A stretch of 64,000 bases of DNA from Bacteroidota bacterium (GTDB lineage Bacteria > Bacteroidota > Bacteroidia > AKYH767-A > JAHEYN01), in contig JAHEYN010000016.1 in assembly GCA_023251555.1 (NCBI GenBank), positions 1 to 64,000 on the forward strand. Reading direction: 5' to 3'. The translations under genes were made by a program, and so were the position numbers. Each line of letters begins with the position of its first letter. The first letter of the stretch is position 1. Positions 1 to 64,000 of this stretch are shown piece by piece. Under the pieces are notes generated by a model, which saw only the letters and a list, made by a program, of their open reading frames with translations, had not been told where the DNA came from and made no database searches.

Positions 1-1
1 T

Positions 2-139
2 ATTACCCTGCTGCTCGGAGGTATCCAGATGATTATGCTCGGAATCATCGGAGAATATCTCTGGCGCAACCTCGACGAAACACGTAAGCGCCCCCTTTAT
101 TTCGTGGAAGCCGACTCCTCTGCAGAAGAGAAAAGATAA
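2..139 (+). CDS. C-terminal fragment of a GT2 family glycosyltransferase (5' end outside window)
   Basis: The reading frame is open from the first base and ends with TAA at 137-139, giving 46 residues. It has a hydrophobic stretch ([20 protein letters not shown]) followed by a [16 protein letters not shown]-like segment. That ending is typical of membrane-anchored GT2 enzymes of the GtrB/ArnC/DPM1-like type, which move a sugar onto a polyprenyl phosphate at the cytoplasmic membrane; the fragment would be the end of the last membrane helix and the cytosolic tail. The catalytic domain lies outside the window, so the substrate cannot be judged. The next gene starts 4 bases downstream, which suggests co-transcription. 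Confidence 0.75.
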
Positions 140-143
140 CCCT

Positions 144-614
144 TTGCCCGCAGCACTAAAAATAAACCGGACTACTCTCTTTATCACGGGAGTGTGCCTG
201 GCGGCTTTCTTTTTTCTCTTCAACCGGCTTGACTTTATCACAGAAGGAATGATCACAGAAGGAAAGGTTACAGGCATCATTTTACAGGGTTCAAAAATTA
301 TTCCTCTTATCTCGTATAGCGCCGGTAATACTAAATTCTCCATCAGCGAAGAAACCAATCTTACCCTGGAGCCGGGCGAACATATAAAAATAATATACCG
401 CAAAAGCTGTCCTGAAGATGCAAGGGTATATTCATTCTTCGGCTTCTGGTTTCCCGTCCTGGCCTGGCTGATAGCCCCTGTCATGTTACTCGGAGCAGCA
501 CTTTTTTCTTTCATTGATGAAAACCAGAAAATTGTAATACGATTCGGAAAAAAAAGAAAAACGCAGGAGTACCGGGAACTCGAAGGAAAAGACAACAGGG
601 ACAGCGCTTTGTAA
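144..614 (+). CDS. DUF3592-like small membrane protein
   Basis: A 156-residue protein read from a TTG codon 4 bases after the glycosyltransferase stop. There are two hydrophobic helices, about residues 10-28 and 100-124. Between them is a soluble part with beta-strand character that contains a GEHIKIIYRKSCPEDARVYSFF segment, resembling the Gd-v-v-yyP-nP--A motif of DUF3592. The C-terminal 30 residues are strongly basic. DUF3592 proteins have no settled function. The close spacing behind a polyprenyl-linked glycosyltransferase suggests the same transcript, but no role can be inferred. The family assignment is by motif only. Confidence 0.6.
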   Translation: MPAALKINRTTLFITGVCLAAFFFLFNRLDFITEGMITEGKVTGIILQGSKIIPLISYSAGNTKFSISEETNLTLEPGEHIKIIYRKSCPEDARVYSFFGFWFPVLAWLIAPVMLLGAALFSFIDENQKIVIRFGKKRKTQEYRELEGKDNRDSAL

Positions 615-700
615 TAAACCTGAGACCTAATCAAAAACAGGTTTTCGACATGTTTTGAGATATGCGCCAAATACCCGCTCCCGGTGTCCCTCTTATTTTG

Positions 701-782
701 TGCGGGCGGAGGGACTCGAACCCCCATGCCTTGCGGCGCCAGATCCTAAGTCTGGTATGTCTACCAATTTCACCACGCCCGC
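701..782 (-). tRNA. tRNA-Leu (anticodon TAG)
   Basis: On the minus strand the sequence folds as a class II tRNA. The acceptor arms GCGGGCG and CGCCCGC pair fully, with discriminator A at 701. The anticodon stem is CCAGA/TCTGG around the loop CTTAGGA, which gives anticodon TAG for leucine CUA codons. A GCC-GCAA-GGC variable arm and the T-arm with TTCGAGT follow. CCA is not encoded, so it must be added after transcription, as is usual in this phylum. Confidence 0.97.
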
Positions 783-881
783 TGTTCCCAAAACAAAGGA
801 AACAAAGATAGGTATATTGATTTACTTTAAACTGGTGTTGTGCAGGCTACGGGAGAGATTCTCTGCAAGCATACAGCATCA

Positions 882-3800
882 TTACTTGTTCACCGTCACC
901 CGCCCGATTTTATGAATAATCCGGTCGCCTGCACATCTGCTCTTAAAATCAGCCACCCACACAAAAACATCATTGGTCACGTACTCATTTTTATACTTCC
1001 CGTCCCAGCCGTGCTCCATATCCCGGGTTTCAAAAATCATAGTTCCCCAGCGGTTAAAAATTTTGAGGTTGAAGTATGTGATCTCTTCTCCATAAGCAGT
1101 AAATATTTCATTTTTCCCGTCCCCGTTGGGAGTAAATGCATTCGGAAAATAAATGGTGGCATCTCCTGCTACTCCTATTACACGCATAGAGTCCCGGAAG
1201 GTACATCCCGATGCTATAATTGAAACCCAGTACAACCCTTCTGCTTCCACCTTAATCTTCTGAGTGGATGCCCCTGTGTTCCACTGGTAAATGGAACCCG
1301 GCGCTCCGGCATCAAGCATCACGTAAGGGGAATCGCAAAGCGTATACTCTTTCATTTCCCCGGAAAGGGAAGGAACAGTAACGGTTACAGTATCCCCGCT
1401 GCTGCACCCGTTGGTATCTGTCACAATCACCCAGCAGGAAGCTGACTGAGACACATCAATGGACTGGGAGCCGGCACCGGTACTCCATATATAAACACTC
1501 CCGGGGTTCCCTGCATCAAGTGTGAGCGTTCCTCCGGAACACAATACGGTATCATTGCCGAGGTTAACGAATGGAATATTTTTAAAAGTCACAATTATAC
1601 TGTCTGATTGGGTGCATCCTCCTGAGGTGATGTTTACCCAATAGGTGGCAGGGGCAGAAACGCTCAGTGTTTGTGAGGTATCCCCCGTGGACCAGAGATA
1701 TGAACTGCCGGGATTGCCGGCATCAAGAATAATGAAAGCCCCCGGGCACACGCTGGTGTCATTTCCGATTGACGGCTTAAAAACAAAAGCAACAACGATG
1801 GTATCTGTATCCTTGCAGAAACCGTTATCAGCCTCTACCCAATAAGTTCCCGGACCGGACACACTGATTGACTGAGTTGTTGCGTTCGTATTCCATAAAT
1901 AAGTACTGCCAGGATTTCCGGCATCAAGCAGCAGGCTGTTCTGCCCGCAAAGGGTGGTATCATTTCCGAGATTAATCTGGGGAGAGCTAAGCGCAGTGAT
2001 AACAATCATGGTGCTGTCTGCAATATTGCAACTGGCAGAATCAACAGCAACAAGCTTTACATTAAATGTACCGGGAGTTATAAATATGTGAGAAGGTGAA
2101 GCTGCAGTATCGGGCGGGCTGCCGTCTCCAAAATCCCAGAGGTAGTTCACCGCGCCGGTACTGGTATTGGAAAAGTTCACAGTAAAAGGCACACAGCCGG
2201 TATCAGAAGGCGAAGCATTGGCTTTGGCAAGCAGGGTGACCAGCTGGAAATCAAACTTAAACACGGCATTATTGCAATTACTGCTGTTGTTGGTATTGGA
2301 CCATGCTCCCGGTGTGGTGGGGAAGTTTGAACTATTCGCACAGCCTGCACATACCGACTGGTAAATAACACCTCGTTTGTCAAAACGGCTGGTGCCTCCG
2401 TCCACATGCTCTTTACTCAGGCTATTACCGCCGAAAAATGTTGCATACAGGAGAGAAACGGCATTCTTGTTCAGCGCAAAGAGATAAAAATCACAGCCAT
2501 CGGTGGTGGATTGAAAAGCATTGGAAGTCACCGGAAGTCCTGTTGTAGTACCGGGATTGGCACCTAAGCCAAGGCAGCTTCCTCCCCACCCGGAAGCATA
2601 CACATTCTCACAGGTATCCACTAGAAAAGCCGCCGGCGAAACATTGGGAGTGGAAGACCCTGTCCCGAAAACAGTGGAGTAAACCGTTGCGGAAAGCTGC
2701 GGGTTCAGCTTATGAATAAACTGGCTGCTGCCCGGGTTGGAATAAACGCCCGTACTTACGGGATAAGATCCTTTCGTCTGCCCATAGATGTATACATTGC
2801 TGTTTTTATCCAACTGCACAAAGAAAGACTGGTCATAAGCGGAGGTTCCTATGAAAGTAGAATAAGCCACGAAGGTTCCGTTAAACATCAGGTAGGTTAT
2901 AAAGCCGTCTGCAAGCCCTCCCTGGTATGAGGGGTTCAGCACACCCGCCGTCGAAGGAAAATCGGAACTGCATGTACCGCCGGTAACATAAACATATTGC
3001 GATGCATCAAGGGCAAGGGAATAAGCGGCATCATCGGAAGTGCCCCCCAGAAAAGTGCTCCACTGGAGGGACGACAGGCTGCTGTTCATGCTGAACACAC
3101 AGGCATCTTCGGTTCCCCCGCCAAAAGTTCCCTGAGCCGCTCCACCGGAAACGGGAAAGTTGCTTGACTGGGTACACGAAGCTATGTAGCAGTTATTGCT
3201 TCCATCCACCTCTATGTCTCCGCGGGCCTCGTCTCCATAATTAAATTTCAATGTCCCGAACGTAAAAAAATTTGCATTGATGTTAACACCATCATCATTG
3301 CTTCCTCCAATGAAAGTAGAAGCGACGAGAGATGTACCTGATGAATTAAATTTCGCGATGATGATATCTGCCTTCCCGTTATATGACACATCATATGCTC
3401 CGCCGGTGACAGGAAAATTGGAAGAGTATGTCTGCCCGTATATAATCAGTTCATCATTATTATCCACTATGATACTGCTCGGGTTTTCATTCTCACTCCC
3501 GCCAAGATAAGTTGAATAGAGCAGTGCTGATCCGGAAGAGTTAAACTTGGTTATTGAAATATCAAAGGGGTAATTATTCCCACCCGAGCCCCCTCCCGCA
3601 AAGGAGGTCTGGTAGGCTCCCATGGTGGTGGGATAGCCAAACGAAGCGGCAATCCCTCCGGTATATATGTTGCCTGCATTATCATAGGTGGCAGTATATC
3701 CCCAGTTATCCGCAGTGGAACCTGTGAACGTAGAACAGACAAGCACAGGATCTATCACAAGAGGCAGGGATTTATCATACCCGCGGGGAAACACGAATGA

Positions 3801-4466
3801 CACTTCGTTCCCATTAAGCACAAAAAAGCAGGGTGTTTTCTTTCGTTCTCCTCTCACAACCTGGTAAGCATAAGGCTGCTGATCCACAAGGTCGCCCAGG
3901 CTCGTGTGTATAACAAGGTTTCCTTTGCTGACAGAAAGACAATCTGCACCCCGGTACAGGATCTTAACGTTTGACGGCTCTCCGCCCGGGCGAACAATAA
4001 AATCATATTTCAGGTCAGAATACCTGCTGTACACATGTAAATCAACAGAAGGATAAACCTCCCTGTAGGTTACTTCTTCATAAGAGCGCACTTCATGTGC
4101 CCAGCGGGAAGAATCGCTCCCTGTGAAATAATTTTTGTAATATGAAGAAGGGCCTGAGGCTGTTACTTCGGGATTCGGATTGGATGCATACAGTTCAGCC
4201 CTGAAAGAATGAAAATGCACAGTACCGTTGAACGAGCTGTCCGAAGCCCGGTGAGGGCGAAGTGCCGCAACCTCATCTTTATTATACAAGAAATACGTGA
4301 AGGCATTTTTTTCAAGATAAATGTTTCCCCCGGGAATATCCGCCCTGTATAATACACGGCTATCCCATTGCCTCTTGTTTTCGTCAAACCGGATCATATT
4401 CTGCGGAAAAAGCTTTCCATGAGAAAACAAACAAAATAAAGCCGCCAGCAGTTGTATTTTCCTCAT
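882..4466 (-). CDS. Large secreted T9SS cargo: SBBP beta-propeller, PKD, repeats, gliding-motility (CHU_C) C-terminal domain
   Basis: Read from the ATG at 4466 (1194 residues) because a signal peptide, MRKIQLLAALFCLFS, follows directly; an ATG 33 bases upstream would put polar residues in front of it. Order: an N-terminal domain like those found before SBBP propellers (to about residue 240); several SBBP repeats of the STFIGGSNDDG / YVTGGT type (to about 690); a PKD domain with YLWDFGDGSPPD (about 745-830); four ~65-residue repeats, each with a LDAGNPGS-Y-W-T core; and a C-terminal domain with FPNAFTPNGDGKNE and FNRWG. The last is the CHU_C, T9SS type B sorting signal. It should be exported by T9SS and anchored or released at the surface as an adhesin-like protein. 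The ligand is unknown. Confidence 0.9.
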   Translation of the reverse strand: MRKIQLLAALFCLFSHGKLFPQNMIRFDENKRQWDSRVLYRADIPGGNIYLEKNAFTYFLYNKDEVAALRPHRASDSSFNGTVHFHSFRAELYASNPNPEVTASGPSSYYKNYFTGSDSSRWAHEVRSYEEVTYREVYPSVDLHVYSRYSDLKYDFIVRPGGEPSNVKILYRGADCLSVSKGNLVIHTSLGDLVDQQPYAYQVVRGERKKTPCFFVLNGNEVSFVFPRGYDKSLPLVIDPVLVCSTFTGSTADNWGYTATYDNAGNIYTGGIAASFGYPTTMGAYQTSFAGGGSGGNNYPFDISITKFNSSGSALLYSTYLGGSENENPSSIIVDNNDELIIYGQTYSSNFPVTGGAYDVSYNGKADIIIAKFNSSGTSLVASTFIGGSNDDGVNINANFFTFGTLKFNYGDEARGDIEVDGSNNCYIASCTQSSNFPVSGGAAQGTFGGGTEDACVFSMNSSLSSLQWSTFLGGTSDDAAYSLALDASQYVYVTGGTCSSDFPSTAGVLNPSYQGGLADGFITYLMFNGTFVAYSTFIGTSAYDQSFFVQLDKNSNVYIYGQTKGSYPVSTGVYSNPGSSQFIHKLNPQLSATVYSTVFGTGSSTPNVSPAAFLVDTCENVYASGWGGSCLGLGANPGTTTGLPVTSNAFQSTTDGCDFYLFALNKNAVSLLYATFFGGNSLSKEHVDGGTSRFDKRGVIYQSVCAGCANSSNFPTTPGAWSNTNNSSNCNNAVFKFDFQLVTLLAKANASPSDTGCVPFTVNFSNTSTGAVNYLWDFGDGSPPDTAASPSHIFITPGTFNVKLVAVDSASCNIADSTMIVITALSSPQINLGNDTTLCGQNSLLLDAGNPGSTYLWNTNATTQSISVSGPGTYWVEADNGFCKDTDTIVVAFVFKPSIGNDTSVCPGAFIILDAGNPGSSYLWSTGDTSQTLSVSAPATYWVNITSGGCTQSDSIIVTFKNIPFVNLGNDTVLCSGGTLTLDAGNPGSVYIWSTGAGSQSIDVSQSASCWVIVTDTNGCSSGDTVTVTVPSLSGEMKEYTLCDSPYVMLDAGAPGSIYQWNTGASTQKIKVEAEGLYWVSIIASGCTFRDSMRVIGVAGDATIYFPNAFTPNGDGKNEIFTAYGEEITYFNLKIFNRWGTMIFETRDMEHGWDGKYKNEYVTNDVFVWVADFKSRCAGDRIIHKIGRVTVNK

Positions 4467-4570
4467 AGCAAATAAAAATGCCCGTTGATTACAAGCCATT
4501 GCAATTTACAAAAAAACACGGAGCTGTTACCGTCATGTCCCGGATTAATGCTCATTATTCATTACTTTAT

Positions 4571-4578
4571 TATCTTTG
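4571..4578 (+). promoter_or_regulatory. Promoter -7 box for nadK
   Basis: TATCTTTG matches the Bacteroidota TAnnTTTG element and lies 29 bases before the nadK ATG at 4608. It supports that ATG over the longer reading that begins at 4485. Confidence 0.7.
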
Positions 4579-4607
4579 GTGTCCCCTCCATAAACCGGAG
4601 AAACTTC

Positions 4608-5483
4608 ATGAAAATAGCAATCTACGGCAGGCCGTTTAATAAAAACATCATCCCGTTTATTCAGGATCTTTCCGATACCCTGAAGCGATCCTCCATTGAA
4701 TGGATTATCCACGAGCCCCTGTGGGATTATATAAGCACCGGGCAGAACGCTGATGTCAAAACCTTCAGCACCCACGATGAGATACGGAATGAAAAGGTGG
4801 AATTTCTTTTCAGCATAGGAGGGGATGGAACCCTGCTTGATACCCTTTCTCTCGTGAGAGATTCCGGGATACCCGTGCTCGGTATTAACACCGGACGCCT
4901 CGGGTTTCTCTCAAGTATCTCCCGCGATAATTTTGAAAAAGCCATAGAGTTCATACTGCAAGGGCATTTCTCCCTCGACAAAAGGGCACTGCTGAGGCTG
5001 GAAACCAATAAGCCGCTGTTCGGAGATGTCAGCTATGCACTGAATGAACTGACCGTCCATAAACGCGACAGTTCGTCAATGATCACCATCAACACCTTTC
5101 TTAACGGAGAATTTCTCAACTCGTACTGGGCGGACGGACTTATCATTGCTACTCCTACAGGCTCCACAGGCTATTCTCTCAGCTGCGGAGGGCCTATTCT
5201 TGTCCCGCAATCCGAAAACTTCGTCATCACGCCTATCGCACCACACAACCTTAATGTACGGCCTGTGGTTGTATCCGATAAAACGATCATCTCTCTTGAA
5301 ATAGAAGGAAGAGGCCAGTACTTCCTCGCCACCCTTGATGCCCGTTCCGTAAGTATTGACCCCTCCGTAAAAATTGCCGTCCGGAAAGAAAGTTTCGGCA
5401 TTAACCTCGTGCGCCTTAATAATGAAAACTTCCCCGGAACTCTCAGGAATAAACTAATGTGGGGGCTCGATACCCGAAATTAA
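4608..5483 (+). CDS. nadK: NAD kinase
   Basis: A 291-residue cytoplasmic enzyme that phosphorylates NAD to NADP using ATP or another phosphoryl donor. The family GGDGT motif is at residues 71-75. It is followed by GINTGRLGFLS and the NE-TVHKRD and WADGLIIATPTGSTGYSLSCGGP segments that bind NAD and form the active site. Length is normal for the family. The start at 4608 gives MKIAIYGRPF, an expected beginning, and follows a TATCTTTG promoter; upstream in-frame codons lie before or inside that promoter. It heads the run nadK, DUF6089, DUF6089, uppS, bamA, an arrangement seen in many Bacteroidota. Confidence 0.97.
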   Translation: MKIAIYGRPFNKNIIPFIQDLSDTLKRSSIEWIIHEPLWDYISTGQNADVKTFSTHDEIRNEKVEFLFSIGGDGTLLDTLSLVRDSGIPVLGINTGRLGFLSSISRDNFEKAIEFILQGHFSLDKRALLRLETNKPLFGDVSYALNELTVHKRDSSSMITINTFLNGEFLNSYWADGLIIATPTGSTGYSLSCGGPILVPQSENFVITPIAPHNLNVRPVVVSDKTIISLEIEGRGQYFLATLDARSVSIDPSVKIAVRKESFGINLVRLNNENFPGTLRNKLMWGLDTRN

Positions 5484-5547
5484 AGCGATTATGCCTTTTA
5501 GCATAAAATTTTACCCGGGGTGTTCTTTTTTTTATTAAAAAATATAT

Positions 5548-5555
5548 TATATTTG
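5548..5555 (+). promoter_or_regulatory. Promoter -7 box upstream of the first DUF6089 gene
   Basis: TATATTTG, 18 bases before the ATG at 5574 and inside an A+T-rich stretch after nadK, so the barrel gene probably has its own transcript start. Confidence 0.65.
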
Positions 5556-5573
5556 CCCATCCCAAATCAAACC

Positions 5574-6485
5574 ATGAAACGATTATTAATTATAACCCTA
5601 TGTATTACACTCTTTTCCTGCGCCCAGGCTCAGCGGTGGAAAGCATACAGATATGAGGTGGACTATGGCTTGGGTGCCACCAACTTTCTCGGTGAACTGG
5701 GGGGTGCGAATCAGATCGGTACCAATTACTTTAAAGACCTTGAATTTTCTCAGACGAGGCTTGCTGCAAATGTAGGCCTGCGCTATAAGATTAATGAATA
5801 CCTTGCCTCCAAGTTTAACTTCTTCTACGGGAAAGTTGCCGGCAATGACAGGCTCACACAGGAATATTTCCGGAAATACAGGAATCTGAGTTTTAAATCC
5901 AATATTTACGAACTCTCGGTTAACCTCGAAGCCTCTTTCATGAAAGAGCAGGTTGGCCACCGTTACCGCCTCAGAGGAATACGCGGGCAAAGAGGTTTTG
6001 AAATGTACACCTATGCCTTCATGGGAGTGGGTGCATTTTATTTCAACCCCAAGGCAAATCTGGGAGGTACCTGGTATGCACTGCAACCCCTCGGAACCGA
6101 AGGACAGGGAATCATCGCCTCAAGAAAGCCATATTCACGCCTCCAGTTATGTGTACCTGTCGGCTTCGGGTTTAAGTACACTATTGACAGGAGATGGGGC
6201 GTGGGACTGGAGTATGGCATCAGAAAAACCTGGACAGATTACATTGATGATGTAAGTACCACCTACTACGATAATGATGCCATAAGAAAGGCTCACGGAG
6301 ATGTTTCAGCAGACCTTGCAGACAGGTCCGACGGCGGCAAGTCGCAGTCTGATAAATCCCGCCCGGAAATTACCGGCTCCGGCCAGCAGAGAGGTGACCC
6401 CAGGGATCATGATTCTTATATGTTTGCTATTCTTTCCATCAACTATAAGCTGGTTACCGGCAGAAACAACCTGCCCAAGTTTTAA
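5574..6485 (+). CDS. DUF6089-type outer-membrane beta-barrel protein (copy 1)
   Basis: 303 residues read from the ATG behind the TATATTTG box. A signal peptide MKRLLIITLCITLFSCAQAQ comes first; the Cys within it is at a possible but poor lipobox. The rest alternates hydrophobic and polar residues in short strands with many aromatics (YALQPLG, GVGLEYGIRKTWTDYIDDVSTTYY), as in outer-membrane barrels. The TDYIDDVSTTY motif is shared with the next gene and marks the DUF6089 family, which in this phylum sits between nadK and uppS/bamA. A hydrophilic insertion of about 40 residues (Ser/Gly/Arg/Asp-rich, about 250-285) before the last strands is absent in copy 2. The function of the family is not known; its place beside bamA suggests a conserved envelope role. 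Confidence 0.85.
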   Translation: MKRLLIITLCITLFSCAQAQRWKAYRYEVDYGLGATNFLGELGGANQIGTNYFKDLEFSQTRLAANVGLRYKINEYLASKFNFFYGKVAGNDRLTQEYFRKYRNLSFKSNIYELSVNLEASFMKEQVGHRYRLRGIRGQRGFEMYTYAFMGVGAFYFNPKANLGGTWYALQPLGTEGQGIIASRKPYSRLQLCVPVGFGFKYTIDRRWGVGLEYGIRKTWTDYIDDVSTTYYDNDAIRKAHGDVSADLADRSDGGKSQSDKSRPEITGSGQQRGDPRDHDSYMFAILSINYKLVTGRNNLPKF

Positions 6486-6572
6486 GGCCTGTTTCCCCCC
6501 GGCAATACAATATCAGGTTTTACGTTTCTGTTTCTGTATGTTTTCCATGACAGGATTATATTTCAATGAAAT

Positions 6573-7292
6573 ATGATAAAATGCCCGGTATTTCTTATTT
6601 TCTTTTTTTGCATTCCTATACACCTGTTCTCACAGAATTCTGAACTTGGAATTTTTGCCGGAGCCTCAGGGTACACCGGTGAACTGAACCATTACTTTTA
6701 CAGGTATGAGCTGATTCACCCGGCGGGAGGGGTGATTTACCGCCATAACTGGACACCTCATTATTCCCTGAAAGCCGATGCACTCTATGGAAGAATTTCA
6801 GGAAGCGATGTCGCCCCCGGAGCAGATGCTTTTATGAGAGCAAGAAATCTTTCCTTTTCCTCTTTGCTCATTGAAGCCTCGGGGGAAATCGAATTCAATT
6901 TCTTTCCTTATTTTCCCGGCCGGGATGATCTTTCCGGCGCAACACCTTATATCTTTTCCGGGTTTTCCATGTTCTACTTCAATCCGGTATCAGGCAGCGG
7001 GATTGCGCTGCACTCAGCCCCGGCTGAAGGAAAAAGCTACAGTATCTTCCAGCCTGCCATACCCATGGGTATGGGCTTTAAGTTAAAGGCAGGCACTGCA
7101 ACCATAGGAATGGAGGCAGGGGCAAGAAGAACCTTCACGGACTACGTAGATGATGTGAGTACCACTTATCCCAGTGGTATGCAAAGAGGAAATTCTCAGG
7201 ATACGGACTGGTATTTCTTTACCGGGCTGACACTTTCCCTGAAAATATCAGGCGAGAACCTTAAGGTGGATTGCAAGTCGTTCCCTAAGTGA
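6573..7292 (+). CDS. DUF6089-type outer-membrane beta-barrel protein (copy 2)
   Basis: 239 residues with a signal peptide ending near LFSQN. The body reads as a short outer-membrane barrel, with strands such as SLKADALYGRISGSD, PYIFSGFSMFYFNPVSG and IGMEAGARRTFTDYVDDVSTTYPS. It shares TDY-DDVSTTY, the YF-NP segment and the QRG-x(2-3)-D-D-WYFF ending with copy 1, so the two are tandem paralogues, clearly diverged. It lacks the hydrophilic insertion of copy 1. A TATATTTC sequence at 6557-6564 is one base off the promoter consensus and could give it a start of its own. Function unknown. Confidence 0.82.
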   Translation: MIKCPVFLIFFFCIPIHLFSQNSELGIFAGASGYTGELNHYFYRYELIHPAGGVIYRHNWTPHYSLKADALYGRISGSDVAPGADAFMRARNLSFSSLLIEASGEIEFNFFPYFPGRDDLSGATPYIFSGFSMFYFNPVSGSGIALHSAPAEGKSYSIFQPAIPMGMGFKLKAGTATIGMEAGARRTFTDYVDDVSTTYPSGMQRGNSQDTDWYFFTGLTLSLKISGENLKVDCKSFPK

Positions 7293-7334
7293 TAGTATCT
7301 CGGGGTTTTATTAACTTGCGGAGTTTTGTAAAAA

Positions 7335-8081
7335 ATGGATTTACGAAAAAAAATAAACACCCGTAAACTACCCGCCCACATTGCCATTATCATGGACGGC
7401 AACGGAAGGTGGGCCAAGAAAAGGGGAAAACTGAGAATTTTCGGACACCAGAATGCCGTTGTGGCCGTAAGGGAAACCGTTGAAGCCGCTGCAGAACTGG
7501 GCATTCAATACCTCACACTTTACGCATTCTCTACAGAAAACTGGAAAAGACCGCAGAAAGAAGTGGATGCTCTCATGGAACTGCTTGTCCGCACTATTAA
7601 TAAAGAAAAAGCATCCCTGAAAAAGAATGGGATCAGGCTCCTTGCCATCGGGAACCTCGCATCACTTCCGCAGGCCTGCCGCCGTGAACTGGCAGAAGCA
7701 ATGGACTATACCAGTGACAACAGCAGGATGAGCCTCGTGATTGCTCTCAGCTACAGCTCAAGATGGGAGATTGTTAACGCTGCAAGAAAAATCGCCGCCG
7801 AAGTAAAAATCGGCCACTTATCTCCATCAGATATTAATGACGACACCTTCGCCGGGTTTCTCACAACTGCAGGTATACCAGACCCGGAGCTGCTCATCAG
7901 AACCAGCGGGGAATACCGCATCAGCAATTTCCTCCTGTGGCAGATCGCATACGCAGAACTTTATTTCACCCAAACCCTCTGGCCCGACTTCAGGAAAAAA
8001 GATCTTTATGAAGCAATTATAGATTACCAGGGAAGAGAAAGAAGATTCGGCATGATCAGCGAACAGATTAATGACGCATAA
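7335..8081 (+). CDS. uppS: Undecaprenyl diphosphate synthase (cis-prenyltransferase)
   Basis: 248 residues, the normal length. It condenses isopentenyl diphosphate units onto farnesyl diphosphate to make the C55 lipid carrier for peptidoglycan and surface polysaccharides. The start motif IIMDGNGRWAKKRG carries the catalytic Asp at residue 21. YAFSTENWKRP and the C-terminal RTSGEYRISNFLLWQ-AYAE segment (diphosphate and Mg sites) are all present. Its TAA overlaps the bamA ATG by one base (TAATG), so translation is probably coupled. Confidence 0.97.
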   Translation: MDLRKKINTRKLPAHIAIIMDGNGRWAKKRGKLRIFGHQNAVVAVRETVEAAAELGIQYLTLYAFSTENWKRPQKEVDALMELLVRTINKEKASLKKNGIRLLAIGNLASLPQACRRELAEAMDYTSDNSRMSLVIALSYSSRWEIVNAARKIAAEVKIGHLSPSDINDDTFAGFLTTAGIPDPELLIRTSGEYRISNFLLWQIAYAELYFTQTLWPDFRKKDLYEAIIDYQGRERRFGMISEQINDA

Positions 8082-10732
8082 TGAAAAAAAAATTCCCTGT
8101 TTTTTTGATTTTGATTTTTTATTTTTTCTCTTCTGATGCCCAGGTACAGTTGGGAGAAAAGAAAAACAGCTTTGATTATTCCTCCCCGCTGGAATATGAA
8201 ATCGGCGGAATTGTCGTTTCAGGGGTACAGCTCGTGGATGAAAGTGCCCTGGTAAGCCTTTCCGGACTCAGGGTGGGAGATAAAATAACAATACCCGGAG
8301 ATAAAATCCAGGGAGCCATCAACAACCTGTGGAAACAAGGACTCTTCTCAGATATAAAAATTTCCGTCCTCCGCACCCAGGGAAAAATTGTTTTTCTTGA
8401 AATAAGTCTCTCTGAAAAACCACGCCTGTCAAGATTTTCATTCAACGGCGTCAACAAAGGAGAAGCTGACAAAATAAGAGAGTCCATACATCTTGTCAAC
8501 GGGAAACCGGTTACCGAAAACCTGAAGAAAACAACCTCCAATATTGTCAGAAACTATTTCGTGGATAAAGGTTTCATGAACACGGAAGTCACTATTAAGG
8601 AAAAACCCGACACCCTTTTGCCTAACAGTGTTATGCTCATCATTGATGTCTACAGGAAACAAAAAGTAAAGATCGACAGGATTATTTTCCACGGGAACAA
8701 AGAGCTGGGCGATCTCCAGCTTAAAAGAAGCTTTAAGGATACCAAGGAAAAAAACCGGTTCGAAATATTCAGCGACATCAAGTCAAAATTATTCCATAAA
8801 GACCCTGCCACGAACATCAATGTTCAGAATACTTTGCGGTCGCTCTTCTCTGCAAAAGCTGTATGGCATTACCTGTCCGACAAAGTGCGCCTCGCAGTCT
8901 TTTCCAGTTCCAGGTTTATACCGGAACACTACCAGGATGACAGGCAGCAGATAGTCCAAAAGTATGCAGAGAGCGGTTACCGGGATGCAAAGGTTACCGG
9001 TGATACCATCTATAAAACAGGGAAGAACACGATCAATATAGAGATCAACGTTGATGAAGGGAAAAAATATTACTTCAGGAATATTTCCTGGCTCGGGAAC
9101 ACCAAATATTCTACCGAAGAGTTGAATGGCATCCTCGGTATCCGCAAGGGAGATGTTTTTGATCAGTCTGTCCTTGACTCAAGACTCTTCATGAACCCAA
9201 ACGGAAGGGACATAAGTTCCCTGTATCTTGATGAAGGTTATCTTTTTTTTCAGGTAACTCCCGTAGAAGTTGCCGTTGATAATGATTCCATTGACCTTGA
9301 AATGAGAATCTATGAAGGGCGCCAGGCCATTATCAACAAAGTTACCGTTGCAGGCAACACCAAAACAAACGACCGGGTTATCATGCGGGAGATCAGGACC
9401 AGGCCGGGCCAGCTCTTCAGCCGCTCAGATATCATACGCTCGCAAAGGGAACTTGCTCAGCTCGGGTATTTCAACCCTGAGAAGCTGAATGTGAATCCCA
9501 AACCCAATCCCGCCGACGGGACCGTAGACATCGAATACATCGTGGAAGAAAAGCCCTCTGACCAGCTTGAGCTGTCGGGCGGATGGAGCGGGGGACAGAT
9601 AGGATTTACCGGGGCGCTGGGAATTGTATTCAACAATTTCTCCACCAGGAATATTATGAATAAGCAATCCTGGGCACCCCTTCCTGCCGGCGACGGGCAA
9701 CGCCTCAGCGTACGCATACAGACCAACGGCATTTATTACCAGTCGTATAACGCCTCCTTTACCGAACCATGGTTCGGGGGAAAGAAGCCAAACTCTCTCA
9801 GTGTAACCACATACCACTCCCTCCAATCCAACGGAGTAAAAAAGTCGGACACCACCAAAGAAAGAAGCGCCATTGAAATTACAGGTGTTACGCTCGGGCT
9901 GGGAAAACGCCTGAAATGGCCCGATGATTATTTCATTTTTTCCGGCGATCTCAGCTATCAGTACTATATTCTCAACAAGTACACCAACTTTGTTTTCAGC
10001 AACGGGTATTCCAACAATTTCAGCTCAAGCATTACCATTGCAAGAAACTCCATTAACCAGCCTATCTATCCCAGGGCAGGATCCCAGGTTTCTCTCAGCC
10101 TGCAGCTTACCCCGCCATACTCCCTGCTCAGCGGAAAAGACTACTCCACCATGGCTCTGCAGCAGAAATATAAGTTTATGGAATACTACAAATGGAAAGC
10201 GGGTATTTCATGGTTTACAAAAATTGCCGGGGACCTCGTGCTTAACACGAGAATGAAATACGGATTCCTCGGGTATTACAACTCGGCAATCGGATACTCC
10301 CCTTTTGAGCGGTTTTACCTCGGGGGCGACGGACTTTCGGGCTTCAGCCTTGACGGGCGCGAAATTATTGCACTGAGAGGATATGAAAATTACGGTCTTA
10401 CTCCCAAGGGATATACTTCTACAGGAAGCTATGATTATGTGGGTGGCACAGTTTATGATAAATACACTTTTGAGTTCAGGTATCCTGTGTCCCTCGCGCC
10501 ACAGGCAACCATCTATGCGCTCGCATTCTGTGAAGCCGGAAATGCGTGGGCCAAATTTAAAGAGTTTGACCCTTTCGGGGTAAAACGCTCTGCAGGTGTA
10601 GGTGTGAGGATCTTCCTCTCCTTCATCGGGCAGCTTGGATTTGACTGGGGATACGGGTTCGACCATGAACCGGGAACTCCTTCAAGCGAAAAGCACCGGT
10701 TTCATTTCGTGATAGGGCAATCAATAGAATAA
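8081..10732 (+). CDS. bamA: Outer-membrane protein assembly factor BamA
   Basis: 883 residues. A signal peptide (MKKKFPVFLILIFYFFSSDAQ) precedes a chain of POTRA domains to about residue 480, e.g. IRKGDVFDQSVLDSRLF and VRPG-like RTRPGQLFSRSDIIRSQ, and then a 16-strand barrel. The barrel contains the PF-RFYLGGDGLSGF segment, the counterpart of the BamA lid/loop 6 region. The sequence ends FHFVIGQSIE, with less aromatic character at the last residue than the typical terminal Phe. BamA inserts beta-barrel proteins into the outer membrane. It overlaps uppS by one base and is followed by two periplasmic chaperones, a functional grouping. Confidence 0.96.
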   Translation: MKKKFPVFLILIFYFFSSDAQVQLGEKKNSFDYSSPLEYEIGGIVVSGVQLVDESALVSLSGLRVGDKITIPGDKIQGAINNLWKQGLFSDIKISVLRTQGKIVFLEISLSEKPRLSRFSFNGVNKGEADKIRESIHLVNGKPVTENLKKTTSNIVRNYFVDKGFMNTEVTIKEKPDTLLPNSVMLIIDVYRKQKVKIDRIIFHGNKELGDLQLKRSFKDTKEKNRFEIFSDIKSKLFHKDPATNINVQNTLRSLFSAKAVWHYLSDKVRLAVFSSSRFIPEHYQDDRQQIVQKYAESGYRDAKVTGDTIYKTGKNTINIEINVDEGKKYYFRNISWLGNTKYSTEELNGILGIRKGDVFDQSVLDSRLFMNPNGRDISSLYLDEGYLFFQVTPVEVAVDNDSIDLEMRIYEGRQAIINKVTVAGNTKTNDRVIMREIRTRPGQLFSRSDIIRSQRELAQLGYFNPEKLNVNPKPNPADGTVDIEYIVEEKPSDQLELSGGWSGGQIGFTGALGIVFNNFSTRNIMNKQSWAPLPAGDGQRLSVRIQTNGIYYQSYNASFTEPWFGGKKPNSLSVTTYHSLQSNGVKKSDTTKERSAIEITGVTLGLGKRLKWPDDYFIFSGDLSYQYYILNKYTNFVFSNGYSNNFSSSITIARNSINQPIYPRAGSQVSLSLQLTPPYSLLSGKDYSTMALQQKYKFMEYYKWKAGISWFTKIAGDLVLNTRMKYGFLGYYNSAIGYSPFERFYLGGDGLSGFSLDGREIIALRGYENYGLTPKGYTSTGSYDYVGGTVYDKYTFEFRYPVSLAPQATIYALAFCEAGNAWAKFKEFDPFGVKRSAGVGVRIFLSFIGQLGFDWGYGFDHEPGTPSSEKHRFHFVIGQSIE

Positions 10733-10736
10733 TTTA

Positions 10737-10744
10737 TACATTTG
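10737..10744 (+). promoter_or_regulatory. Promoter -7 box for the OmpH/Skp pair
   Basis: TACATTTG begins 4 bases after the bamA stop and 14 bases before the chaperone ATG, so the Skp pair can be transcribed separately from bamA. Confidence 0.65.
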
Positions 10745-10758
10745 CAAACACTAAAAAA

Positions 10759-11307
10759 ATGAACAAGCGCATCATACTTGCCGTTTCCGCACTCCTCTTA
10801 AGCGGAGGCTTATCGTTCGCACAGAAGTTTGGTTTTGTCAATACCGATTATATCCTGGACAACATCCCGGAATATAAGGAAGCGCAGCACCAACTTGACC
10901 AGATATCCGTTCAGTGGCAGAAAGAGATTGAAGCTAAATACGCCGAAATAGACAAACTTTACAAGTCGTATCAGGCAGAACAGATTTTGCTGACGGAAGA
11001 CATGAAGAGAAAGCGTGAACAGCAGATAGTGGATAAAGAAAAAGAAGCTAAAGACCTTCAGAAACAGCGCTTCGGACAGGGCGGAGACCTCTTCAAAAAA
11101 AGACAGGAGCTGATAAAACCGATGCAGGAAAAAGTATATAACGCCGTTAAAAAAATTGCCGAGGATGGCAGCTATGCCTTTATCTTTGATAAAGCCAGCG
11201 ACAGCCTTGTGATGCTTTACGCTAATGCCAAATACGACAAAAGCGAGGATGTGCTTCGCCTGCTCGGGTATAAGGTCGGGAAAGCCGCTGATACAAAAGG
11301 GAAGTAA
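10759..11307 (+). CDS. OmpH/Skp-family periplasmic chaperone (copy 1)
   Basis: 182 residues with a signal peptide ending LSFAQ, then KFGFVNTDYILDNIPEY, the typical beginning of mature Skp/OmpH. A long charged alpha-helical hairpin (about residues 45-125, many Lys/Glu/Gln) follows, then the returning beta strand YAFIFDKASDSLVMLYANAKYD. Skp trimers hold unfolded barrel proteins on the way to BamA, so the position directly after bamA fits. It is followed after 21 bases by a paralogue. Confidence 0.93.
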   Translation: MNKRIILAVSALLLSGGLSFAQKFGFVNTDYILDNIPEYKEAQHQLDQISVQWQKEIEAKYAEIDKLYKSYQAEQILLTEDMKRKREQQIVDKEKEAKDLQKQRFGQGGDLFKKRQELIKPMQEKVYNAVKKIAEDGSYAFIFDKASDSLVMLYANAKYDKSEDVLRLLGYKVGKAADTKGK

Positions 11308-11328
11308 CCACTTAACACAACCATCTAT

Positions 11329-11877
11329 ATGAAAAAACTGTTTTATTTAACCGTCTTTGCAGCCGGGATGCTTGGCACCGGATATTTATACGCACAAAAG
11401 CTCGGGCATACGAACTCCATTGAACTTGTAAGCCTGATGCCTGAAACAAAAGCTGCTGATGCCGAACTGAAAAAACTAGGCGACCAGCTGGAGGGACAAT
11501 TAAAAACCATGACCACCGAATATCAGTCAAAGGTACAGGATTTCCAAAGCAAGGAATCCATGATGGCAGATGCGGTGAAACAAACCAAGTATAAGGAAAT
11601 CACAGACCTGGAAAGCCGCATCCAGGATTTCCACCAGACTGCCCAGGAAACCATACAGAAGAAAAAGGAAGACCTCTATGCGCCTGTCATGAAGAAAGTT
11701 CAGGATGCCATTAATGCTGTCGCGAAAGAAAACGGGTACCTCTATATTATTGATCTAAGCGCAGGATCTCTGCTTTATGCAGATGAATCAGGCGATATCA
11801 CTGCCCTCGTAAAAAAGAAACTCGGTATTCCTGCCGAAGCCAAAGCTACCCTCGCTCCTGCCCCCGCAGCAAAATAA
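11329..11877 (+). CDS. OmpH/Skp-family periplasmic chaperone (copy 2)
   Basis: Also 182 residues, with a signal peptide ending YLYAQ and the mature start KLGHTNSIELVSLMPE. A coiled helical hairpin rich in Lys, Gln and Glu follows, then YLYIIDLSAGSLLYAD. It is clearly paralogous to copy 1 but has an extra Ala/Pro-rich tail (PAEAKATLAPAPAAK). Duplicated ompH genes between bamA and murI are common in Bacteroidota; whether the two form mixed trimers is unknown. Confidence 0.92.
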   Translation: MKKLFYLTVFAAGMLGTGYLYAQKLGHTNSIELVSLMPETKAADAELKKLGDQLEGQLKTMTTEYQSKVQDFQSKESMMADAVKQTKYKEITDLESRIQDFHQTAQETIQKKKEDLYAPVMKKVQDAINAVAKENGYLYIIDLSAGSLLYADESGDITALVKKKLGIPAEAKATLAPAPAAK

Positions 11878-11883
11878 TCCGGC

Positions 11884-12696
11884 ATGGTGAAACCATCGGC
11901 TCCCATCGGTATTTTTGATTCCGGGATCGGAGGCCTCACCGTCGCCCATGCCATTCACCGCTTCCTCCCCGGCGAAAGTTTGATCTACTTCGGGGATACC
12001 GCCCACCTGCCTTATGGCGATAAATCTTCGGACGCAATCAAATATTACTCCATACGTATTGCACAGTTCCTGCTTAAAAAAAAATGCAAGGCGATAGTAA
12101 TCGCCTGCAATACTGCATCTTCGATGGCTTATGATGTTGTACGCGAGTTCACAGGGAGCCAGGCCATAGTGATAAACGTGATTGATCCTGTAGTGGAAGA
12201 AGTAACGCATATTAAAGGCATAGGAAAAATAGGAGTTATCGGGACCAAGGGGACCGTCCGCAGTGAAATTTATTCCAGGAAAATAAAAAAAATAAAACCT
12301 TCCCTTGATGTTGCCTCCCTTGCAACACCCCTGCTTGCCCCTATGATTGAAGAAGGTTTCTTCAACAATAAAATCAGCCGGACAATCATCAACTCCTACC
12401 TCTCAAGGCCTAAGCTTAAAAAGTTAGACTGCCTCATTCTCGCATGCACTCACTACCCTCTCATCAAGCCGGAAATAGAAGACTACTATAAAAACAGCGT
12501 GAACATAATTGACTCGGCACGTTCAGTTGCCCTTTACCTGAAAGAGATGCTCACTAAGAAAAAACTTCTTGCCAAGGGAAAAAATCCCAAACACCATTTT
12601 TATGTTTCCGATTATACCGATGCTTTTGAGAAGAGCACGAAAATATTTTTCAAAGGGAAAATACGGCTGGAACCCCACTCTCTGTGGGAGAAGTGA
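11884..12696 (+). CDS. murI: Glutamate racemase
   Basis: 270 residues. It interconverts L- and D-glutamate for peptidoglycan. IGIFDSGIGGLTV is the N-terminal signature. The two catalytic cysteines are visible: Cys75 in IACNTAS and Cys188 in ACTHYPL. PYGDKS and GTKGT-R also match the family. It begins 7 bases after the second chaperone and closes the envelope block. The convergent gamma-carbonic anhydrase gene ends 6 bases beyond its stop, with no room for a conventional terminator. Confidence 0.96.
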   Translation: MVKPSAPIGIFDSGIGGLTVAHAIHRFLPGESLIYFGDTAHLPYGDKSSDAIKYYSIRIAQFLLKKKCKAIVIACNTASSMAYDVVREFTGSQAIVINVIDPVVEEVTHIKGIGKIGVIGTKGTVRSEIYSRKIKKIKPSLDVASLATPLLAPMIEEGFFNNKISRTIINSYLSRPKLKKLDCLILACTHYPLIKPEIEDYYKNSVNIIDSARSVALYLKEMLTKKKLLAKGKNPKHHFYVSDYTDAFEKSTKIFFKGKIRLEPHSLWEK

Positions 12697-12701
12697 GTTC
12701 C

Positions 12702-13217
12702 TCACTCCCTGAACCACCCGGAGTACATTATATAATTATCAGCAATCTTCTCTATCATTTCCCGGAACTGACCGGGGCTTAACTGTTTCACCTTTTTTGC
12801 AGGCACCCCGGCATAAATGCTTCCCGACTCTACTATTGTATTCTCCAGTACAACAGAACCGGCAGCTATCAGTGAGTTAGGTTCGATCACCGAGTGATCC
12901 ATCAGCACAGATCCCATCCCGATAAGCACATTATCACCCACAGTGCATCCGTGAACAATGGCATTGTGGCCTATAGAAACATTGTTCCCGATAACGGTTT
13001 TTGCTTTTTGGTAAGTGCAATGTATTACTGCCCCATCCTGAATATTCACCTTATTCCCGATGCTGATTGAATGAACATCACCCCTCACCACAGCATTAAA
13101 CCAAACGCTGCAGTTGTCGCCCATTACAACCTCGCCGACGATTGTTGCATTATCCGCAAAATAACAATTGTTCCCAAACTTCGGGCTGATACCCCTTACG
13201 GGTTTGATAAGTGCCAT
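12702..13217 (-). CDS. Gamma-carbonic anhydrase-like hexapeptide-repeat protein
   Basis: 171 residues made of left-handed beta-helix hexapeptide repeats, for example VVRGDVHSISIGNKVNIQDGAVIH and IGHNAIVHGCTVGDNVLIGMGS. The three His positions that bind metal at subunit interfaces of gamma-class carbonic anhydrases are present: the His of GAVIH and both in IGHNAIVH. A C-terminal helix follows. Homologues (YrdA/PaaY group) include active and inactive carbonic anhydrases and acyl-CoA thioesterase-linked proteins, so the reaction is not certain. Confidence 0.9.
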   Translation of the reverse strand: MALIKPVRGISPKFGNNCYFADNATIVGEVVMGDNCSVWFNAVVRGDVHSISIGNKVNIQDGAVIHCTYQKAKTVIGNNVSIGHNAIVHGCTVGDNVLIGMGSVLMDHSVIEPNSLIAAGSVVLENTIVESGSIYAGVPAKKVKQLSPGQFREMIEKIADNYIMYSGWFRE

Positions 13218-13249
13218 AACGATAATTTTATTTTGTAAATTTACTGCAA

Positions 13250-13762
13250 ATGAAGTTCATTTTAAAGATCGCCACCGCTTTATGCCTGCCGGCCTTCATC
13301 CTGTCGGGATGCAGGAAAGAAGAAAAATATCCGGCAGAGCCGGTCATTACATTCTCCGGCGTAACTGTATATAAGACCATTGACACCCTCCTGGGAAATG
13401 AAATTGTCCAGATGAACATCAGGATTTTGTTTACCGACGGGGATGGGGATATCGGCCTGACCGATGCTGACACCGTACCCCCGTTTGATCCCGGAAGCCC
13501 TTACTATTACAACCTGGTAACAACCTGTTACGAGAAAAAGAATGGTTCTTATTCCGAGGTACCGGAGCCTGCCTCCTTCCGCAATTACCGAATTCCCGTT
13601 TTACCCGTGCCTGCAAACAAGCATGGTATCAAGGGAGAGATACAGGTAAAGAAGGATCTGTACTCCGTAACTTCGAATCCTATAAAGTACGACATTTACA
13701 TCTACGACAGATCGCTGCACAAAAGCAATGTGATTTCCACAACGGACATTACAGTTCAGTAA
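13250..13762 (+). CDS. Predicted lipoprotein, Bacteroidota-specific, unknown function
   Basis: 170 residues. The start MKFILKIATALCLPAFILSGCRKEEK contains a clear lipobox (LSGC), so the mature protein is lipid-anchored. The body has a LFTDGDGDIGLTDAD segment, an acidic loop seen in many small Bacteroidota lipoproteins and possibly Ca-binding, then PPFDPGSPYYYNL and a beta-rich end. No enzyme motif is visible. Its start is divergent from the carbonic anhydrase-like gene, with 32 bases between start codons. Confidence 0.75.
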   Translation: MKFILKIATALCLPAFILSGCRKEEKYPAEPVITFSGVTVYKTIDTLLGNEIVQMNIRILFTDGDGDIGLTDADTVPPFDPGSPYYYNLVTTCYEKKNGSYSEVPEPASFRNYRIPVLPVPANKHGIKGEIQVKKDLYSVTSNPIKYDIYIYDRSLHKSNVISTTDITVQ

Positions 13763-13772
13763 AGCTATCCGG

Positions 13773-14312
13773 CTATTCTTTATTCTTTTTCCTGAGGGAA
13801 CGGTATCCCCGTATTCCCGCCAGCAATAAAAGCACCAGCAGTGCCAGGGCGGACAACCCGCCAACAAGGCCGGGAAGAGTTTTTACAACAGCCAGGAAAA
13901 CAATGGCAACAAGAAATACCGTTGCAACCTCATTCCATATCCTCAGCTGCCCGGAAGAATAACAAATATTGCCTCTCCGGAAGCGGGAATAAATTACACC
14001 GCATAGAAAATGGTAAACGAGAAGCCCGGTCACAAAACACAGCTTTACCATCATCCACCCGGAAGAAAACACATTCATGACAAAAGCCATATACAGCCCG
14101 GACAGCAAAACCACAATCATTGAGGGATAAGTAATACCATACCATAATCTTTTCTCCATTATCTTAAACTGATCCTGCAGGATTTTCCTTTCAGGGAGCG
14201 GTCTTTGTTCTGCTTCAGTATGGTAAATAAAAAGCCTGACAATATAAAAAAGGCCTGCAAACCAGGTAACCACGGATATAATGTGTAATGCTTTAATATA
14301 CTGGATATTCAC
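13773..14312 (-). CDS. hemJ: Protoporphyrinogen IX oxidase HemJ (CopD/UPF0093-like membrane protein)
   Basis: 179 residues with four main hydrophobic helices plus a C-terminal one. The beginning, YIKALHIISVVTWFAGLFYIVRLFIYH, matches HemJ, including the conserved His of the first helix. Later motifs include MEKRLWYGITYP, the WMMVKL Lys in helix 3, YHFLCG, and RIWNEV-TVFL. HemJ oxidises protoporphyrinogen IX in the haem pathway of bacteria that lack HemG and HemY. The C-terminal extension after KTLPG is longer than in typical HemJ. It follows the upstream helical-repeat gene by 6 bases and is probably co-transcribed. Confidence 0.82.
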   Translation of the reverse strand: MNIQYIKALHIISVVTWFAGLFYIVRLFIYHTEAEQRPLPERKILQDQFKIMEKRLWYGITYPSMIVVLLSGLYMAFVMNVFSSGWMMVKLCFVTGLLVYHFLCGVIYSRFRRGNICYSSGQLRIWNEVATVFLVAIVFLAVVKTLPGLVGGLSALALLVLLLLAGIRGYRSLRKKNKE

Positions 14313-14318
14313 GGATGG

Positions 14319-15245
14319 TTACTTTTTTTGAAGGTAATAGTTTTTAAGATCGTCCGAAGCGAGGCCCAGGAAAAAACTTTTTTGCTTCCCGCTGCTCCCG
14401 TTGCTTTGGCGGGAAAGAAGATGAAGTTTTTCCAGTTGATGCTGAGCCTCTGCCTTCTTCCCCGCATCAAGAAGAACGCGGAAGTAAAGATATTGATAAA
14501 GCATATTCCCCCGAAAACGATCTGCGAGCACTGCAGCATATTTTCCGGCTTCCTCATAGTTGTTTTCAAGCTCTGACAATATCTTCAGCAGGAAATAATT
14601 TCCCTCGGTGCTGATCAGCGTATCGGCCGATGCAGCGGCAACAGCAAGCTGCCGGAGCCCTGTTTCCCTGCTGCCGGGAGGCATAAGGATTAGTGTCGGG
14701 TAAAACAACGGATGGTTCTCTATGCCGTATGCAATAAAGTAATTATAAAGCCCCGATGTCAGGTTGAAGGAAAGAAACCGGTCCTCCTTCCCGAAAGACT
14801 GTTTAAGATACTTCATGCAGTCGCTTACATGCAGCAGGCAGCGGAAGCGGTTTTTGGCCATCACATCAAGACGCGAAAGGTAGGCATAAGCCATAATAGA
14901 GTTAAAAATGTCCTGCATCGTTGCCGGCCGGCACCTTCCCTCCTGATAAAGTATCTCAAGCGTTTTCCGCAGCTCTTCATTGAAACGGCTCCTGTTCTGA
15001 TCATTATCCTCTCCCGTAATGATAAGCCACCAGTAATAATTTGCCGCAAGCAGATGTGATTCGGGGACTTCGGGGAAAAGTGCAACTGTCTCATCCGCAT
15101 GCACAGCAGCAGCAGCAAAATCAAAATTGTAAATGAGCATATAGCCGGCATGAACCATGTCTTTACAATCCCGCTCCCCATATAGCCGCGATGGATACTG
15201 GAACAACAGGAAAACAAGCAGAATAACAGAACAGAATAATTTCAT
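14319..15245 (-). CDS. Exported helical-repeat (TPR-like) protein, unknown function
   Basis: 308 residues from the ATG at 15245, chosen because MKLFCSVILLVFLLFQYPS is a clean signal peptide and a promoter box lies just upstream. The rest is almost all helical, with paired helices spaced like TPRs (YNFDFAAAAVHADETVALFPEVPE, LADRFRGNMLYQYLYFRVLLDAGKKAEAQHQLE). No catalytic motif is seen. It probably acts in the periplasm or at the outer membrane as a protein-binding scaffold. It shares a transcript with hemJ, but no functional link is evident. Confidence 0.7.
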   Translation of the reverse strand: MKLFCSVILLVFLLFQYPSRLYGERDCKDMVHAGYMLIYNFDFAAAAVHADETVALFPEVPESHLLAANYYWWLIITGEDNDQNRSRFNEELRKTLEILYQEGRCRPATMQDIFNSIMAYAYLSRLDVMAKNRFRCLLHVSDCMKYLKQSFGKEDRFLSFNLTSGLYNYFIAYGIENHPLFYPTLILMPPGSRETGLRQLAVAAASADTLISTEGNYFLLKILSELENNYEEAGKYAAVLADRFRGNMLYQYLYFRVLLDAGKKAEAQHQLEKLHLLSRQSNGSSGKQKSFFLGLASDDLKNYYLQKK

Positions 15246-15263
15246 ATGCCAGGTTGACCGGCA

Positions 15264-15271
15264 CAAAGATA
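15264..15271 (-). promoter_or_regulatory. Promoter -7 box for the TPR-like gene and hemJ
   Basis: Read on the minus strand this is TATCTTTG, 18 bases before the ATG at 15245. Confidence 0.65.
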
Positions 15272-15312
15272 TCGTTCAGGAACAATATATACCGGGGAGA
15301 AAATTGTTCAAC

Positions 15313-15924
15313 TCAAAGTAATCCCATCACGTCCCTGACGGAATGAAAAGTATTGGACAGAACTTCACCAAGATCTTTTTTTTCAACCCACCGGACTTTC
15401 GAGATGCCCTCTTCCCTCTGAGGTACCGGCTTTTCGGACCCGGTATGCTGCATTTCGTACCATGATGTTTCTTTAAGTATACGTTTGCCGTTCAGGAGAT
15501 ATGCATGAAATGTGGATACCAGGGGCCGGACCATACGGAGGTTCCGCAAGCCGCACTCCTCACGGACTTCCCGTAACGCGGCATCTTCCGTTTTTTCGCC
15601 GGCTTCGATTTTCCCTTTGGGAAGATCCCACCGCCCGTTCCTGAAAATAAAAAGCGTTCTCCCTGATTCATCCTTCACCACACCTCCGGCAGCTTTCACG
15701 TGATTAAAAAGAGAAAGAAAATGTGTCCATATCTCTTCTTTGTTTTTGCCATGAAAATAGAAATCATCATTCTCCGTAGGAGATCTTTTCTCAAGATAAG
15801 CAACTAAGTGTTCAATATAATTTCTGGGTTCATAGGTGAAAATATGATTGTTCCTGTTGACATCTGCTTCCCTCAGGCTATTCACGAGAAAAAGGGGATT
15901 ATTGTTTATAAAAACTTTATACAT
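15313..15924 (-). CDS. NUDIX hydrolase
   Basis: 203 residues read from MYKVFINNNPLF. The Nudix box is perfect: G-KIEAG-E-KTEDAAL-REVREECG, which binds Mg and hydrolyses a nucleoside diphosphate linked to another group. About 75 residues precede the Nudix fold, a feature of the Bacteroidota family near pyrE. The substrate cannot be told from sequence. The start codon is only 7 bases from the divergent pyrE start; no obvious minus-strand promoter box could be found, so it must lie inside pyrE coding sequence or the start is further in. Confidence 0.9.
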   Translation of the reverse strand: MYKVFINNNPLFLVNSLREADVNRNNHIFTYEPRNYIEHLVAYLEKRSPTENDDFYFHGKNKEEIWTHFLSLFNHVKAAGGVVKDESGRTLFIFRNGRWDLPKGKIEAGEKTEDAALREVREECGLRNLRMVRPLVSTFHAYLLNGKRILKETSWYEMQHTGSEKPVPQREEGISKVRWVEKKDLGEVLSNTFHSVRDVMGLL

Positions 15925-15927
15925 TTG
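15920..15927 (+). promoter_or_regulatory. Promoter -7 box for pyrE, implying a leaderless transcript
   Basis: TACATTTG ends 4 bases before the pyrE ATG at 15932. Transcription normally begins a few bases past the box, so the mRNA would start at or next to the start codon. The box overlaps the start codon of the divergent NUDIX gene. Confidence 0.65.
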
Positions 15928-15931
15928 CGGC

Positions 15932-16570
15932 ATGCAGCAAAATGAAACGGCTTTAAAGATAGCAGAATTTTTATTACAAATAAAAGCCATCAAGCTTAGC
16001 CCCTCTTCCCCCTACACATGGGCTTCCGGGTGGAAATCCCCGGTATACTGCGACAACAGGCTTATCTTATCTCATCCGAAAATCAGGACCTACATCCGGC
16101 AGCGGCTGGCGGACGCCATAGAAAATCATTTCGGCAAGCCTGATGTCATTGCCGGAGTTGCTACCGGCGCTATTGCACATGGTGCATTGGTGGCAGAATC
16201 TATGGGGCTCCCTTTTGTTTATATTCGCTCCGCTCCCAAAGGCCATGGGCTTGGCAACATGATAGAGGGGGAGGTCAAGCCGGGGCAATCGGTGGTGGTG
16301 ATTGAAGATCTCATTTCCACCGGGCAAAGCAGCCTTAAAGCCGTAGATGCCCTTCGTGACGCGGGATGTACAGTCAAAGGAATGGTGGCAATTTTCACCT
16401 ATGGCTTCAAAGCAGCAACTGACAGCTTTAAAAAAACCAAATGTCCCCTCATTGCCATAAGCAACTACGATGCGCTCATACAAAGGGCGGCTGAACGGAA
16501 TTATGTAAACGACAAGGACATGAAAGCCCTGCGGGCATGGAGAGAAAATCCGGGGCAGTGGGGAAAGTAA
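15932..16570 (+). CDS. pyrE: Orotate phosphoribosyltransferase
   Basis: 212 residues. It makes orotidine 5'-phosphate from orotate and PRPP in pyrimidine synthesis. The PRPP-binding motif VVVIEDLISTGQSS is present. So are the orotate-side segment SSPYTWASGWKSPVYCDNR, the VATGAIAHG loop and YIRSAPKGHG with the flexible-loop Lys. The start MQQNETALKIAEFLLQ is favoured because the N-terminal helix is conserved, although it leaves almost no leader. A SRPBCC protein follows, as in many Bacteroidota. Confidence 0.96.
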   Translation: MQQNETALKIAEFLLQIKAIKLSPSSPYTWASGWKSPVYCDNRLILSHPKIRTYIRQRLADAIENHFGKPDVIAGVATGAIAHGALVAESMGLPFVYIRSAPKGHGLGNMIEGEVKPGQSVVVIEDLISTGQSSLKAVDALRDAGCTVKGMVAIFTYGFKAATDSFKKTKCPLIAISNYDALIQRAAERNYVNDKDMKALRAWRENPGQWGK

Positions 16571-16614
16571 CCCAGCCTCTTATTGCAAGTTACAGGTATA
16601 CCTAACATCTTATT

Positions 16615-17013
16615 ATGACAAGAATAGAAAGCCCTGCAGCAGAAGTACAAAAAAGTGCAGCAGAAATTTTTAACTTCCTTTCCGATTTCAATAACATGCA
16701 GAAGCTGATGCCGGAACAGGTTGTTGACTGGAAATCAAGTACAGAAGAATGTTCTTTTACAATCAAAGGAATGCTAAGCCTGGGAATGAAGTATGCAGGC
16801 AAGGTGCCGAACTCTCTAATCGAAATTATCCCGAACGGTAAAGTCCCTTTTAATTTTAAACTGATATGCACCATAGAAGACAAAGGGGCTTCATCTGTTA
16901 CACGGCTCACCATGGAAGCCGACCTGAACCCTTTCCTGAAAATGATGGCGGAAAAACCCCTCAATAATTTTGTGAATATGCTCGCAGAGCGATTTAAAGG
17001 GATATGGACATAA
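16615..17013 (+). CDS. SRPBCC (START-like) family protein
   Basis: 132 residues. The opening IESPAAEVQKSAAEIFNFLSDFNNMQKLMP is the first strand and helix pair of the START/Bet v1-like fold. Later come ECSFTIKGMLSLGMKYAGKVPNSLIEI and the long C-terminal helix FLKMMAEKPLNNFVNMLAERF. This fold makes a hydrophobic pocket; no specific ligand is known for this family. It stands 44 bases after pyrE on the same strand, a common neighbour pair. Confidence 0.85.
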   Translation: MTRIESPAAEVQKSAAEIFNFLSDFNNMQKLMPEQVVDWKSSTEECSFTIKGMLSLGMKYAGKVPNSLIEIIPNGKVPFNFKLICTIEDKGASSVTRLTMEADLNPFLKMMAEKPLNNFVNMLAERFKGIWT

Positions 17014-17155
17014 AACATTTTAATCCTACGGATTCAATGTTTCAGGCATTCTCATCATAATTAATAATTTTTTCGCCGGTATCTTGCCCGGCAGTGGCTG
17101 TATTTCAATCCCGGAGAAAGGAAACCTATGTCATAGCACATACCTGCAAAGTCCT

Positions 17156-17163
17156 TATATTTG
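17156..17163 (+). promoter_or_regulatory. Promoter -7 box for yebC
   Basis: TATATTTG, 23 bases before the ATG at 17187. It rules out the longer reading from 17094, whose extra residues would span the promoter. Confidence 0.7.
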
Positions 17164-17186
17164 CTTTACCAATACAGCACGTCACT

Positions 17187-17894
17187 ATGGGAAGAGTTTT
17201 TGAAAAGCGCAAACATAAAATGTTTGCCCGCTATGACAAGATGGCCAAAGCCTTTACCCGCCTTGGTAAGGAAATCGCCATTGCCGTAAAGCAGTCGGGA
17301 CCTCATCCGGAGTCCAATGCAAGACTGAGGACAGTGATACAGAACGCCAAAAGCCTGAACATGCCTAAGGACCGTATCGAATCGGCCATAAAAAGGGCTT
17401 CGGCGAAAGAAGAAAAAGATTTCCAGGAAGTCATCTATGAGGGCTATGGACCCGGAGGCGTGGCCATCGTAACAGAATGCGCCACGGACAACCCAACCCG
17501 GACAGTAGCCAACATCCGTCTTTATTTCTCAAGAGGCAACGGCACCCTGGGAAAAACAGGCTCTCTTGATTTCATCTTTGAACGTAAAGGAGTTTTTAAA
17601 ATAGCTGCAGAAAATATCAATGCAGAAGAGCTTGAGCTGGAACTAATTGATTTCGGCGCCGAAGAGATATACAAGGAGGAAAATGAAATTTTCATCTATA
17701 CCAGATTTCAGGATTTCGGGCAGATGCAAAAAGCGCTGGAAGACAGGAAGCTGCGTATTATCAATTCAGAGCTCCAGCGGATTCCTGTTACGCTTACGGA
17801 TGTCCCGGCGGAAATCCAGGAGGCAAATATGCAGCTTATCGAAAAGATAGAAGAGGATGATGATGTGCAGGCTGTTTATCACAACATGAAATAA
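17187..17894 (+). CDS. yebC: YebC/PmpR/TACO1 family protein
   Basis: 235 residues from MGRVFEKRKHKMFARYDKMAKAFTRLG. The three-domain YebC layout is clear: a basic N-terminal helix bundle with ARLRTVIQNAKSLNMPKDRIESAIKRA, YEGYGPGGVAIVTECATDNPTRT, and a C-terminal acidic part ending IEEDDDVQAVYHNMK. The family has long been annotated as a DNA-binding regulator; its mitochondrial member TACO1 and recent bacterial work point to relief of ribosome stalling at proline-rich stretches. The sequence alone cannot decide between these. It converges on birA. Confidence 0.93.
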   Translation: MGRVFEKRKHKMFARYDKMAKAFTRLGKEIAIAVKQSGPHPESNARLRTVIQNAKSLNMPKDRIESAIKRASAKEEKDFQEVIYEGYGPGGVAIVTECATDNPTRTVANIRLYFSRGNGTLGKTGSLDFIFERKGVFKIAAENINAEELELELIDFGAEEIYKEENEIFIYTRFQDFGQMQKALEDRKLRIINSELQRIPVTLTDVPAEIQEANMQLIEKIEEDDDVQAVYHNMK

Positions 17895-17906
17895 GTCCTC
17901 AGGCCA

Positions 17907-18650
17907 TCAGATAACAAAGGAAATCTCTTTCATCTCAAAAGCATCTTTCTTTCCGTTTTCTTTTTGCAATTCGAGTTTACCATCATCTGAAACATCCGTT
18001 ATCCGGGCATAAAAACACTTTCCTCCTTTACTGTATAGGCTGCGTTCGCCAAAACGGTAAAGCCCGGAAAGATAATCTGAATTTATTGCCTGTAACCGCC
18101 TGCCTTTAAGCTGCAGGTACCTTGCCTCTATGCACAGGCAGAGATCTGCAAGCAACTCCTCCGGGCTATAAAGGATCCCGGTGATTTTCCTGAAAGATGA
18201 AGGGTTGGGAAGATCCCCCGGAAAGGCAACCTGGTTAATATTCAACCCTATCCCTGCCACCGAAGAAATTATTTTATGACTCCCTATGGTGTTTTCGATA
18301 AGCATTCCGCCTATCTTCTTATCCCCGCAATAAATATCATTAGGCCATTTAATTTTCACTTCCTGCCCGAGAATCTTCCCGGTAAAATCAAATACTCCAA
18401 GGGCCAGGGTCTTGCTGAGAAAAAACTGTTTGTCCGGCTCAAGAAAAACAGGATAAAAAATAATGCTGAATGTAAGATTCTGCCCCGGCTCACTGAGCCA
18501 GGTATTTCCTCTTTGCCCTTTTCCTGATGTTTGCCTTTGAGCTATGATCAAAGTGCCCTCCGGGGGAGGGTTTTTCCTGATTAATACCGCAGCCTCTTCA
18601 TTTGTGGAAGCAGCTTCATTCAAAGCAATGATATTCTGCCCGGTGAACAT
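17907..18650 (-). CDS. birA: Biotin--[acetyl-CoA-carboxylase] ligase
   Basis: 247 residues from the ATG at 18650; a TTG at 18695 would add 15 residues (MYKSSISLQTHLFKT) without family support. Biotin ligase motifs are present: STNEEA, QRQTSGKGQRGNTWLSEPG (the biotinyl-AMP loop), KWPNDIYCGDKKIGGMLIE with the catalytic Lys, and GIGLNIN. It has no N-terminal helix-turn-helix, so it is a group I enzyme that does not act as a repressor. It attaches biotin to carboxylase carrier proteins. It is divergent from rsfS, with overlapping promoter candidates between them. Confidence 0.94.
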   Translation of the reverse strand: MFTGQNIIALNEAASTNEEAAVLIRKNPPPEGTLIIAQRQTSGKGQRGNTWLSEPGQNLTFSIIFYPVFLEPDKQFFLSKTLALGVFDFTGKILGQEVKIKWPNDIYCGDKKIGGMLIENTIGSHKIISSVAGIGLNINQVAFPGDLPNPSSFRKITGILYSPEELLADLCLCIEARYLQLKGRRLQAINSDYLSGLYRFGERSLYSKGGKCFYARITDVSDDGKLELQKENGKKDAFEMKEISFVI

Positions 18651-18682
18651 TGTTTTAAATAGGTGGGTTTGCAAAGAAATGC

Positions 18683-18690
18683 TACTTTTG
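18683..18690 (+). promoter_or_regulatory. Promoter -7 box for rsfS, within a TTTGTACAAA palindrome
   Basis: TACTTTTG, 24 bases before the rsfS ATG. It overlaps the 10-base palindrome TTTGTACAAA at 18687-18696. On the opposite strand TTTATTTG (18700-18693), one mismatch from consensus, could serve birA. Confidence 0.6.
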
Positions 18691-18714
18691 TACAAATAAA
18701 ATTAAAACTTTTGG

Positions 18715-19092
18715 ATGGCGAAAACGAAAAAGCCTGACAGTGGAAAAAAGTTGGTCAGTGCTGCGATAAAAGGCTTGCAGGAAAAAAAGGGGAGAGAGAT
18801 AGCCAGCCTCGATTTAAGAAACTTAAAAAATGCTGTTACGGATTATTTCGTTGTATGTCATGCAGCTTCGAGAACAAACGTCCTTTCGCTTGCTGCCGCT
18901 GCAGAAGAAGCCATCCATAAGGCAACAGGTGAAAGTCCCTGGCACCGCGAGGGGTTTGAAAATGCCGAATGGGTTCTCCTCGATTACGTTAACATGGTAG
19001 TTCACATCTTCCTCGAAGATGCCCGTACATTCTATGGAATAGAACGCCTCTGGGCCGATGCCGATATAAAAAAGGCGGCGGGAGCATACTGA
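18715..19092 (+). CDS. rsfS: Ribosomal silencing factor RsfS
   Basis: 125 residues, normal length. RsfS binds protein L14 (uL14) on the 50S subunit and blocks subunit joining during starvation. Recognisable parts are LRNLKNAVTDYFVVCHAASRTNVLSLA, HREGFENAEWVLLDY and VVHIFLEDARTFYGIERLW, which match the DUF143/RsfS core. It is followed by ftsH after 62 bases, the usual order in the phylum. Confidence 0.95.
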   Translation: MAKTKKPDSGKKLVSAAIKGLQEKKGREIASLDLRNLKNAVTDYFVVCHAASRTNVLSLAAAAEEAIHKATGESPWHREGFENAEWVLLDYVNMVVHIFLEDARTFYGIERLWADADIKKAAGAY

Positions 19093-19154
19093 ATTCTCCC
19101 GGTTGCGGCAATATAAATTCCTGATAATCAAAATCTTCAAATATTATTTTCCTC

Positions 19155-21248
19155 ATGCCTGACGATAAAAATAATGCACCGGAAACCTCCGGGAACAAAA
19201 AAGAAAAACAGTCTTTCCAGCAGGGCAACAGGTTTCCCAAATCCAAAGGGCCTAAGTTCAATTTTAGCTTTTACTGGATCTATGCACTTATTGCACTTTT
19301 GTTTTTTGCCGTAGAATTTTTCAGCTGGGGCGGGGGAGCCAAAGACATACAATCTTTCCAGGAGTTTGAGCAGAACTACCTGCATTCAAATGATGTGGAA
19401 AAAATAGTGATTATCAATAAGGAAAGGGCTGAGATTTATATCAAAAAAGAGAAGCTGAAAGATGAGAAGTACAAGGATGTGCGTTCAAAATCCATCAGCA
19501 ATGCAGAGAACCCGGGGCCACACTATGCATTCAACATCGGCTCCATCGAAACCTTTGAAAAACAGCTTGAAGAGGCGCAGAAAGATATACCAAAAGAAGA
19601 CCGGGTAAAGGTAATCTACGTGAAAGGGGATTCATTCTGGCAGGAAATATGGGGCTGGCTCCCCTTTGTCATCATGATGCTGCTGTTCTGGGTGTTTGTA
19701 TTGCGCCGTATGGGAGGAACCGGAGGCAGCCAGATCTTCAACATAGGAAAATCCAAGGCTACACTTTTTGATAAAGACCTGCAGGTCAAGATCACCTTTG
19801 CCGATGTCGCAGGACTGGAAGAAGCAAAAGTAGAAGTCATGGAGATTGTGGATTTCCTCAAGAATCCCAAAAAATACACCTCCCTCGGAGGAAAAATCCC
19901 AAGAGGTGCATTGCTGGTAGGCCCGCCGGGTACAGGAAAAACCCTGCTTGCAAAAGCGGTGGCAGGCGAAGCCCAGGTTCCTTTTTTCTCTCTCTCAGGG
20001 TCCGACTTCGTGGAGATGTTCGTGGGCGTTGGCGCATCAAGGGTCCGGGATCTTTTCCGGCAGGCAAAAGAAAAAGCTCCCTGTATAATCTTTATTGACG
20101 AGATTGATGCAGTGGGGCGCGCACGCGGACGGGGGCCTTCGTTCAGCGCCAATGATGAAAGAGAGAGTACCCTCAACCAGCTCCTCACAGAGATGGACGG
20201 GTTTGGCAGTAACAGCGGAGTAATTATCCTGGCTGCCACCAACAGGGCTGATATCCTCGACAGGGCGCTGCTGCGGCCGGGACGCTTCGACAGGCAGATA
20301 TATGTTGAACTTCCCGATATGAACGGGCGTAAAGAAATTTTCAAGGTGCACATGAAACACCTTAAGCTCGACAAGTCCGTTGATGTTGAGTTTCTTGCAA
20401 AACAAACTCCCGGATTTTCGGGAGCCGATATCGCAAACGTCTGCAACGAAGCTGCACTGATCGCGGCAAGAAGGAACAAAACCACCATTGAACGTCAGGA
20501 TTTTCTTGATGCGGTTGACCGTATCATCGGCGGACTGGAGAAAAAGAATAAAATAATCTCACCGCAGGAGAAAAGAGTGATTGCATACCATGAGTCGGGA
20601 CATGCAGCCATCAGCTGGCTTCTGCGCTATGCACACCCTCTCGTAAAAGTTACGATCGTCCCGAGGGGGCAATCGCTTGGTGCAGCATGGTACCTTCCGG
20701 AAGAACGCCAAATCACCACACGGGAACAGATGATTGATGAGATCTGTGCCGCCCTCGGGGGCAGGGCTGCAGAAGAGGTTACCTTCGGAACCATCTCCAC
20801 GGGAGCGCTGAGCGATCTTGAAAAAATCACCAAACAATCTTATGCGATGGTGACAATCTTCGGGCTTAATGAAAAACTGGGCAATATCAGCTACTACGAT
20901 TCGTCCGGCAACCAGGAATATTCTTTCCAGAAACCATACAGCGAAAAAACAGCCCAGACCATAGATGAAGAAGTAAGCAAGATAATAGAATCAGCATACA
21001 GCAGGAGCAAAACCATCCTCTCTGCACATAAAGATCAGCTTGACAAGCTTGCACAAAGGCTCCTTGAAAAAGAAGTCATCTTCAAAGAAGATCTTGAAGA
21101 ATTGTTCGGCCCCCGCCCTCCTGAATTTGATAAAGATAAAAAAGAGGATACGCCAAAAAATGTACAGGATCCAGCCCTCACACAGAATGGTACTGCTGCT
21201 GTTCAGCCATCCGGTGGTGCACCGGATGGAAATACGGTTACAGCCTAA
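19155..21248 (+). CDS. ftsH: ATP-dependent zinc metalloprotease FtsH
   Basis: 697 residues. A basic, Gln-rich N-terminus precedes the first membrane helix (about 35-55). The periplasmic domain runs to about 150, and [23 protein letters not shown] is the second helix. The AAA ATPase has Walker A GPPGTGKT at residues 256-263, the pore motif [13 protein letters not shown], Walker [14 protein letters not shown], and the second region of homology with arginine fingers. The zinc protease motif HESGH is at 479-483. FtsH degrades membrane and short-lived cytosolic proteins and in many bacteria is essential. The C-terminal 45 residues are low-complexity (Asp/Lys then Gln/Gly/Pro). Confidence 0.97.
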
Positions 21249-21257
21249 ACTCCTCCC

Positions 21258-21911
21258 ATGCAGGAAAGTAAAACCAGGGAAAAAATTTTGAAAAAAATCA
21301 GGCAGGCCCTGACTCATAAAACCGTATCCCCTTACCCTCAACCCGACTTTGAAACAAATATATATGCTTCCGCCCCGGAAGAGAAAGAAGAATTATTTGC
21401 TACCCAGCTCCGGAAACTGAACGGGCATTTCCTGTTCTGCACGGATGAACTGGAAGCCATGGAGCAAATCATACTTCTTGCCGAAAAAAATAAATGGAGC
21501 CGCTTCCTCTGCCGGGAAAAACAAATCAAAGATCTTCTTGATAAATGCGGGCTGCCTTACAGTGAGGAGTTTTCTGCTCCCGGGGAAGGAACCGTAGGAA
21601 TTTCCCTCTGCGAATTTCTTGTAGCCCGTACCGGCAGCGTTATCATGTCATCCATGCAATTATCAGGAAGGCGTTTGACTGTATATCCGGACTTCCATAT
21701 CGTCATTGCGAGATCCTCCCAGCTGGTGCCCGACATGAAAACTGCGCTGACCGGGATAAAAGCAAAATACGGCGATCAGATACCCTCCATGATCACAGCC
21801 ATCACAGGACCAAGCCGCACAGCAGACATAGAAAAAACCCTGGTACAGGGTGCGCATGGCCCTAAGGAAATATTTGTTTTCCTCCTTGATGACAATAACG
21901 GGAAAAGATAG
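21258..21911 (+). CDS. LUD-domain (LutC/YkgG-like) protein
   Basis: 217 residues, beginning 9 bases after ftsH. LUD-fold features: a helical N-terminus (REKILKKIRQAL), the middle GTVGISLCEFLVARTGSVIMSS, LTVYPDFHIVIARSSQLVPDM, and the ending ITGPSRTADIEKTLVQGAHGPKEIFVFLLD. LutC is part of the lactate-utilisation complex LutABC, but no lutA or lutB is nearby. In Bacteroidota this stand-alone form occurs between ftsH and cdsA. The name describes the fold; a role in lactate oxidation is not supported here. Confidence 0.88.
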   Translation: MQESKTREKILKKIRQALTHKTVSPYPQPDFETNIYASAPEEKEELFATQLRKLNGHFLFCTDELEAMEQIILLAEKNKWSRFLCREKQIKDLLDKCGLPYSEEFSAPGEGTVGISLCEFLVARTGSVIMSSMQLSGRRLTVYPDFHIVIARSSQLVPDMKTALTGIKAKYGDQIPSMITAITGPSRTADIEKTLVQGAHGPKEIFVFLLDDNNGKR

Positions 21912-21929
21912 AGATCTTCTCACAAGCAG

Positions 21930-22139
21930 ATGCCCGGGAAAAAATGGATCGCATTATTCTCTTCGCCTCACGAACACCGTATTCAGTTCGCAAAAGTCTT
22001 GCTTATGGAGGAAGGCATCGAAGCCATTGCCGTAAACAAAAAAGATTCTGCTTATGTGCTGATAGGTGAAATAGAATTGTTTGTAAGGGGCGAAGACTTT
22101 ATCAGGGCAAATTACCTGCTTAAAAAAAACAAGTTATGA
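21930..22139 (+). CDS. DUF2007-family small protein
   Basis: 69 residues. The sequence WIALFSSPHEHRIQFAKVLLMEEGIEAIAVNKKDSAYVLIGEIELFV has the strand-helix-strand layout of DUF2007, a ferredoxin-like small domain sometimes called a putative signal-transducing protein. No catalytic residues are evident. Its TGA overlaps the cdsA ATG (ATGA), so the two are translationally coupled. Its regular place beside cdsA suggests a link with membrane lipid synthesis, but this is only positional. Confidence 0.85.
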   Translation: MPGKKWIALFSSPHEHRIQFAKVLLMEEGIEAIAVNKKDSAYVLIGEIELFVRGEDFIRANYLLKKNKL

Positions 22140-22951
22140 ATAACTTCAGCAAACGGGCTCTCACCGGCACGGCCTTCGTGATCGCCCTGCTAAGTGCAAT
22201 CCTAATCCACCCCTATCTTTACATCACGCTTTTTGCACTGGTTACACTGATGGGGCTGCATGAATTCTATTCCCTTGCAAAGAAAGATAATTCACAGCCC
22301 GCAAAAATATGGAGCATAACAGCAGGTCTGTACCTTTTTATCTCCTGCGCCCTCTATTCATCCGGAACTGCCGGACCGGAAATCTGCTGGTTAAACATCC
22401 CTGTCATCTTCTCGCTGTTCATTATTGAACTCTACCGGAAAAAAGAACGGCCTTTTACCAACGTCGCATATTCCGTACTCGGCATACTGTATGTCGCTGT
22501 TCCATTTGCATTAATAAACTTTATTGTTTTTAGTGCCCGGGGGGTTTACTCTCCGCATATCCTCCTCGGGATCTTTTTTATCCTGTGGGCAAGTGACACA
22601 GGCGCCTACCTTTCAGGCATGACGTTTGGGAAACATAAACTTTTTGAAAGAATCTCCCCAAAAAAAACCTGGGAAGGAAGCATTGGAGGAACCATCATCT
22701 GCATATTAACAGCTTACATCATTTCAGATTATTTCACAGAACTTAAATCCGGATCATGGATGGTTGTCGCAGTTATCACAGCCATAGCGGGCACTCTTGG
22801 CGACCTTGCCGAATCTCTCTTTAAAAGAAGCATTAACGTAAAAGATTCAGGAACAATTTTACCCGGCCACGGAGGTGTGCTTGATCGTTTCGACGGACTA
22901 CTGGTTGCAGCGCCTTTTATTTTTGCTTATCTCCATTTTTTCGGCCATTGA
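22136..22951 (+). CDS. cdsA: Phosphatidate cytidylyltransferase
   Basis: 271 residues with about seven or eight membrane helices. It makes CDP-diacylglycerol from CTP and phosphatidic acid, the branch point of phospholipid synthesis. The family signature is in the C-terminal half: [12 protein letters not shown], then [32 protein letters not shown], which carries the acidic metal-binding residues. It closes the ftsH-LUD-DUF2007-cdsA run; a terminator follows 52 bases later. Confidence 0.96.
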   Translation: [271 protein letters not shown]

Positions 22952-23003
22952 AAAACAGCATAAAGTCCTCCTGAAAATTTTTGTGAAAAATATAAGGCAA
23001 TAA

Positions 23004-23028
23004 AAAACCCCGCCTGTGGCGGGGTTTT
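23004..23028. terminator. Strong hairpin terminator between cdsA and the Lys/Ala-rich small gene
   Basis: Perfect 11-bp stem: AAAACCCCGCC, loop TGT, GGCGGGGTTTT. A-rich and T-rich arms make it usable from both strands, so it can end the cdsA transcript and the convergent short gene at 23067-23138. Confidence 0.9.
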
Positions 23029-23066
23029 GTTATTCGCGGGTTGATACCCGTGAAAGCTGAAAGCCG

Positions 23067-23138
23067 TTACTTCTTTTTCTTCTTAGCGGCGGCTTTTTTC
23101 TTGGGGGCAGCTTTTTTCTTTGCTTTTTTTGTTGCCAT
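23067..23138 (-). CDS. 23-residue Lys/Ala-rich basic peptide (histone H1-like)
   Basis: ATG at 23138 to TAA at 23067. Translation is M-A-T followed by alternating Lys runs and Ala runs with one Pro: 14 of 23 residues are Lys, and there is no acidic residue. The composition is that of the tails of histone H1-like and AlgP-like proteins, which bind nucleic acid without sequence preference, but it is far shorter than known bacterial H1-like proteins. It faces cdsA, is followed by the bidirectional terminator, and has about 400 bases of A+T-rich sequence upstream. Codons mix AAA and AAG, GCA, GCT and GCC, so it is not a simple DNA repeat. No start-proximal ribosome site or TAnnTTTG box was found. 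Confidence 0.65.
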   Translation of the reverse strand: MATKKAKKKAAPKKKAAAKKKKK

Positions 23139-23535
23139 GTTTTTTGTTTTTAATTAGTGAATTGTGAATGAACTCATACAAAGGAAATCAAATTTTTAAC
23201 TGAGCAAATAAAGAGCAGTGTCATTTTATTAACAAAGAATTGTTAATAGCATTGTGTTGAAAAGCAAACCTGTTTTTTATTTCTTGATTTTCTAATCCTG
23301 GCGACTCATTGATTTTAAAAAGTTATGAAACCATTGACTGTATTGTGTTTCAAACGAATAATAAAATATTGTCTTCATCCTGTCTTGTAGAAGTACACTT
23401 TCATCATCAGCTAAAAATGAAAATCATCCGGTAAAATTCCGGCTCGAAAAAGAAAAATACCCGAAAGAAAAACAGTCCATCAGTATTGCCGGACAAGTAT
23501 TATTATTCAATACCTTTGAAAACTTAACTTTAACC
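23139..23535. other. A+T-rich intergenic region with an inverted repeat
   Basis: About 400 bases without a supportable gene between two divergent genes. It contains an inverted repeat with perfect 8-base arms, ATTAACAA-AGAA-TTGTTAAT, at 23228-23247, and the promoter box of the downstream SDR gene. Otherwise nothing recognisable was seen. Confidence 0.6.
23511..23518 (+). promoter_or_regulatory. Promoter for the SDR gene at 23536
   Basis: TACCTTTG, 17 bases before the ATG. A TATTG at 23484-23488, 22 bases upstream, could be the -33 element. Confidence 0.65.
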
Positions 23536-24549
23536 ATGATTCTTGTTACAGGAGGAACGGGTATGCTGGGATCCAGACTGGTGCTGGATCTTATTTCATC
23601 GGGTAAACGAGTGAGAGTGTTAAAGAGAAGCGGAACCGATCTTTCAGAAATAGAAAATTTTTTCAGAACTCATCTTTCTCCCGGGGCTACTTCATCGTTT
23701 TCTGATGTTGAGTGGATAGAGGGCGACCTGCTGGATGTTACATCACTTTACAATGCCATGCACGGTGTCAGCAGTGTTTATCACTGTGCAGCTATCGTCT
23801 CATTTAATCCTGCACTTAGAAAAAAAATGATGAGGGTGAATGCCGAAGGGACCGCAAACGTGGTAAATGCTGCTCTTGAGAGCGGAGTGAAAAAATTATG
23901 TCACGTCAGTTCCATTGCTGCGATAGGCAGAGCGGAAGAAGGCATGATCACCGAAGAAACGAAATGGACAGACACAGGCGAAAATTCTGTTTATGCACAG
24001 AGCAAACATCTTGCAGAAAGGGAAGTGTGGCGTGGAATTGCCGAAGGTCTTGATGCTGTAATCGTAAATCCTTCCATCATCATAGGCCCGGCACATGGGA
24101 AGGGCATCAGCACAAAAATGTTTCAACAGGTCTGGAAAGGATTAAAGTTTTATACGGAGGGAGTAAATGGATTCGTTGATGTACGGGATGTTTCCAGCGC
24201 AATGATATTGTTGATGGAAAACAGCATCACAAACCAACGGTTTATTCTTAATTCTGAAAATTATTCTTACCGCGAACTTTTTAACAGGATCGCATTTTGC
24301 CTCGGGAAACCAAAAGCACATATAAAGGTGAGTAATTTCACTGCCGGTATTGCATGGAGGGCTGCTTACCTCGGTTCGCTGCTTACAGGCAACCGTCCTT
24401 TCATCACAAAAGAAACGGCACGCACTTCCATGCGCTGCTATTTCTATTCATCCGAAAAATTCAGAGAACTCACCGGCATGAAATTCATCCCGGTAAAACA
24501 ATCGATCGAGGATGCCTGCAGGGTTTTCCTGGAGCAGAAAAAATCATAA
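23536..24549 (+). CDS. NAD(P)-dependent extended SDR (epimerase/dehydratase or dihydroflavonol reductase-like)
   Basis: 337 residues. The start ILVTGGTGMLGSRLV is the Rossmann TGxxGxxG motif. It continues with WIEGDLLD, VYHCAAIVSF, the catalytic SSIAAIG (Ser) and VYAQSKHLAE (Tyr-x3-Lys). After VVNPSIIIGP the C-terminal substrate domain resembles dihydroflavonol reductase-like enzymes that reduce or epimerise small carbonyl compounds. The substrate is not predictable. In Bacteroidota an SDR of this kind commonly stands beside DUF4296 and pyrC, as here, in convergent orientation. Confidence 0.9.
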   Translation: MILVTGGTGMLGSRLVLDLISSGKRVRVLKRSGTDLSEIENFFRTHLSPGATSSFSDVEWIEGDLLDVTSLYNAMHGVSSVYHCAAIVSFNPALRKKMMRVNAEGTANVVNAALESGVKKLCHVSSIAAIGRAEEGMITEETKWTDTGENSVYAQSKHLAEREVWRGIAEGLDAVIVNPSIIIGPAHGKGISTKMFQQVWKGLKFYTEGVNGFVDVRDVSSAMILLMENSITNQRFILNSENYSYRELFNRIAFCLGKPKAHIKVSNFTAGIAWRAAYLGSLLTGNRPFITKETARTSMRCYFYSSEKFRELTGMKFIPVKQSIEDACRVFLEQKKS

Positions 24550-24571
24550 CTCCTTTTCCGGAGGACATCCC

Positions 24572-24937
24572 CTACTTGTTTATACTCTCTGCCTGTTTCC
24601 TGCTGAGATCATTCAGAACCTCTTCGTAAATCTTATCGAGTTGACCGGGATGCTTGCTGTAATACCTGACACTTTCCATAAAGTGTTCCGGAGTTGTACC
24701 ATGACTTTCAAAAACAGCCTTATAGTAAGAGGCTGTAAACAACGCAGCGGAGTCGGGCGAGGAGCCTCTGAGTGCCACTGCGGCCTGTGCAAGATTAAGA
24801 TCCCGGATTATGGCAGCCATTTCTTCTTTCCCTGTAATACCCTGGGGAAGAGATTTTTTTTTATCCCGCGCACATCCTGCCAGGAGAATAAAATACACCA
24901 ACATACCAATAAGAAAGGGATCCCTTATAACGCGCAT
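24572..24937 (-). CDS. DUF4296 lipoprotein
   Basis: 121 residues from the ATG at 24937; a TTG at 24946 that overlaps the pyrC stop (TTGA) is an alternative start, three residues longer. The N-terminus ends in a lipobox (LLAGC), so the protein is lipid-anchored. The body has LPQGITGKEEMAAIIRDLNLAQAA and HFMESVRYYSKHPGQLDKIYEEVLNDL, the helical DUF4296 pattern. The function of the family is unknown. It is the last gene of the GT2-pyrC-DUF4296 run. Confidence 0.85.
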   Translation of the reverse strand: MRVIRDPFLIGMLVYFILLAGCARDKKKSLPQGITGKEEMAAIIRDLNLAQAAVALRGSSPDSAALFTASYYKAVFESHGTTPEHFMESVRYYSKHPGQLDKIYEEVLNDLSRKQAESINK

Positions 24938-24942
24938 ATACT

Positions 24943-26277
24943 TCAACGCTTAAAACGCAACCTTTGCCCTCCGGCTGCCTCATTAAACTTTCCGTTTTCA
25001 TATACAAGATGCCCGTTCACAAACGTATGAGTTACCGCCGCAGAGAATTCAGTCCCCTCAAAAGGCGACCATCCGCACTTGTATAAAATATTTTTTCTCT
25101 CTACTGTCCATGGTCTGTTCATATCCACGAGAACGAGATCGGCATAATAGCCCTCGCGGACAAAGCCCCTTCCCTCAACATGGTAACACAAAGCAGGCGC
25201 ATGACACATCTTCTCTGCAATTTTCTCAAGGGTAATTTTTTTCTGCCTGTGAAGTTCAAGCATTACCGGCAGGGCATGCTGCACAAGCGGGCCACCGGAA
25301 GGAGTTTTAAAATATGTACCCTGCTTTTCTTCCAGCGTGTGGGGAGCATGGTCCGTGGCAATGATATCAAGTGTATCATTATTCAGTGCAGCGATGAGGG
25401 CTTCCCTGTCGGACTTTGTCTTTACCGCAGGATTCCATTTTATCATATTCCCTTTCTCCCGGTAGTCCTCGTCACAAAACCAGAGATGGTGAATGCAGGC
25501 CTCAGCGGTAATCTTTTTTTCGGAAAGAGGAATCTTATTTGTGAAGAGTTCCAGTTCCTTTGCTGTTGAAACATGCAGCACATGGAGGCGGGCATTGTAT
25601 TGTTTTGCAAGAGACACTGCCAGCGCCGATGACTTATAGCATGCCTCCGCACTGCGGATAAAAGGGTGACATTCGACGGGAACATCTTCACCGTATTTTT
25701 TCCTGTAGACCTCAGTGGCGGAGCGTATCATCTGCTCATCCTCACAATGGGTGGCAATCAGGAGGGGGGCGCGTGAAAAAATATTTTCGAGGACACGGGC
25801 ATCATCCACAAGCATGTTACCGGTAGAAGATCCCATAAATACTTTCACCCCGCAAACATCACGTGGATTTGTCTTTAGCACTTCCCCGATGTTATCATTG
25901 GAGGCTCCCATAAAAAATGAATAGTTGGCAAGCGACTTTCCTGCAGCAAGAGAATATTTTTCTTCCAGGAGGCGCTGTGAAAGCGTATTGGGAATGGTAT
26001 TCGGCATTTCCATGTACGAAGTAATACCTCCTGCCACAGCCGCCCGAGATTCGGAAGCAATGTCGCCCTTATGAGTAAGGCCGGGTTCCCTGAAATGGAC
26101 CTGATCATCAATGATGCCGGGAAACAGATATTTTCCGGAAGCTTCAATGGTTTCAGCGCCCGGAGAGGAAATTCCCGTACCTATCTTTTGTATGAGCCCG
26201 TCTTTTACAAATACATCCGAAGAAAAAATTTTCCCTTCATTAACTATCGCAGCATTCCTGATGATAAAAGATTTCAT
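24943..26277 (-). CDS. pyrC: Dihydroorotase (class I-like amidohydrolase)
   Basis: 444 residues from MKSFIIRNAAIVNEG; the 11 residues before it lack family features. Amidohydrolase motifs in order: IDDQVHFREPGLTHKGDI, KVFMGSSTGNML with the Lys that is carboxylated in the family, ATHCEDE, LHVLHVSTAKEL, and IATDHAPHTLEEK. It closes N-carbamoyl-aspartate to dihydroorotate in pyrimidine synthesis. The first metal-binding pair, HxH in most enzymes, is Gln-Val-His here. From memory this variant is common in Bacteroidota, so the enzyme may still be active with altered metal binding. No other pyrC is in view. Confidence 0.9.
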   Translation of the reverse strand: MKSFIIRNAAIVNEGKIFSSDVFVKDGLIQKIGTGISSPGAETIEASGKYLFPGIIDDQVHFREPGLTHKGDIASESRAAVAGGITSYMEMPNTIPNTLSQRLLEEKYSLAAGKSLANYSFFMGASNDNIGEVLKTNPRDVCGVKVFMGSSTGNMLVDDARVLENIFSRAPLLIATHCEDEQMIRSATEVYRKKYGEDVPVECHPFIRSAEACYKSSALAVSLAKQYNARLHVLHVSTAKELELFTNKIPLSEKKITAEACIHHLWFCDEDYREKGNMIKWNPAVKTKSDREALIAALNNDTLDIIATDHAPHTLEEKQGTYFKTPSGGPLVQHALPVMLELHRQKKITLEKIAEKMCHAPALCYHVEGRGFVREGYYADLVLVDMNRPWTVERKNILYKCGWSPFEGTEFSAAVTHTFVNGHLVYENGKFNEAAGGQRLRFKR

Positions 26278-26319
26278 AACTGTCCTGTTAGCCTGGCATG
26301 CAGAGAACAAACTTCAATA

Positions 26320-27066
26320 TCAGCAGCCTCTGTGTACCTTTTCATATTTCCTGAAAAAACTTTTCCACCGCATTTCGAGAACACCCCAGAAGGCTTCCTT
26401 AAAAATTCCTGTACTCATCTTAGAGGTTCCTTCCCTGCGGTCGGTAAACGTAATCGGGACCTCCTTAATCCGGAAGCCGTGCTTCCAGGCATTATATTTC
26501 ATCTCTATCTGGAATGCATAACCCACGAACCTTATTTTTTCAAAGTCAATGGTCTCAAGGACTTTTCTCTTATAGCATTTAAAGCCTGCAGTAGTATCGG
26601 AAATCCCGATCCATAAAATCATCCGCACATATACTGAAGCATAATAAGACATCATAACTCTTCCGGCAGGCCAGTTGATGATTTTTCCGCCCCTTGTATA
26701 ACGGGAACCGATGGCGACATCAGCACCTTCTTTTGCGCATGCATCATAAAGGCGGGGCAAGTCCTCTGGATTGTGCGAAAAATCGGCATCCATCTCAAAG
26801 ATATATTCATACGGCCGTTTCAATGCCCACCTGAAGCCATATATGTATGCTGTTCCAAGACCGAGTTTACCGGCTCTCTCTTCGAGAAAAAGACGGCCTG
26901 AAAATTCCCCGGAAAGATCTTTCACAATTCCCGCAGTTCCGTCAGGAGATCCGTCGTCGATAATGAGGATATGAAAATCCTTTTCAAGGGAAAATATCCT
27001 GCGGACAATTTTCTCAATATTTTCCTTCTCGTTATAGGTCGGTATGATGACGAGGCTGTCGGACAT
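26320..27066 (-). CDS. Polyprenol monophosphomannose synthase-like GT2 (DPM1 type)
   Basis: 248 residues from the second ATG (27066); the first, at 27072, is also possible. GT-A motifs are VIIPTYNEKENIEKIV, LIIDDGSPDGTAGIV, YIFEMDADFSHNPEDL (the DxD-type metal site), GSRYTRGG, and the FVGYAFQIEMKYNAW segment. It lacks a C-terminal membrane domain, like bacterial single-domain DPM1 homologues. It moves mannose from GDP-mannose to polyprenyl phosphate for glycan or glycoprotein assembly; manC in this window would supply the donor. TATATTCG at 27082-27075, one base off the promoter consensus, would make the transcript nearly leaderless. Confidence 0.9.
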   Translation of the reverse strand: MSDSLVIIPTYNEKENIEKIVRRIFSLEKDFHILIIDDGSPDGTAGIVKDLSGEFSGRLFLEERAGKLGLGTAYIYGFRWALKRPYEYIFEMDADFSHNPEDLPRLYDACAKEGADVAIGSRYTRGGKIINWPAGRVMMSYYASVYVRMILWIGISDTTAGFKCYKRKVLETIDFEKIRFVGYAFQIEMKYNAWKHGFRIKEVPITFTDRREGTSKMSTGIFKEAFWGVLEMRWKSFFRKYEKVHRGC

Positions 27067-27121
27067 TGGCATAGCGAATATAAAAAGAATAAAGCAAACA
27101 GGAGGGAGACGAAGTGTACTG

Positions 27122-27568
27122 TCAGGAGTCTGCTATACGCCGGTGATAGTTAATCTGTCCCAGGTGATAATTCAGGTGGGTGGAAAGGTGAATGAGAAAA
27201 AAACCTGTTGAAACTTTCCGTCCAGACATTTCGGAGGGGAAGTCTTTCTGAATATCTCCTTCTGTGATTTTCGCAAGCGTTCCTTTGACCGACAGAATTG
27301 TCCTGTCAACTTCTGAGAGAAGAACTTCCGGAGCAATGCCCGAGGCGGAAAACTCGTTTTCCCTGTTCCTTATATACGGGATGCCTCCCAGCACATGTCC
27401 AATAAAATGCTGCAGGTTACCACACAGGTGGAGACAAAGATTTCCTCCCGGGTTTTTTACACCGCTTACAGGTTTCCACAACAAACCGGGAGAATTATAG
27501 GCAGCAATTTCTTTCTTAAGCAGAAGAAGATCTCTTTCGAAAATTTCAGACAGCAGAAAAACGAGCAT
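27122..27568 (-). CDS. DinB-fold (DUF1572-like) protein
   Basis: 148 residues forming a four-helix bundle: IFERDLLLLKKEIAAY, NLCLHLCGNLQHFIGHVLGG, VDRTILSVKGTLAKI and FFLIHLSTHLNYHLGQINYHRR. The His residues in the second helix and the HxxxH of the last helix form the metal-binding triad of the DinB/YfiT superfamily. Members include thiol transferases (bacillithiol and mycothiol dependent), but the specific reaction is not predictable. It starts 16 bases after porE stops and may be co-transcribed with it. Confidence 0.88.
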   Translation of the reverse strand: MLVFLLSEIFERDLLLLKKEIAAYNSPGLLWKPVSGVKNPGGNLCLHLCGNLQHFIGHVLGGIPYIRNRENEFSASGIAPEVLLSEVDRTILSVKGTLAKITEGDIQKDFPSEMSGRKVSTGFFLIHLSTHLNYHLGQINYHRRIADS

Positions 27569-27583
27569 GTATGGCAGAAATCT

Positions 27584-30022
27584 TTACTTAATCACCCTGA
27601 ATTCAACCCTTCTGTTCCTGGCCCTTCCCTCGCGGGTTGCGTTGGAGGCAACAGGCCTGGCCTCGCCATAGCCCACGAAAGAAATTCTTTTGACATCAAT
27701 CCCTTTAGCAACAAGATAGTCCTTCGCAGCTTTTGCCCTCAGCTCGGAAAGATGCTGGTTGTAAGCTTCACTGCCAATGCTGTCGGCAAAGCCGGAAATC
27801 TCTACCCTGAATCCGGGTATCTCTTTCATGAGCTCGCTGATAAAGTCAAGATCTTTTTTCGTTCCTTCCGCAAGCTGGTAAGTGCCGAATTTATAAGTAG
27901 GTTTCTTTGCTTCAATCTTTCCGGTTACAGAAGTAATATCAGAGCCTGCTGTAGCTGATGAGGAAGTTTCTGTTTTTGACGTCTTTCCCGTTCCTTCGGT
28001 TTTAACTTTCACAACAGCAGAGGCAAGAGTGTCGGTTTTCGCATTAACCTTGTGCGCGGTAGCCAGTGCCAGGGAGTCGGCTTTTGCCGCTGCCATGGCC
28101 AGAGAGTCAGCAGTGACCCGGAGAGCAAGGGAATCCGAGGCAGAAAGGCCGGCAAATGCCACAACGGCTTTAGGCTCTTCATAATACCGTGTTTTCCCTG
28201 TCTTATAATACACAATAAGATTATCCTGGATCTTCTCGCGGGGCTGCTTTGAGAACTGGTCATGGAAACTATTGTATACGAGGTCAAGATCCTTATCGCG
28301 CTCGTTCTTGTTTATTTCCGAATCATTCAGGAGAAAGGAGTTGTCTCCTTCTTCCCCCTGAGTATCAAAGAAAATATTCTTCATGCTTATTTTCTGACTT
28401 ACAGGTTTTCCGGACGCATCGGTGTTTCTGTCGAGGTTCAGTTCCTGGAAGAGAAGATAGTCTTTCGCATTCGAAGGGATAAAAACTTTCTGTGTATCCA
28501 CGCGGAAACTATCTGCCTCAATGATAAACTGGTAATTCTTTCCGGGGTTAACCATGAGTGCATATTTCCCGTTGGAAGGATCTGCGGTAATGGGGGGCGA
28601 GAGCATACCTGTTTCCTTTTCAAGCATAGTGATCCGGGCATTAAGCGGCTGGGTGAAATTATTCGTGGTGATAATACCTCTCAGCACCCGTACATGTGTG
28701 TTCAGGTCTTCAATTTTAAGAGAATATATATCCATATTACCCCTGGTGTCATAACGCACTGAAGAAAAATAGCCGACTTCCCCGTCACCTGTTATTACAT
28801 AATAAATATCATCATCAGGAGTATTCACGGGATATCCCATGTTTTCGAGTTTTGTCCATCTTCCTTTGTCAAGAACAGACTTGAAGATATCATATCCCCC
28901 GATGGAGTTATGACCGGCAGAGGAGAAGTAGAGAGTAGTTCCGTCTCCTTTCATAAAAGGATAATCTTCATCGTAAGGGGTATTGATAACGGAGCCGAGA
29001 TTTTCTGCAGGGCCCCATTTTCCATCGGACTGTAATTCTTTCTTATAGATATCCTTCCCACCCACTCCGCCTTTCTGGGAGGATGAAAAATACAATGTTT
29101 TCTCATCGGGAGAGAAGCAAAAAGCCGGCTTGCTCTTGGTAATTGAAATTCCGAGGCTAGCCTCCTCCGGCTTACCCCATATGGTATCCTGGAAAGTTGT
29201 ATAATAAATGGCATTATCCCTGTACAGGTATAATTTTTTACCGCTGGGGGTGAGGCAGATAAGCCCGTCGTTATACTCGGTGTTGATTTTGTCACCCATG
29301 TTTTGCGCAGCAGAGAACCGCGGCTCACGCGGAATAGAACTTTCATTCCGGGAGAAATAAATATCCTCGTAAGGATTTCCGTCATCGTCAAGAAAAAGAT
29401 CTTCTCCCCTGCCGCCTTTCCTCCTTGAGGTAAAAACAAGCATGCTTCCGTCAGCGGAAATGATGGGATGATAGTCCGGATATTCCGAGTTAATGTTATC
29501 CCCGAGATTTTTAATAAGCACCTTGATAGGATTACTAATCATCGACTTGGCATTATTGCACATTTCGATACGGTGGTCCGCGTCCTGTGACAATATCTTA
29601 CCGTATTTATTATCCTTGAGGGTTGTCTTAAAAAGTTCAAATGTTTTGATGGCCTCATCAAGCCGGTTATTTACGTGATAAGCCTGGCCGAGGTAATAAT
29701 AAGCCTGGGCGTCCGGCTCGGGGCTTTTAAGTGCATACTCGAGATAGGGAATGGCTTTATATTTTTCAGTAGGTATATTAAGGTATGCAATACCCACATA
29801 AAAATTGTATTTATAGTTTGCAGTATCCCTCTGCTGGAGCATGATGTATTCATTGAGGGCCTTCCTGAACTCTCCCATGTTAAAATTAGCCTGAGCACGC
29901 TTGAGGAGTTCCTTATTACTCAAATCCTTGTCAGTTTGGGCATACAGACCTGATGAAGCCACCGCCACCATAAACATTGCAGGAATCATCCGGCACAGGA
30001 ATTTCTTATTAATATATTTCAT
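27584..30022 (-). CDS. porE: PorE-like T9SS outer-membrane anchor protein (TPR, WD40-like, CRD, OmpA)
   Basis: 812 residues from the ATG before MKYINKKFLCRMIPAMFMVAVASS; the upstream 16 residues are polar. Domains in order: TPRs (about 30-150); WD40-like PD40 repeats of the type KPAFCFSPDEKTLYFSS and DYPFMKGDGTTLYFSS (about 190-440); a carboxypeptidase-regulatory-like domain (about 445-525); a charged, Ala/Ser-rich stretch (about 600-700); and a C-terminal OmpA domain with NQHLSELRAKAAKDYL and GYGEARPVASN, which binds peptidoglycan. This order is that of PorE, a T9SS component that ties the secretion machine to the cell wall. The Ala/Ser/Lys-rich insertion is longer than expected from the family core. 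The gene fits the six T9SS cargo genes in the window. Confidence 0.85.
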   Translation of the reverse strand: MKYINKKFLCRMIPAMFMVAVASSGLYAQTDKDLSNKELLKRAQANFNMGEFRKALNEYIMLQQRDTANYKYNFYVGIAYLNIPTEKYKAIPYLEYALKSPEPDAQAYYYLGQAYHVNNRLDEAIKTFELFKTTLKDNKYGKILSQDADHRIEMCNNAKSMISNPIKVLIKNLGDNINSEYPDYHPIISADGSMLVFTSRRKGGRGEDLFLDDDGNPYEDIYFSRNESSIPREPRFSAAQNMGDKINTEYNDGLICLTPSGKKLYLYRDNAIYYTTFQDTIWGKPEEASLGISITKSKPAFCFSPDEKTLYFSSSQKGGVGGKDIYKKELQSDGKWGPAENLGSVINTPYDEDYPFMKGDGTTLYFSSAGHNSIGGYDIFKSVLDKGRWTKLENMGYPVNTPDDDIYYVITGDGEVGYFSSVRYDTRGNMDIYSLKIEDLNTHVRVLRGIITTNNFTQPLNARITMLEKETGMLSPPITADPSNGKYALMVNPGKNYQFIIEADSFRVDTQKVFIPSNAKDYLLFQELNLDRNTDASGKPVSQKISMKNIFFDTQGEEGDNSFLLNDSEINKNERDKDLDLVYNSFHDQFSKQPREKIQDNLIVYYKTGKTRYYEEPKAVVAFAGLSASDSLALRVTADSLAMAAAKADSLALATAHKVNAKTDTLASAVVKVKTEGTGKTSKTETSSSATAGSDITSVTGKIEAKKPTYKFGTYQLAEGTKKDLDFISELMKEIPGFRVEISGFADSIGSEAYNQHLSELRAKAAKDYLVAKGIDVKRISFVGYGEARPVASNATREGRARNRRVEFRVIK

Positions 30023-30158
30023 AGAGAATCGGGATCTAAATGATGGTATTCGCTGGATATAATTCAGCAAGTATAATAATTTGAAATGGAATTATGAAAT
30101 ACCGCACGGGCACACCCTGCCCGAAGGAGCACCCGCTGACCATTATCGGAGATTAGCA

Positions 30159-30166
30159 TATCTTTG
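30159..30166 (+). promoter_or_regulatory. Promoter -7 box for rfbF-rfbG
   Basis: TATCTTTG, 30 bases before the rfbF ATG, in the divergent gap between porE and rfbF. Confidence 0.7.
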
Positions 30167-30196
30167 CGGAGATAACTTCGGGAAATAAAGTACTCA

Positions 30197-30976
30197 ATGA
30201 AGGTAGTAATTCTCTGCGGCGGCCTCGGAACAAGGCTGAAAGAAGAAACCGAATACAAACCCAAGCCCATGGTGGAGGTAGGCGGAAGGCCACTTCTATG
30301 GCACATTATGAAAGGCTACAGTCAATTCGGGTATAACCAGTTTGTGCTGTGCCTCGGGTACAAGGGAAACATCATCAGGGATTATTTTATTAATTACGAC
30401 CTGCGTAACAATGATTTCACGCTAAGCCTGAAGGATCAGGGCATTGCTGTGCACAACAGGCACGAAGAATCAGCCTGGGAGATTACTTTTGCCGAAACGG
30501 GGCCGGAAGCCATGACCGGGGCGCGGATAAAGAAGATAGAAAAGTATATTGACGGGGATACTTTTATGCTGACATACGGGGACGGTGTCAGCGACGTGAA
30601 TCTTAATGAGCTCCTTGCATTTCATAAATCGCACGGGAAAACCGCTACCATTACGGGGGTCACTCCACTGTCTCGCTTCGGTGAGCTGGTTGCAGAAAAC
30701 AACATGGTAACACAGTTCAATGAAAAGCCGAAGCTTCATAATAAAGGACTGATAAACGGGGGGTTTTTTATTTTCAGCAGGAAAGTTTTTCAATACCTTT
30801 CTGCTTCCGATGGATGCATCCTTGAGAAGCAGCCTCTTGAAAGGCTTGCAAACGAAGGAGAATTGTGCGTATATGAACACCGGGATTTCTGGCAATGCAT
30901 GGATACCTACCGGGATTTTGAACTGCTGAACCAGCTCTGGAAAGAAAACAAGGCATCCTGGAAAACCTGGAAATGA
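30197..30976 (+). CDS. rfbF: Glucose-1-phosphate cytidylyltransferase
   Basis: 259 residues. It makes CDP-glucose from CTP and glucose 1-phosphate. The nucleotide-binding start is VILCGGLGTRLKEETEYKPKPMVEVGG; the metal-binding acidic site is in TYGDGVSDVN; FNEKP and INGGFFIFSRKVF follow. Length matches the RfbF family. Its TGA overlaps the rfbG ATG (ATGA). The two enzymes form the first two steps toward CDP-linked deoxysugars of O-antigens. Confidence 0.96.
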   Translation: MKVVILCGGLGTRLKEETEYKPKPMVEVGGRPLLWHIMKGYSQFGYNQFVLCLGYKGNIIRDYFINYDLRNNDFTLSLKDQGIAVHNRHEESAWEITFAETGPEAMTGARIKKIEKYIDGDTFMLTYGDGVSDVNLNELLAFHKSHGKTATITGVTPLSRFGELVAENNMVTQFNEKPKLHNKGLINGGFFIFSRKVFQYLSASDGCILEKQPLERLANEGELCVYEHRDFWQCMDTYRDFELLNQLWKENKASWKTWK

Positions 30977-32058
30977 ACTCCCTGTTCAGGAAAACATACG
31001 GAGACAAAAAAGTTTTTATCACGGGTCACACCGGATTTAAAGGTGCATGGCTCTCCTTATGGCTCCAGCAACTGGGTGCCGAGGTAAAGGGTTATGCACT
31101 GGCCCCTGCCGGACAATCCCTTTACAGACTTCTCGGGAAAAATACGGAGGTGCAATCGGTCATTGCTGATATCAGAAACAGGAGCATGATTAGCAGGGAA
31201 TTAAAAAATTTCAGGCCCGATTATATCTTTCACCTCGCTGCACAGCCGCTGGTAAGACATTCTTACCTCCATTCTGCAGAAACTTTTGAAGTCAATGCCA
31301 TGGGTACGGTGAATCTCCTGGATGCCCTGTCTGCCCTGAATAACCCATGCGCTGCAGTTATTGTTACCACCGACAAGGTTTATGAAAACAAAGGCGGTGA
31401 AAAAGTGTACACGGAAAACGACAGGCTGGGCGGTCATGATCCTTACAGTGCAAGTAAGGCCTGTGCTGAAATAATCGTGCAGTCCTACCGGCTTTCTTTC
31501 TTCAACCCCGCCCATTATGACAGGCACAGGAAAAGTATTGCTACTGCACGGGCAGGAAACGTAATCGGGGGAGGCGACTTCTCTGAAGACCGGATTATCC
31601 CTGACCTGTTCAGGACCCTGCAGAAAAACAGGCCCCTTCATATCAGGAACCCGCATTCGGTAAGACCCTGGCAACACGTTCTTGACCCTCTGGCCGGGTA
31701 CCTCCTGCTCGGGGCGAAAATGACATCCGGGAAAAAGCCTGTTTCGGACGCATACAATTTCGGGCCGGGAAAAGATGAGTTGATGAGTGTTGAAACACTT
31801 GTACAGAAAGCAATAACAGCCTACGGAAAAGGGAAATATGTAATAGCTAAAAAGGATGAACAGCCCCATGAAGCGGATTTCCTGGTACTCGACAACTCTA
31901 AAGCCCGAAGAGAACTTGGCTGGAAACCTGTTTACAATACCGAAAGAGCTATTAAAAATACCATGGAATGGTATAAAAAAAGTTTGGAAAAAAGCATGGG
32001 TATTTTTGACTTATGCGTAAATGAAATTGAAAACTTCACTTCAGCCAAGACACCCTGA
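30973..32058 (+). CDS. rfbG: CDP-glucose 4,6-dehydratase
   Basis: 361 residues, extended SDR. The NAD site is VFITGHTGFKGAWLS; the active-site segments are VIVTTDKVYEN and DPYSASKACAE (Tyr-x3-Lys). GGGDFSEDRIIPDL and RPWQHVLDPLAGY are typical of RfbG. It turns CDP-glucose into CDP-4-keto-6-deoxyglucose. The later enzymes (e.g. the RfbH-type 3-dehydratase and reductases or epimerases) are not next door, because hldD lies convergent 4 bases downstream. The final sugar is therefore unknown from this window. Confidence 0.95.
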   Translation: MNSLFRKTYGDKKVFITGHTGFKGAWLSLWLQQLGAEVKGYALAPAGQSLYRLLGKNTEVQSVIADIRNRSMISRELKNFRPDYIFHLAAQPLVRHSYLHSAETFEVNAMGTVNLLDALSALNNPCAAVIVTTDKVYENKGGEKVYTENDRLGGHDPYSASKACAEIIVQSYRLSFFNPAHYDRHRKSIATARAGNVIGGGDFSEDRIIPDLFRTLQKNRPLHIRNPHSVRPWQHVLDPLAGYLLLGAKMTSGKKPVSDAYNFGPGKDELMSVETLVQKAITAYGKGKYVIAKKDEQPHEADFLVLDNSKARRELGWKPVYNTERAIKNTMEWYKKSLEKSMGIFDLCVNEIENFTSAKTP

Positions 32059-32061
32059 ACA

Positions 32062-33027
32062 TCACATCCACCTCCCGAGCAGGAGATAGTTCTGTACATA
32101 ATCACGAATGCCTTCTTCCAGTGAAAAAAAAGGGTTGTCATAACCGGATCCGCGCAGTTTATCCATACGGGCCTCGGTAAAATACTGGTACTTGTCGCGG
32201 ATGTCAGCGGGGGTGTCAATAAAATTAATTTTGGGATCAAGACCCATGGATGCAAAAGTAATCTTCGCAAGATCAAGAAAAGTCCGTGCTCTGCCTGTAC
32301 CCAGGTTATAAATGCCTGATCCTTTTCTCTTCAGCATCAGGAAAACACAAACATCCAGAACATCCTTCACATAAATAAAATCGCGCTTCTGCTCCCCGTC
32401 CCTGTATGCAGGATTATGAGAGCGGAACAAGTCCAGCTCCGCCTTTGCCATGATCTGCTTATAGGCATGGTAAACTACTGATGCCATTCTTCCTTTATGA
32501 CTCTCGGACGGACCGTAAACATTGAAGAATTTCAGCCCCGCCCAAAAATAGGGAGTGCGCTCCTGCACGAGCACCCATTTATCGAATTCCTGCTTTGAAA
32601 CGCCGTAAGGGTTCAGAGGTTTAAGGGATGGAATATGCGAATGGCCGTCATCATAGCCATTTTCCCCGGAGCCATAGGTGGCTGCGGAAGATGCGTAAAC
32701 CAACGGGAGGCCGTACTCTACACAGGCTTTCCATATCTCCTTTGAATAAGAGAGATTCAGCTTTTCAAAAATCAGGGTATCGGATTCCGTGGTGTCCGTG
32801 CGTGCACCAAGATGAAATACAAACTGAACCATTTTCTGATTTTCTTTCAGCCATTTGAAAAAGTCATCGCGGTGAATAAGCGCTGATAACATCTTCCCGT
32901 TAAGGTTGAGATTTTTATTATGCTTGGAAAAATCATCTACTGCCGCGATGTCATTATAGCCTGCATCGTTCAGCTTCCTGACAAGACAACTGCCTATAAA
33001 ACCTGCGGCTCCGGTAACAACAATCAT
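32062..33027 (-). CDS. hldD: ADP-glyceromanno-heptose 6-epimerase
   Basis: 321 residues from MIVVTGAAGFIGSCLVRKLN; earlier in-frame codons give no family residues. SDR motifs are VVTGAAGFIGS, LVYASSAATYG and NPYGVSKQEFD (Tyr-x3-Lys). FFNVYGPSE, KRDFIYVKDV and YNLGTGRARTFLDLA match HldD. It converts ADP-D-glycero- to ADP-L-glycero-D-manno-heptose for lipopolysaccharide core. Other heptose genes are not in the window. It is convergent with rfbG and close enough (3 bases between stops) to leave no terminator. Confidence 0.9.
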   Translation of the reverse strand: MIVVTGAAGFIGSCLVRKLNDAGYNDIAAVDDFSKHNKNLNLNGKMLSALIHRDDFFKWLKENQKMVQFVFHLGARTDTTESDTLIFEKLNLSYSKEIWKACVEYGLPLVYASSAATYGSGENGYDDGHSHIPSLKPLNPYGVSKQEFDKWVLVQERTPYFWAGLKFFNVYGPSESHKGRMASVVYHAYKQIMAKAELDLFRSHNPAYRDGEQKRDFIYVKDVLDVCVFLMLKRKGSGIYNLGTGRARTFLDLAKITFASMGLDPKINFIDTPADIRDKYQYFTEARMDKLRGSGYDNPFFSLEEGIRDYVQNYLLLGRWM

Positions 33028-33323
33028 GGTTTGATTTCTATAGGATGCTAAAGTATTAAGAAAAAGTGAAATGCCAACCGGGCTGATTCCGGAGTAAGTA
33101 TCGACCTCCCCTGAAGAAATGCAGAGCATAAAATCCCGGCTACGGAATTTTGCCGGCCATGATCCAAAGCCACAATTATAAATCTGAAAAATGCCTGCAA
33201 ACTACTATTGAACATTTTTAATGCCTTTTGGTTTTAGAAATACCATGCGCATGCTCCGACTGACATACATCATTTATTTTGTAAAGAGAATAACATATCT
33301 TCGCCGATAAATACACTTTCAAC

Positions 33324-34745
33324 ATGAAAAAACACATACTCTTATTGATTGCCGGTGCCATCAGTGCCGGAGTTTCTGCACAGAATATTTTCAACGGGGG
33401 CTTTGAAAGCTGGTCACTGAAAACACTTTATGAAGAGCCTGCGGGATGGCTGACTTCCAACCCCCAGTCATTTATGATGACCGGCAACGGCAATGTCGGC
33501 AAGGACAGTCCTGCCCCTTCAGGAAATAATGCAGTGAAGCTCGAAACGGTTTCTAACGGTAATGATACCCTTCCGGGAATGCTCATAATCGGGAATCCCG
33601 GCCCTGGTACCATCAATGGGGGAATTCCTTACTCCTCCCAGCCTGATTCCATGAGGTTCTTTGTGAAATATAATATTCAGGCCAATGATACGGCACATAT
33701 ATATGTGTTCTTCAAAAATAATGGATCTATGATCGGTATAGCCGCAGCAGACTTTAACGGCAGCCAGTCGTCATACCAGCAGATAACCGTCCCTGTTAAC
33801 TGGTTTTCCATTCTTGTGCCTGACACCATGGCTGCTGTCATTTCCAGTTCCAATATGGACCTCGCGAAAATACCGGGCAGCACCCTGTACGTTGATAAGA
33901 TCGAGTTTGTCAATGGTGCGCCCCCCGTACCCAACTCCGATTTCGAAAACTGGGTTCCGGTTTCAAGCGAAGAAGCTGACGGATGGAACAGTATTAACTA
34001 CATATCGGATACCCCGTCCGTTACAAAAACCACCGGCAGCTACAGCGGGTCATACGCCATGCGTATAGAAACGGTTCAGTCAACGCCCTGGGGCGGGCAG
34101 CCTGTAGGCTATGTCACGAACGGGTATTTCGGGCAGAACGATCCTTCCGGGGGTATGCCCGTAGCCCAGAACCCTGACAAAGTCAGCGGATATTATAAGT
34201 ATACACCTAATGGTCCTGACACTGCACTTGCAGGAATTTTCCTATACAGGTATGACGCTGTGGCAGACTCTACCATACTCGTTGAGAAGGTCGCCATTCC
34301 CCTCCTTCCGGCAAGCACTTACACCTATTTCGAAATGCAATCACTGTATAACGGATGGAACTTTGTTGACACAATGAACATCGCGTTTGCCTCTTCAAAC
34401 TTTGATTCTATCCCGAAATACATTGGAATGGGCAGTGTCCTGATCATTGATAACCTTACAGTAACTTACAAACCTTTGTCCGTTAATGAAATACAGGCGG
34501 ATGGAAGGCTGCGCCTTTCCCCTCTTCCTGCAGGGCAGGCGATCAATATCACATCTGATGAGCCTCTTCTGAAAAACAATGACTTTACCATGATGGACTT
34601 GTCCGGGCAGGTGGTTTACCGGCAGAAAGTTGAAGCACAGCACTTCACTGTGGATGTTTCCCGTTTCCCTTCAGGCATATACTTCTATGCCGTGACAACA
34701 GTCAAAGGAGAAACGCTGAAAGGCAAACTGGCGGTGAGCCGTTAG
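33324..34745 (+). CDS. T9SS type A cargo with two carbohydrate-module-like domains
   Basis: 473 residues with a signal peptide ending GVSAQ. Two similar modules of about 190 residues follow, each starting with a (N/S)-x-(G/D)FE-x-W signature (NGGFESW, NSDFENW) and containing a GNNAVKLET / GSYAMRIET strand. This layout resembles PCMD-like putative carbohydrate-binding jelly rolls. The last 85 residues (LRLSPLPAGQ, SGIYFYAVTT-KGETLKGKLAV) are a T9SS type A sorting domain, removed at export. It is likely surface-attached or released; its ligand is unknown. The upstream TATCTTCG at 33296-33303 may be a promoter box with one mismatch. Confidence 0.82.
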   Translation: MKKHILLLIAGAISAGVSAQNIFNGGFESWSLKTLYEEPAGWLTSNPQSFMMTGNGNVGKDSPAPSGNNAVKLETVSNGNDTLPGMLIIGNPGPGTINGGIPYSSQPDSMRFFVKYNIQANDTAHIYVFFKNNGSMIGIAAADFNGSQSSYQQITVPVNWFSILVPDTMAAVISSSNMDLAKIPGSTLYVDKIEFVNGAPPVPNSDFENWVPVSSEEADGWNSINYISDTPSVTKTTGSYSGSYAMRIETVQSTPWGGQPVGYVTNGYFGQNDPSGGMPVAQNPDKVSGYYKYTPNGPDTALAGIFLYRYDAVADSTILVEKVAIPLLPASTYTYFEMQSLYNGWNFVDTMNIAFASSNFDSIPKYIGMGSVLIIDNLTVTYKPLSVNEIQADGRLRLSPLPAGQAINITSDEPLLKNNDFTMMDLSGQVVYRQKVEAQHFTVDVSRFPSGIYFYAVTTVKGETLKGKLAVSR

Positions 34746-34915
34746 TTTTCCATCGCTTTACGGGCAAGAGCGGGAATATTGATAAATATTTATCGTGCAT
34801 GGAGGATTTGCATCCCTTGATGGCTTCGGTGTTAAACCTGAAGATGTGTTGCACCGTGTGGGAGTGATCTCCGTAATGAACAGCGAACATTTATTATCCC
34901 GGGCCGGAATAACTC

Positions 34916-35866
34916 TTAAAGTTCCAGAAATTTTTTGATTTTTTCTGCCAGCACCTCTGCGATTTTCTCTTTCGATTCATATGTCCACCCTGCTATGTGG
35001 GGGCTAAGCAATACATTTGGACATGTAAACAGGTATCGCATGGGAGCGGGAAGCGTTGCTTCAGCAGAAAGAGACTCAAAGGAATGGTCTTCGTATTCAA
35101 TGACATCAAGGCAGGCTCCCTTTACCTTTCCTTTCTCAAGGTTTCTTACCAGGTCGCCGGTGTTCACCACTTTGCCCCGTGATGTATTAACCAGGTAAAT
35201 ATTTTTCCTGAACTGCGAGAGATAGGAGTCTGTTACCATATAGTGCGTTTCATCTGTAAGAGGGACATGCAGGCTGAGAATATCCGCTTCCGAAAAAATT
35301 TCTCCGGGTAAAGCTGCTTTTACAAAGGATGTCCCGAAGTTCTTCTTATACTTGTCAAAGGCGAGTACCTGCACATCAAATCCCTCCAGGCGTTTGGCAA
35401 ATGCGCTGCCTGTATTTCCATAGCCTATAATGCCAATGGTTTTTCCTGCCAGTTCATGGCCGCGGTTTTCCTCCCTGAGCCATCTTCCCGCACGGATCTC
35501 CCTGTCGGCCTTGTGCAGGTTGTTCATAAGACACAGCAACATACCGAGAGCATGTTCTGCCACCGCAACCCTGTTGCCTTCGGGGGAACTGAGGCAAGCG
35601 ATACCTTTTTCCAGGGCATAAGCAGTATCAATACTTTCCATTCCCGCCCCTGCCCTTGCAATAAACTTAAGATGTATTCCCCTGTCAAGAAACTCTTTGT
35701 CAATAAAGATGCGGCTTCGGATCACAGTCCCGTCATAACTGGAAATATGAGAAAGGATTTTTTCCCTGTTCCAGGATGTGCCGTCTGTGCATTCTATTCC
35801 TGCAGAAGAGAGTGTCTCCGTAAAAGAAGAAGGCATTGTATCTATCAGCAAAACCCGGGCTTTCAA
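34916..35866 (-). CDS. D-isomer-specific 2-hydroxyacid dehydrogenase (SerA-like)
   Basis: 316 residues. The NAD-binding core has KTIGIIGYGNTGSAFAKRL. The catalytic residues are the Arg in VNTSRGKVVN, the Glu in DVIEYED and the His in LSPHIAGWT, as in the phosphoglycerate dehydrogenase/2-ketoacid reductase family. It lacks the C-terminal ACT domain of full SerA. Neighbours do not identify the substrate. It starts 5 bases after mgtE stops, so it is probably co-transcribed. Confidence 0.88.
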   Translation of the reverse strand: MKARVLLIDTMPSSFTETLSSAGIECTDGTSWNREKILSHISSYDGTVIRSRIFIDKEFLDRGIHLKFIARAGAGMESIDTAYALEKGIACLSSPEGNRVAVAEHALGMLLCLMNNLHKADREIRAGRWLREENRGHELAGKTIGIIGYGNTGSAFAKRLEGFDVQVLAFDKYKKNFGTSFVKAALPGEIFSEADILSLHVPLTDETHYMVTDSYLSQFRKNIYLVNTSRGKVVNTGDLVRNLEKGKVKGACLDVIEYEDHSFESLSAEATLPAPMRYLFTCPNVLLSPHIAGWTYESKEKIAEVLAEKIKKFLEL

Positions 35867-35871
35867 TGCAT

Positions 35872-37266
35872 TCAGAGTAAAATGCCGCGGAGGAAGAGCG
35901 CTGCAACGGTAAAATAAATAACCAGGCCCGTTACATCCACGAGCGTGGCAACAAACGGGGCGGAAGAGACCGCAGGATCAAGTCCGATCTTTTTCAGGAA
36001 TACCGGGAGGAGAGAGCCTACGAGGTTTCCCCAAAGCACCACTCCCACCAGTGAGATGCTCACTGTAGCAGCTACGCTCAGCCAGTGGGGACCGTATACA
36101 TTTACGAAGATTGACCATACGGCTACGCGCATGAAGCCCACCACGCCGAGAATCAGGCCAAGCATCAGGCCCACACCAATTTCCTTCCGCACAATTCTCC
36201 ACCATTCTGCGAGAGAAACTTCATTGAGGGCAAGTGCTCGTATAATAAGCGAAGATGCCTGTGAACCGGTATTACCTCCGCTGGAAATGATGAGGGGGAC
36301 AAACAGCGCCAGTACAACGGCTTTGGCTATCTGATCTTCAAAGAAACTCATGGCAGTGGCGGTGAAACTTTCTCCTATGAAAAGGACTACGAGCCATGTC
36401 GATCTTTTCCTGATCATCTCCCCGAAAGGCACATTCATATATGCCTTATCCACGGCTTCCATACCGCCGATTTTCTGTATATCCTCTGTTTGTTCCTTCC
36501 TGATAACATTCACCACATCATCAATGGTGATTCTTCCGGCAAGCCTGCCGAGGTGATCTACTACGGGCAGCACAACAAGATCATATTTATGCATGATGTT
36601 GGCAACCTCTTCCGAAGAAGTGTTGGTTTTCACGGAAATCACTTCCCTGTTATACACATCGGAAATCCTGGTACGCAAGGGAGTCGTAAGCAGTTTTTTC
36701 AGGGAGAGGGTTCCGAGGAGGCGGTTATCATCGTCCACCACGTAAATCGCATAAACTGTTTTCACTTCTTCCGCCTGTTTCCGCATTTCTCTCACACATT
36801 CCAGCACATTCCAGCGTATGTTTGCGCTGATCATCTCTTTTGCCATCAAGCCGCCTGCGGTGTTTTCGTTATAGGTCATCAGGTCAACGATATCGCTGGC
36901 CTGAGAGGTATCCTCCATATGAGAGAGAACCTCACCCTGCACCTTGTCTGGAAGCTCGGCAATCACGTCTGCCGCATCATCCGAAGGCATATTATCAATA
37001 AACCGCTCGGCTATTTCCTGAGATGAAAGGGAGGCGAGAAATTTTTCACGGGCATCCTCTTCCATTTCCACCAGCACTTTTGCAGCTTCCTCTTCGCCGA
37101 GATGAGAATACAGGTATTGAGCCTCCTCAATGTTAAGGCGGTTCAGGATGTCCGCAATATCAGCAGGGTAAAGATCATGGAGGTGTTCCCTGATATAGGG
37201 TTCATCGCCTGCCTTGATTTTTTTCCGCAGGTTTAAGAGGTATTTGCGCGTTACGCTGAGTGCCAT
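35872..37266 (-). CDS. mgtE: Magnesium transporter MgtE
   Basis: 464 residues. An N-terminal helical superhelix with LHDLYPADIADILNRL-EEAQYLY and MPSDDAADVIAELP runs to about 140; two CBS domains (about 140-265) sense cytosolic Mg; and five membrane helices follow (from about 285), with the signature VPLIISSGGNTGSQASSLIIRALALNE forming the channel. Length and order are those of MgtE. It carries Mg across the inner membrane under control of its N and CBS domains. No M-box-like riboswitch was seen in the 207 bases upstream; a weak TAACTTTA at 37295-37288 could be its -7 box. Confidence 0.95.
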   Translation of the reverse strand: MALSVTRKYLLNLRKKIKAGDEPYIREHLHDLYPADIADILNRLNIEEAQYLYSHLGEEEAAKVLVEMEEDAREKFLASLSSQEIAERFIDNMPSDDAADVIAELPDKVQGEVLSHMEDTSQASDIVDLMTYNENTAGGLMAKEMISANIRWNVLECVREMRKQAEEVKTVYAIYVVDDDNRLLGTLSLKKLLTTPLRTRISDVYNREVISVKTNTSSEEVANIMHKYDLVVLPVVDHLGRLAGRITIDDVVNVIRKEQTEDIQKIGGMEAVDKAYMNVPFGEMIRKRSTWLVVLFIGESFTATAMSFFEDQIAKAVVLALFVPLIISSGGNTGSQASSLIIRALALNEVSLAEWWRIVRKEIGVGLMLGLILGVVGFMRVAVWSIFVNVYGPHWLSVAATVSISLVGVVLWGNLVGSLLPVFLKKIGLDPAVSSAPFVATLVDVTGLVIYFTVAALFLRGILL

Positions 37267-37473
37267 GAATGTATTGTGAGAGGATTGTAAAGTTAAGCCT
37301 GAATTTTATAAAGGCAAAAAATCAGGGGAAAAGAAATGTGATTTACAGCGATCCGGATTTTGCTTTCATGTATATGCCATTCTTTTCGGGTATGAAAATC
37401 TCCGGAGGGGGTGAACATTCAAAGACACCATATTACAGGCGGGACACAAAATCTTTTCAGATGTTTTTATGAA

Positions 37474-39078
37474 TCAATTCGTCACAAATTTCCCGTGCCG
37501 GGTAACATGGTTTATGTAAGCCATGTTTTTCTTTATGTCAACCGTAACGAGTGCTTTCCCCTTGAAAAAAGAATCTATCTCGTAAAACTTTGCGGGAATC
37601 ACCATGTTTCCGCTATGGTCAATAAAGCCCCACTTCCCGCTTACATTAACTGCAGCCAGTCCTTCGGAAAAGTTTTTTGCCTCAGCATATTGTGGCTCTA
37701 TCGCCATGCTTCCATCCTGGCGGATAAATCCCCATTTACCGTTCATCTTAACTTTTGCCACTCCTTCGGAGAAATGATCCACCGCATCAAAACGCGCTGC
37801 CGAAGTAACTTTCCCGGTTGTGTCGACAAATCCGCACTTGCCGTTTATTTTTATGATGGCATACCCGTTTACAAATTCACTGATCTGGTCAAAGTCCGGT
37901 ACCACGATATATTCTCCTTCCTTATTGATATACCCTGCTTTCCCGTTAAACAACACCTTTGCCTTTCCGCCCGAGAAATTATTTGCATATTCAAAGATGG
38001 GGGGAATGGCAGGCTGCCCCGAGGTATTAATATAGCCCCATTTATTGCTGGATTGCACCGGTGCCAGGCCTTCGGTGCAGTTTCCTGCATATTCGTATTG
38101 AGGGATGGCTATGGTTTGTCCCCGTGTATCAATATAACCCCATAGCCCGTTCAGCTGTATGGCAGCAATCCCTTCCGAAAAGCCGGATCCGTTATCAAGC
38201 ACCGGCTGGTATATATACCTGCCTTCCCTGTTGATGTACCCGTATTTACCGCCCGACTGCACTTTTGCAATCCCGTCAGAAAAATCATACGCCTCTTCAA
38301 ACTCGGCGTTGATAGTAGCTTTCCCCGAAGTGTTAACGTACTTTTTCTTACCGTTCACATCAATAATGGCAGCTTCTTCGGAGAAGTCGAGGGCTTCGCT
38401 CAGGGAGGGTTGCAGCACGTATTTGCCGGTTGTGTCTATGTACCCGAATTTCTCATCAAGCTGAACACCGGCAATCCCGCCGTTGAAAGGGAGTATAAAA
38501 TCATACTGGGGTTTAATGGCAAAATTGCCTTCCTTGTTTATAAAGCCCCACTTGTCTTTCATACGCACACTTGCAAAGCCGTCCGAAAAGTTATCTATCT
38601 CATCAAAACGGGGACTGACAACATAAGAGCCCCTCGTACTCACCACTCCCCACTTGTCTCTCAGCTTCACCAGCGCTACACCTCCGTCAAAGCTGGAAGC
38701 CTCGTGGAACTGGTCAACAAAAACAATCTTTCCTCTGGGATTAATGTAATTATACCTGCCTTCGATGCATACCAGCGCGAGGCCGTTGGAGAAACTTTCT
38801 GCATAATCATATTGCATCATTATAACAAGTGTGCCGCTCATATCAATAAATCCCCAGCGGTAATCATTAAAATCTTTCATCACTGCTGCGAGGCCTTCCG
38901 AGAAAGGAAGCACCTTGTCATACTGGGGCTCAATGGTGATTTTTCCGTTAGCCGCTGCAAATCCGTATTTCCCGTTTTTCAGGACAGGGAGAAGTGCATC
39001 TCCGGGATGTGAATAAGAATGAGACGCTGCCAGCAGAAAGAACAGAAAAAATAAATAGCTGCCTGTATAGCGCTGCAT
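37474..39078 (-). CDS. Exported WG-repeat protein (about 14 repeats)
   Basis: 534 residues with a signal peptide (FFLFFLLAASHSYS). The rest is a run of about 14 WG repeats of roughly 35 residues, each close to KWGFI-xx-G-x(4)-P-x(2-4)-A-x(2)-FSEGLA-V. Examples: KWGFINKEGN, KFGYIDTTGK, KWGFIDHSGN. The repeats are degenerate at protein level but continuous through to the C-terminus; there is no T9SS signal or anchor. WG repeats form beta structures found in bacterial surface and periplasmic proteins, with mostly unknown partners. It starts 5 bases after manC stops. Confidence 0.85.
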   Translation of the reverse strand: MQRYTGSYLFFLFFLLAASHSYSHPGDALLPVLKNGKYGFAAANGKITIEPQYDKVLPFSEGLAAVMKDFNDYRWGFIDMSGTLVIMMQYDYAESFSNGLALVCIEGRYNYINPRGKIVFVDQFHEASSFDGGVALVKLRDKWGVVSTRGSYVVSPRFDEIDNFSDGFASVRMKDKWGFINKEGNFAIKPQYDFILPFNGGIAGVQLDEKFGYIDTTGKYVLQPSLSEALDFSEEAAIIDVNGKKKYVNTSGKATINAEFEEAYDFSDGIAKVQSGGKYGYINREGRYIYQPVLDNGSGFSEGIAAIQLNGLWGYIDTRGQTIAIPQYEYAGNCTEGLAPVQSSNKWGYINTSGQPAIPPIFEYANNFSGGKAKVLFNGKAGYINKEGEYIVVPDFDQISEFVNGYAIIKINGKCGFVDTTGKVTSAARFDAVDHFSEGVAKVKMNGKWGFIRQDGSMAIEPQYAEAKNFSEGLAAVNVSGKWGFIDHSGNMVIPAKFYEIDSFFKGKALVTVDIKKNMAYINHVTRHGKFVTN

Positions 39079-39083
39079 GCTGT

Positions 39084-40178
39084 TTAAACGAAACGGTCTC
39101 CCCTGTTAATTTTCACATCATTCACAAACTGCCGTATCTGCTGCTCATCTGATTTTCTGCAAACGAGCAGTATCTCGTCCGATTCCACCACAATATAATC
39201 TTCAAGCCCCTGTAATACCACCAGCTTGTTTTTGGGCATATTGACAATACACCCTTTCGAATCATAGACCATCACATTGCTTCCCACTACTGCATTTCCA
39301 TCAGCATCTTTCTTACAATGTTCGTAAAGAGAGCCCCAGGTTCCGAGATCAGACCATCCGATGTCAGCGGAAAGGACATATACGTTGTCTGCCTTTTCCA
39401 TGATGCCGTAGTCAATGGAGATATTCGTACACAGGGTATAAACATTTTTGACGAACTCCGCTTCAGCCGGAGTGTTGTATTTTCCCATCCCCCCGCTGAA
39501 AAGGGCATGCACTTCCGGCAGGTGTTTTTCAAATGCAGCCGTAATGGCTTTCAGGTTCCATACAAAGATGCCGGAGTTCCATAAAAACTCCCCGCTGCGG
39601 AGGAAGAACTTAGCCATTTCGAGATTGGGTTTTTCTGTGAAGGTTTTCACCCGGCAGACTTTATACTTAACATCACACTGGTCTTCCCGGAACTGGATAT
39701 AGCCATAGCCTGTGTCCGGGCGGTTGGGCATGATGCCCAGCGTAAGAAGACTGTTTTCACTGGCAGTAAAGTCAAGGGAATTCCTGATGGCACCGGCAAA
39801 CTCATCCTCTTTTGTGATAATATGATCGGAAGGAGCTACTACTATGTTTGCATCAGGGTCTTCCTGTGCAATTTTGTATGTGGCATAGGCAATGCAGGGG
39901 GCGGTATTTCTTCTCACAGGCTCTCCCAGCACACGTGCGGTGCTAATTCCCGGAAGCTGCTTTGACACCAGGTCTCGGTATGAATCATTGGTTACCACCA
40001 GTATGTTTTCCGGGGGGCAAATCCTGGTAAAGCGTTCATAGGTTTGCTGGAGCAGGGTTTTCCCTACACCCAGAACATCCATGAACTGCTTGGGATGAGC
40101 AGTCCTGCTCATAGGCCAGAAGCGGCTGCCTATGCCGCCTGCCATGATAATACAATAATTGTGTTTATTAATCTCCAT
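39084..40178 (-). CDS. manC: Mannose-1-phosphate guanylyltransferase
   Basis: 364 residues. It makes GDP-mannose from GTP and mannose 1-phosphate. The signature is IIMAGGIGSRFWPMSRTAHPKQFMDV; VVAPSDHIIT is the metal-binding acidic segment, and TFTEKP and FLWNSGIFVW follow. It has only the nucleotidyltransferase domain and no C-terminal mannose-6-phosphate isomerase domain. GDP-mannose could feed the polyprenol-phosphate mannose synthase at 26320. A promoter box lies 34 bases upstream. Confidence 0.95.
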   Translation of the reverse strand: MEINKHNYCIIMAGGIGSRFWPMSRTAHPKQFMDVLGVGKTLLQQTYERFTRICPPENILVVTNDSYRDLVSKQLPGISTARVLGEPVRRNTAPCIAYATYKIAQEDPDANIVVAPSDHIITKEDEFAGAIRNSLDFTASENSLLTLGIMPNRPDTGYGYIQFREDQCDVKYKVCRVKTFTEKPNLEMAKFFLRSGEFLWNSGIFVWNLKAITAAFEKHLPEVHALFSGGMGKYNTPAEAEFVKNVYTLCTNISIDYGIMEKADNVYVLSADIGWSDLGTWGSLYEHCKKDADGNAVVGSNVMVYDSKGCIVNMPKNKLVVLQGLEDYIVVESDEILLVCRKSDEQQIRQFVNDVKINRGDRFV

Positions 40179-40212
40179 AAACGGGAAATGCAGCAGGGTG
40201 CTGCAACGGAGA

Positions 40213-40220
40213 CAAATTTA
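40213..40220 (-). promoter_or_regulatory. Promoter -7 box for manC
   Basis: On the minus strand TAAATTTG, overlapping the last codons and stop of the upstream aminotransferase gene and 34 bases before the manC ATG. Confidence 0.55.
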
Positions 40221-41507
40221 AGATAATTTTGATAAAGCCGTTTTCAGTTTTGCAAGAGATTCCCCAATCTCATCCATTGAACATGTTCCCACGGAAATGC
40301 GGTACCAGTTGGAGTCTTCAGAAGATCCGAAAGCATAAAAAGGCACTACAGCCATCCCGGCTTCTGCCAGCAGGTAGGAGGTGATGTCTTTAGTGGACTG
40401 TAGGATTTTGCCCCCGGGAGTTTTCATCCCGGCCAGGTTAAACTGAACGGTGAGGTACAGTGCGGCCTGGGGAGCAATCACATTTACACGGAAGCCCTCT
40501 TTTTGCAGGGCTGAAAAGCCTTTGTGAAAGGCATTCAGACGGGCTGCCACCTTTTCCCTGAATACTGTAAGGAAGCCGTCAATCTCTTTATGCTGTACAA
40601 GATAGCCGGCGCAGGCCACCTGTTCGGCTTTGGGTGCCCAGGCTCCTATGTGGCTCAGTATGGATTTCATTTTTTCAATGATTCCGGCAGGCCCGAAAGC
40701 CCATCCTACACGAACTCCCGTGGCTGCAAAAGCTTTGGAAAGGCCGTCCACAAAGATGGTATAGTTTCTCATTTCAGGTCGCAGGGAAACGGGATTATAA
40801 TGCTTTGTGCTTCCGAAAGTGAGTATCCAGTATATCTGGTCATACAGGAGGTACAGCGGTTTTTGCCCAGGTCCGCGCCTGCGGTTTTCTTCAATTACAA
40901 GGTCACAGATTTCTCCCAGTACTTTTTCACTGAACACTGTTCCCGTGGGATTCAGGGGCGAGCATAGCGAGAGAAGGGATGCTTCGCGGAGATGGGGCGC
41001 AATCTCTTCCGCTGCAGGCATAAAATTATTTTCGGGGCGGGTTTCGACGAGCACGGGTTTTGCGCCCGTAAGATGACAGTAGTGGTTGTTGTTCCAGGAG
41101 GGTACCGGAAACACCACCGTATCCCCTGTGTTCAGGAGGGTACGATATATCCCATAGATGAGCGGCCTGGCTCCTGCAGAGATCAATATCTCATCAGCCG
41201 TATAGTTTAATCCCTCCCGTTGTCTGAGAAAGGCAGAAACTGCCGCACGCAGCTCACCGATTCCGTTGGCTGCAGGGTAGTTAGTGTGGTTATCGCGGTA
41301 CGCTTCAACGATGGCCCGGTTTAGTTCGGGCGGAATGGGAAAAATGGAAGGATCGAAATCTCCTATGGTAAGGTTGTGAATGCGTGCTCCCTTTTTAATT
41401 TTCTCATTGACCTCTCCCGCAATCCTGATAATCTCTGAACCGATAAGCGTTTCCGCCATATCTGAAACATAAAGAGGACTCGCTTCCTGCCGGGTTTCTG
41501 TAATCAT
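40218..41507 (-). CDS. Class I/II PLP-dependent aminotransferase
   Basis: 429 residues, fold type I. The substrate-arm start IHNLTIGDFDPSIFPIPPEL, YPAANGIGELRAAV, LSLCSPLNPTGTVFSE, YDQIYW and the PLP Lys in VDGLSKAFAATGVRVGWAFG (SK-x5-G-x-R-x-G) are visible. It resembles the aspartate aminotransferase branch; the amino-acid substrate is not predictable. It stands alone between two runs, with its own TACATTTG promoter. Confidence 0.92.
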   Translation of the reverse strand: MITETRQEASPLYVSDMAETLIGSEIIRIAGEVNEKIKKGARIHNLTIGDFDPSIFPIPPELNRAIVEAYRDNHTNYPAANGIGELRAAVSAFLRQREGLNYTADEILISAGARPLIYGIYRTLLNTGDTVVFPVPSWNNNHYCHLTGAKPVLVETRPENNFMPAAEEIAPHLREASLLSLCSPLNPTGTVFSEKVLGEICDLVIEENRRRGPGQKPLYLLYDQIYWILTFGSTKHYNPVSLRPEMRNYTIFVDGLSKAFAATGVRVGWAFGPAGIIEKMKSILSHIGAWAPKAEQVACAGYLVQHKEIDGFLTVFREKVAARLNAFHKGFSALQKEGFRVNVIAPQAALYLTVQFNLAGMKTPGGKILQSTKDITSYLLAEAGMAVVPFYAFGSSEDSNWYRISVGTCSMDEIGESLAKLKTALSKLS

Positions 41508-41538
41508 AAAGAATAAAAGGAGATGAGTTATCTGACGG

Positions 41539-41546
41539 CAAATGTA
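41539..41546 (-). promoter_or_regulatory. Promoter -7 box for the aminotransferase gene
   Basis: On the minus strand TACATTTG, 31 bases before the ATG at 41507. Confidence 0.65.
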
Positions 41547-41635
41547 TATAAAATAGGAATTTTAAAATGCAAAAAATGAAGATTATAAGATGTGGTAGCC
41601 AGCCCGGCCTGTATGCGGGCGTATGAGAACGAAAG

Positions 41636-42256
41636 TTAAGCAGGGCCTTCCGGGACAGGCATTGCCTCAGCCAGGGGATCTACAGAAAAAACAATACCCG
41701 TTTTAACTTCTATGCACCTGTACCGTTTGCGGAGTTTTTTTATTTTTCTGAAAATCCGTCCGCCCGGAAGCCGGAACACAGTGCCTTCAGGTAATTCGTC
41801 CACGCAGGTAACTGCTTCCGTATTGTATTTTCTCAGCACGCGCTGCAGGCGTGTGTCAGAACAGCTTGCTGCAAGAGGGTTTTCCAGGTAACTGAACAAG
41901 ACGGACAGCACATCTTCCGGGAACACAAAACGATCCATAAAGGGATAGAGGAGGGTTTTAAACTCCTGTTTCCATTCATTTCCGTGAGGGAGTTTGGAAC
42001 CCCTGTGCTTTTGCCATATGCGGAGATGGGCTATTTCGTGAACAAGGGTAATCAGGAATGCATATTTGTTGAGATCGCTGTTAACGGATATCCGGTGTCC
42101 TTTACCGTTTCCCGGCGGACTGTAATCACCCTGTTTGCTGCTCCTGCCCTGTGCCAGGCGAACCCTCACCCCGTGGCTGATGATCCATCCGGCTATGGTG
42201 TCAACTGCCTCCGGTGGAATATACTTTTCCAGCACTTCATGCAAGCCCGGTTTCAT
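41636..42256 (-). CDS. SprT-like zinc-binding protein
   Basis: 206 residues from MKPGLHEVLEKYIPPEA; the upstream in-frame stretch lies inside feoB. The zincin motif HEIAH is in ITLVHEIAHLRIWQKH, followed by HG-EWKQEFKTLL, as in the SprT/Spartan-like family. No zinc-ribbon of SprT cysteines is seen at the C-terminus, which instead ends in a short beta, possibly OB-like part (GTVFRLPGGRIFRKIKKLRKRYRCIEVKTG). It may be a protease or a zinc-binding protein. It begins 5 bases after feoB stops, so it is in the feo transcript. Confidence 0.8.
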   Translation of the reverse strand: MKPGLHEVLEKYIPPEAVDTIAGWIISHGVRVRLAQGRSSKQGDYSPPGNGKGHRISVNSDLNKYAFLITLVHEIAHLRIWQKHRGSKLPHGNEWKQEFKTLLYPFMDRFVFPEDVLSVLFSYLENPLAASCSDTRLQRVLRKYNTEAVTCVDELPEGTVFRLPGGRIFRKIKKLRKRYRCIEVKTGIVFSVDPLAEAMPVPEGPA

Positions 42257-42261
42257 GTGCC

Positions 42262-44397
42262 TCAGCTTAAAACCTGGTAAGCGCAGAGGCTGGCGAGGTA
42301 AGCGAGGCCGCTCATGTATACAATCTGCAGAAGGGGCCATTTCCAGCTTTTTGTTTCCCGGTGTACCACAGCTACGGTACTCATACACTGCATTGCAAAG
42401 GCATAAAAAAGGATAAGGGAAATAGCCACTGCCGGACTGTACCTGTTGCGGGTATTGTCAGCCGGGTCTTTTTCCTGCATCATCCTGTCACGTATGGATG
42501 CAGTGCTTACATCTGTGCTTCCCACGCTGTATAAGGTGGCCATGGTTCCAACAAACACCTCCCGCGCAGCAAAGGAGGTCAGCAGCGCGATACCGATTTT
42601 CCAGTCAAAGCCCAGCGGCTTTATGACGGGCTCCATCCAGCGCCCCATGATTCCGGCATAAGAGGCCTCCAGCTTTTCGGATTGAATATGATTGCTGACT
42701 TCAGCGGGGGGCATGGAAGAGATCGCTTCAGGGTATGTATATTTCTGATTAATCATTTCAAATTTTTTCTTCGGGCCGTACGAAGAGAGTACCCAGAGAA
42801 TCACGGAGATAGCGACAATGATTTTACCTGCATCAAACAGGAATACTTTTACTTTTTCGATCATGGTATGCCCGACATTCGTCCAGTGAGGCATGCGGTA
42901 CACCGGCATCTCCATGATGAAATAGCTCTTTTCCCTTGTTTTTATCAGCAGTTTCATCACCCAGGCTGCGCCTATGGCGGCAAGAAAGCCGGTCAGGTAT
43001 AGAAGCATCAGTGCAAGCCCCTGCATGTTGATGATACCTCCAATCATCCTGTCGGGGACTACCATGGAGATCAGCAGCGTATAAACCGGTATGCGTGCGG
43101 AACAACTCATAAGAGGCGTGACCATAATGGTGAGTATCCGCTCTTTCCGGTTCTGGATAGTCCTGGCCGACATTATAGCAGGGACTGCACATGCCACCCC
43201 GCTGACCATTGGAATCAGTGACCGGCCGCTGAGGCCGAACTTCTTCATCACCCTGTCCATGAGAAAACTTACCCTCGACATATAGCCCGTGTCTTCAAGA
43301 ATGGCAATGAACATGAACAGCAGCGCTATCTGCGGGACAAACACCACGATCCCGCTGATGCCTGCAAGGATACCGTTAACGAGGAGGTCATTGAGAATGC
43401 CCGCGGGCAGGGCCATCCGCACAAGCCCGCTGAGCCAGGTAAAACCCTGCTGTATCCCTTCCATGGGATAGGAAGACCAGGAAAACACGGCCTGGAAGAT
43501 CAGGAAGAGATTGAGAAAGAAGAAGACATAACCCCAGATGCGATGCGTGAGGACATTGTCAATTCTTTCGGTAATCCGTCTTTTCTCCGCAATCTCACGG
43601 TGTGTGACAAATTCATTGATAATGGAACTGATGACTTTGTATCTCTCCAGTGTTTCCTGTACCTGGAGTTTTGAAGCATCGAAACCAAATTCACGTATGA
43701 TACCGGTGATCCTGTCCTTCTTTTCCTGGTTGATACTGAAATATGGTATAATCTCGAGGTTGTTGGCTATCTGGAAAGCAGCGTAGCTGCTGTTCACTTT
43801 CACCACTTCGCGAATGCCGGACAGCACACAGGGCGACAACTGGTGGATGTCAATGAAGTCGTCAGGGAAAGCCCGCTCGGCATTGAATATGGATTTCTTC
43901 AGAATTTCAAGTCCTTCTCTCCGGCTGGCAACTATAGGGACAACCGGAACTCCGAGTTTTTTTGAAAGGCCTTCAACATCAATGTCCAGCCCTTTTTCCC
44001 TGACGAGGTCCATCATGTTTAATGCAAGCACCACGGGTTTTTTCAGGTCAATGATTTGGGTGCAGAGGAACAGGCTTCTTTTCAGGTTCGAAGCATCCGC
44101 TATCACAACTACGATGTCGGGGTGGGAAGGATCATCAGGGTCGCACAGTACCTGGAAAGGGATGCGTTCATCCGGGGATTTAGGATACAGGCTGTATGTG
44201 CCGGGAAGGTCAATGATTTCCGCCTTTATGGTTTCGCCTGTTGAAGGATTACGCAGACTGCAGCGCCCCGTTTTGGAGTCGACCGTTACTCCCGGGAAAT
44301 TGGCTACTTTCTGGTTAAGGCCCGTAAGGGCATTGAAAAGGGTGGACTTCCCGCTGTTGGGATTTCCTGCAAGGGCTATTCTAATCCTGTCCTGCAT
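42262..44397 (-). CDS. feoB: Ferrous iron transporter FeoB
   Basis: 711 residues. The N-terminal GTPase has G1 GNPNSGKST, G2 FPGVTVDSKTG, G3 DLPGTYSL and G4 NMMD. A helical GDI-like domain follows, then a membrane part with two Gate regions, containing SGVACAVPAIMSARTI and MVTPLMSCSARIPVYTLL, the conserved Cys/Ser region thought to pass Fe(II). Length and order are normal. FeoA is encoded 10 bases upstream. FeoB imports Fe(II) across the inner membrane. Confidence 0.96.
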   Translation of the reverse strand: MQDRIRIALAGNPNSGKSTLFNALTGLNQKVANFPGVTVDSKTGRCSLRNPSTGETIKAEIIDLPGTYSLYPKSPDERIPFQVLCDPDDPSHPDIVVVIADASNLKRSLFLCTQIIDLKKPVVLALNMMDLVREKGLDIDVEGLSKKLGVPVVPIVASRREGLEILKKSIFNAERAFPDDFIDIHQLSPCVLSGIREVVKVNSSYAAFQIANNLEIIPYFSINQEKKDRITGIIREFGFDASKLQVQETLERYKVISSIINEFVTHREIAEKRRITERIDNVLTHRIWGYVFFFLNLFLIFQAVFSWSSYPMEGIQQGFTWLSGLVRMALPAGILNDLLVNGILAGISGIVVFVPQIALLFMFIAILEDTGYMSRVSFLMDRVMKKFGLSGRSLIPMVSGVACAVPAIMSARTIQNRKERILTIMVTPLMSCSARIPVYTLLISMVVPDRMIGGIINMQGLALMLLYLTGFLAAIGAAWVMKLLIKTREKSYFIMEMPVYRMPHWTNVGHTMIEKVKVFLFDAGKIIVAISVILWVLSSYGPKKKFEMINQKYTYPEAISSMPPAEVSNHIQSEKLEASYAGIMGRWMEPVIKPLGFDWKIGIALLTSFAAREVFVGTMATLYSVGSTDVSTASIRDRMMQEKDPADNTRNRYSPAVAISLILFYAFAMQCMSTVAVVHRETKSWKWPLLQIVYMSGLAYLASLCAYQVLS

Positions 44398-44406
44398 GGC
44401 AGCCGG

Positions 44407-44643
44407 TTACTTTTTTATATTTTCAGCAGGAGACACCAGAACTGTTGAGGCTTCTTCTTTTCTCATGCTCAGCATGTATCCCGAAACCGATACGGCGATG
44501 GGATCACCCAGGGGAGCAATGCGCTCCACGATAATCTTTTCACCGGGAAGGCAGCCCATTTCCATCAGCTTGAGCGAGGTGGCTTCGTCCGTGAAGGAAA
44601 TGATGACTCCTGTCTTTCCCACAGGTAATTCGGATAACTTCAT
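44407..44643 (-). CDS. feoA: Ferrous iron transport accessory protein FeoA
   Basis: 78 residues with the SH3-like FeoA fold: LSELPVGKTGVIISF, LKLMEMGCLPGEKIIVERIAPLGDPIAVSVSGYMLSMRKEEAS. It binds or regulates FeoB. A TATCTTTG promoter lies 20 bases upstream on the minus strand, so feoA, feoB and the SprT-like gene form one unit. No iron-box (Fur) sequence could be recognised. Confidence 0.94.
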   Translation of the reverse strand: MKLSELPVGKTGVIISFTDEATSLKLMEMGCLPGEKIIVERIAPLGDPIAVSVSGYMLSMRKEEASTVLVSPAENIKK

Positions 44644-44663
44644 GCGAGAAAATATGAGAAGGG

Positions 44664-44671
44664 CAAAGATA
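44664..44671 (-). promoter_or_regulatory. Promoter -7 box for feoA-feoB-SprT
   Basis: On the minus strand TATCTTTG, 20 bases before the feoA ATG and inside the 60-base gap after the small lipoprotein gene. Confidence 0.65.
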
Positions 44672-44703
44672 CTATTGCCGGGAGATTATTCAGAAAGAAG
44701 CTC

Positions 44704-44862
44704 TCAATGTTTTTTATGCGTACGCGGTTTCTTCCCGAATTCAGGGCAATCGCACTTGTTTTTTGTAAACCCGCAGCCGCCCGATAAAAGCAGGAAAATG
44801 AGCCCTGTCATGAGAATACATGCTATCCGGAATTTTATTTTGGAAGTGATGGCAGGAAACAT
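44704..44862 (-). CDS. 52-residue predicted lipoprotein with a Cys-rich motif, upstream of feoA
   Basis: ATG at 44862, TGA at 44704. It has a signal peptide with a lipobox (FLLLSGGC), so the mature protein is a lipid-anchored peptide of about 23 residues. That peptide carries two Cys in KNKCDCPEFGKK and a basic, His-containing end (RTHKKH). The short mature part with C-x-CP-(E/x)-FG is reminiscent of small lipoproteins often seen in Bacteroidota genomes. It is 60 bases upstream of feoA on the same strand. A TATATTCG at 44915-44908 is a weak promoter candidate. No function is known; an iron link is only by position. Confidence 0.65.
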   Translation of the reverse strand: MFPAITSKIKFRIACILMTGLIFLLLSGGCGFTKNKCDCPEFGKKPRTHKKH

Positions 44863-45008
44863 GAAGTGTTAGCACTTTTCATTTACGCGGGAGAATATTT
44901 TCACGGCCGAATATAAAGCGAAGTTAATGAATTAACCGGATGCACATAAACAGTAACACTGCGAATCCGGACAAAAGTATCTGATTTGAAAAGGGAAAAG
45001 GCCGTTGT

Positions 45009-47027
45009 TTATTCTTTCACAAATTGCACCTGCTTTTGTTGTCCTTCACTGCCGACCAGCAGGAAGTATACACCCCGGGGAAGTCCGCCAATATCAAAAA
45101 TCAAATTATTTTTCCCGTGAGAAATCCTTCTTCTTTCGCCTAATACTGTGTTCCCAAGCATATCAATAACAGAAGCCGATATTATTGTATTATGATCCGA
45201 GGAAATGACACAGTTAAGTTGTTTCTCTGCAGGATTAGGGAAGAGGCTAATAGCAGGTGGAAATACCGGTATATCAATACTTACAACTTCTGAGTAGGTA
45301 AACTTTCCATCAAAATCAACCTGTTGTAAGCGGTAATAATTCATCCCCGGCGAAGGCTCATGATGTGTAAAAGAATAATACCGGTTCACACCGGAGTTCC
45401 CTGCTCCCCTGAGCGAACCAATGGGTTTAAATGACCTGCCGTCAATTCCATGTTCAACTATAAAGTAAGCGTTATTGCGTTCACCGGCAGTTTGCCATAG
45501 AAGTATGTTTGATTCATTTTCATTTTTGCCTTCAAATAAAACAAGGCCCGAGGGCAGAATAGCGCACCCCCCTGCATACTGGGCAAAATAAAAATCACCT
45601 CCGCTTCCGGCGGTCATGGTGACAGTGGCCGGCCCCGGATCAAAATCAGCAGGCCCTCCGAGGAAGCCCGTTACAGCAACATTGCAGGATGCATCTATAG
45701 CTATGTCATTTCCGTAATCAGATCCTATACTTCCGATTTTAAAAGCCCACTGGTAAGTACCGCTTGAATTATATTTGGCAAAATAGGCGTCTGTTGCACC
45801 AACGATGCTAACCATTGCCGTACCTGCCCCAGGGTCACAATCAACATTGCAGCCACTAAAGGTTCCTGAAACGTATATGCTGTTATCCGTATCAAGGTTA
45901 ATCTTATTTCCCTGTACGGTTCCTGAAGCTGACGTGGAGCCGAAAGCAAAAGCCCACTGATAAGATCCCGCGGCATCGTATTTGGCAATATAAGCTTGCT
46001 GCCCTCCCGTAGAGGTAATATTTGCAGTTCCGGCACCGGGATCAAAATCAGCAGTAGCATTATATCCTCCCGTTACATAGAGATTATTGGCACCATCTAT
46101 TGTTATGCCATAACCAAAATCATTGGAGGATCCTCCAACCCTGAAAGCCCACTGGTACAGCCCGGAGGCCGTATAGCTGGCAAGGAACATGTCATAATTC
46201 CCGGATGCCGTCAGGGTTGAGGTCCCTGCGCCGGGATCAAAATCAGACGTTCCCGTACACCACCCGGTTACATAAACATTGCCCGAAGGGTCGGTGGAAA
46301 GATCAAACCCCCTGTCGTCGCCTGAGCCTCCCAGGCTGAAAGCCCATTGATAGGCACCGGCTGAGCTATATTTGGCAAGAAATATGTCACACGTGCCGCT
46401 TGCTGTAAGGTTAGCTGTCCCGGCCCCGGGGTCAAAGTCGGCAGTCGCACTATATTTGCCTGTAACATAAAGATCCCCGGAAGGGCCAAGTGCAACGGCC
46501 CTTCCCTCTTCATTTCCAGTTCCGCCCATACCTATAGCCCACTGGTACACCCCCGATGAATTATACTTGGCAAGAAAAACATCCTGCCCGCCCTTGCTGG
46601 TAAGCCCAGCCGTTCCTGCAAAAGGATCGAAGTCGGCAGTACTCTCAAATATTCCGGTAAGAAAGAAATTCCCGGAAGCATCCGTGATAATTGCCCTGCC
46701 CTCATCATAGCCGGTTCCTCCCATTCCCAGAGCCCACTGGTACACACCTGAAGAATTATACATGGCAAGATAAACATCGGACAATCCGGCACTTGTAAGC
46801 GCTGTAGTTCCTATGCCCGGATCAAAATCAGGAGTGAAATAAAAACAGCCTGTACCATATACATTACCCGAAGCATCCAGTGCAAGGCTATATCCCTGAT
46901 CCGATCCACCTGTTACCCCGCCATTGCTGAAACCCCACTGGTAAGCCGGTTGAGCGGCACAGGGTAATGACATAAGAGAAATAAGAAAGAAAGAAGAACC
47001 TAATAAGCAGTATGTAAATCTTTTCAT
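45009..47027 (-). CDS. T9SS type A cargo made of SBBP-like propeller repeats
   Basis: 672 residues with a signal peptide (SSFFLISLMSLPCAAQ). About seven repeats of roughly 66 residues follow, each with a YVTG-x(4)-TADFDPGAGTA-LT-x-G-x(2)-D-FLAKY-x-SSG-YQWA core: SBBP-type propeller blades. The C-terminal ~190 residues (from about 480) match the neighbouring 1593-residue protein: a FIVEH-IDGRSF linker domain, then a T9SS type A sorting domain ending in QVQFVKE. The DFDPGAGT loop is acidic and may hold Ca, but that is inference. It starts 14 bases after the stop of the next gene upstream, so they are probably one transcript. Confidence 0.88.
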   Translation of the reverse strand: MKRFTYCLLGSSFFLISLMSLPCAAQPAYQWGFSNGGVTGGSDQGYSLALDASGNVYGTGCFYFTPDFDPGIGTTALTSAGLSDVYLAMYNSSGVYQWALGMGGTGYDEGRAIITDASGNFFLTGIFESTADFDPFAGTAGLTSKGGQDVFLAKYNSSGVYQWAIGMGGTGNEEGRAVALGPSGDLYVTGKYSATADFDPGAGTANLTASGTCDIFLAKYSSAGAYQWAFSLGGSGDDRGFDLSTDPSGNVYVTGWCTGTSDFDPGAGTSTLTASGNYDMFLASYTASGLYQWAFRVGGSSNDFGYGITIDGANNLYVTGGYNATADFDPGAGTANITSTGGQQAYIAKYDAAGSYQWAFAFGSTSASGTVQGNKINLDTDNSIYVSGTFSGCNVDCDPGAGTAMVSIVGATDAYFAKYNSSGTYQWAFKIGSIGSDYGNDIAIDASCNVAVTGFLGGPADFDPGPATVTMTAGSGGDFYFAQYAGGCAILPSGLVLFEGKNENESNILLWQTAGERNNAYFIVEHGIDGRSFKPIGSLRGAGNSGVNRYYSFTHHEPSPGMNYYRLQQVDFDGKFTYSEVVSIDIPVFPPAISLFPNPAEKQLNCVISSDHNTIISASVIDMLGNTVLGERRRISHGKNNLIFDIGGLPRGVYFLLVGSEGQQKQVQFVKE

Positions 47028-47041
47028 ATTGTGTAGTATTT

Positions 47042-50000
47042 TTACTCTTTCACAAATTTTAACTGTCGCTGTTTCACGCCATCGTTCACCACAAGGAAAT
47101 ACAACCCCTGTGGCAGATCCGAGATATCAAAAATCAAATTGTTTTTCCCGGCGGAAAGCTTTCTTCCCATACTCATCACCGTTTCTCCCATCATATCAAC
47201 AACAGAAGCAACCACTGTGGTGTTCTGGTCCGGCGAAACAATGCAGTTAAGCTGTTTCCCCGAAGGGTTCGGAAATATGGTAAGGGCATAAGGGAATACC
47301 GGGATATCAACGCTCACCGTTTTTGAATAAGTATACTTGCCATCAAAGTCAACCTGCTTAAGGCGGTAATAATTTATCCCGGGAGAAGGGTGCTCATCGG
47401 TAAAAGAATAATGTTGCTTCGCAGTCGAGTTTCCCGCTCCCTGAACTACTCCGGAATGGGTGAACGCATTACCGTCAATGCTGTGTTCAACCACAAAGTA
47501 ATCATTGTATGTTTCGCTGCCCGTTATCCAGTTGCATGCAACCTGGTTATCAGGAAGAAGTGAGGCGGTGAAGTCAAGCAGTTCCATCGGAAGAACTATC
47601 TGGCATACAATATTTGGTGTTGCGGCGACAAGGCCTGCACTTATGGTATTGGTGTTCGTATTGGTCCTGAAACTCCCGGATCCCCCGGTCATCAGATTCA
47701 TCTGTAAAGTGCCGACGTTGATGCTAACGGACTGAAAATTACATGCATTAACACCTGTTTCGCCCACTTCATTGGTTTTAACAAACCAGATATCCAACCC
47801 TCCTCCTCCGGAGCTTTTTGTATATCCTGTAAAGGCATAGCCCCCGTCAGAAGTCTGCAACACCCTTAATGCCCTGTCTTCAAGAGCGCCTCCATATATC
47901 TTGCTCCACTGTACATTGCCCGCGGCATCAATTTTAATTAACATGGCATCATTATAAAATCCAAAGCCGCCGGGGGGGCGCCCATAGCCTGATATGATAT
48001 AACCTCCGTCTGCCGTGGGACATAAAGAGGTACCATACTGGCTATTTGTTGTTCCATAAGTTTTATTCCATTGCAATATGCCGTCGCTGCTGACTTTTAC
48101 CAGCAGCAGATCGTTATAACTAACATTGTTATTACTTCCCGCGGGTGGCAGTGGTGTGTAGCCTGAAGCACTTCCTAAAACCAAAAACCCCCCGTCAGAG
48201 GTCACACGTAGTTCGTGGGGTTCAGAAGATGAGTACGGCAGAGTGTTACCATATGCCTTTCCCCATTGAAAAGTTCCGGCACTGTTTGCTTTTGCAAGAT
48301 AAAAGCTATTAAGAAAACCCGGGCCAATGGGGTTAGGAAATACGCCTCCTGAAGCAGCTGTTATAAATCCCCCGTCGCAGGTTTGCTGAACAGAATAACC
48401 TATACCACCACCTCCACCGTACATTGCGCCCCACTGAAGCGTTCCGTCAGTTGCTGTTTTGAGCAGATATGTCGAGATATTTGTGGCACTACTATTGCTT
48501 GCGCCACCGGTAAAAAGATAACCGCCGTCTGAGGCAGTCGTTCCAAAAATGGGATTCCAAACCGATGTTCCGCTGCCTTCGCCGGCATTGGTTAGTCCAT
48601 AGCTTTTACACCACACCATGGTTCCCACCGTATTGAATTTGGAGAAAAACATATCCCATTGTGTGTTTGTGTTGCTTGTGGTTTCCCCTGCAATTACATA
48701 TCCGTCGGGCGTGGTCATCACTCCTCTCCCTTCTTCCGCAAAGTTTCCTACACCTCCGAATCGGTTGCTCCACTGTACAAGTCCGCCCGCATCAATTTTA
48801 AACATCCAGCCCTGTTCTTTTGAAATGCAAGGGACACAATCGCTATTAAAGCGGCCATTAATAATGTATCCGCCATCAAGAGCTATATCAAAAGACAGCC
48901 CATCCTCATCGGCAGTAGTTCCATAAGTTGCCTGGTACTGTAAAGGAATGCTGGCAGTTGCAACAATAGTTCTGTCGCCCGCAGGAGAGGTGGGCGTCGG
49001 TGTGTGTGCCAGCCCCTGCAAGGTGAGCGAAGTGCACTGTGCATCCACCTTATCACCAGGGGTAGCACTCCCTGAGATCGTATAGGTAAGCCAGAAATAA
49101 TATTTCCCCGGTGCAAGCGGAACAGAGCCCGTAAATGAAAAGGACCCATTGGGAGCCATTACTGTACTCCCGTACTGGGTGGAGGCCGTAAAGGTCATGC
49201 TGGTACCCGTGTACCACAGGCTTGCGCTGGCTATATCATTAAGCGCATTGGTAGACCCTGTTGTATTAAAGGTGAAGCTGGTTGCCGATAATGTATTTGC
49301 TGCTATTGTTACTTCAACTCCCACTATGAGCTGGTTGGCCGCAGACACTCCAACCACTCCTGTGTTGGGCTGGGTAGTAACTGCAGATGTGAATCCGTCG
49401 GAGATGGGCCTTGATCCCGCAGGGGATGTGCTTGTTGGTGTTCTTGACGATCCCCCTGCAATAAGTGATGTGCATTGTGCATCTATAACATTTCCGACTA
49501 CTGCCGTGGGAGATATGTCATAGGTAATCCAGAAGTAATTCGTACCCGGGGCAAGGGTAAATGTAAATCCGCTGAAAGTAAAAGGAGTTCCGCTGGCAGG
49601 AGGGGACGCTATTGTTGTGCCAAGCTGGGTGGTGGCCGCAAAGTTGCACCCGCTGCGTGTAGTCCAGAGTTTAGCATTGCTGATATCCGTCACGCTTGTG
49701 GTTCCGGTGGTCTGGAATGTAAAACTGGTGGCGGTAATAGGAGAAGCCCCCCCGGTGCCGTTTACGATTTCCACACCTATCACCTGCTGATTAGCAGATC
49801 CCTGGTAGACTACCGATGTATTGCTTTGAGTGGTGGTACAGGAGGTATATGCCATAGCTGCCGAAGTGGCAATATTCACCTGGTAATCTTCCGCCTCCCC
49901 GTACCAGCATTTATCGGATACCGGAGCGCCGATAGAAGTGGCTCCGTCATCGTAGTCCATGGTAATCCTCAGATTTTTCCACCCCGTAGCAGATGCCGAG

Positions 50001-51823
50001 GCGGTAAAATTCACCACGCTGGTATAGGATGTTCCCAGCCCGGGTGATAATGCAGAAGTACCAAGCAGTTCCCCTGCGTCAAGAAAATCACCGTCACTGT
50101 TGTAATCAATCCATGCTCTTACCTTGACTCCCCACATATCATCATGGGTAAAGGATAATACGTATGCGGTACTCTGGGTAAGTTTTGTACCCTGGTTCGT
50201 AGTATCAACACATGCCCAAAGCTCATCCCCGAGAGATGTACGGTTGATAGTATTGAGCGTAACATTGGTAAGGCCAAAGTAATTGTAGAGCGTTTGAAGC
50301 AACTGAGGTCCCGCAGGCCGGGCGATACATACCGGGTACTGTGGCCCGGTGTTAAAGGCAACAATGGTTCTGTCGCCCGCAGGAGATGTGGGCGTTGGAG
50401 TGTGTGCCACTCCCTGCACAGTGAGCGAGGTGCACTGGGCATCTACCTTATCACCGGGGTTGCCGCTCCCTGAAATCGTATAGGTAAGCCAGAAATAATG
50501 GGTTCCTGCGGCAAGAGCCGTGGAGCCTGTGAATGAGAATGACCCGTTAGGGCCGGCAACTGCACTTCCGTACTGGGTAGTTGTGCCGAATGTAGAAGAG
50601 TTGCCCGTGTACCACAGGCTTGCGCTGGTTATATCAAGAGAGGCATTGGTAGAGCCGGTTGTGTTAAAGGTGAAGCTGGTTGCATTCAGGGAAGAGGCGG
50701 CTATTGTAACTTCCAGCCCGACAATTTGCTGATCCGTTGAAGGAGCACCTATTACAGCAACATAGGACTGGGTGGTAACTGCCGATGTAAACCCGTCGGA
50801 TATGGGCCTTGATCCCGCAGGAGCTGTTGTTGTCGGTGTTCTCGAAGATCCTCCCGCAATAAGTGATGTGCACTGTGCATCCATAACATTGCCGGATACT
50901 GCAGTAGGAGAAACGTCGTATGTAAGCCAGAAATAATTGGTACCGGAGGCAAGGGTAAAGGTGAACCCATTAATGGTGAATGGCGTGCCGCTGGCAGGAG
51001 GAGATGCCACAGTTCCCCCGAGCTGGGTTGCGGTTGCAAAGTTACAGCTGCTGGCCGTGGTCCAGAGTCTTGCGTTGCTGATATCCGTTACGTTCGTGGT
51101 TCCTGTGGTCTGGAATGTAAAGCTGGTGGCTGTGATAGGAGAAGCACCCCCCGTGCCCGCTACTATCTGGACACCTATCACCTCCTCGTTGGTGGAGCCC
51201 TGGTACACCGTGGAAGTATTGCTTTGGGTGGCTGTGCATGAGCTGTATGTCATGGCGGCAGAAGTGACAAGATTTACCTGGTAATCTTCCACCTCCCCGT
51301 ACCAGCATTTGTCGGACAGAGGGGCGCCGATTGAAGTAAATCCGTCATCATAATCCAGCACTACTCTCATATTTTTCCAACCGGTAGCAGATGCCGAGCT
51401 CGTAAAATTTATTACGTCAGTATAAGGCACTCCCAGCCCGGGGGACATTACAGAGGTTCCCAGCAACTCTCCCGCGTCAAGGAAATCTCCGTCATTGTTA
51501 TAATCAATCCAGGCTCTCACCTGTGAATTCCACAGGTCATCATGGGTAAAACTCAGAGAATATGCCGTGTTTTGCGTAAGCTTGCCGGACTGGTTCGTGG
51601 TATTTATATCAGCCCATATTTCATCCCCGAGAGATGTACGGTTAATATTTCCTATGGTGATATTTGTAGGCCCGAAGTAACACTGGTAGCATGGGGTTTG
51701 AAGCGACTGGGGGGCCTGAGGAGCCGTGATGCATACTACTGCATGGCTTTCCGGTATTGCTAAAGTAAAACAGCCGACCAGCAACAACGCTTTTCTCAAA
51801 ATGAGGGATTTGGGAGGGGTCAT
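47042..51823 (-). CDS. 1593-residue T9SS type A cargo with duplicated GEVED/BNR-associated modules
   Basis: Signal peptide to about residue 28. A module of about 460 residues is present twice in tandem (from about 30 and 498). Each copy has a GEVED domain (AWIDYN-DGDFLDAGELLG ending CWYGE-EDYQVN) and two BNR-associated N-terminal-like domains (SFTFQTTGTT, YFWLTYD, DAQCTSL). Then come propeller-like repeats (TSDGGY-F-G; about 965-1400) and a FVVEHSIDG linker with a T9SS type A domain like that of the adjacent gene. It is probably surface-displayed or secreted; GEVED domains accompany adhesins and peptidases, but no catalytic site is evident. Confidence 0.87.
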   Translation of the reverse strand: MTPPKSLILRKALLLVGCFTLAIPESHAVVCITAPQAPQSLQTPCYQCYFGPTNITIGNINRTSLGDEIWADINTTNQSGKLTQNTAYSLSFTHDDLWNSQVRAWIDYNNDGDFLDAGELLGTSVMSPGLGVPYTDVINFTSSASATGWKNMRVVLDYDDGFTSIGAPLSDKCWYGEVEDYQVNLVTSAAMTYSSCTATQSNTSTVYQGSTNEEVIGVQIVAGTGGASPITATSFTFQTTGTTNVTDISNARLWTTASSCNFATATQLGGTVASPPASGTPFTINGFTFTLASGTNYFWLTYDVSPTAVSGNVMDAQCTSLIAGGSSRTPTTTAPAGSRPISDGFTSAVTTQSYVAVIGAPSTDQQIVGLEVTIAASSLNATSFTFNTTGSTNASLDITSASLWYTGNSSTFGTTTQYGSAVAGPNGSFSFTGSTALAAGTHYFWLTYTISGSGNPGDKVDAQCTSLTVQGVAHTPTPTSPAGDRTIVAFNTGPQYPVCIARPAGPQLLQTLYNYFGLTNVTLNTINRTSLGDELWACVDTTNQGTKLTQSTAYVLSFTHDDMWGVKVRAWIDYNSDGDFLDAGELLGTSALSPGLGTSYTSVVNFTASASATGWKNLRITMDYDDGATSIGAPVSDKCWYGEAEDYQVNIATSAAMAYTSCTTTQSNTSVVYQGSANQQVIGVEIVNGTGGASPITATSFTFQTTGTTSVTDISNAKLWTTRSGCNFAATTQLGTTIASPPASGTPFTFSGFTFTLAPGTNYFWITYDISPTAVVGNVIDAQCTSLIAGGSSRTPTSTSPAGSRPISDGFTSAVTTQPNTGVVGVSAANQLIVGVEVTIAANTLSATSFTFNTTGSTNALNDIASASLWYTGTSMTFTASTQYGSTVMAPNGSFSFTGSVPLAPGKYYFWLTYTISGSATPGDKVDAQCTSLTLQGLAHTPTPTSPAGDRTIVATASIPLQYQATYGTTADEDGLSFDIALDGGYIINGRFNSDCVPCISKEQGWMFKIDAGGLVQWSNRFGGVGNFAEEGRGVMTTPDGYVIAGETTSNTNTQWDMFFSKFNTVGTMVWCKSYGLTNAGEGSGTSVWNPIFGTTASDGGYLFTGGASNSSATNISTYLLKTATDGTLQWGAMYGGGGGIGYSVQQTCDGGFITAASGGVFPNPIGPGFLNSFYLAKANSAGTFQWGKAYGNTLPYSSSEPHELRVTSDGGFLVLGSASGYTPLPPAGSNNNVSYNDLLLVKVSSDGILQWNKTYGTTNSQYGTSLCPTADGGYIISGYGRPPGGFGFYNDAMLIKIDAAGNVQWSKIYGGALEDRALRVLQTSDGGYAFTGYTKSSGGGGLDIWFVKTNEVGETGVNACNFQSVSINVGTLQMNLMTGGSGSFRTNTNTNTISAGLVAATPNIVCQIVLPMELLDFTASLLPDNQVACNWITGSETYNDYFVVEHSIDGNAFTHSGVVQGAGNSTAKQHYSFTDEHPSPGINYYRLKQVDFDGKYTYSKTVSVDIPVFPYALTIFPNPSGKQLNCIVSPDQNTTVVASVVDMMGETVMSMGRKLSAGKNNLIFDISDLPQGLYFLVVNDGVKQRQLKFVKE
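48959..51736 (-). repeat. Tandem intragenic duplication, two ~1.38-kb copies
   Basis: Copy 1 spans about 51736-50357 and copy 2 about 50332-48959, inside the 1593-residue protein gene. They start with VCITAPQAPQSLQT and VCIARPAGPQLLQT and end with SPAGDRTIVA. Similarity is evident at DNA level over long runs (e.g. around 50371-50440 against 48967-49040), so the duplication looks fairly recent. Confidence 0.85.
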
Positions 51824-52045
51824 TGTGTGGAGAGTTATTATTATTAATGTGGTGGCAAGTGCATATCTTCCAGATAAGGGAGAATTTGTTTTAAAAAAAT
51901 AAGGCGGAATTCCGATCCATCAATTCAAATATTAGATTCCTTGTAATAAATTACTGAGATCAAGTTTTGTTTATTAATCCTACGTTTTGTTTCCACTATA
52001 AAGTGAAAATATTGGAGGAAGTAAGTAATAACTAACTTAAAATTA

Positions 52046-52053
52046 TAATTTTG
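52046..52053 (+). promoter_or_regulatory. Upstream promoter box of the A+T-rich gene
   Basis: TAATTTTG, first of two identical boxes, about 100 bases before the ATG. A transcript from here would carry the second box and the central palindrome in its leader. Confidence 0.5.
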
Positions 52054-52134
52054 TACAAAGCCAAGTTCATTAAAACAATTATTTATTACTTCTATTTATT
52101 AGCTTTAAAAGCTATTATTCTTATGATTATAATT

Positions 52135-52142
52135 TAATTTTG
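52135..52142 (+). promoter_or_regulatory. Proximal promoter box of the A+T-rich gene
   Basis: TAATTTTG, 10 bases before the ATG at 52153, so the mRNA leader would be only a few bases long. Confidence 0.6.
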
Positions 52143-52152
52143 TACAAAGCAG

Positions 52153-53688
52153 ATGAAAAAACAAGATGATTTATTTGAACTGATTAAGTCCCTTTCAGTT
52201 TCCGAAAAAAGATATTTTAAATTATCGGTTTCTGTACAAAAGGGGGAAAAGAATTATTTAAAATTATTTGATGCAATTGACAAACAAGAGAAATATAACG
52301 AGCTGGAAATTAAAAAAGGATTTGCGGGCAATGTATTTATTAAACAACTTCATAGAACCAAATATTATTTATATAATCTTATTTTAAAGAGTTTAACTGC
52401 ATATTATTCTAGTTCATCGGTTGATTCAGAATTAAAGGAACTTTTACAGCAAGTGAAAACTCTCTTGGAGAAGGGCTTATATAAACAATGTGAGAAAATA
52501 ATATCAAAAACAAAGCTATTAGCTGAAAAATATGAAAAACATTTAGCATTGCTTGAGTTATCTGATTGGGAAATTAGATTAATGTATAGACAATCCTATA
52601 AAGGGAAAACAGCAAAAGAAATAGAAAGGTGCTACAAAGACACATTCAGTGAGGCAAACAAATATATTAACTATAAAGAATATGAACAGATTTCGGCAAG
52701 AATGTTTGTACGAACAAATAAAAAAGGATATTCAAGAACCAATACTGATTTATTAGCATATAAAAGTATTACTGATCATCCTTTGCTTCGTAGTGAAGAC
52801 AAAACAATCTCTTATCATTCATTATCTGTTTATTATACCATTTATTCTTCTTATTACCTTTTACAAAATGATTATACTATCGCATATTCCTATACTCAAA
52901 AAAAAGTGAAATTCATGGAGGCTCATCCTTACCAGATAGGAGAAAATATACAAAGCTATGTAACTGCATTAACCAATCTTATTCTTTGCCAACTTAATCT
53001 TAAGAAATACACCGAAGTGGTTTTGAGTCTAAAAAAACTCAAAGAAATAAATACAAAGTCCCAAAATATACAAAGTCGAATATTTTATACCGTTTATAAT
53101 TCAGAGTTAACAATGCATATTGATAAAGGAGAGTATACTCAGGGAATTAAGTTGATTCCATCTATTCAAAACGGACTTGGCAAAATGGGTTTTTCTAAAG
53201 AAGCAAATATGATTTTGTCTTATGGTATTTCCCAGGTTTATTTTGGTGCAGGTAATTATCAGGATGCGCTCATTTATTTAAACAAAATAATAAACGACAC
53301 AGGGATTAATATGAGAAGTGATGTGTATTGCATGGTAAAAATCATGTTATTAATTGTTCACTTTGAATTAGGAAATGAAGAATTACTGGAATACATGGAA
53401 AAATCTGTTCACCGCTATCTTGATAAAAACGAGCGTTTATATAGAGTAGAAACTTCTATTCTTGATTTTATGCGGAAAACGGTTCCCAAAATAATTACTC
53501 CACAAGAACGAATAAAAGCATTCAAGAAATTAAAAGCTGAAATAGAAGAAATCACACAAAACACTTATGAGAAGAAAGCTTTAGAGTATTTTGATTTTAT
53601 TTCCTGGCTTGAAAGCAAAATTGAAAAGCGCCCATTTGCAGTAATTGTGAAAGAGAAAGCCCGGTCACTTTCTCGTGCTACCCGCTAA
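52153..53688 (+). CDS. A+T-rich orphan gene for a 511-residue all-helical (TPR-like) protein
   Basis: Not a family I can name. The N-terminus (KKQDDLFELIKSLSVSEKRYFKL) is amphipathic and not a signal peptide, so the protein is probably cytoplasmic. The rest is predicted helical throughout, with paired helices like TPRs (SVYYTIYSSYYLLQNDYTIAY, GAGNYQDALIYLNKIIND) and very many Tyr, Lys and Ile. I recall similar-looking ~500-residue proteins in uncultured Bacteroidota, without a known role. Codon use is strongly A/T-ending: one 60-base line (52201-52260) has 16 G or C, against about half in the flanking genes. The gene is alone on its transcript with duplicated promoter boxes. Acquisition by transfer is likely; no mobile-element genes are adjacent. 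Confidence 0.8.
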   Translation: MKKQDDLFELIKSLSVSEKRYFKLSVSVQKGEKNYLKLFDAIDKQEKYNELEIKKGFAGNVFIKQLHRTKYYLYNLILKSLTAYYSSSSVDSELKELLQQVKTLLEKGLYKQCEKIISKTKLLAEKYEKHLALLELSDWEIRLMYRQSYKGKTAKEIERCYKDTFSEANKYINYKEYEQISARMFVRTNKKGYSRTNTDLLAYKSITDHPLLRSEDKTISYHSLSVYYTIYSSYYLLQNDYTIAYSYTQKKVKFMEAHPYQIGENIQSYVTALTNLILCQLNLKKYTEVVLSLKKLKEINTKSQNIQSRIFYTVYNSELTMHIDKGEYTQGIKLIPSIQNGLGKMGFSKEANMILSYGISQVYFGAGNYQDALIYLNKIINDTGINMRSDVYCMVKIMLLIVHFELGNEELLEYMEKSVHRYLDKNERLYRVETSILDFMRKTVPKIITPQERIKAFKKLKAEIEEITQNTYEKKALEYFDFISWLESKIEKRPFAVIVKEKARSLSRATR

Positions 53689-53840
53689 TCCCAGAGCACT
53701 TTCGCAAACCGGCGTTCTTCCGGGCTTACTTCCGGCCGGACGAAAAAATGAAGCTACCCGGATTTTCTTTTCATCCCATGCGCTCGCTCCCCATGCATAA
53801 CTTCGGATAATTTGTATTTTTATAAAAAAATTCTCCTCCC

Positions 53841-54581
53841 TTGAAATTGTTTTACCACATAGGCAGGTACGCTCTCTTTGTCCGGAGATTGTTTTCCCGC
53901 CCTGAAAAGCCGTCCCTTTACAGGGCGGAGGTGCTGAGAGAAATGAACTCCATCGGCATTGGCTCGCTGGGTATTGTTTCCATCATATCCGTTTTTATCG
54001 GAGCCGTTATTACCATCCAGAGCGCTTATAACCTGACCAACCCCTTTATCCCGATATATGCGGTGGCCGTGATTACCCGTGATTCCATCATCCTGGAGTT
54101 TTCCCCCACCATTATATGCCTGGTGCTTGCAGGGAAAGTCGGATCCAGCATTGCTTCCGAGCTGGGTACCATGAAGGTTACGGAACAAATTGATGCGCTC
54201 GAAATCATGGGAATAAACTCGGCCTCGTACTTAGTGCTTCCGAAAATTATTGCGGCCGTACTGATCATCCCCTTTGTTACTATGGTGAGTATGTTTCTCG
54301 GCATCCTGGGCGGATGGATAGGCGGAACATCTTCAGGAGTCATTACCTCGCACGATTTCGTAAGAGGGCTGCTCGACTCCTTTGTCCCGTTTAATATTAC
54401 GTTTGCATTAATTAAAACCATCACTTTTGCTTTTGCTATTACCTCTGTTTCGGCTTACCATGGTTATTATACTTCCGGCGGAGCACTTGAGGTGGGCAAA
54501 ACCAGCACCAGGGCTGTAGTATACAGCAGCACCGTGATACTTATTCTGGATTATTTGCTGACACAGCTTTTTCTCTCATGA
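53841..54581 (+). CDS. mlaE: MlaE-like ABC transporter permease
   Basis: 246 residues from a TTG codon (MKLFYHIGRYALFVRRLFSRPEKPSLYRAEVLREM). The MlaE/YrbE signature parts are GIGSLGIVSIISVFIGAVITIQSAYNL, LVLAGKVGSSIASELGTMKVTEQIDALEIMG, and YLVLPKIIAAVLIIPFVTM. Five or six membrane helices. With MlaF it forms the inner-membrane core of a lipid-transport ABC system that maintains outer-membrane asymmetry. The usual MlaD (MCE domain) gene is not adjacent. Its TGA overlaps the mlaF ATG. Confidence 0.93.
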   Translation: MKLFYHIGRYALFVRRLFSRPEKPSLYRAEVLREMNSIGIGSLGIVSIISVFIGAVITIQSAYNLTNPFIPIYAVAVITRDSIILEFSPTIICLVLAGKVGSSIASELGTMKVTEQIDALEIMGINSASYLVLPKIIAAVLIIPFVTMVSMFLGILGGWIGGTSSGVITSHDFVRGLLDSFVPFNITFALIKTITFAFAITSVSAYHGYYTSGGALEVGKTSTRAVVYSSTVILILDYLLTQLFLS

Positions 54582-55324
54582 TAGAGTTAAGGAATATCTC
54601 AAAATCGTTCGCGGGAAGACAAATCCTTGACGATGTATCTGTTCTTTTTGAGAAAGGAAAAACGAACCTTGTCATCGGCGGAAGCGGGTCCGGAAAAACT
54701 GTGCTGATGAAATGCATGGTGGGCCTGCTTGAACCCGATCACGGTCATATTTTTTATGACAGGCGCGATTTCTCGGGGATGGACCTTGATGAAAGGAAAC
54801 CTATCCGCAAGGAAATCGGGATGGTGTTCCAGGGAGGCGCATTGTTTGACTCCATGACGGTGGAAGAGAACGTGATGTTCCCCCTTTCGATGTTCACTTC
54901 CATGAGCATCGCAGAGAAACGTGAAAGAGTGACTTTCTGCCTCCAAAGGGTAAGCCTGAACAACGTGAACAACTTATCCACTTCGGAGTTGAGCGGGGGA
55001 ATGAAGAAACGTGTGGCTATCGCCCGTGCCATTGCACTGAACCCCCGCTATCTTTTCTGCGATGAACCCAACTCCGGCCTGGATCCGCAGACGGCCATCG
55101 TGATAGACAATCTTATCCGTGAGATTACCGAAGAGTTTAATATCACCACGGTGATCAACACCCACGATATGAACTCCGTAATGGAACTGGGCTATAAGGT
55201 GTTGTTTCTGTACAAAGGGAAAAAGTGGTGGGAAGGCGATGCGGAAGGCATCTTCCGGACGGATAACAAAGATCTCAACGAGTTTGTTTTTGCCTCGAAA
55301 CTGCTGAGGGGAATGAAAAAATAA
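54578..55324 (+). CDS. mlaF: MlaF-like ABC transporter ATP-binding protein
   Basis: 248 residues. Walker A is GGSGSGKT; the Q-loop is in VFQGGALFDSMTVEENV; the ABC signature is LSGGMKKRVAIARA; Walker B is YLFCDEPNSGLDPQTA; the switch His is in NTHDM. The FQGGALFDSMTV segment and GLDP-T-x-x-I are typical of MlaF/Mkl proteins. It powers MlaE. The stop codon overlaps the A-run that leads into the terminator at 55325. Confidence 0.94.
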   Translation: MIELRNISKSFAGRQILDDVSVLFEKGKTNLVIGGSGSGKTVLMKCMVGLLEPDHGHIFYDRRDFSGMDLDERKPIRKEIGMVFQGGALFDSMTVEENVMFPLSMFTSMSIAEKRERVTFCLQRVSLNNVNNLSTSELSGGMKKRVAIARAIALNPRYLFCDEPNSGLDPQTAIVIDNLIREITEEFNITTVINTHDMNSVMELGYKVLFLYKGKKWWEGDAEGIFRTDNKDLNEFVFASKLLRGMKK

Positions 55325-55355
55325 AAAACCTCCTGTCGGTTGAACAGGAGGTTTT
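55325..55355. terminator. Bidirectional hairpin terminator after mlaF
   Basis: AAAACCTCCTGT, loop CGGTTGA, ACAGGAGGTTTT: a perfect 12-bp stem that starts one base after the mlaF stop and lies 22 bases beyond the stop of the convergent T9SS cargo gene. A- and T-rich ends suit both directions. Confidence 0.9.
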
Positions 55356-55376
55356 CCAAAAAAGCGGTTTGACTTT

Positions 55377-56561
55377 TTATTCGGTAACGGTCATTTTGTT
55401 TGTAACCGAAACTCCGTCAGCTTTAAGGGTATAAAAGTAAACACCTTTTGAGAATGATTTTGCATTGAGGGAAACCTGGTGAATGCCGGCATCTTTAGCG
55501 CCTTCATTAATCACGGATACTTTCCTGCCTGCAAGGTCATACACCTCAAGGGAAACATGCGCAGGCTTCGCAAGCTCATAACGTATGGTGCTTGTACCGC
55601 TGAAAGGGTTAGGATAGTTCTGCATTACCTTAAGATTCCTGTCGGCACTTTCGGAAATGCCGATGGTATAATCTATGGTGATCATGGCAATGACATTAAT
55701 GTTCTGGATGTAATTGTTGCCGTCAACACCCGGGTCATAATTGCCATTAGAGTTACAATCGTAGTAAATATCCCCGCCCTGGCTGGTGGGAAGCATCTGG
55801 TTGTACTTGGTCCAGGTGGCGTAGCTGTTAGCCCTGGTTTGAGGATAGTTGGTAAAATAGGCTGAAGAGGAAGAGTTGTTGCAGGGACCCTGGTTTCCGA
55901 AGCCGGCAATGAACCCGCAGGTATCCTGCTTATCACCGAAATACTGCATCCTGATGCCGAAGCGCTTCATGGAGCTGGACTGGTAGGCGGGACCCCATGC
56001 AATGTACCCCAGCTCAAGCCAGTCGTTATTGGTACTGCCAACGAATGAGCTGTTGCCGATAAGGGTGGTGTCTTTGAAAACGGTGGACCCGGGATAGCCT
56101 GCGCTGGTAAGATTGATGATGCTTATGACAAGGGTGTCGTCACTTCCAGAGTTATTCTCATGGCCTATGACAGCATAGATACTGTCAATTGTCATGGAGG
56201 TTATTTTACTGTTTGTATAATCAGATCCCGTGAGAGGATCGTGCATGGTGTCAAAAGCTACTACACAATATCCTATGCCGTTGTCAACAGAATCATAATG
56301 CATGTTCATATCCCAGATGAAACGCTTGTAATCCGCTGCCTGCCACCATATGGCAGCATCCGAGGAGTCATAATCAAGGTAAACCTGAAAAATATTCAGA
56401 GGGGTGGGGTTGACAGAAGGCTGTATATTTTTCGAGGGAACACTCACAGGGGTGTGCAACGTAATTTTTCCCAGTGATTTTTCCTCGAACTTCATTGCAG
56501 ACTGTGCAAGAGCTCCAAGGGTAAACAGTGATGCTAAAATGATGGCGTAGGTCTTTTTCAT
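55377..56561 (-). CDS. T9SS type A cargo, secreted protein of unknown function
   Basis: 394 residues with a signal peptide ending TLGALAQ. The middle, about residues 50-290, is an unrecognised beta-rich domain with WW, Asp-rich loops (DYDSSDAAIWWQAADY, YYDCNSNGNYDPGVDGNNY) that could bind Ca. The last ~95 residues, NYPNPFSGTSTIRYELAKPAHVSLEVYDLAG through GVYFYTLKADG, are a textbook T9SS type A domain. The promoter TAGTTTTG lies about 43 bases upstream. No catalytic motif is seen. Confidence 0.82.
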   Translation of the reverse strand: MKKTYAIILASLFTLGALAQSAMKFEEKSLGKITLHTPVSVPSKNIQPSVNPTPLNIFQVYLDYDSSDAAIWWQAADYKRFIWDMNMHYDSVDNGIGYCVVAFDTMHDPLTGSDYTNSKITSMTIDSIYAVIGHENNSGSDDTLVISIINLTSAGYPGSTVFKDTTLIGNSSFVGSTNNDWLELGYIAWGPAYQSSSMKRFGIRMQYFGDKQDTCGFIAGFGNQGPCNNSSSSAYFTNYPQTRANSYATWTKYNQMLPTSQGGDIYYDCNSNGNYDPGVDGNNYIQNINVIAMITIDYTIGISESADRNLKVMQNYPNPFSGTSTIRYELAKPAHVSLEVYDLAGRKVSVINEGAKDAGIHQVSLNAKSFSKGVYFYTLKADGVSVTNKMTVTE

Positions 56562-56603
56562 GTGGTAGAGTTTTTTGTTTAGTATTAATTGACTTTAGGG
56601 TTA

Positions 56604-56611
56604 CAAAACTA
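56604..56611 (-). promoter_or_regulatory. Promoter -7 box for the T9SS cargo at 55377-56561
   Basis: On the minus strand TAGTTTTG, about 43 bases before the ATG at 56561. Confidence 0.55.
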
Positions 56612-56769
56612 TGAAAATTATAGAAAATAAAAAAAACGCTCCTGATTTTCCTGTGACTGCTTAATCTCTGTGAAAGTGCCCGGGAAGAAACTGCCTTTGG
56701 TGCCGCTTCCGAAGTAAAACTTACCTCAATAAACTGGCATTAACCCCGGATCAAGTCCAGGACCTTCCT

Positions 56770-56799
56770 GTCTGCCGTAGCGGAAGGCGAAGGCGGATT
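56770..56799. repeat. Dispersed 30-bp hairpin repeat, copy 1
   Basis: A GTCTGCC...GGCGGATT element that matches 63309-63338 at 27 of 30 positions. The outer arms (TCTGCC/GGCGGA, with one G-T pair) can form a stem. The preceding bases also share GGCATTAA with copy 2. Confidence 0.8.
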
Positions 56800-56935
56800 A
56801 GATTGGCATGCTGGCAAGACCAATCATGGAATTGTGATTATTCATTGGTCCGGGTATCGGGAATATTTTTAAAATGCAGATTTTTCTCGTTCACATTTCT
56901 CCTATTTACCTACCTTTACAAAGCCTTATCAATCA

Positions 56936-58363
56936 ATGATGTCCATGCGTGTACCGCTACCCGCTTTTTTTCTTTTCTTTTTCTTTACAGGCTCTCTCTT
57001 TGCCCAGAAGACGTGGACATTGCAGGATTGCATAGATTATGCCTTAAAGAACAACATCCAGGTAAAGATGGATGAGCTGGATGCCGGTCTGGCACAGCAG
57101 CAGTACCGGCAGGGTATTGCAAACATGCTTCCCGGCATCAACGGGAGCGCTTCCGACAATTATAATTACGGTCACACGGTAGATCCTTTCACTAATAAGT
57201 TCATTACAAAAAATACACAGAACAGCTCCTTCGGGGCGGGCAGCAGCGTGGTTTTGTTTAACGGCTTCCGCCTGCAGAACATACGCCGGCAGTACCGTTA
57301 TGATTTTCTTTCTTCCCGTCTTAATTCCGAAAAGAGCATGAATGCCGTTGCCCTGAGAGTGGCTTCTGCATACATGGAGGTATTATATAATATGGAGTCA
57401 GCGGGCATTGCTGAGCGCGATCTGGACGCTGCTGTGCTCCAGCGTAACAGGACAAAACATCTGACCGAAGCCGGCACCCTGCCTAAAGGAGAGCTGCTCA
57501 GCATGGAAGCCCAGGTGGCTTCGGATGAACTGCGCCTCGTGGATGCACGCAACCAGCTTACACTTTCACTGCTTACGCTTTCCCAGCTTCTTGAGCTTCC
57601 TTCGTCCGACGGCTTTACGATCGAAAAGCCGCTGATTCCCGCTCCCGCCATCAACGACAGCCTCCCTGTTCCTGAATCTATTATTGCCATAGCAGAAAAA
57701 AATCTCCCTGAAATAAAAATGCAGGAGTACAAAGTCCAGAGTGCAGAACGCGCACTGGCGGCTTCTTTCGGAAATCTCGCCCCCCGTCTTTCTTTCACTA
57801 CGAACTTCGGGAGCGGATATTCAAAGGATAAGACAAAAACCACGGGGGCTGTCTTTTCTCATAATGACACCATCGGATATACCATGACCGGGCAGGACCC
57901 GGTGCTGACACCCAGGTACGATCTCATTAATGAACCTGTATCCTTCGGCAGGCAGGTGGATGATAATTTTTCGAAGTTCTATGGATTCTCCCTCTCTGTT
58001 CCGATATTTAACGGATGGCAGGCAAAAACGGCTGTGAACCGCTCAAAGGTGCAGCTTGAGGATGCACGCCTGGCATTGCAGCTTTCCAAAAATCAACTAA
58101 GAAAAGATATTATGCAGGCTTATGCTGAGGCCGGGGCCGCATCGAAAAAATATGCAGCGGCGGTTATTTCCACTGAAGCCCAGAAGGAAGCATTCAAATA
58201 TGCTTCGCAGAAATACGGCGAAGGACTTATCGGCTCCGTGGATTATGCTGTTGCGAGAAACAACCTTGCGAAAGCGGAATCGGAACTGCTGAAAGCCAGG
58301 TACGAACACCTGTTCAGGATGAAAATCCTGCATTATTATATGGGAGAACCCCTGAAATTCTAA
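56936..58363 (+). CDS. TolC-family outer-membrane efflux protein
   Basis: 475 residues with a signal peptide ending SLFAQ; the ATG at 56936 is taken, although one at 56945 (MRVPLP) is possible. The mature start KTWTLQDCIDYALKNNIQVK is the classical TolC/OEP beginning. The two halves of alternating long helices and barrel strands end with RSKVQLEDARLALQLSKNQLRKDIMQAYAE and YASQKYGEGLIGSVDYAVARNNLAKAESELLKARYEHLFRMKILHYYMGEPL. It forms the outer channel for the adaptor encoded 10 bases downstream. Confidence 0.93.
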   Translation: MMSMRVPLPAFFLFFFFTGSLFAQKTWTLQDCIDYALKNNIQVKMDELDAGLAQQQYRQGIANMLPGINGSASDNYNYGHTVDPFTNKFITKNTQNSSFGAGSSVVLFNGFRLQNIRRQYRYDFLSSRLNSEKSMNAVALRVASAYMEVLYNMESAGIAERDLDAAVLQRNRTKHLTEAGTLPKGELLSMEAQVASDELRLVDARNQLTLSLLTLSQLLELPSSDGFTIEKPLIPAPAINDSLPVPESIIAIAEKNLPEIKMQEYKVQSAERALAASFGNLAPRLSFTTNFGSGYSKDKTKTTGAVFSHNDTIGYTMTGQDPVLTPRYDLINEPVSFGRQVDDNFSKFYGFSLSVPIFNGWQAKTAVNRSKVQLEDARLALQLSKNQLRKDIMQAYAEAGAASKKYAAAVISTEAQKEAFKYASQKYGEGLIGSVDYAVARNNLAKAESELLKARYEHLFRMKILHYYMGEPLKF

Positions 58364-58373
58364 ACGGAGAATT

Positions 58374-59702
58374 ATGAAAAAAAATAAACTGTTGAAATAT
58401 CTTGCCGGTGCTGTGCTGGTGCTGGTGCTGTTTTTCTTCATAGCAAAAAAAGCCGGTTGGATGAAGAGCAAGCATACAGTGAAAGTTTATACGGAAAAAA
58501 TGTCCCGCAGAAATATCGTGGAGACGGTTTCCGCCAATGGTAAAATAGAGCCGGAGATAGAGGTAAAGATCAGTGCGGATGTTTCCGGCGAAATAGTGGA
58601 TCTGTTCGTGAAAGAGGGTGATGTCGTTAAGAAAGGCGACCTCCTGGCCAGGATAAAGCAGGAGATATACCTCTCCAACCTTGAAAAGATGACTGCATCG
58701 GTGAACAACTCCAAGGCTGGCCTCCTGAATACCCGCGCCCGCATGTCACAGTCTGAGTCACAGCTTGCAAAGGCGGAAAGCAATTATAAAAGATACAAAA
58801 AACTCCATGATGAGGGCGCCGTTTCCGATGCCGACTTCGAGGCCGCACGCACCACTTACGAAGTGGCCAAAGCCGAAGTGGAAGCGGCAAAACAAAGTAC
58901 CCTGGCATCCGAATACGGCATACAGGGCTCCGAAGCATCCATGAAGGAAGCTAAAGAAAACCTTGATAAAACTTCCGTTTATGCTCCCGTCAGCGGCACT
59001 GTTTCAAAACTGAACGTGGAAAAAGGAGAACGGGTGGTGGGTACCGCCCAGATGACTGGCACGGAGATCATGCGTATCGCCGATCTGGACGAGATGGAGG
59101 TAAGGGCCGATGTGATCGAAAATGATATCGTCAGGGTGAAACGGGGAGACAGCGCTTTTATTGAAGTTGATGCTTACCTCAACAGGAAGTTCAGAGGTGT
59201 GGTGACCGAGACGGCAAACACCGCATCCGTCAATGCGAATAACGACCAGGTGACTAATTTCACGGTCAAGGTGAGAATCCTGAAAGAGTCCTATTCAGAC
59301 CTGCAGAACAAAAATGGGCAGCACCTCTCACCTTTCCGGCCGGGCATGACGGCGGCAGTGGAGATTCTGACCAGCTCAAAGCAGAATACGCTTGCCGTGT
59401 CCATACAGTCCGTGACTACCCGTGATACAACGGTGAAAAAGCCTGGTGATAACAACAGGAACGGGCACCAGCAGGCCGTCAATATGAGGGAGTGCATTTT
59501 TACTGTTGAAGACGGTAAAGCTAAGCTGCAGTATGTGCAAACAGGCATCCAGGATAATAATTTCATTGAGATACTCAGCGGCGGGAAAGAAAATATGGAG
59601 ATCATTGCCGGACCGTACGGGGAGGTTTCGCGCAGGCTGAGGGATGGCAGCGTGGTAGAGGTGGTAACGAAGGACCAGGTGTACGAAGAAACCGAAGAAT
59701 AG
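58374..59702 (+). CDS. HlyD/MacA-like efflux periplasmic adaptor subunit
   Basis: 442 residues. One N-terminal membrane anchor (YLAGAVLVLVLFFFIAKKAG), then VETVSANGKIEPEIEVKISADVSGEIVDLFVKEGDVVKKGDLLARI, the lipoyl/biotinyl half, a long coiled-coil hairpin (about 100-185), the second half YAPVSGTVSKLNVEKGERVVG, and beta-barrel and membrane-proximal domains (PGMTAAVEI). A MacA-type adaptor linking an inner-membrane transporter to TolC. The inner-membrane partner is not in the window. It comes between tolC and tsaB. Confidence 0.92.
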   Translation: MKKNKLLKYLAGAVLVLVLFFFIAKKAGWMKSKHTVKVYTEKMSRRNIVETVSANGKIEPEIEVKISADVSGEIVDLFVKEGDVVKKGDLLARIKQEIYLSNLEKMTASVNNSKAGLLNTRARMSQSESQLAKAESNYKRYKKLHDEGAVSDADFEAARTTYEVAKAEVEAAKQSTLASEYGIQGSEASMKEAKENLDKTSVYAPVSGTVSKLNVEKGERVVGTAQMTGTEIMRIADLDEMEVRADVIENDIVRVKRGDSAFIEVDAYLNRKFRGVVTETANTASVNANNDQVTNFTVKVRILKESYSDLQNKNGQHLSPFRPGMTAAVEILTSSKQNTLAVSIQSVTTRDTTVKKPGDNNRNGHQQAVNMRECIFTVEDGKAKLQYVQTGIQDNNFIEILSGGKENMEIIAGPYGEVSRRLRDGSVVEVVTKDQVYEETEE

Positions 59703-59711
59703 CAGCCGCTT

Positions 59712-60416
59712 TTGGCACTCATTTTAAATATTGAAACAGCTACCTCCGTGTGCTCGGCTGCACTGGCAGCGGATGGCCGCGTTCTTGCGGTAGCCGAATC
59801 TGCCGAAGGCCGCATGCACAGTGAAATGCTTACGGTGTTTGCAGAAAAAGTGCTGCAGCAGGCCGGCTTTTCGTTCAATGACCTTGATGCCGTGGCGGTA
59901 AGCAAAGGCCCTGGTTCATATACAGGCCTGAGGATAGGTGTTTCTGCAGCAAAGGGGTTTTGCTATGCGCTGGGAATCCCGCTCATCTCCGTTGGAACCC
60001 TTCATGCACTTGCATCAGGTGTGCTTTCAAAACAGGTGCATGTCAAACCGGATGTATTGTTCTGCCCGATGATAGATGCCCGCAGGATGGAAGTATATTG
60101 CGCCTTCTATGACCATAAAGGGAAAGAAGTTTCTCCGCCGTCGGCTGAAATCATTTCCGGGGACTCTTTTGAGAAACACCTCAGGGAACACAGAGTATTT
60201 TTTTTCGGCGACGGCTCTCCAAAATGCAAAGCTGCTTTCTCAGGTAATGCCAATGCGGTTTTTATTGACAATATTGCTGCGTCGGCTTCCTGGATGGCAT
60301 CCATAGCAGAACAAAAATTCAGGAAGGGGGAAAAAGAAATCCTGGCACATTTCGAGCCATTCTACTTAAAGAATTTCTTACCGGGAAAAACTGCTGCGGA
60401 GCGCGCTATTCAATAA
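59712..60416 (+). CDS. tsaB: tRNA threonylcarbamoyladenosine synthesis protein TsaB
   Basis: 234 residues from a TTG codon, 9 bases after the adaptor gene. ILNIETATSVCSAAL is the ASKHA-fold start; AVSKGPGSYTGLRIG-SAAKGF matches TsaB. It partners TsaD and TsaE to make t6A37 in tRNAs that read ANN codons. Its coding end overlaps the convergent beta-helix gene by 11 bases. Confidence 0.93.
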   Translation: MALILNIETATSVCSAALAADGRVLAVAESAEGRMHSEMLTVFAEKVLQQAGFSFNDLDAVAVSKGPGSYTGLRIGVSAAKGFCYALGIPLISVGTLHALASGVLSKQVHVKPDVLFCPMIDARRMEVYCAFYDHKGKEVSPPSAEIISGDSFEKHLREHRVFFFGDGSPKCKAAFSGNANAVFIDNIAASASWMASIAEQKFRKGEKEILAHFEPFYLKNFLPGKTAAERAIQ

Positions 60417-63180
60417 CCAGCTTTCCTGCCGACTTCATCGTTTCTCCGGAAAAAATCCTGTAGTAATAGATTCCCGCCTCAAGGTTATTTCTTTCGATGG
60501 AAGCGAAACCCTGGCCGGAGATAACAACCTGATCCTGTATCCTGCCGAGCACATCGTATATTTTCAAAATCATTCCGTCCGCAGCTTCTTTGCTTTTTAC
60601 CGTTAAGATTGCAGAGGTGCTGAACGGGTTGGGATAAAGTTCTGCCGTGAATCTATGATTCCCACAGTTCACTGCAACGGGACCGTAATAGTGCACATCT
60701 GCGTTAAAATCAACTTGTGCAAGGCGGTAATAACTGTTTCCCGACAATGGATTTTCGTCCATAGCTTCATAAGCTGTTTCCGAAGAACTGTTCCCCGCAC
60801 CTTTTCTTGTAGCTACGGATATCCATGCATCGTGGCTGCTGCTTCTCTCAACCCGGTAAAAGTCACACCCTGCCTCGCTTCCGCTCGTCCAGTTCAGGAG
60901 TACAGCGGAATTTTTATCCTGGCGTGCGGTGAATGAAAGGATGTTTACGGGGAGTGCTGCCACTGTTGCACAGGCAAGTTCGGAAGTGTTGTTAAAAGCG
61001 TCAGTAGCAGAAGCGGTGACAATGTCGCCCGGGGCGAATACGGCTGCCAGTGTCCATGCTCCCGCCCCGTTTGCGGTAGCGGTTCCAACATAAGCACGGG
61101 CATCCTGACAATTGGTGGCGGGGGAATTTTTAAAGACTTCGATGATATCTCCTGCCTGAGCAGTGCCACTGGCCTGGGCAGTGGTGGCGGTAAGGCTGGT
61201 GACCGGGTACCCGTCGTTTCCCTGTGTTGCGCCATAGTGCAGGTTAATGGCTTTTCCAGTATTCGAGTAGATGAGGTTGCGGGAAACAAGATTATAATGT
61301 GCTGTAAGATCGGTGATATCCACCCCCTGAGCTATATTGTAAGCGATGGTGTTTCCTTCTCCCGCAGAGGACCCGCCGATAATCTGGCTGGCAGAAGCAT
61401 AAAGGTCAACTCCGTAATCCTGGGTTGAACCTGCAATGTTTGCAAGGGCGGAACTGGGCCCTATGATGTTTCCCCTGAAATAATTCGTTCCGGTAAGGCT
61501 GTTCTGAATATAAATTCCTACGGCGCTGTTTCCCGATATCACGTTGCCTTCATTGGCTGCAGGCCCCCCGATGTAGTTCCCGCCTCCATCATCGCTCATA
61601 TAAACACCATATATCTGGGTGTTGGTGGTTCCTGCTCCTGTATTATCAACCCCGATGTAGTTATTTTTTACAACATTACCGGTGGCGGTTTGATTCTGTA
61701 TGATAATTCCAGCCTGGGTGTTGCCCGCAATAAAGTTCCTTTCATTCGCCCCGGTACCGCCTATGGTATTGTTCTGGGCATCCCACATGACCACACCGTT
61801 AAGCTGGTTAGCGCTCCCCACTGCCGAGGAACCATTACTCTGAAGGCCGAGAATATTCCCTTTGACGATGGTTCCCGATGACCCGCAGGAGCATGATGTC
61901 CCGTCTAATTTGATGGCTGAGCCGTTTGCCGAAATAACATTTCCTTCTCCCGCAGCGCTTCCGCCAATCTGGTTCCCGGTATTGGCTGAGCTTTCAATAA
62001 ATACCCCGACACCCTGATTGCTCGAAGCAATCTTGTTGATCCCATCGGCAGCAATACCGATGTAGTTGCCTTTGATGAGGTTTCCGGTACTGGAGCCCCC
62101 GGACGATATATATATTCCGTACGCCACATTCCCGGAGATCACATTTCTCGCCCCTGCGGCACTTCCGCCTATTACGCTGGTCGAAGAGTTGTAGATAAAG
62201 ATGCCATATGACTGGTTGTGGGAAGTGACGTATGTAACGCCGTCAGCACGCGGCCCGATACGGTTTCCCAGAATGTTTGTGGAAAGCACTCCCGACAGGG
62301 AAATTCCCACTGAAAAATGGGCGGAGATCACATTCCCGTCTCCGGCAGCACTTCCGCCGATGTTATTGGAATTCGCGGAGGTTTCAACCCGCATGCCGCA
62401 AACCCAGGCTGTATTATTTGCAATGGATGCCCCATCTTTCTGGAGGCCCACCATGTTTCCTTTAACGGTGTTACCTGTGGCGCTTGCCCCTGTGATGAGG
62501 ATGCCATACCCGTTAGGAGAAGCGTTCCCGTTTATACCGGATATTAAATTAGCCCCGGCAGCCGTCCCGTCACCAATAATATTGTTGGCTCCTGTAATCT
62601 TAATTCCGTTATCGGTGTTAGCGGCCTTGGTGGTTCCTGTATAATCCATGCCTATATAGCACCCCAGCACCTGGTTGCTGTTACCGCTGATGGTGATGGC
62701 AATGTCACCGGCGTTGAAAGTTCCCCCTCCGAAGTTCTGCAGAACAAGTCCTTTAATGATATTGCTGTTGCTGCTGATTACCAGACCCGTCTGCACGGTT
62801 CCGCTGGAGTTGCTCAGGATTATCTTATAAGTGGGATTCATGGGTGTCCCTGCAGTGGCGTTGAATACAGCCACTGAATTTGCTGTGCCGTTGTTGCCGG
62901 TGTTTGTCCATCCGTCAATGGTTACGAACCCCGTTGCATCGCTGATGGTGGGCAGCGCAGCAGTCAGCAGGATGGTAAACGGCCCCCCGGAAGAGCCAAG
63001 GTTAAAGTTGATGATATCATTCCCGGGGTTGCTGTTGGCCTGTGTGATGGCCCAGCGGAGCGAAACATTGTCGGAAGTGGTCCCGTTGGCAGTACTGGTT
63101 ACGGTGTAGGTGTTCCCGAAAGAGGTCGCAGACAACAGGAGAAACGTTGCTGTGTTTTTCAAGAAAGCGAAGTATTTCAT
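60406..63180 (-). CDS. T9SS type A cargo with right-handed parallel beta-helix
   Basis: 924 residues with a signal peptide ending TSFGN. The start YTVTSTANGTTSDNVSLRWAITQAN is typical of pectate-lyase-like CSLREAI folds. Roughly twelve blocks with IGGSAAG-GNVISGN-x-GI-I motifs (about 170-680) form a right-handed beta-helix. A FYRVERSS linker follows (about 770-840), then a T9SS type A domain ending GIYYYRIFSGETMKSAGKLVIE. No catalytic residues for polysaccharide lyase could be singled out, so it may be a structural or adhesive protein. The stop overlaps tsaB by 11 bases. Confidence 0.87.
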   Translation of the reverse strand: MKYFAFLKNTATFLLLSATSFGNTYTVTSTANGTTSDNVSLRWAITQANSNPGNDIINFNLGSSGGPFTILLTAALPTISDATGFVTIDGWTNTGNNGTANSVAVFNATAGTPMNPTYKIILSNSSGTVQTGLVISSNSNIIKGLVLQNFGGGTFNAGDIAITISGNSNQVLGCYIGMDYTGTTKAANTDNGIKITGANNIIGDGTAAGANLISGINGNASPNGYGILITGASATGNTVKGNMVGLQKDGASIANNTAWVCGMRVETSANSNNIGGSAAGDGNVISAHFSVGISLSGVLSTNILGNRIGPRADGVTYVTSHNQSYGIFIYNSSTSVIGGSAAGARNVISGNVAYGIYISSGGSSTGNLIKGNYIGIAADGINKIASSNQGVGVFIESSANTGNQIGGSAAGEGNVISANGSAIKLDGTSCSCGSSGTIVKGNILGLQSNGSSAVGSANQLNGVVMWDAQNNTIGGTGANERNFIAGNTQAGIIIQNQTATGNVVKNNYIGVDNTGAGTTNTQIYGVYMSDDGGGNYIGGPAANEGNVISGNSAVGIYIQNSLTGTNYFRGNIIGPSSALANIAGSTQDYGVDLYASASQIIGGSSAGEGNTIAYNIAQGVDITDLTAHYNLVSRNLIYSNTGKAINLHYGATQGNDGYPVTSLTATTAQASGTAQAGDIIEVFKNSPATNCQDARAYVGTATANGAGAWTLAAVFAPGDIVTASATDAFNNTSELACATVAALPVNILSFTARQDKNSAVLLNWTSGSEAGCDFYRVERSSSHDAWISVATRKGAGNSSSETAYEAMDENPLSGNSYYRLAQVDFNADVHYYGPVAVNCGNHRFTAELYPNPFSTSAILTVKSKEAADGMILKIYDVLGRIQDQVVISGQGFASIERNNLEAGIYYYRIFSGETMKSAGKLVIE

Positions 63181-63308
63181 GACTCTTAATTTTTATTGTT
63201 GAAAATATAAAACTTCCCCTGTCTGAATCCAAAACAAATGGATGCCATTATTTGAATGGCAGAAAGATATAAAAACAGAATTAATGGCATTAAGCCACGG
63301 ACACTCTT

Positions 63309-63338
63309 GTCCGCCGTAGCGGAACGTGAAGGCGGATT
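63309..63338. repeat. Dispersed 30-bp hairpin repeat, copy 2
   Basis: GTCCGCC...GGCGGATT, matching 56770-56799 at 27 of 30 positions, in the gap between the beta-helix gene and the hydrolase-like gene. The arms TCCGCC and GGCGGA pair perfectly. Confidence 0.8.
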
Positions 63339-63347
63339 CAAGCCTTT

Positions 63348-64000
63348 TTACTTCCCAAGGAAAGCAGCAATCTTTTCGAAGTAGGTGTTTTTATCCGTAA
63401 CAAAGTTGTCTTTATTCGAAGGACTGTTTTTCACTATATAGGTATCAGCTCCCCTCACCGCTTTCACGTCGGCCGGGCCTATCAGTTCATCTTTGGGAGT
63501 AACGATGATAAGTATTCCCATGAGCTTGGCTTTGGGCTTGTCAAAGGCATACTGGGGTTCGTACGTTTTGTCGAAACCAAAAGGAATGACTACATCTTTC
63601 CCATACTTTGCTTTAATCTTCGCTTTCATACCTTCAAGTGACACCCACGGCCCGTCGGCGATGATTCTTTTTGTTTCGGTGCGGTTGGCGCCGACTCCCA
63701 GCGACAATCCAGCACCTATGCCCGTTCCGTAAAGATCGAACTTGGTGATGGCCCTCGATTTACGCAGGTAATCCAGCGCTGCGTTCAGGTCGGTGATGAA
63801 CTGGGGATAGATGTATGTATCCGCCTCAATGTTAAAATCACTGCTCTTGCCGTAACCCCTGTAGTCATAGGTCATAACATTAAACCCGGTGGAGAGAAAG
63901 GAATTTACCACCTCAAGGTAATCGGCCATGTTCCCGTCCCCGCTCCCGCTGATAACAATAGTGTTGGTGGTTTTCTTCGCATTTTCAAAGAACCATGCAT
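63348..64000 (-). CDS. Alpha/beta-hydrolase-fold protein with Gly at the nucleophile position (5' end outside window)
   Basis: The frame stays open to the window edge: the residues before Met63929 read WFFENAKKTTNTIVISGSGDGN, so the annotated Met is internal. The alpha/beta-hydrolase parts are NVMTYDYRGYGKSSDF and the strand FDLYGTGIGAGLSLGVGAN, the position of the nucleophile elbow G-x-S-x-G. Here the central residue is Gly (G-T-G-I-G), so the usual serine is missing. The Asp/His partners are not clear. It may be a non-enzymatic relative or use another residue. About 217 codons are in the window. Confidence 0.75.
   Translation of the reverse strand, partial: AWFFENAKKTTNTIVISGSGDGNMADYLEVVNSFLSTGFNVMTYDYRGYGKSSDFNIEADTYIYPQFITDLNAALDYLRKSRAITKFDLYGTGIGAGLSLGVGANRTETKRIIADGPWVSLEGMKAKIKAKYGKDVVIPFGFDKTYEPQYAFDKPKAKLMGILIIVTPKDELIGPADVKAVRGADTYIVKNSPSNKDNFVTDKNTYFEKIAAFLGK

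Follow-up and report, generated by a model that had tools for sequence, protein, structure and literature searches.

A free-standing 23-residue Lys/Ala-rich peptide gene of a Bacteroidota bacterium and similar genes in the class Bacteroidia

The DNA-binding part of chlamydial Hc1 is its Lys-rich C-terminal half, HC2 is Lys/Ala-rich throughout, and BpH1 of Bordetella is grouped with the Burkholderia-type histone H1-like protein. The AlgP and PhaF proteins of Pseudomonas have been described as having a Lys/Ala/Pro-rich, disordered, and repeat-rich cationic DNA-binding tail, and for AlgP it was reported that KPAA-repeat peptides bind DNA in vitro and that the tail is needed for the spacing of polyphosphate (polyP) granules (PMC9239181). 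Among SWIB proteins, plant chloroplast SWIB-4, which has a histone H1 motif, was reported to complement an E. coli hns mutant (PMC3933795), and a SWIB protein of the Chlamydia-related Waddlia to bind along the whole genome (PMC6426960).

The window, i.e., the whole stretch of 64,000 nucleotides analyzed here, contains a 23-codon gene whose product, MATKKAKKKAAPKKKAAAKKKKK, is like these tails and differs from each of these proteins. The window peptide is several times shorter than Hc1 and HC2 of Chlamydia and lacks the Hc1 head. The model of the Burkholderia-type protein (hist_H1_lk_Burk) has 195 positions, far above the 23 residues of the peptide, although longer relatives score weakly against it. 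In AlgP/PhaF the tail has KPAA units and is one domain of a larger protein, whereas the window peptide consists of a tail only. Tails of several SWIB/MDM2 proteins in family f3 of the same order start with MATKKAKKKAPAKK..., nearly equal to MATKKAKKKAAPKKK of the window peptide, but these proteins carry the SWIB domain and the peptide has none.

The peptide gene and its surroundings

The gene occupies positions 23067..23138 of the window, stop codon included, and is read on the minus strand (23138->23067). Its codons are ATG GCA ACA AAA AAA GCA AAG AAA AAA GCT GCC CCC, continuing AAG AAA AAA GCC GCC GCT AAG AAG AAA AAG AAG TAA, and the opposite (plus) strand at 23067-23138 reads LLLFLLSGGFFLGG... 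The 23-codon ORF from ATG to TAA thus lies exactly where the initial annotation had placed it without stating the strand. The peptide consists of 13 Lys, 7 Ala, 1 Pro, 1 Thr, and 1 Met, with a computed pI of ~11.1 and net charge of ~+12.5. It has no Asp or Glu, in agreement with the earlier description, which had given 14 Lys and 6 Ala and has to be corrected in these two counts. The mixed choice of synonymous codons (AAA/AAG for Lys and GCA/GCT/GCC for Ala), also described earlier, was seen in the ORF. ORFs with at least 35% Lys, at least 70% Lys+Ala, and no acidic residue occurred once in the window and never in 300 dinucleotide-preserving shuffles of it. The product is most likely a cytoplasmic, unstructured, and highly cationic Lys/Ala peptide. 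No second copy of the gene was found in the window genome (G000) by one protein search and two patterns.

The gene is the lone ORF in the 584-base gap between cdsA (phosphatidate cytidylyltransferase, PF01148; 22136..22951, plus strand), with which it is convergent, and an NAD-dependent epimerase/dehydratase-like gene (PF01370; 23536..24549, plus strand), from which it diverges. Between the peptide gene and cdsA, a stem-loop with a U-run at 23004..23028 (either strand) has the form of an intrinsic terminator, with a perfect 11-pair stem and a 3-nt loop. A 72-nt stretch containing it folds at -31.4 kcal/mol (z = -5.1), with none of 200 shuffles as good; a simple consensus scan did not report it. 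The strong terminator claimed for the 3' side of the ORF was thereby borne out. It would be usable from both sides and would serve both the peptide gene and cdsA.

The 25 bases before the ATG (AATTCACTAATTAAAAACAAAAAAC; 23139..23163, minus strand) are A-rich and G-free, with A at all four of positions -3, -6, -12, and -13. Among 75 Lys/Ala genes of this study (77 distinct genes picked by composition, minus the doubtful L039 and L199), A was found at -3 in 72, at -6 in 60, at -12 in 62, and at -13 in 67. In Flavobacterium johnsoniae, adenines at these positions were reported to promote translation (PMC6847099). Judged by sequence, the start context of the peptide gene is of the kind typical of well-translated genes. 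Farther upstream, TTCCTTTG (23179..23186, minus strand), 40 nt 5' of the ATG, is a candidate Bacteroidota -7-like promoter element and an imperfect match to TAnnTTTG; its counterpart in the related genome G001 is TTACTTTG, 39 nt 5' of the ATG (both distances counted by hand). TAnnTTTG was present within 150 bases upstream of 27 of the 77 Lys/Ala genes vs. 8.6 expected (at most 16 in 200 resamplings), and TTG-N16-22-TAnnTTTG upstream of 11 vs. 1.2 expected (at most 5), where the 77 distinct composition-picked genes include L039 and L199, the resampling is first-order, and related genomes are non-independent. The exact TAnnTTTG was missing upstream of 50 of the 77 genes, including those of the window and G001. 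An inverted repeat, TTAACAAAGAATTGTTAA (23229..23246, either strand), lies 5' of the candidate promoter; half of it is conserved in G001 by eye, and it is possibly a regulator site.

Conservation in the family, order, and class

A search for CdsA found it in 59 of 61 genomes (the window genome and 60 relatives). In G001, the only other genome of the family compared, CdsA is 54% identical to that of the window, and the same slot and strand beside cdsA hold a 53-aa gene (MATKKKAAPKKKAAA... / MATKKKAAPKKKAAAPKKK...) followed by its own hairpin. Part of the 53-aa gene is built of near-perfect 21-base units. An isocitrate-dehydrogenase-like gene (named by eye) stands where the window has the NAD-epimerase-like gene, and the upstream DNA has diverged save for the short blocks TTAACAnTTCTnTGTTnATAAA and AAATnTGAnTTnCTTTGTA and the A-rich leader (by eye). 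Conservation of the frame next to cdsA in relatives had been proposed in the initial annotation as a check, and in this one relative within the family it was confirmed: the 24 aligned codons comprise 17 identical, 7 synonymous, and 0 non-synonymous. Ungapped pairs elsewhere gave synonymous/non-synonymous counts of 4/0 (G009/G021), 7/0 (G034/G037), 13/1 (G029/G037), and 3/0 (G084/G120). Less clean pairs were G056/G184 (3/2, ungapped), G012/G003 (10/3), and G000/G184 (8/4); the amino acids served as a guide where codon alignments had gaps. As a frame control, 4-6 non-synonymous differences between G000 and G001 were counted in four of the five other frames. The wobble-aligned antisense frame was nearly as clean as the sense frame (7/0 for G001; 9/1 vs. 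11/1 in sense for G046), and codon data alone therefore leave the strand unfixed; the orientation rests on the ATG, the A-rich leader, the terminator, and the SWIB fusions described below. We regard it as almost certain that the peptide gene is real and conserved, under selection at the protein level.

Linkage to cdsA as a general rule was ruled out. No such ORF was found at 28 cdsA loci of the order and class (L003-L030), and among 45 cdsA loci of named genomes it was seen only at L064, apparently the G001 contig (CANFOZ010000007.1); L063, the best-matching named cdsA locus besides G001, was without it. Since the ORF lies beside cdsA in only two genomes, its place there is, among the loci read, a trait of the family.

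A protein-profile search for relatives gave too much low-complexity noise and overlooked true members, and was replaced by DNA patterns with reversed-pattern controls. For the order, several patterns of unequal sensitivity were applied to 42 genomes (one pattern to 11 of these), and the ORFs were then read. The C-terminal pattern was noisy, with control counts about equal, and of its matches listed only those confirmed as ORFs were used. Of the 33 near-complete genomes of the order, 32 were found by pattern matching and ORF reading to carry free-standing Lys/Ala genes; in the remaining one (G025), the expected place lies beyond the contig end. The genes of G004, G017, G023, G030, G031, and G032 were found only by reading beside the expected neighbor gene, and G023 is outside the 33. 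Counted as carriers were G015, with a 22-aa, partly Gly-rich form (MAKKKKAAKKGGKKKGGKKRKK), and G030, in which the gene is incomplete in the stretch read.

The loci of these genes are kept within clades. In nine genomes of family f3, forms of 17-32 aa lie upstream of, and on the same strand as, a gene with the mandelate racemase fold (MR_MLE_C match), which we take to encode a dipeptide epimerase; one of these forms, MAKAKKAAKKAKKATKKAAKKKK, is identical between G009 and G021, whose genes for it differ by 4 synonymous changes. In 17 genomes of family f4, forms of 27-150 aa are found directly downstream of, and on the same strand as, a class I/II aminotransferase-fold gene (PF00155). Six f4 genomes have the gene away from the aminotransferase gene, five of them by a presumably mnmA-like (tRNA modification) gene and one (G028) after what we take to be a ribosomal-protein-L27-like gene. 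The Lys/Ala gene was not found in the f4 genome G041, and family f5 has forms of 44-79 aa. Another small basic ORF (35 aa), M...KKKPSKARK(S/T)AKAIVIGFKPI..., was observed between the aminotransferase-fold and Lys/Ala genes of G004 (L292:2782-2889) and G010 (L243:1473-1580); the G004 product matched no Pfam family, and its (V/I)IGFK motif is seen again close to the N-terminus in the long Lys/Ala proteins at L246, L237, L271, and L296.

Of 396 genomes of the class Bacteroidia with a completeness of at least 90%, 124 were matched by the start-anchored pattern vs. 5 by the reversed control, the matches including chance non-ORFs and SWIB tails. Forty-two class loci were read, 22 taken automatically and 20 chosen by hand as ORF-like among the matches listed; 36 were free-standing, 5 SWIB-fused, and 1 neither, proportions that do not represent a random rate. 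The 36 free-standing loci belong to 12 families outside the order. Among the loci read, the forms nearest to the window peptide were those of G148 (27 aa, MATKKAKKKAAPKKKAAKAKKKTSKRK), G084 and G120 (30 aa), G046 (25 aa), and G056 and G184 (23 aa). The gene and a relative of the f3 epimerase gene converge at 17 of the 42 loci, which belong to five families. Free-standing Lys/Ala genes thus range from about 17 to 150 aa. By our definition, the gene of a free-standing Lys/Ala peptide of Bacteroidia has an ATG and a stop codon of its own, an A-rich leader, and a terminator, and encodes at least 50% Lys+Ala without any further domain; the window gene has all of these features. Low-complexity peptides can recur independently, and homology among the cdsA, epimerase, and aminotransferase loci is therefore unproven. 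In open-access full-text literature, as judged by listing, we found no paper on free-standing Lys/Ala peptides of Bacteroidota, and searches with literal peptide strings gave a single unrelated paper.

An amino-acid attenuator leader peptide was considered and rejected for the window gene, as the gene has a terminator at its end, is convergent with cdsA, and has relatives of up to 150 aa; the 17 class loci convergent with the epimerase gene also oppose it. In the nine f3 genomes, where the tiny gene precedes the epimerase gene on the same strand, a leader role may apply.

Relation to Hc1, SWIB, and other Lys-rich proteins

The 23- and 53-aa forms matched no Pfam family at E up to 10 and no NCBIfam model, and neither matched the ~57-residue Hc1 domain (PF07432). 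HC2 (PF07382, cut-off 40 bits) did not match the 23-, 53-, or 44-aa forms, and hist_H1_lk_Burk (NF038053, cut-off 80 bits) did not match the 23-, 53-, 44-, or 78-aa forms. Three longer relatives of 65, 94, and 142 aa gave partial, sub-cut-off matches to HC2 (E 0.0018, 4e-4, and 0.3; 11.6-21 bits) and sub-cut-off scores of at most 29.5 bits with hist_H1_lk_Burk (E 4e-4, 4e-5, and 8e-7). For AlgP/PhaF, the 23 residues of the peptide include neither an N-terminal domain nor a KPAA unit; for SWIB, the peptide stops after 23 residues without a SWIB/MDM2 domain. By the tests made, the peptide is outside the Hc1, HC2, hist_H1_lk_Burk, AlgP, and SWIB families. The initial annotation had likened it to a free-standing histone H1 tail, and this likeness is supported by the scores of the three longer relatives and by the resemblance to tails fused to SWIB. 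By analogy, we think that the peptide would work like the tails of these proteins.

The SWIB domain (PF02201) was found in 31 of the 42 genomes of the order, and 28 of the 30 SWIB loci read have a basic tail, which in f3 often begins MATKKAKKK. No SWIB domain was found in G000 or G001. A complementation, with the free tail only where SWIB is lost, was ruled out (Fisher p = 1): among near-complete genomes, the free tail is present in 7 of 7 without SWIB vs. 25 of 26 with it. Recent truncation of a SWIB gene was also ruled out, as G000 and G001 are both without SWIB and G001 shares the free-standing form. Ancient descent from a SWIB tail is possible.

Hc1 was found in 12 of the 42 genomes of the order, i.e., in both of f1, 10 of 11 of f3, and none of f4 or f5. 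Hc1 consists of the tail-less head alone in G000 and G001 (58 aa each) and in G009 (61 aa). The head-only Hc1 gene of G000 (C16:101437-101607, minus strand) is outside the window, just 3' of a class I/II aminotransferase-fold gene; Hc1 has this position directly behind such a gene in G001 and G009 as well. Hc1 and the aminotransferase-fold gene form a conserved pair in these three genomes. The aminotransferase-adjacent slot that holds Hc1 there is filled by the Lys/Ala gene in the 17 f4 genomes. Tails were of 17-53 aa (median 23) in 11 genomes with Hc1 and of 27-150 aa (median 87) in 27 genomes without it (Mann-Whitney p = 4e-6), a contrast confounded with family (f1 and f3 vs. f4 and f5). For this test, G027, with two tails, was entered with its 18-aa one, and G002, G025, G030, and G041 were excluded. 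Exceptions are the short tails of G006 (32 aa), G010 (28 aa), and G004 (27 aa), which are without Hc1.

Lys-rich tails also occur on several unrelated proteins of the order. The gene upstream of ftsH, which we take to be RsfS-like (ribosomal silencing factor), has an N-terminal Lys/Ala/Pro-rich extension of ~90 residues in G001 (L032:16-672, plus strand), and its window counterpart (18715-19092, plus strand) has only a short MAKTKKPDSGKK start. In the proteins at L183:1444-2433 (G034) and L184:1399-2565 (G041), the C-terminal domain presumably resembles a DksA/TraR-type zinc-finger protein and is joined to a long Lys/Ala/Pro/Val-rich tail.

Proposed function and significance

From the precedents of AlgP, SWIB-4, the Waddlia SWIB protein, and chlamydial Hc1, we infer a polyanion-binding, most likely nucleoid, role for the peptide, with a probability of about 0.6. 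The peptide would be made in quantity and bind polyanions through its charge. Its likeliest target would be chromosomal DNA, which would be neutralized and the nucleoid compacted as by the Lys/Ala/Pro tails of H1-like proteins; RNA or ribosomes and polyphosphate may be further partners. Length may be tuned by repeat number, so that the genes would grow or shrink by whole KKKAAP-like units.

The head-only Hc1 of G000 and G001 raises the alternative of a split linker histone, in which this head and the tail peptide would act in trans as the halves of a chlamydial-type Hc1. The shortness of tails in genomes with Hc1, their length in those without it, and the placing of the tail gene in the Hc1 slot by the 17 Hc1-less f4 genomes are consistent with such a division. 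However, the length contrast coincides with family, short tails occur in the Hc1-less G004, G006, and G010, and the head and the tail are on different contigs in G000, and we consider this alternative unlikely. It is likewise improbable that the peptide is an RNA or ribosome binder, like the lysine-rich tails of ribosomal proteins, that aids rRNA folding or ribosome storage. Its composition and its start context of the well-translated kind would suit this role, as would the L27-like neighbor in G028 and the mnmA-like neighbor in five genomes, but the neighbors at the commonest loci are metabolic, and the domain fusions and slot sharing indicate SWIB and Hc1 instead.

A role in organizing polyphosphate or other granules, like the one proposed for AlgP, or as a lysine and counter-ion store would draw on the requirement of the AlgP tail for granule spacing (PMC9239181). 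However, the peptide lacks the large N-terminal domain and the KPAA units of AlgP, and no polyP or PHA gene was noticed by eye among the neighbors printed, which makes this role quite improbable. It is very improbable that the stretch is no protein gene, i.e., a chance A-rich ORF or a small RNA. Its short, purine-rich, low-complexity sequence and the almost equally clean antisense frame would fit such a reading, but the shuffles yielded no comparable ORF, the changes between relatives are mostly synonymous, and similar tails are fused in frame to SWIB. Eight Rfam matches, all far below gathering scores, were rejected as chance.

Beyond the nucleoid or polyanion-binding role proposed here, it is conceivable, although doubtful, that Bacteroidia have a widespread and uncatalogued histone-H1 system in pieces, consisting of head-only Hc1 and tail peptides, some of 17-32 residues. 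SWIB-tail fusions, the replacement of Hc1 by the tail gene in its slot in f4, and lengthening by repeats as heads were lost would be parts of the same system. If this is true, few of the dedicated chromatin proteins known would be as small as the window peptide.

The default minimum gene length of Prodigal is 90 bases. Because many of these genes are below common gene-length limits, they would be missing from many annotations and proteomes. If the role proposed here is true, the peptide would provide a minimal, testable model of a lysine-rich tail acting without a folded head and would bear on how linker histones were put together from separate pieces. As similar genes occur in many families of Bacteroidia, the peptide may represent a common but unstudied means by which DNA or other polyanions are packed. 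If the peptide is made and binds the nucleoid, a major bacterial class would have a histone-tail-like component.

Follow-up and report, generated by a model that had tools for sequence, protein, structure and literature searches.

RusR-like genes paired head to head with type IX secretion cargo genes, many with a private direct-repeat pair, in one Bacteroidota genome

The gene for a 511-residue protein in the window (the whole 64,000-nucleotide stretch of Bacteroidota DNA that was analysed; Table 1) probably specifies a RusR-like transcription regulator of the one-component kind, which would serve only the T9SS cargo gene lying head to head with it and act through a private pair of repeats; this assignment is drawn from sequence comparison and predicted structure. 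The recurrence of the same arrangement across the genome suggests that each of about 34 family genes is a dedicated on/off switch for its own secreted-protein gene.

Table 1. Features at the window locus and family members elsewhere in the genome
Feature	Position	Strand	Basis
RusR/BT2802-superfamily regulator-like gene, 511 aa, ATG start	52153..53688	+	ORF, NCBIfam profile, AlphaFold2, Foldseek
511-aa protein, N-terminal helical bundle	residues about 6-86		predicted model
511-aa protein, TPR-like helical solenoid	residues about 90-511		predicted model
Divergent partner: 1593-aa T9SS cargo protein, 4 BNR_assoc_N stretches, 2 GEVED domains, C-terminal Por_Secre_tail	47042..51823	-	domain search
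A+T-rich divergent intergenic region, 329 bp, 26% G+C, common to both genes	51824..52152	.	
Distal copy of 16-bp direct repeat TAATTTTGTACAAAGC, putative operator; contains -7-like TAATTTTG and palindrome TTTGTACAAA	52046..52061	+	
Proximal copy of TAATTTTGTACAAAGC, ending 2 bp before the regulator ATG	52135..52150	+	
Distant family member	C52:28742		
C-terminal regulator remnants, 59-68% identity	G000 C48:25512-25784, C9:80972-81094, C4:36679-36786, C21:257-352		

The open reading frame was found to be intact, and its product matches the NCBIfam profile NF058569 (BT2802, RusR ribose regulator) over the full length (E=1.1e-67; protein residues 1-498 on profile positions 1-501), scoring 229 bits, under the curated cut-off of 550 bits. 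BT2802 is the RusR protein of Bacteroides thetaiotaomicron. The first-pass annotation had reported no recognised domain, and had named a confident hit to a known family as evidence against its reading; the former holds for Pfam, in which nothing over threshold and no HTH was detected, but not for NCBIfam, where the full-length match is such a hit. Its description of the protein as all-helical agrees with the AlphaFold2 model, built from an 80-sequence alignment (mean pLDDT 93.1, pTM 0.89). A sequence search against solved structures gave no match to the protein, and Foldseek comparison of the model with the PDB returned the TPR superhelices of LGN, the quorum regulator NprR and Ctr9. The N-terminal bundle modelled alone (residues 1-96, pLDDT 83.7) also showed no HTH among its PDB matches (best E 6.2). 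This bundle is basic and conserved (K12, K19, R20, K23 and K70), and the mean net charge over residues 1-30 is +4.1. Since no HTH was found, the mode of DNA binding would be an undescribed one if the protein binds directly.

The immediate upstream gene was observed to be divergent at all 35 family members in this genome, with gaps of 35-494 bp. At least 33 of the 35 partners carry a T9SS C-terminal sorting tail, compared with 8 of 141 local control genes, namely the other genes in the same stretches (p=9e-26); the two partners with no tail in view are truncated, one at a contig end and the other where the stretch used stops, just within the tail. At the window locus the tail is a Por_Secre_tail match (PF18962, E=1.1e-9, residues 1516-1587), and mlaEF-like genes are the other neighbours; no ribose utilisation genes were found among them. 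The cargo gene, previously regarded as an ordinary flanking gene beside a single-gene unit, is instead the divergent partner in a pairing that recurs at every copy. The genome also encodes the type IX translocon (SprA_N match, 594 bits, C22:17643-19217) and contains at least 150 open reading frames with a T9SS tail, so that roughly one cargo gene in five has a paired regulator. SBBP beta-propellers occur in 11 of 35 paired and 3 of 21 unpaired cargo proteins, numbers too small to call a special domain content of the paired cargo. No description of T9SS cargo with a divergent cognate regulator was found in the titles and abstracts of the literature searched.

The 2.84-Mb genome contains 34 full-length family copies (the window copy counted), one distant relative and four remnants. 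The other full-length copies are 29-57% identical to the window copy, and three copies contain in-frame stops. The label of orphan gene is therefore not tenable, given some 34 related genes within this genome, a named-family match and further relatives across Bacteroidota. By comparison, 40 order relatives have 0-3 family members each, and among about 295 genomes across the phylum (best five candidates per genome scored, E<=1e-60) one other genome has seven copies and the rest have at most three among the matches listed. The family is absent at E<=1e-10 from the one same-family genome examined. These low counts in the order relatives and the phylum sample indicate that the expansion is lineage-specific among the genomes examined, and the paralogues have diverged too far from one another for it to have happened very recently. 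Tandem arrays in which regulator and cargo alternate were observed at L051, L054 and L062 (G000 C22, C9 and C10), so new cassettes may arise via tandem duplication. Separately, the C9 remnant directly adjoins the tail of the following cargo gene, which suggests that a cassette was deleted there or underwent recombination.

A census of homologues and their neighbours, which the first-pass annotation had proposed, revealed relatives phylum-wide with a largely constant layout and partners that vary in kind between genomes. In other genomes, 72 relatives had sufficient DNA upstream for the neighbour to be assessed, and 71 of these are divergent from it. The partners comprise 2-isopropylmalate synthase-type (LeuA) genes (29, many heading leucine operons), aconitase-C/LeuD-like genes (11), LeuC (3), FabH (2), LytTR regulators (3), M1 peptidases with a T9SS tail (4) and a cluster of T9SS cargo (15). 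Five of the seven copies in the second most expanded genome (G311) are divergent from T9SS cargo. A RusR homologue on a Parabacteroides plasmid, which passes the NF058569 cut-off with a score of 636 bits, is separated by a 228-bp divergent gap from rbsK (ribokinase)/nucleoside hydrolase genes. Family members in different parts of the phylum thus stand divergent from genes for leucine, fatty acids or ribose, and BT2802/RusR seems to be a single case within a wide and almost undescribed family of regulators.

The two copies of TAATTTTGTACAAAGC upstream of the window gene are exact, lie 89 bp apart (p=0.007 or better against shuffles) and are the only exact copies in the genome. Both contain TAATTTTG, which fits TAnnTTTG, the -7 consensus of Bacteroidota. 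Thus, the earlier claim of a duplicated promoter is correct as to the duplicated, -7-like sequence, which is read here as a putative operator pair. In a direct-repeat test devised after the first few sequences had been seen, a repeat with its near copy at the regulator start was detected at p<0.05 in 13 of the 35 own-genome members (1.75 expected), the other 22 having no significant repeat, and in 22 of 76 relatives. The same test gave 0 of 25 for regions upstream of partner genes and 4 of 44 for other genes, two of these four being family members viewed from a neighbouring stretch. The spacing of the significant pairs was found to cluster at 65-68, 75-79 and 85-90 bp (phase test p=0.01 in this genome, 0.0005 in relatives), with a best-fit period in relatives of about 11.5-12 bp or more, which exceeds that of B-DNA. 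Almost without exception, the near copy adjoins the start codon or extends over it. TAnnTTTG elements are present in the -80 to -25 zone of 12 of 34 own members, against 2.6 in shuffles, indicating an operator-promoter-operator layout with the -7-like element between the two copies; in relatives they are not clearly enriched (9 of 78 against 5.4). The repeat sequences themselves vary from paralogue to paralogue. Two other operator designs were considered and rejected: one common to all paralogues, because the repeats differ and TAATTTTGTACAAAGC of the window occurs nowhere else in the genome, and palindromic operators, because inverted repeats in the own-genome intergenic regions are mostly no better than shuffles.

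Relatives paired with LeuA, LeuC or AcnC carry a distal non-coding TTACGATGTCTAA in 39 of 41 cases, always at 64-67, 76-77 or 89-91 bp from the other copy, within which the start codon lies. The motif was picked after viewing the sequences, making its p-values partly circular; the spacing was unselected. TTACGATGTCTAA is probably an undescribed control element of leucine biosynthesis. As a direct repeat it is conserved within the upstream 110 bp of LeuA-paired members from both Cytophagales and Bacteroidales (L133, L140, L147, L182 and others). In Saprospiraceae (L132, L135, L172), a ATGTCAGTTTTCTGA-like conserved element was also seen in the region separating a family member from a divergent LytTR gene. 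No such direct repeat was found upstream of the Parabacteroides RusR homologue.

Homology to an operon regulator, divergence from changing targets and phased repeats at the gene's own start together argue for a transcription regulator acting on its own gene and on the neighbouring one. It is likely the regulator itself that reads the repeats, through its basic N-terminal bundle. At the window locus it would bind the repeat ending at its own start codon and the one 89 bp upstream, two sites on roughly the same helical face that may be joined by looping. In many relatives the promoter of the regulator gene lies between the two sites, and binding there would limit synthesis of the protein. A cognate signal, either a small molecule or a peptide, may be bound by the TPR solenoid, and the divergent cargo gene would then be switched. 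Expansion to about 34 cassettes, each with its own repeat, would have produced many independent one-gene switches for surface and secreted proteins. The wider proposal is evenly balanced between holding and failing: that these are phylum-wide one-component regulators with no recognised DNA-binding domain, each reading private, helically phased repeats that span its own promoter, and that about 34 orthogonal regulator-cargo cassettes, one per secreted protein, exist here.

Base composition bears on another reading, built on the first-pass annotation, in which this is one gene with no described function and a foreign composition, recently acquired and unrelated to its neighbours. The composition is indeed sharply different: the G+C content of the gene is 0.299, compared with 0.508 and 0.464 in adjacent control stretches, and along the sequence it drops from about 0.49 to values of 0.20-0.33 over the interval from about 51850 to 53600, returning to 0.47-0.53 by 53600-53800. 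The low G+C is thus limited to the gene and its upstream region, so that only the regulator half of the cassette is A+T-rich here, and GC3 is mismatched with the divergent partner (0.25 vs 0.49). However, A+T-richness is common to most members of the gene's own subclade. Regulator and cargo GC3 are correlated over the own-genome pairs (rho 0.76, p=1e-7), whereas regulator and downstream-neighbour GC3 are not (rho 0.17), indicating that the pair is the evolutionary unit. A+T-richness is therefore the mark of a class of regulator-cargo cassettes and not of a lone foreign gene, and the window pair is an exception that suggests re-pairing. With some 34 paralogues, a full-length NF058569 match and the same type of neighbour at every copy, recent acquisition of an unrelated gene is most improbable. 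Origin as phage or plasmid cargo was rejected, the search having returned no phage match and three plasmid matches, all distant. What stands of the gene as a candidate for something undescribed is that it is compositionally unusual and little described; the orphan label and the single-gene unit both fall away.

Alternatively, the product might work in the cytosol on its cognate cargo, as a TPR chaperone or targeting factor, the divergent pair then being a co-inherited client-chaperone cassette. Such a role would suit the TPR-like solenoid, the strict one-to-one pairing in this genome and the GC3 shared by the two genes; it is nonetheless unlikely, because homologues elsewhere pair with cytosolic LeuA, LeuC, FabH, LytTR and ribokinase, for which a secretion chaperone would be needless, because quantised direct repeats are left unexplained, and because BT2802 is reported as a ribose operon regulator (PMC12596196). 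The repeats could also act in mRNA, with the protein or another factor binding RNA at the start codon to repress its own translation and the upstream copy serving as a second RNA site. The position of the proximal copy at or over the start codon in nearly all cases is what this predicts, but spacing quantised near one helical turn is expected of sites on double-stranded DNA, the enrichment of -7-like elements between the copies in own-genome members would often place the distal copy outside the transcript, and the conserved divergent neighbour is given no role; we consider action in mRNA improbable as well. Regulation of transcription through DNA sites is preferred over both.

What distinguishes these cassettes from known regulatory systems? 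RusR regulates the ribose operon BT2803-2809 in B. thetaiotaomicron (PMC12596196). The window protein resembles it in full-length homology, in a size of about 500 aa and in a divergent layout, as toward the ribose genes in the Parabacteroides homologue, but differs in 1) its score far under the profile cut-off, 2) a T9SS cargo partner instead of ribose genes, and 3) some 34 copies in one genome with private direct-repeat pairs. The RRNPP proteins (NprR, PlcR and Rap, TPR peptide sensors of Firmicutes) share the all-helical TPR-like solenoid, and their one-component, paralogue-rich, locus-specific logic would be similar; unlike them, the window protein has no recognised N-terminal HTH and no sequence match to solved structures, and a signal-peptide gene was not identified. 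Polysaccharide utilisation loci of Bacteroides employ one regulator per surface-protein locus (hybrid two-component or ECF sigma/anti-sigma), with dozens per genome. The one-to-one, expanded arrangement is alike, whereas the present family is a different one, lacks a membrane sensor and has a single T9SS cargo target instead of a SusC/D operon. LysR-type regulators likewise have a divergent, overlapping control region and conserved adjacency to their targets, but their fold is unrelated, and the putative operator here consists of two direct copies 65-90 bp apart, one of them at the start codon. As a homologue of a known regulator the gene is ordinary; what is unusual is the system, with roughly 34 cassettes in a single small genome and a visible, putative private operator pair at many of them. 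T9SS cargo genes can reach hundreds per Bacteroidota genome, and the control of each is largely open. A cassette-encoded regulator for about one-fifth of one genome's cargo, with predicted operator pairs for many, makes that control directly testable. The family may represent a new way of binding DNA, and private operators would serve as orthogonal switches in Bacteroidota genetics.

The divergent layout is less uniform among 20 further loci mapped, seven of which have a same-strand upstream gene, six of these seven being from order relatives; the exceptions in order relatives include capsule-type genes and a DinB gene. Single members in the window's order (L216, L217, L213 and L219) have capsule/exopolysaccharide genes (CpsB/CapC, Bac_transf) alongside, and the gene upstream is often on the same strand. 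A Parabacteroides distasonis plasmid record (L191, NZ_OY725755.1) carries a ribose-utilisation cluster and a RusR homologue with an integrase adjacent. Two metagenome contigs labelled Alphaproteobacteria (L145 and L159, records titled Thalassovita and Rickettsiales) contain Bacteroidota-type members together with leucine genes, and are probably mislabelled bins.
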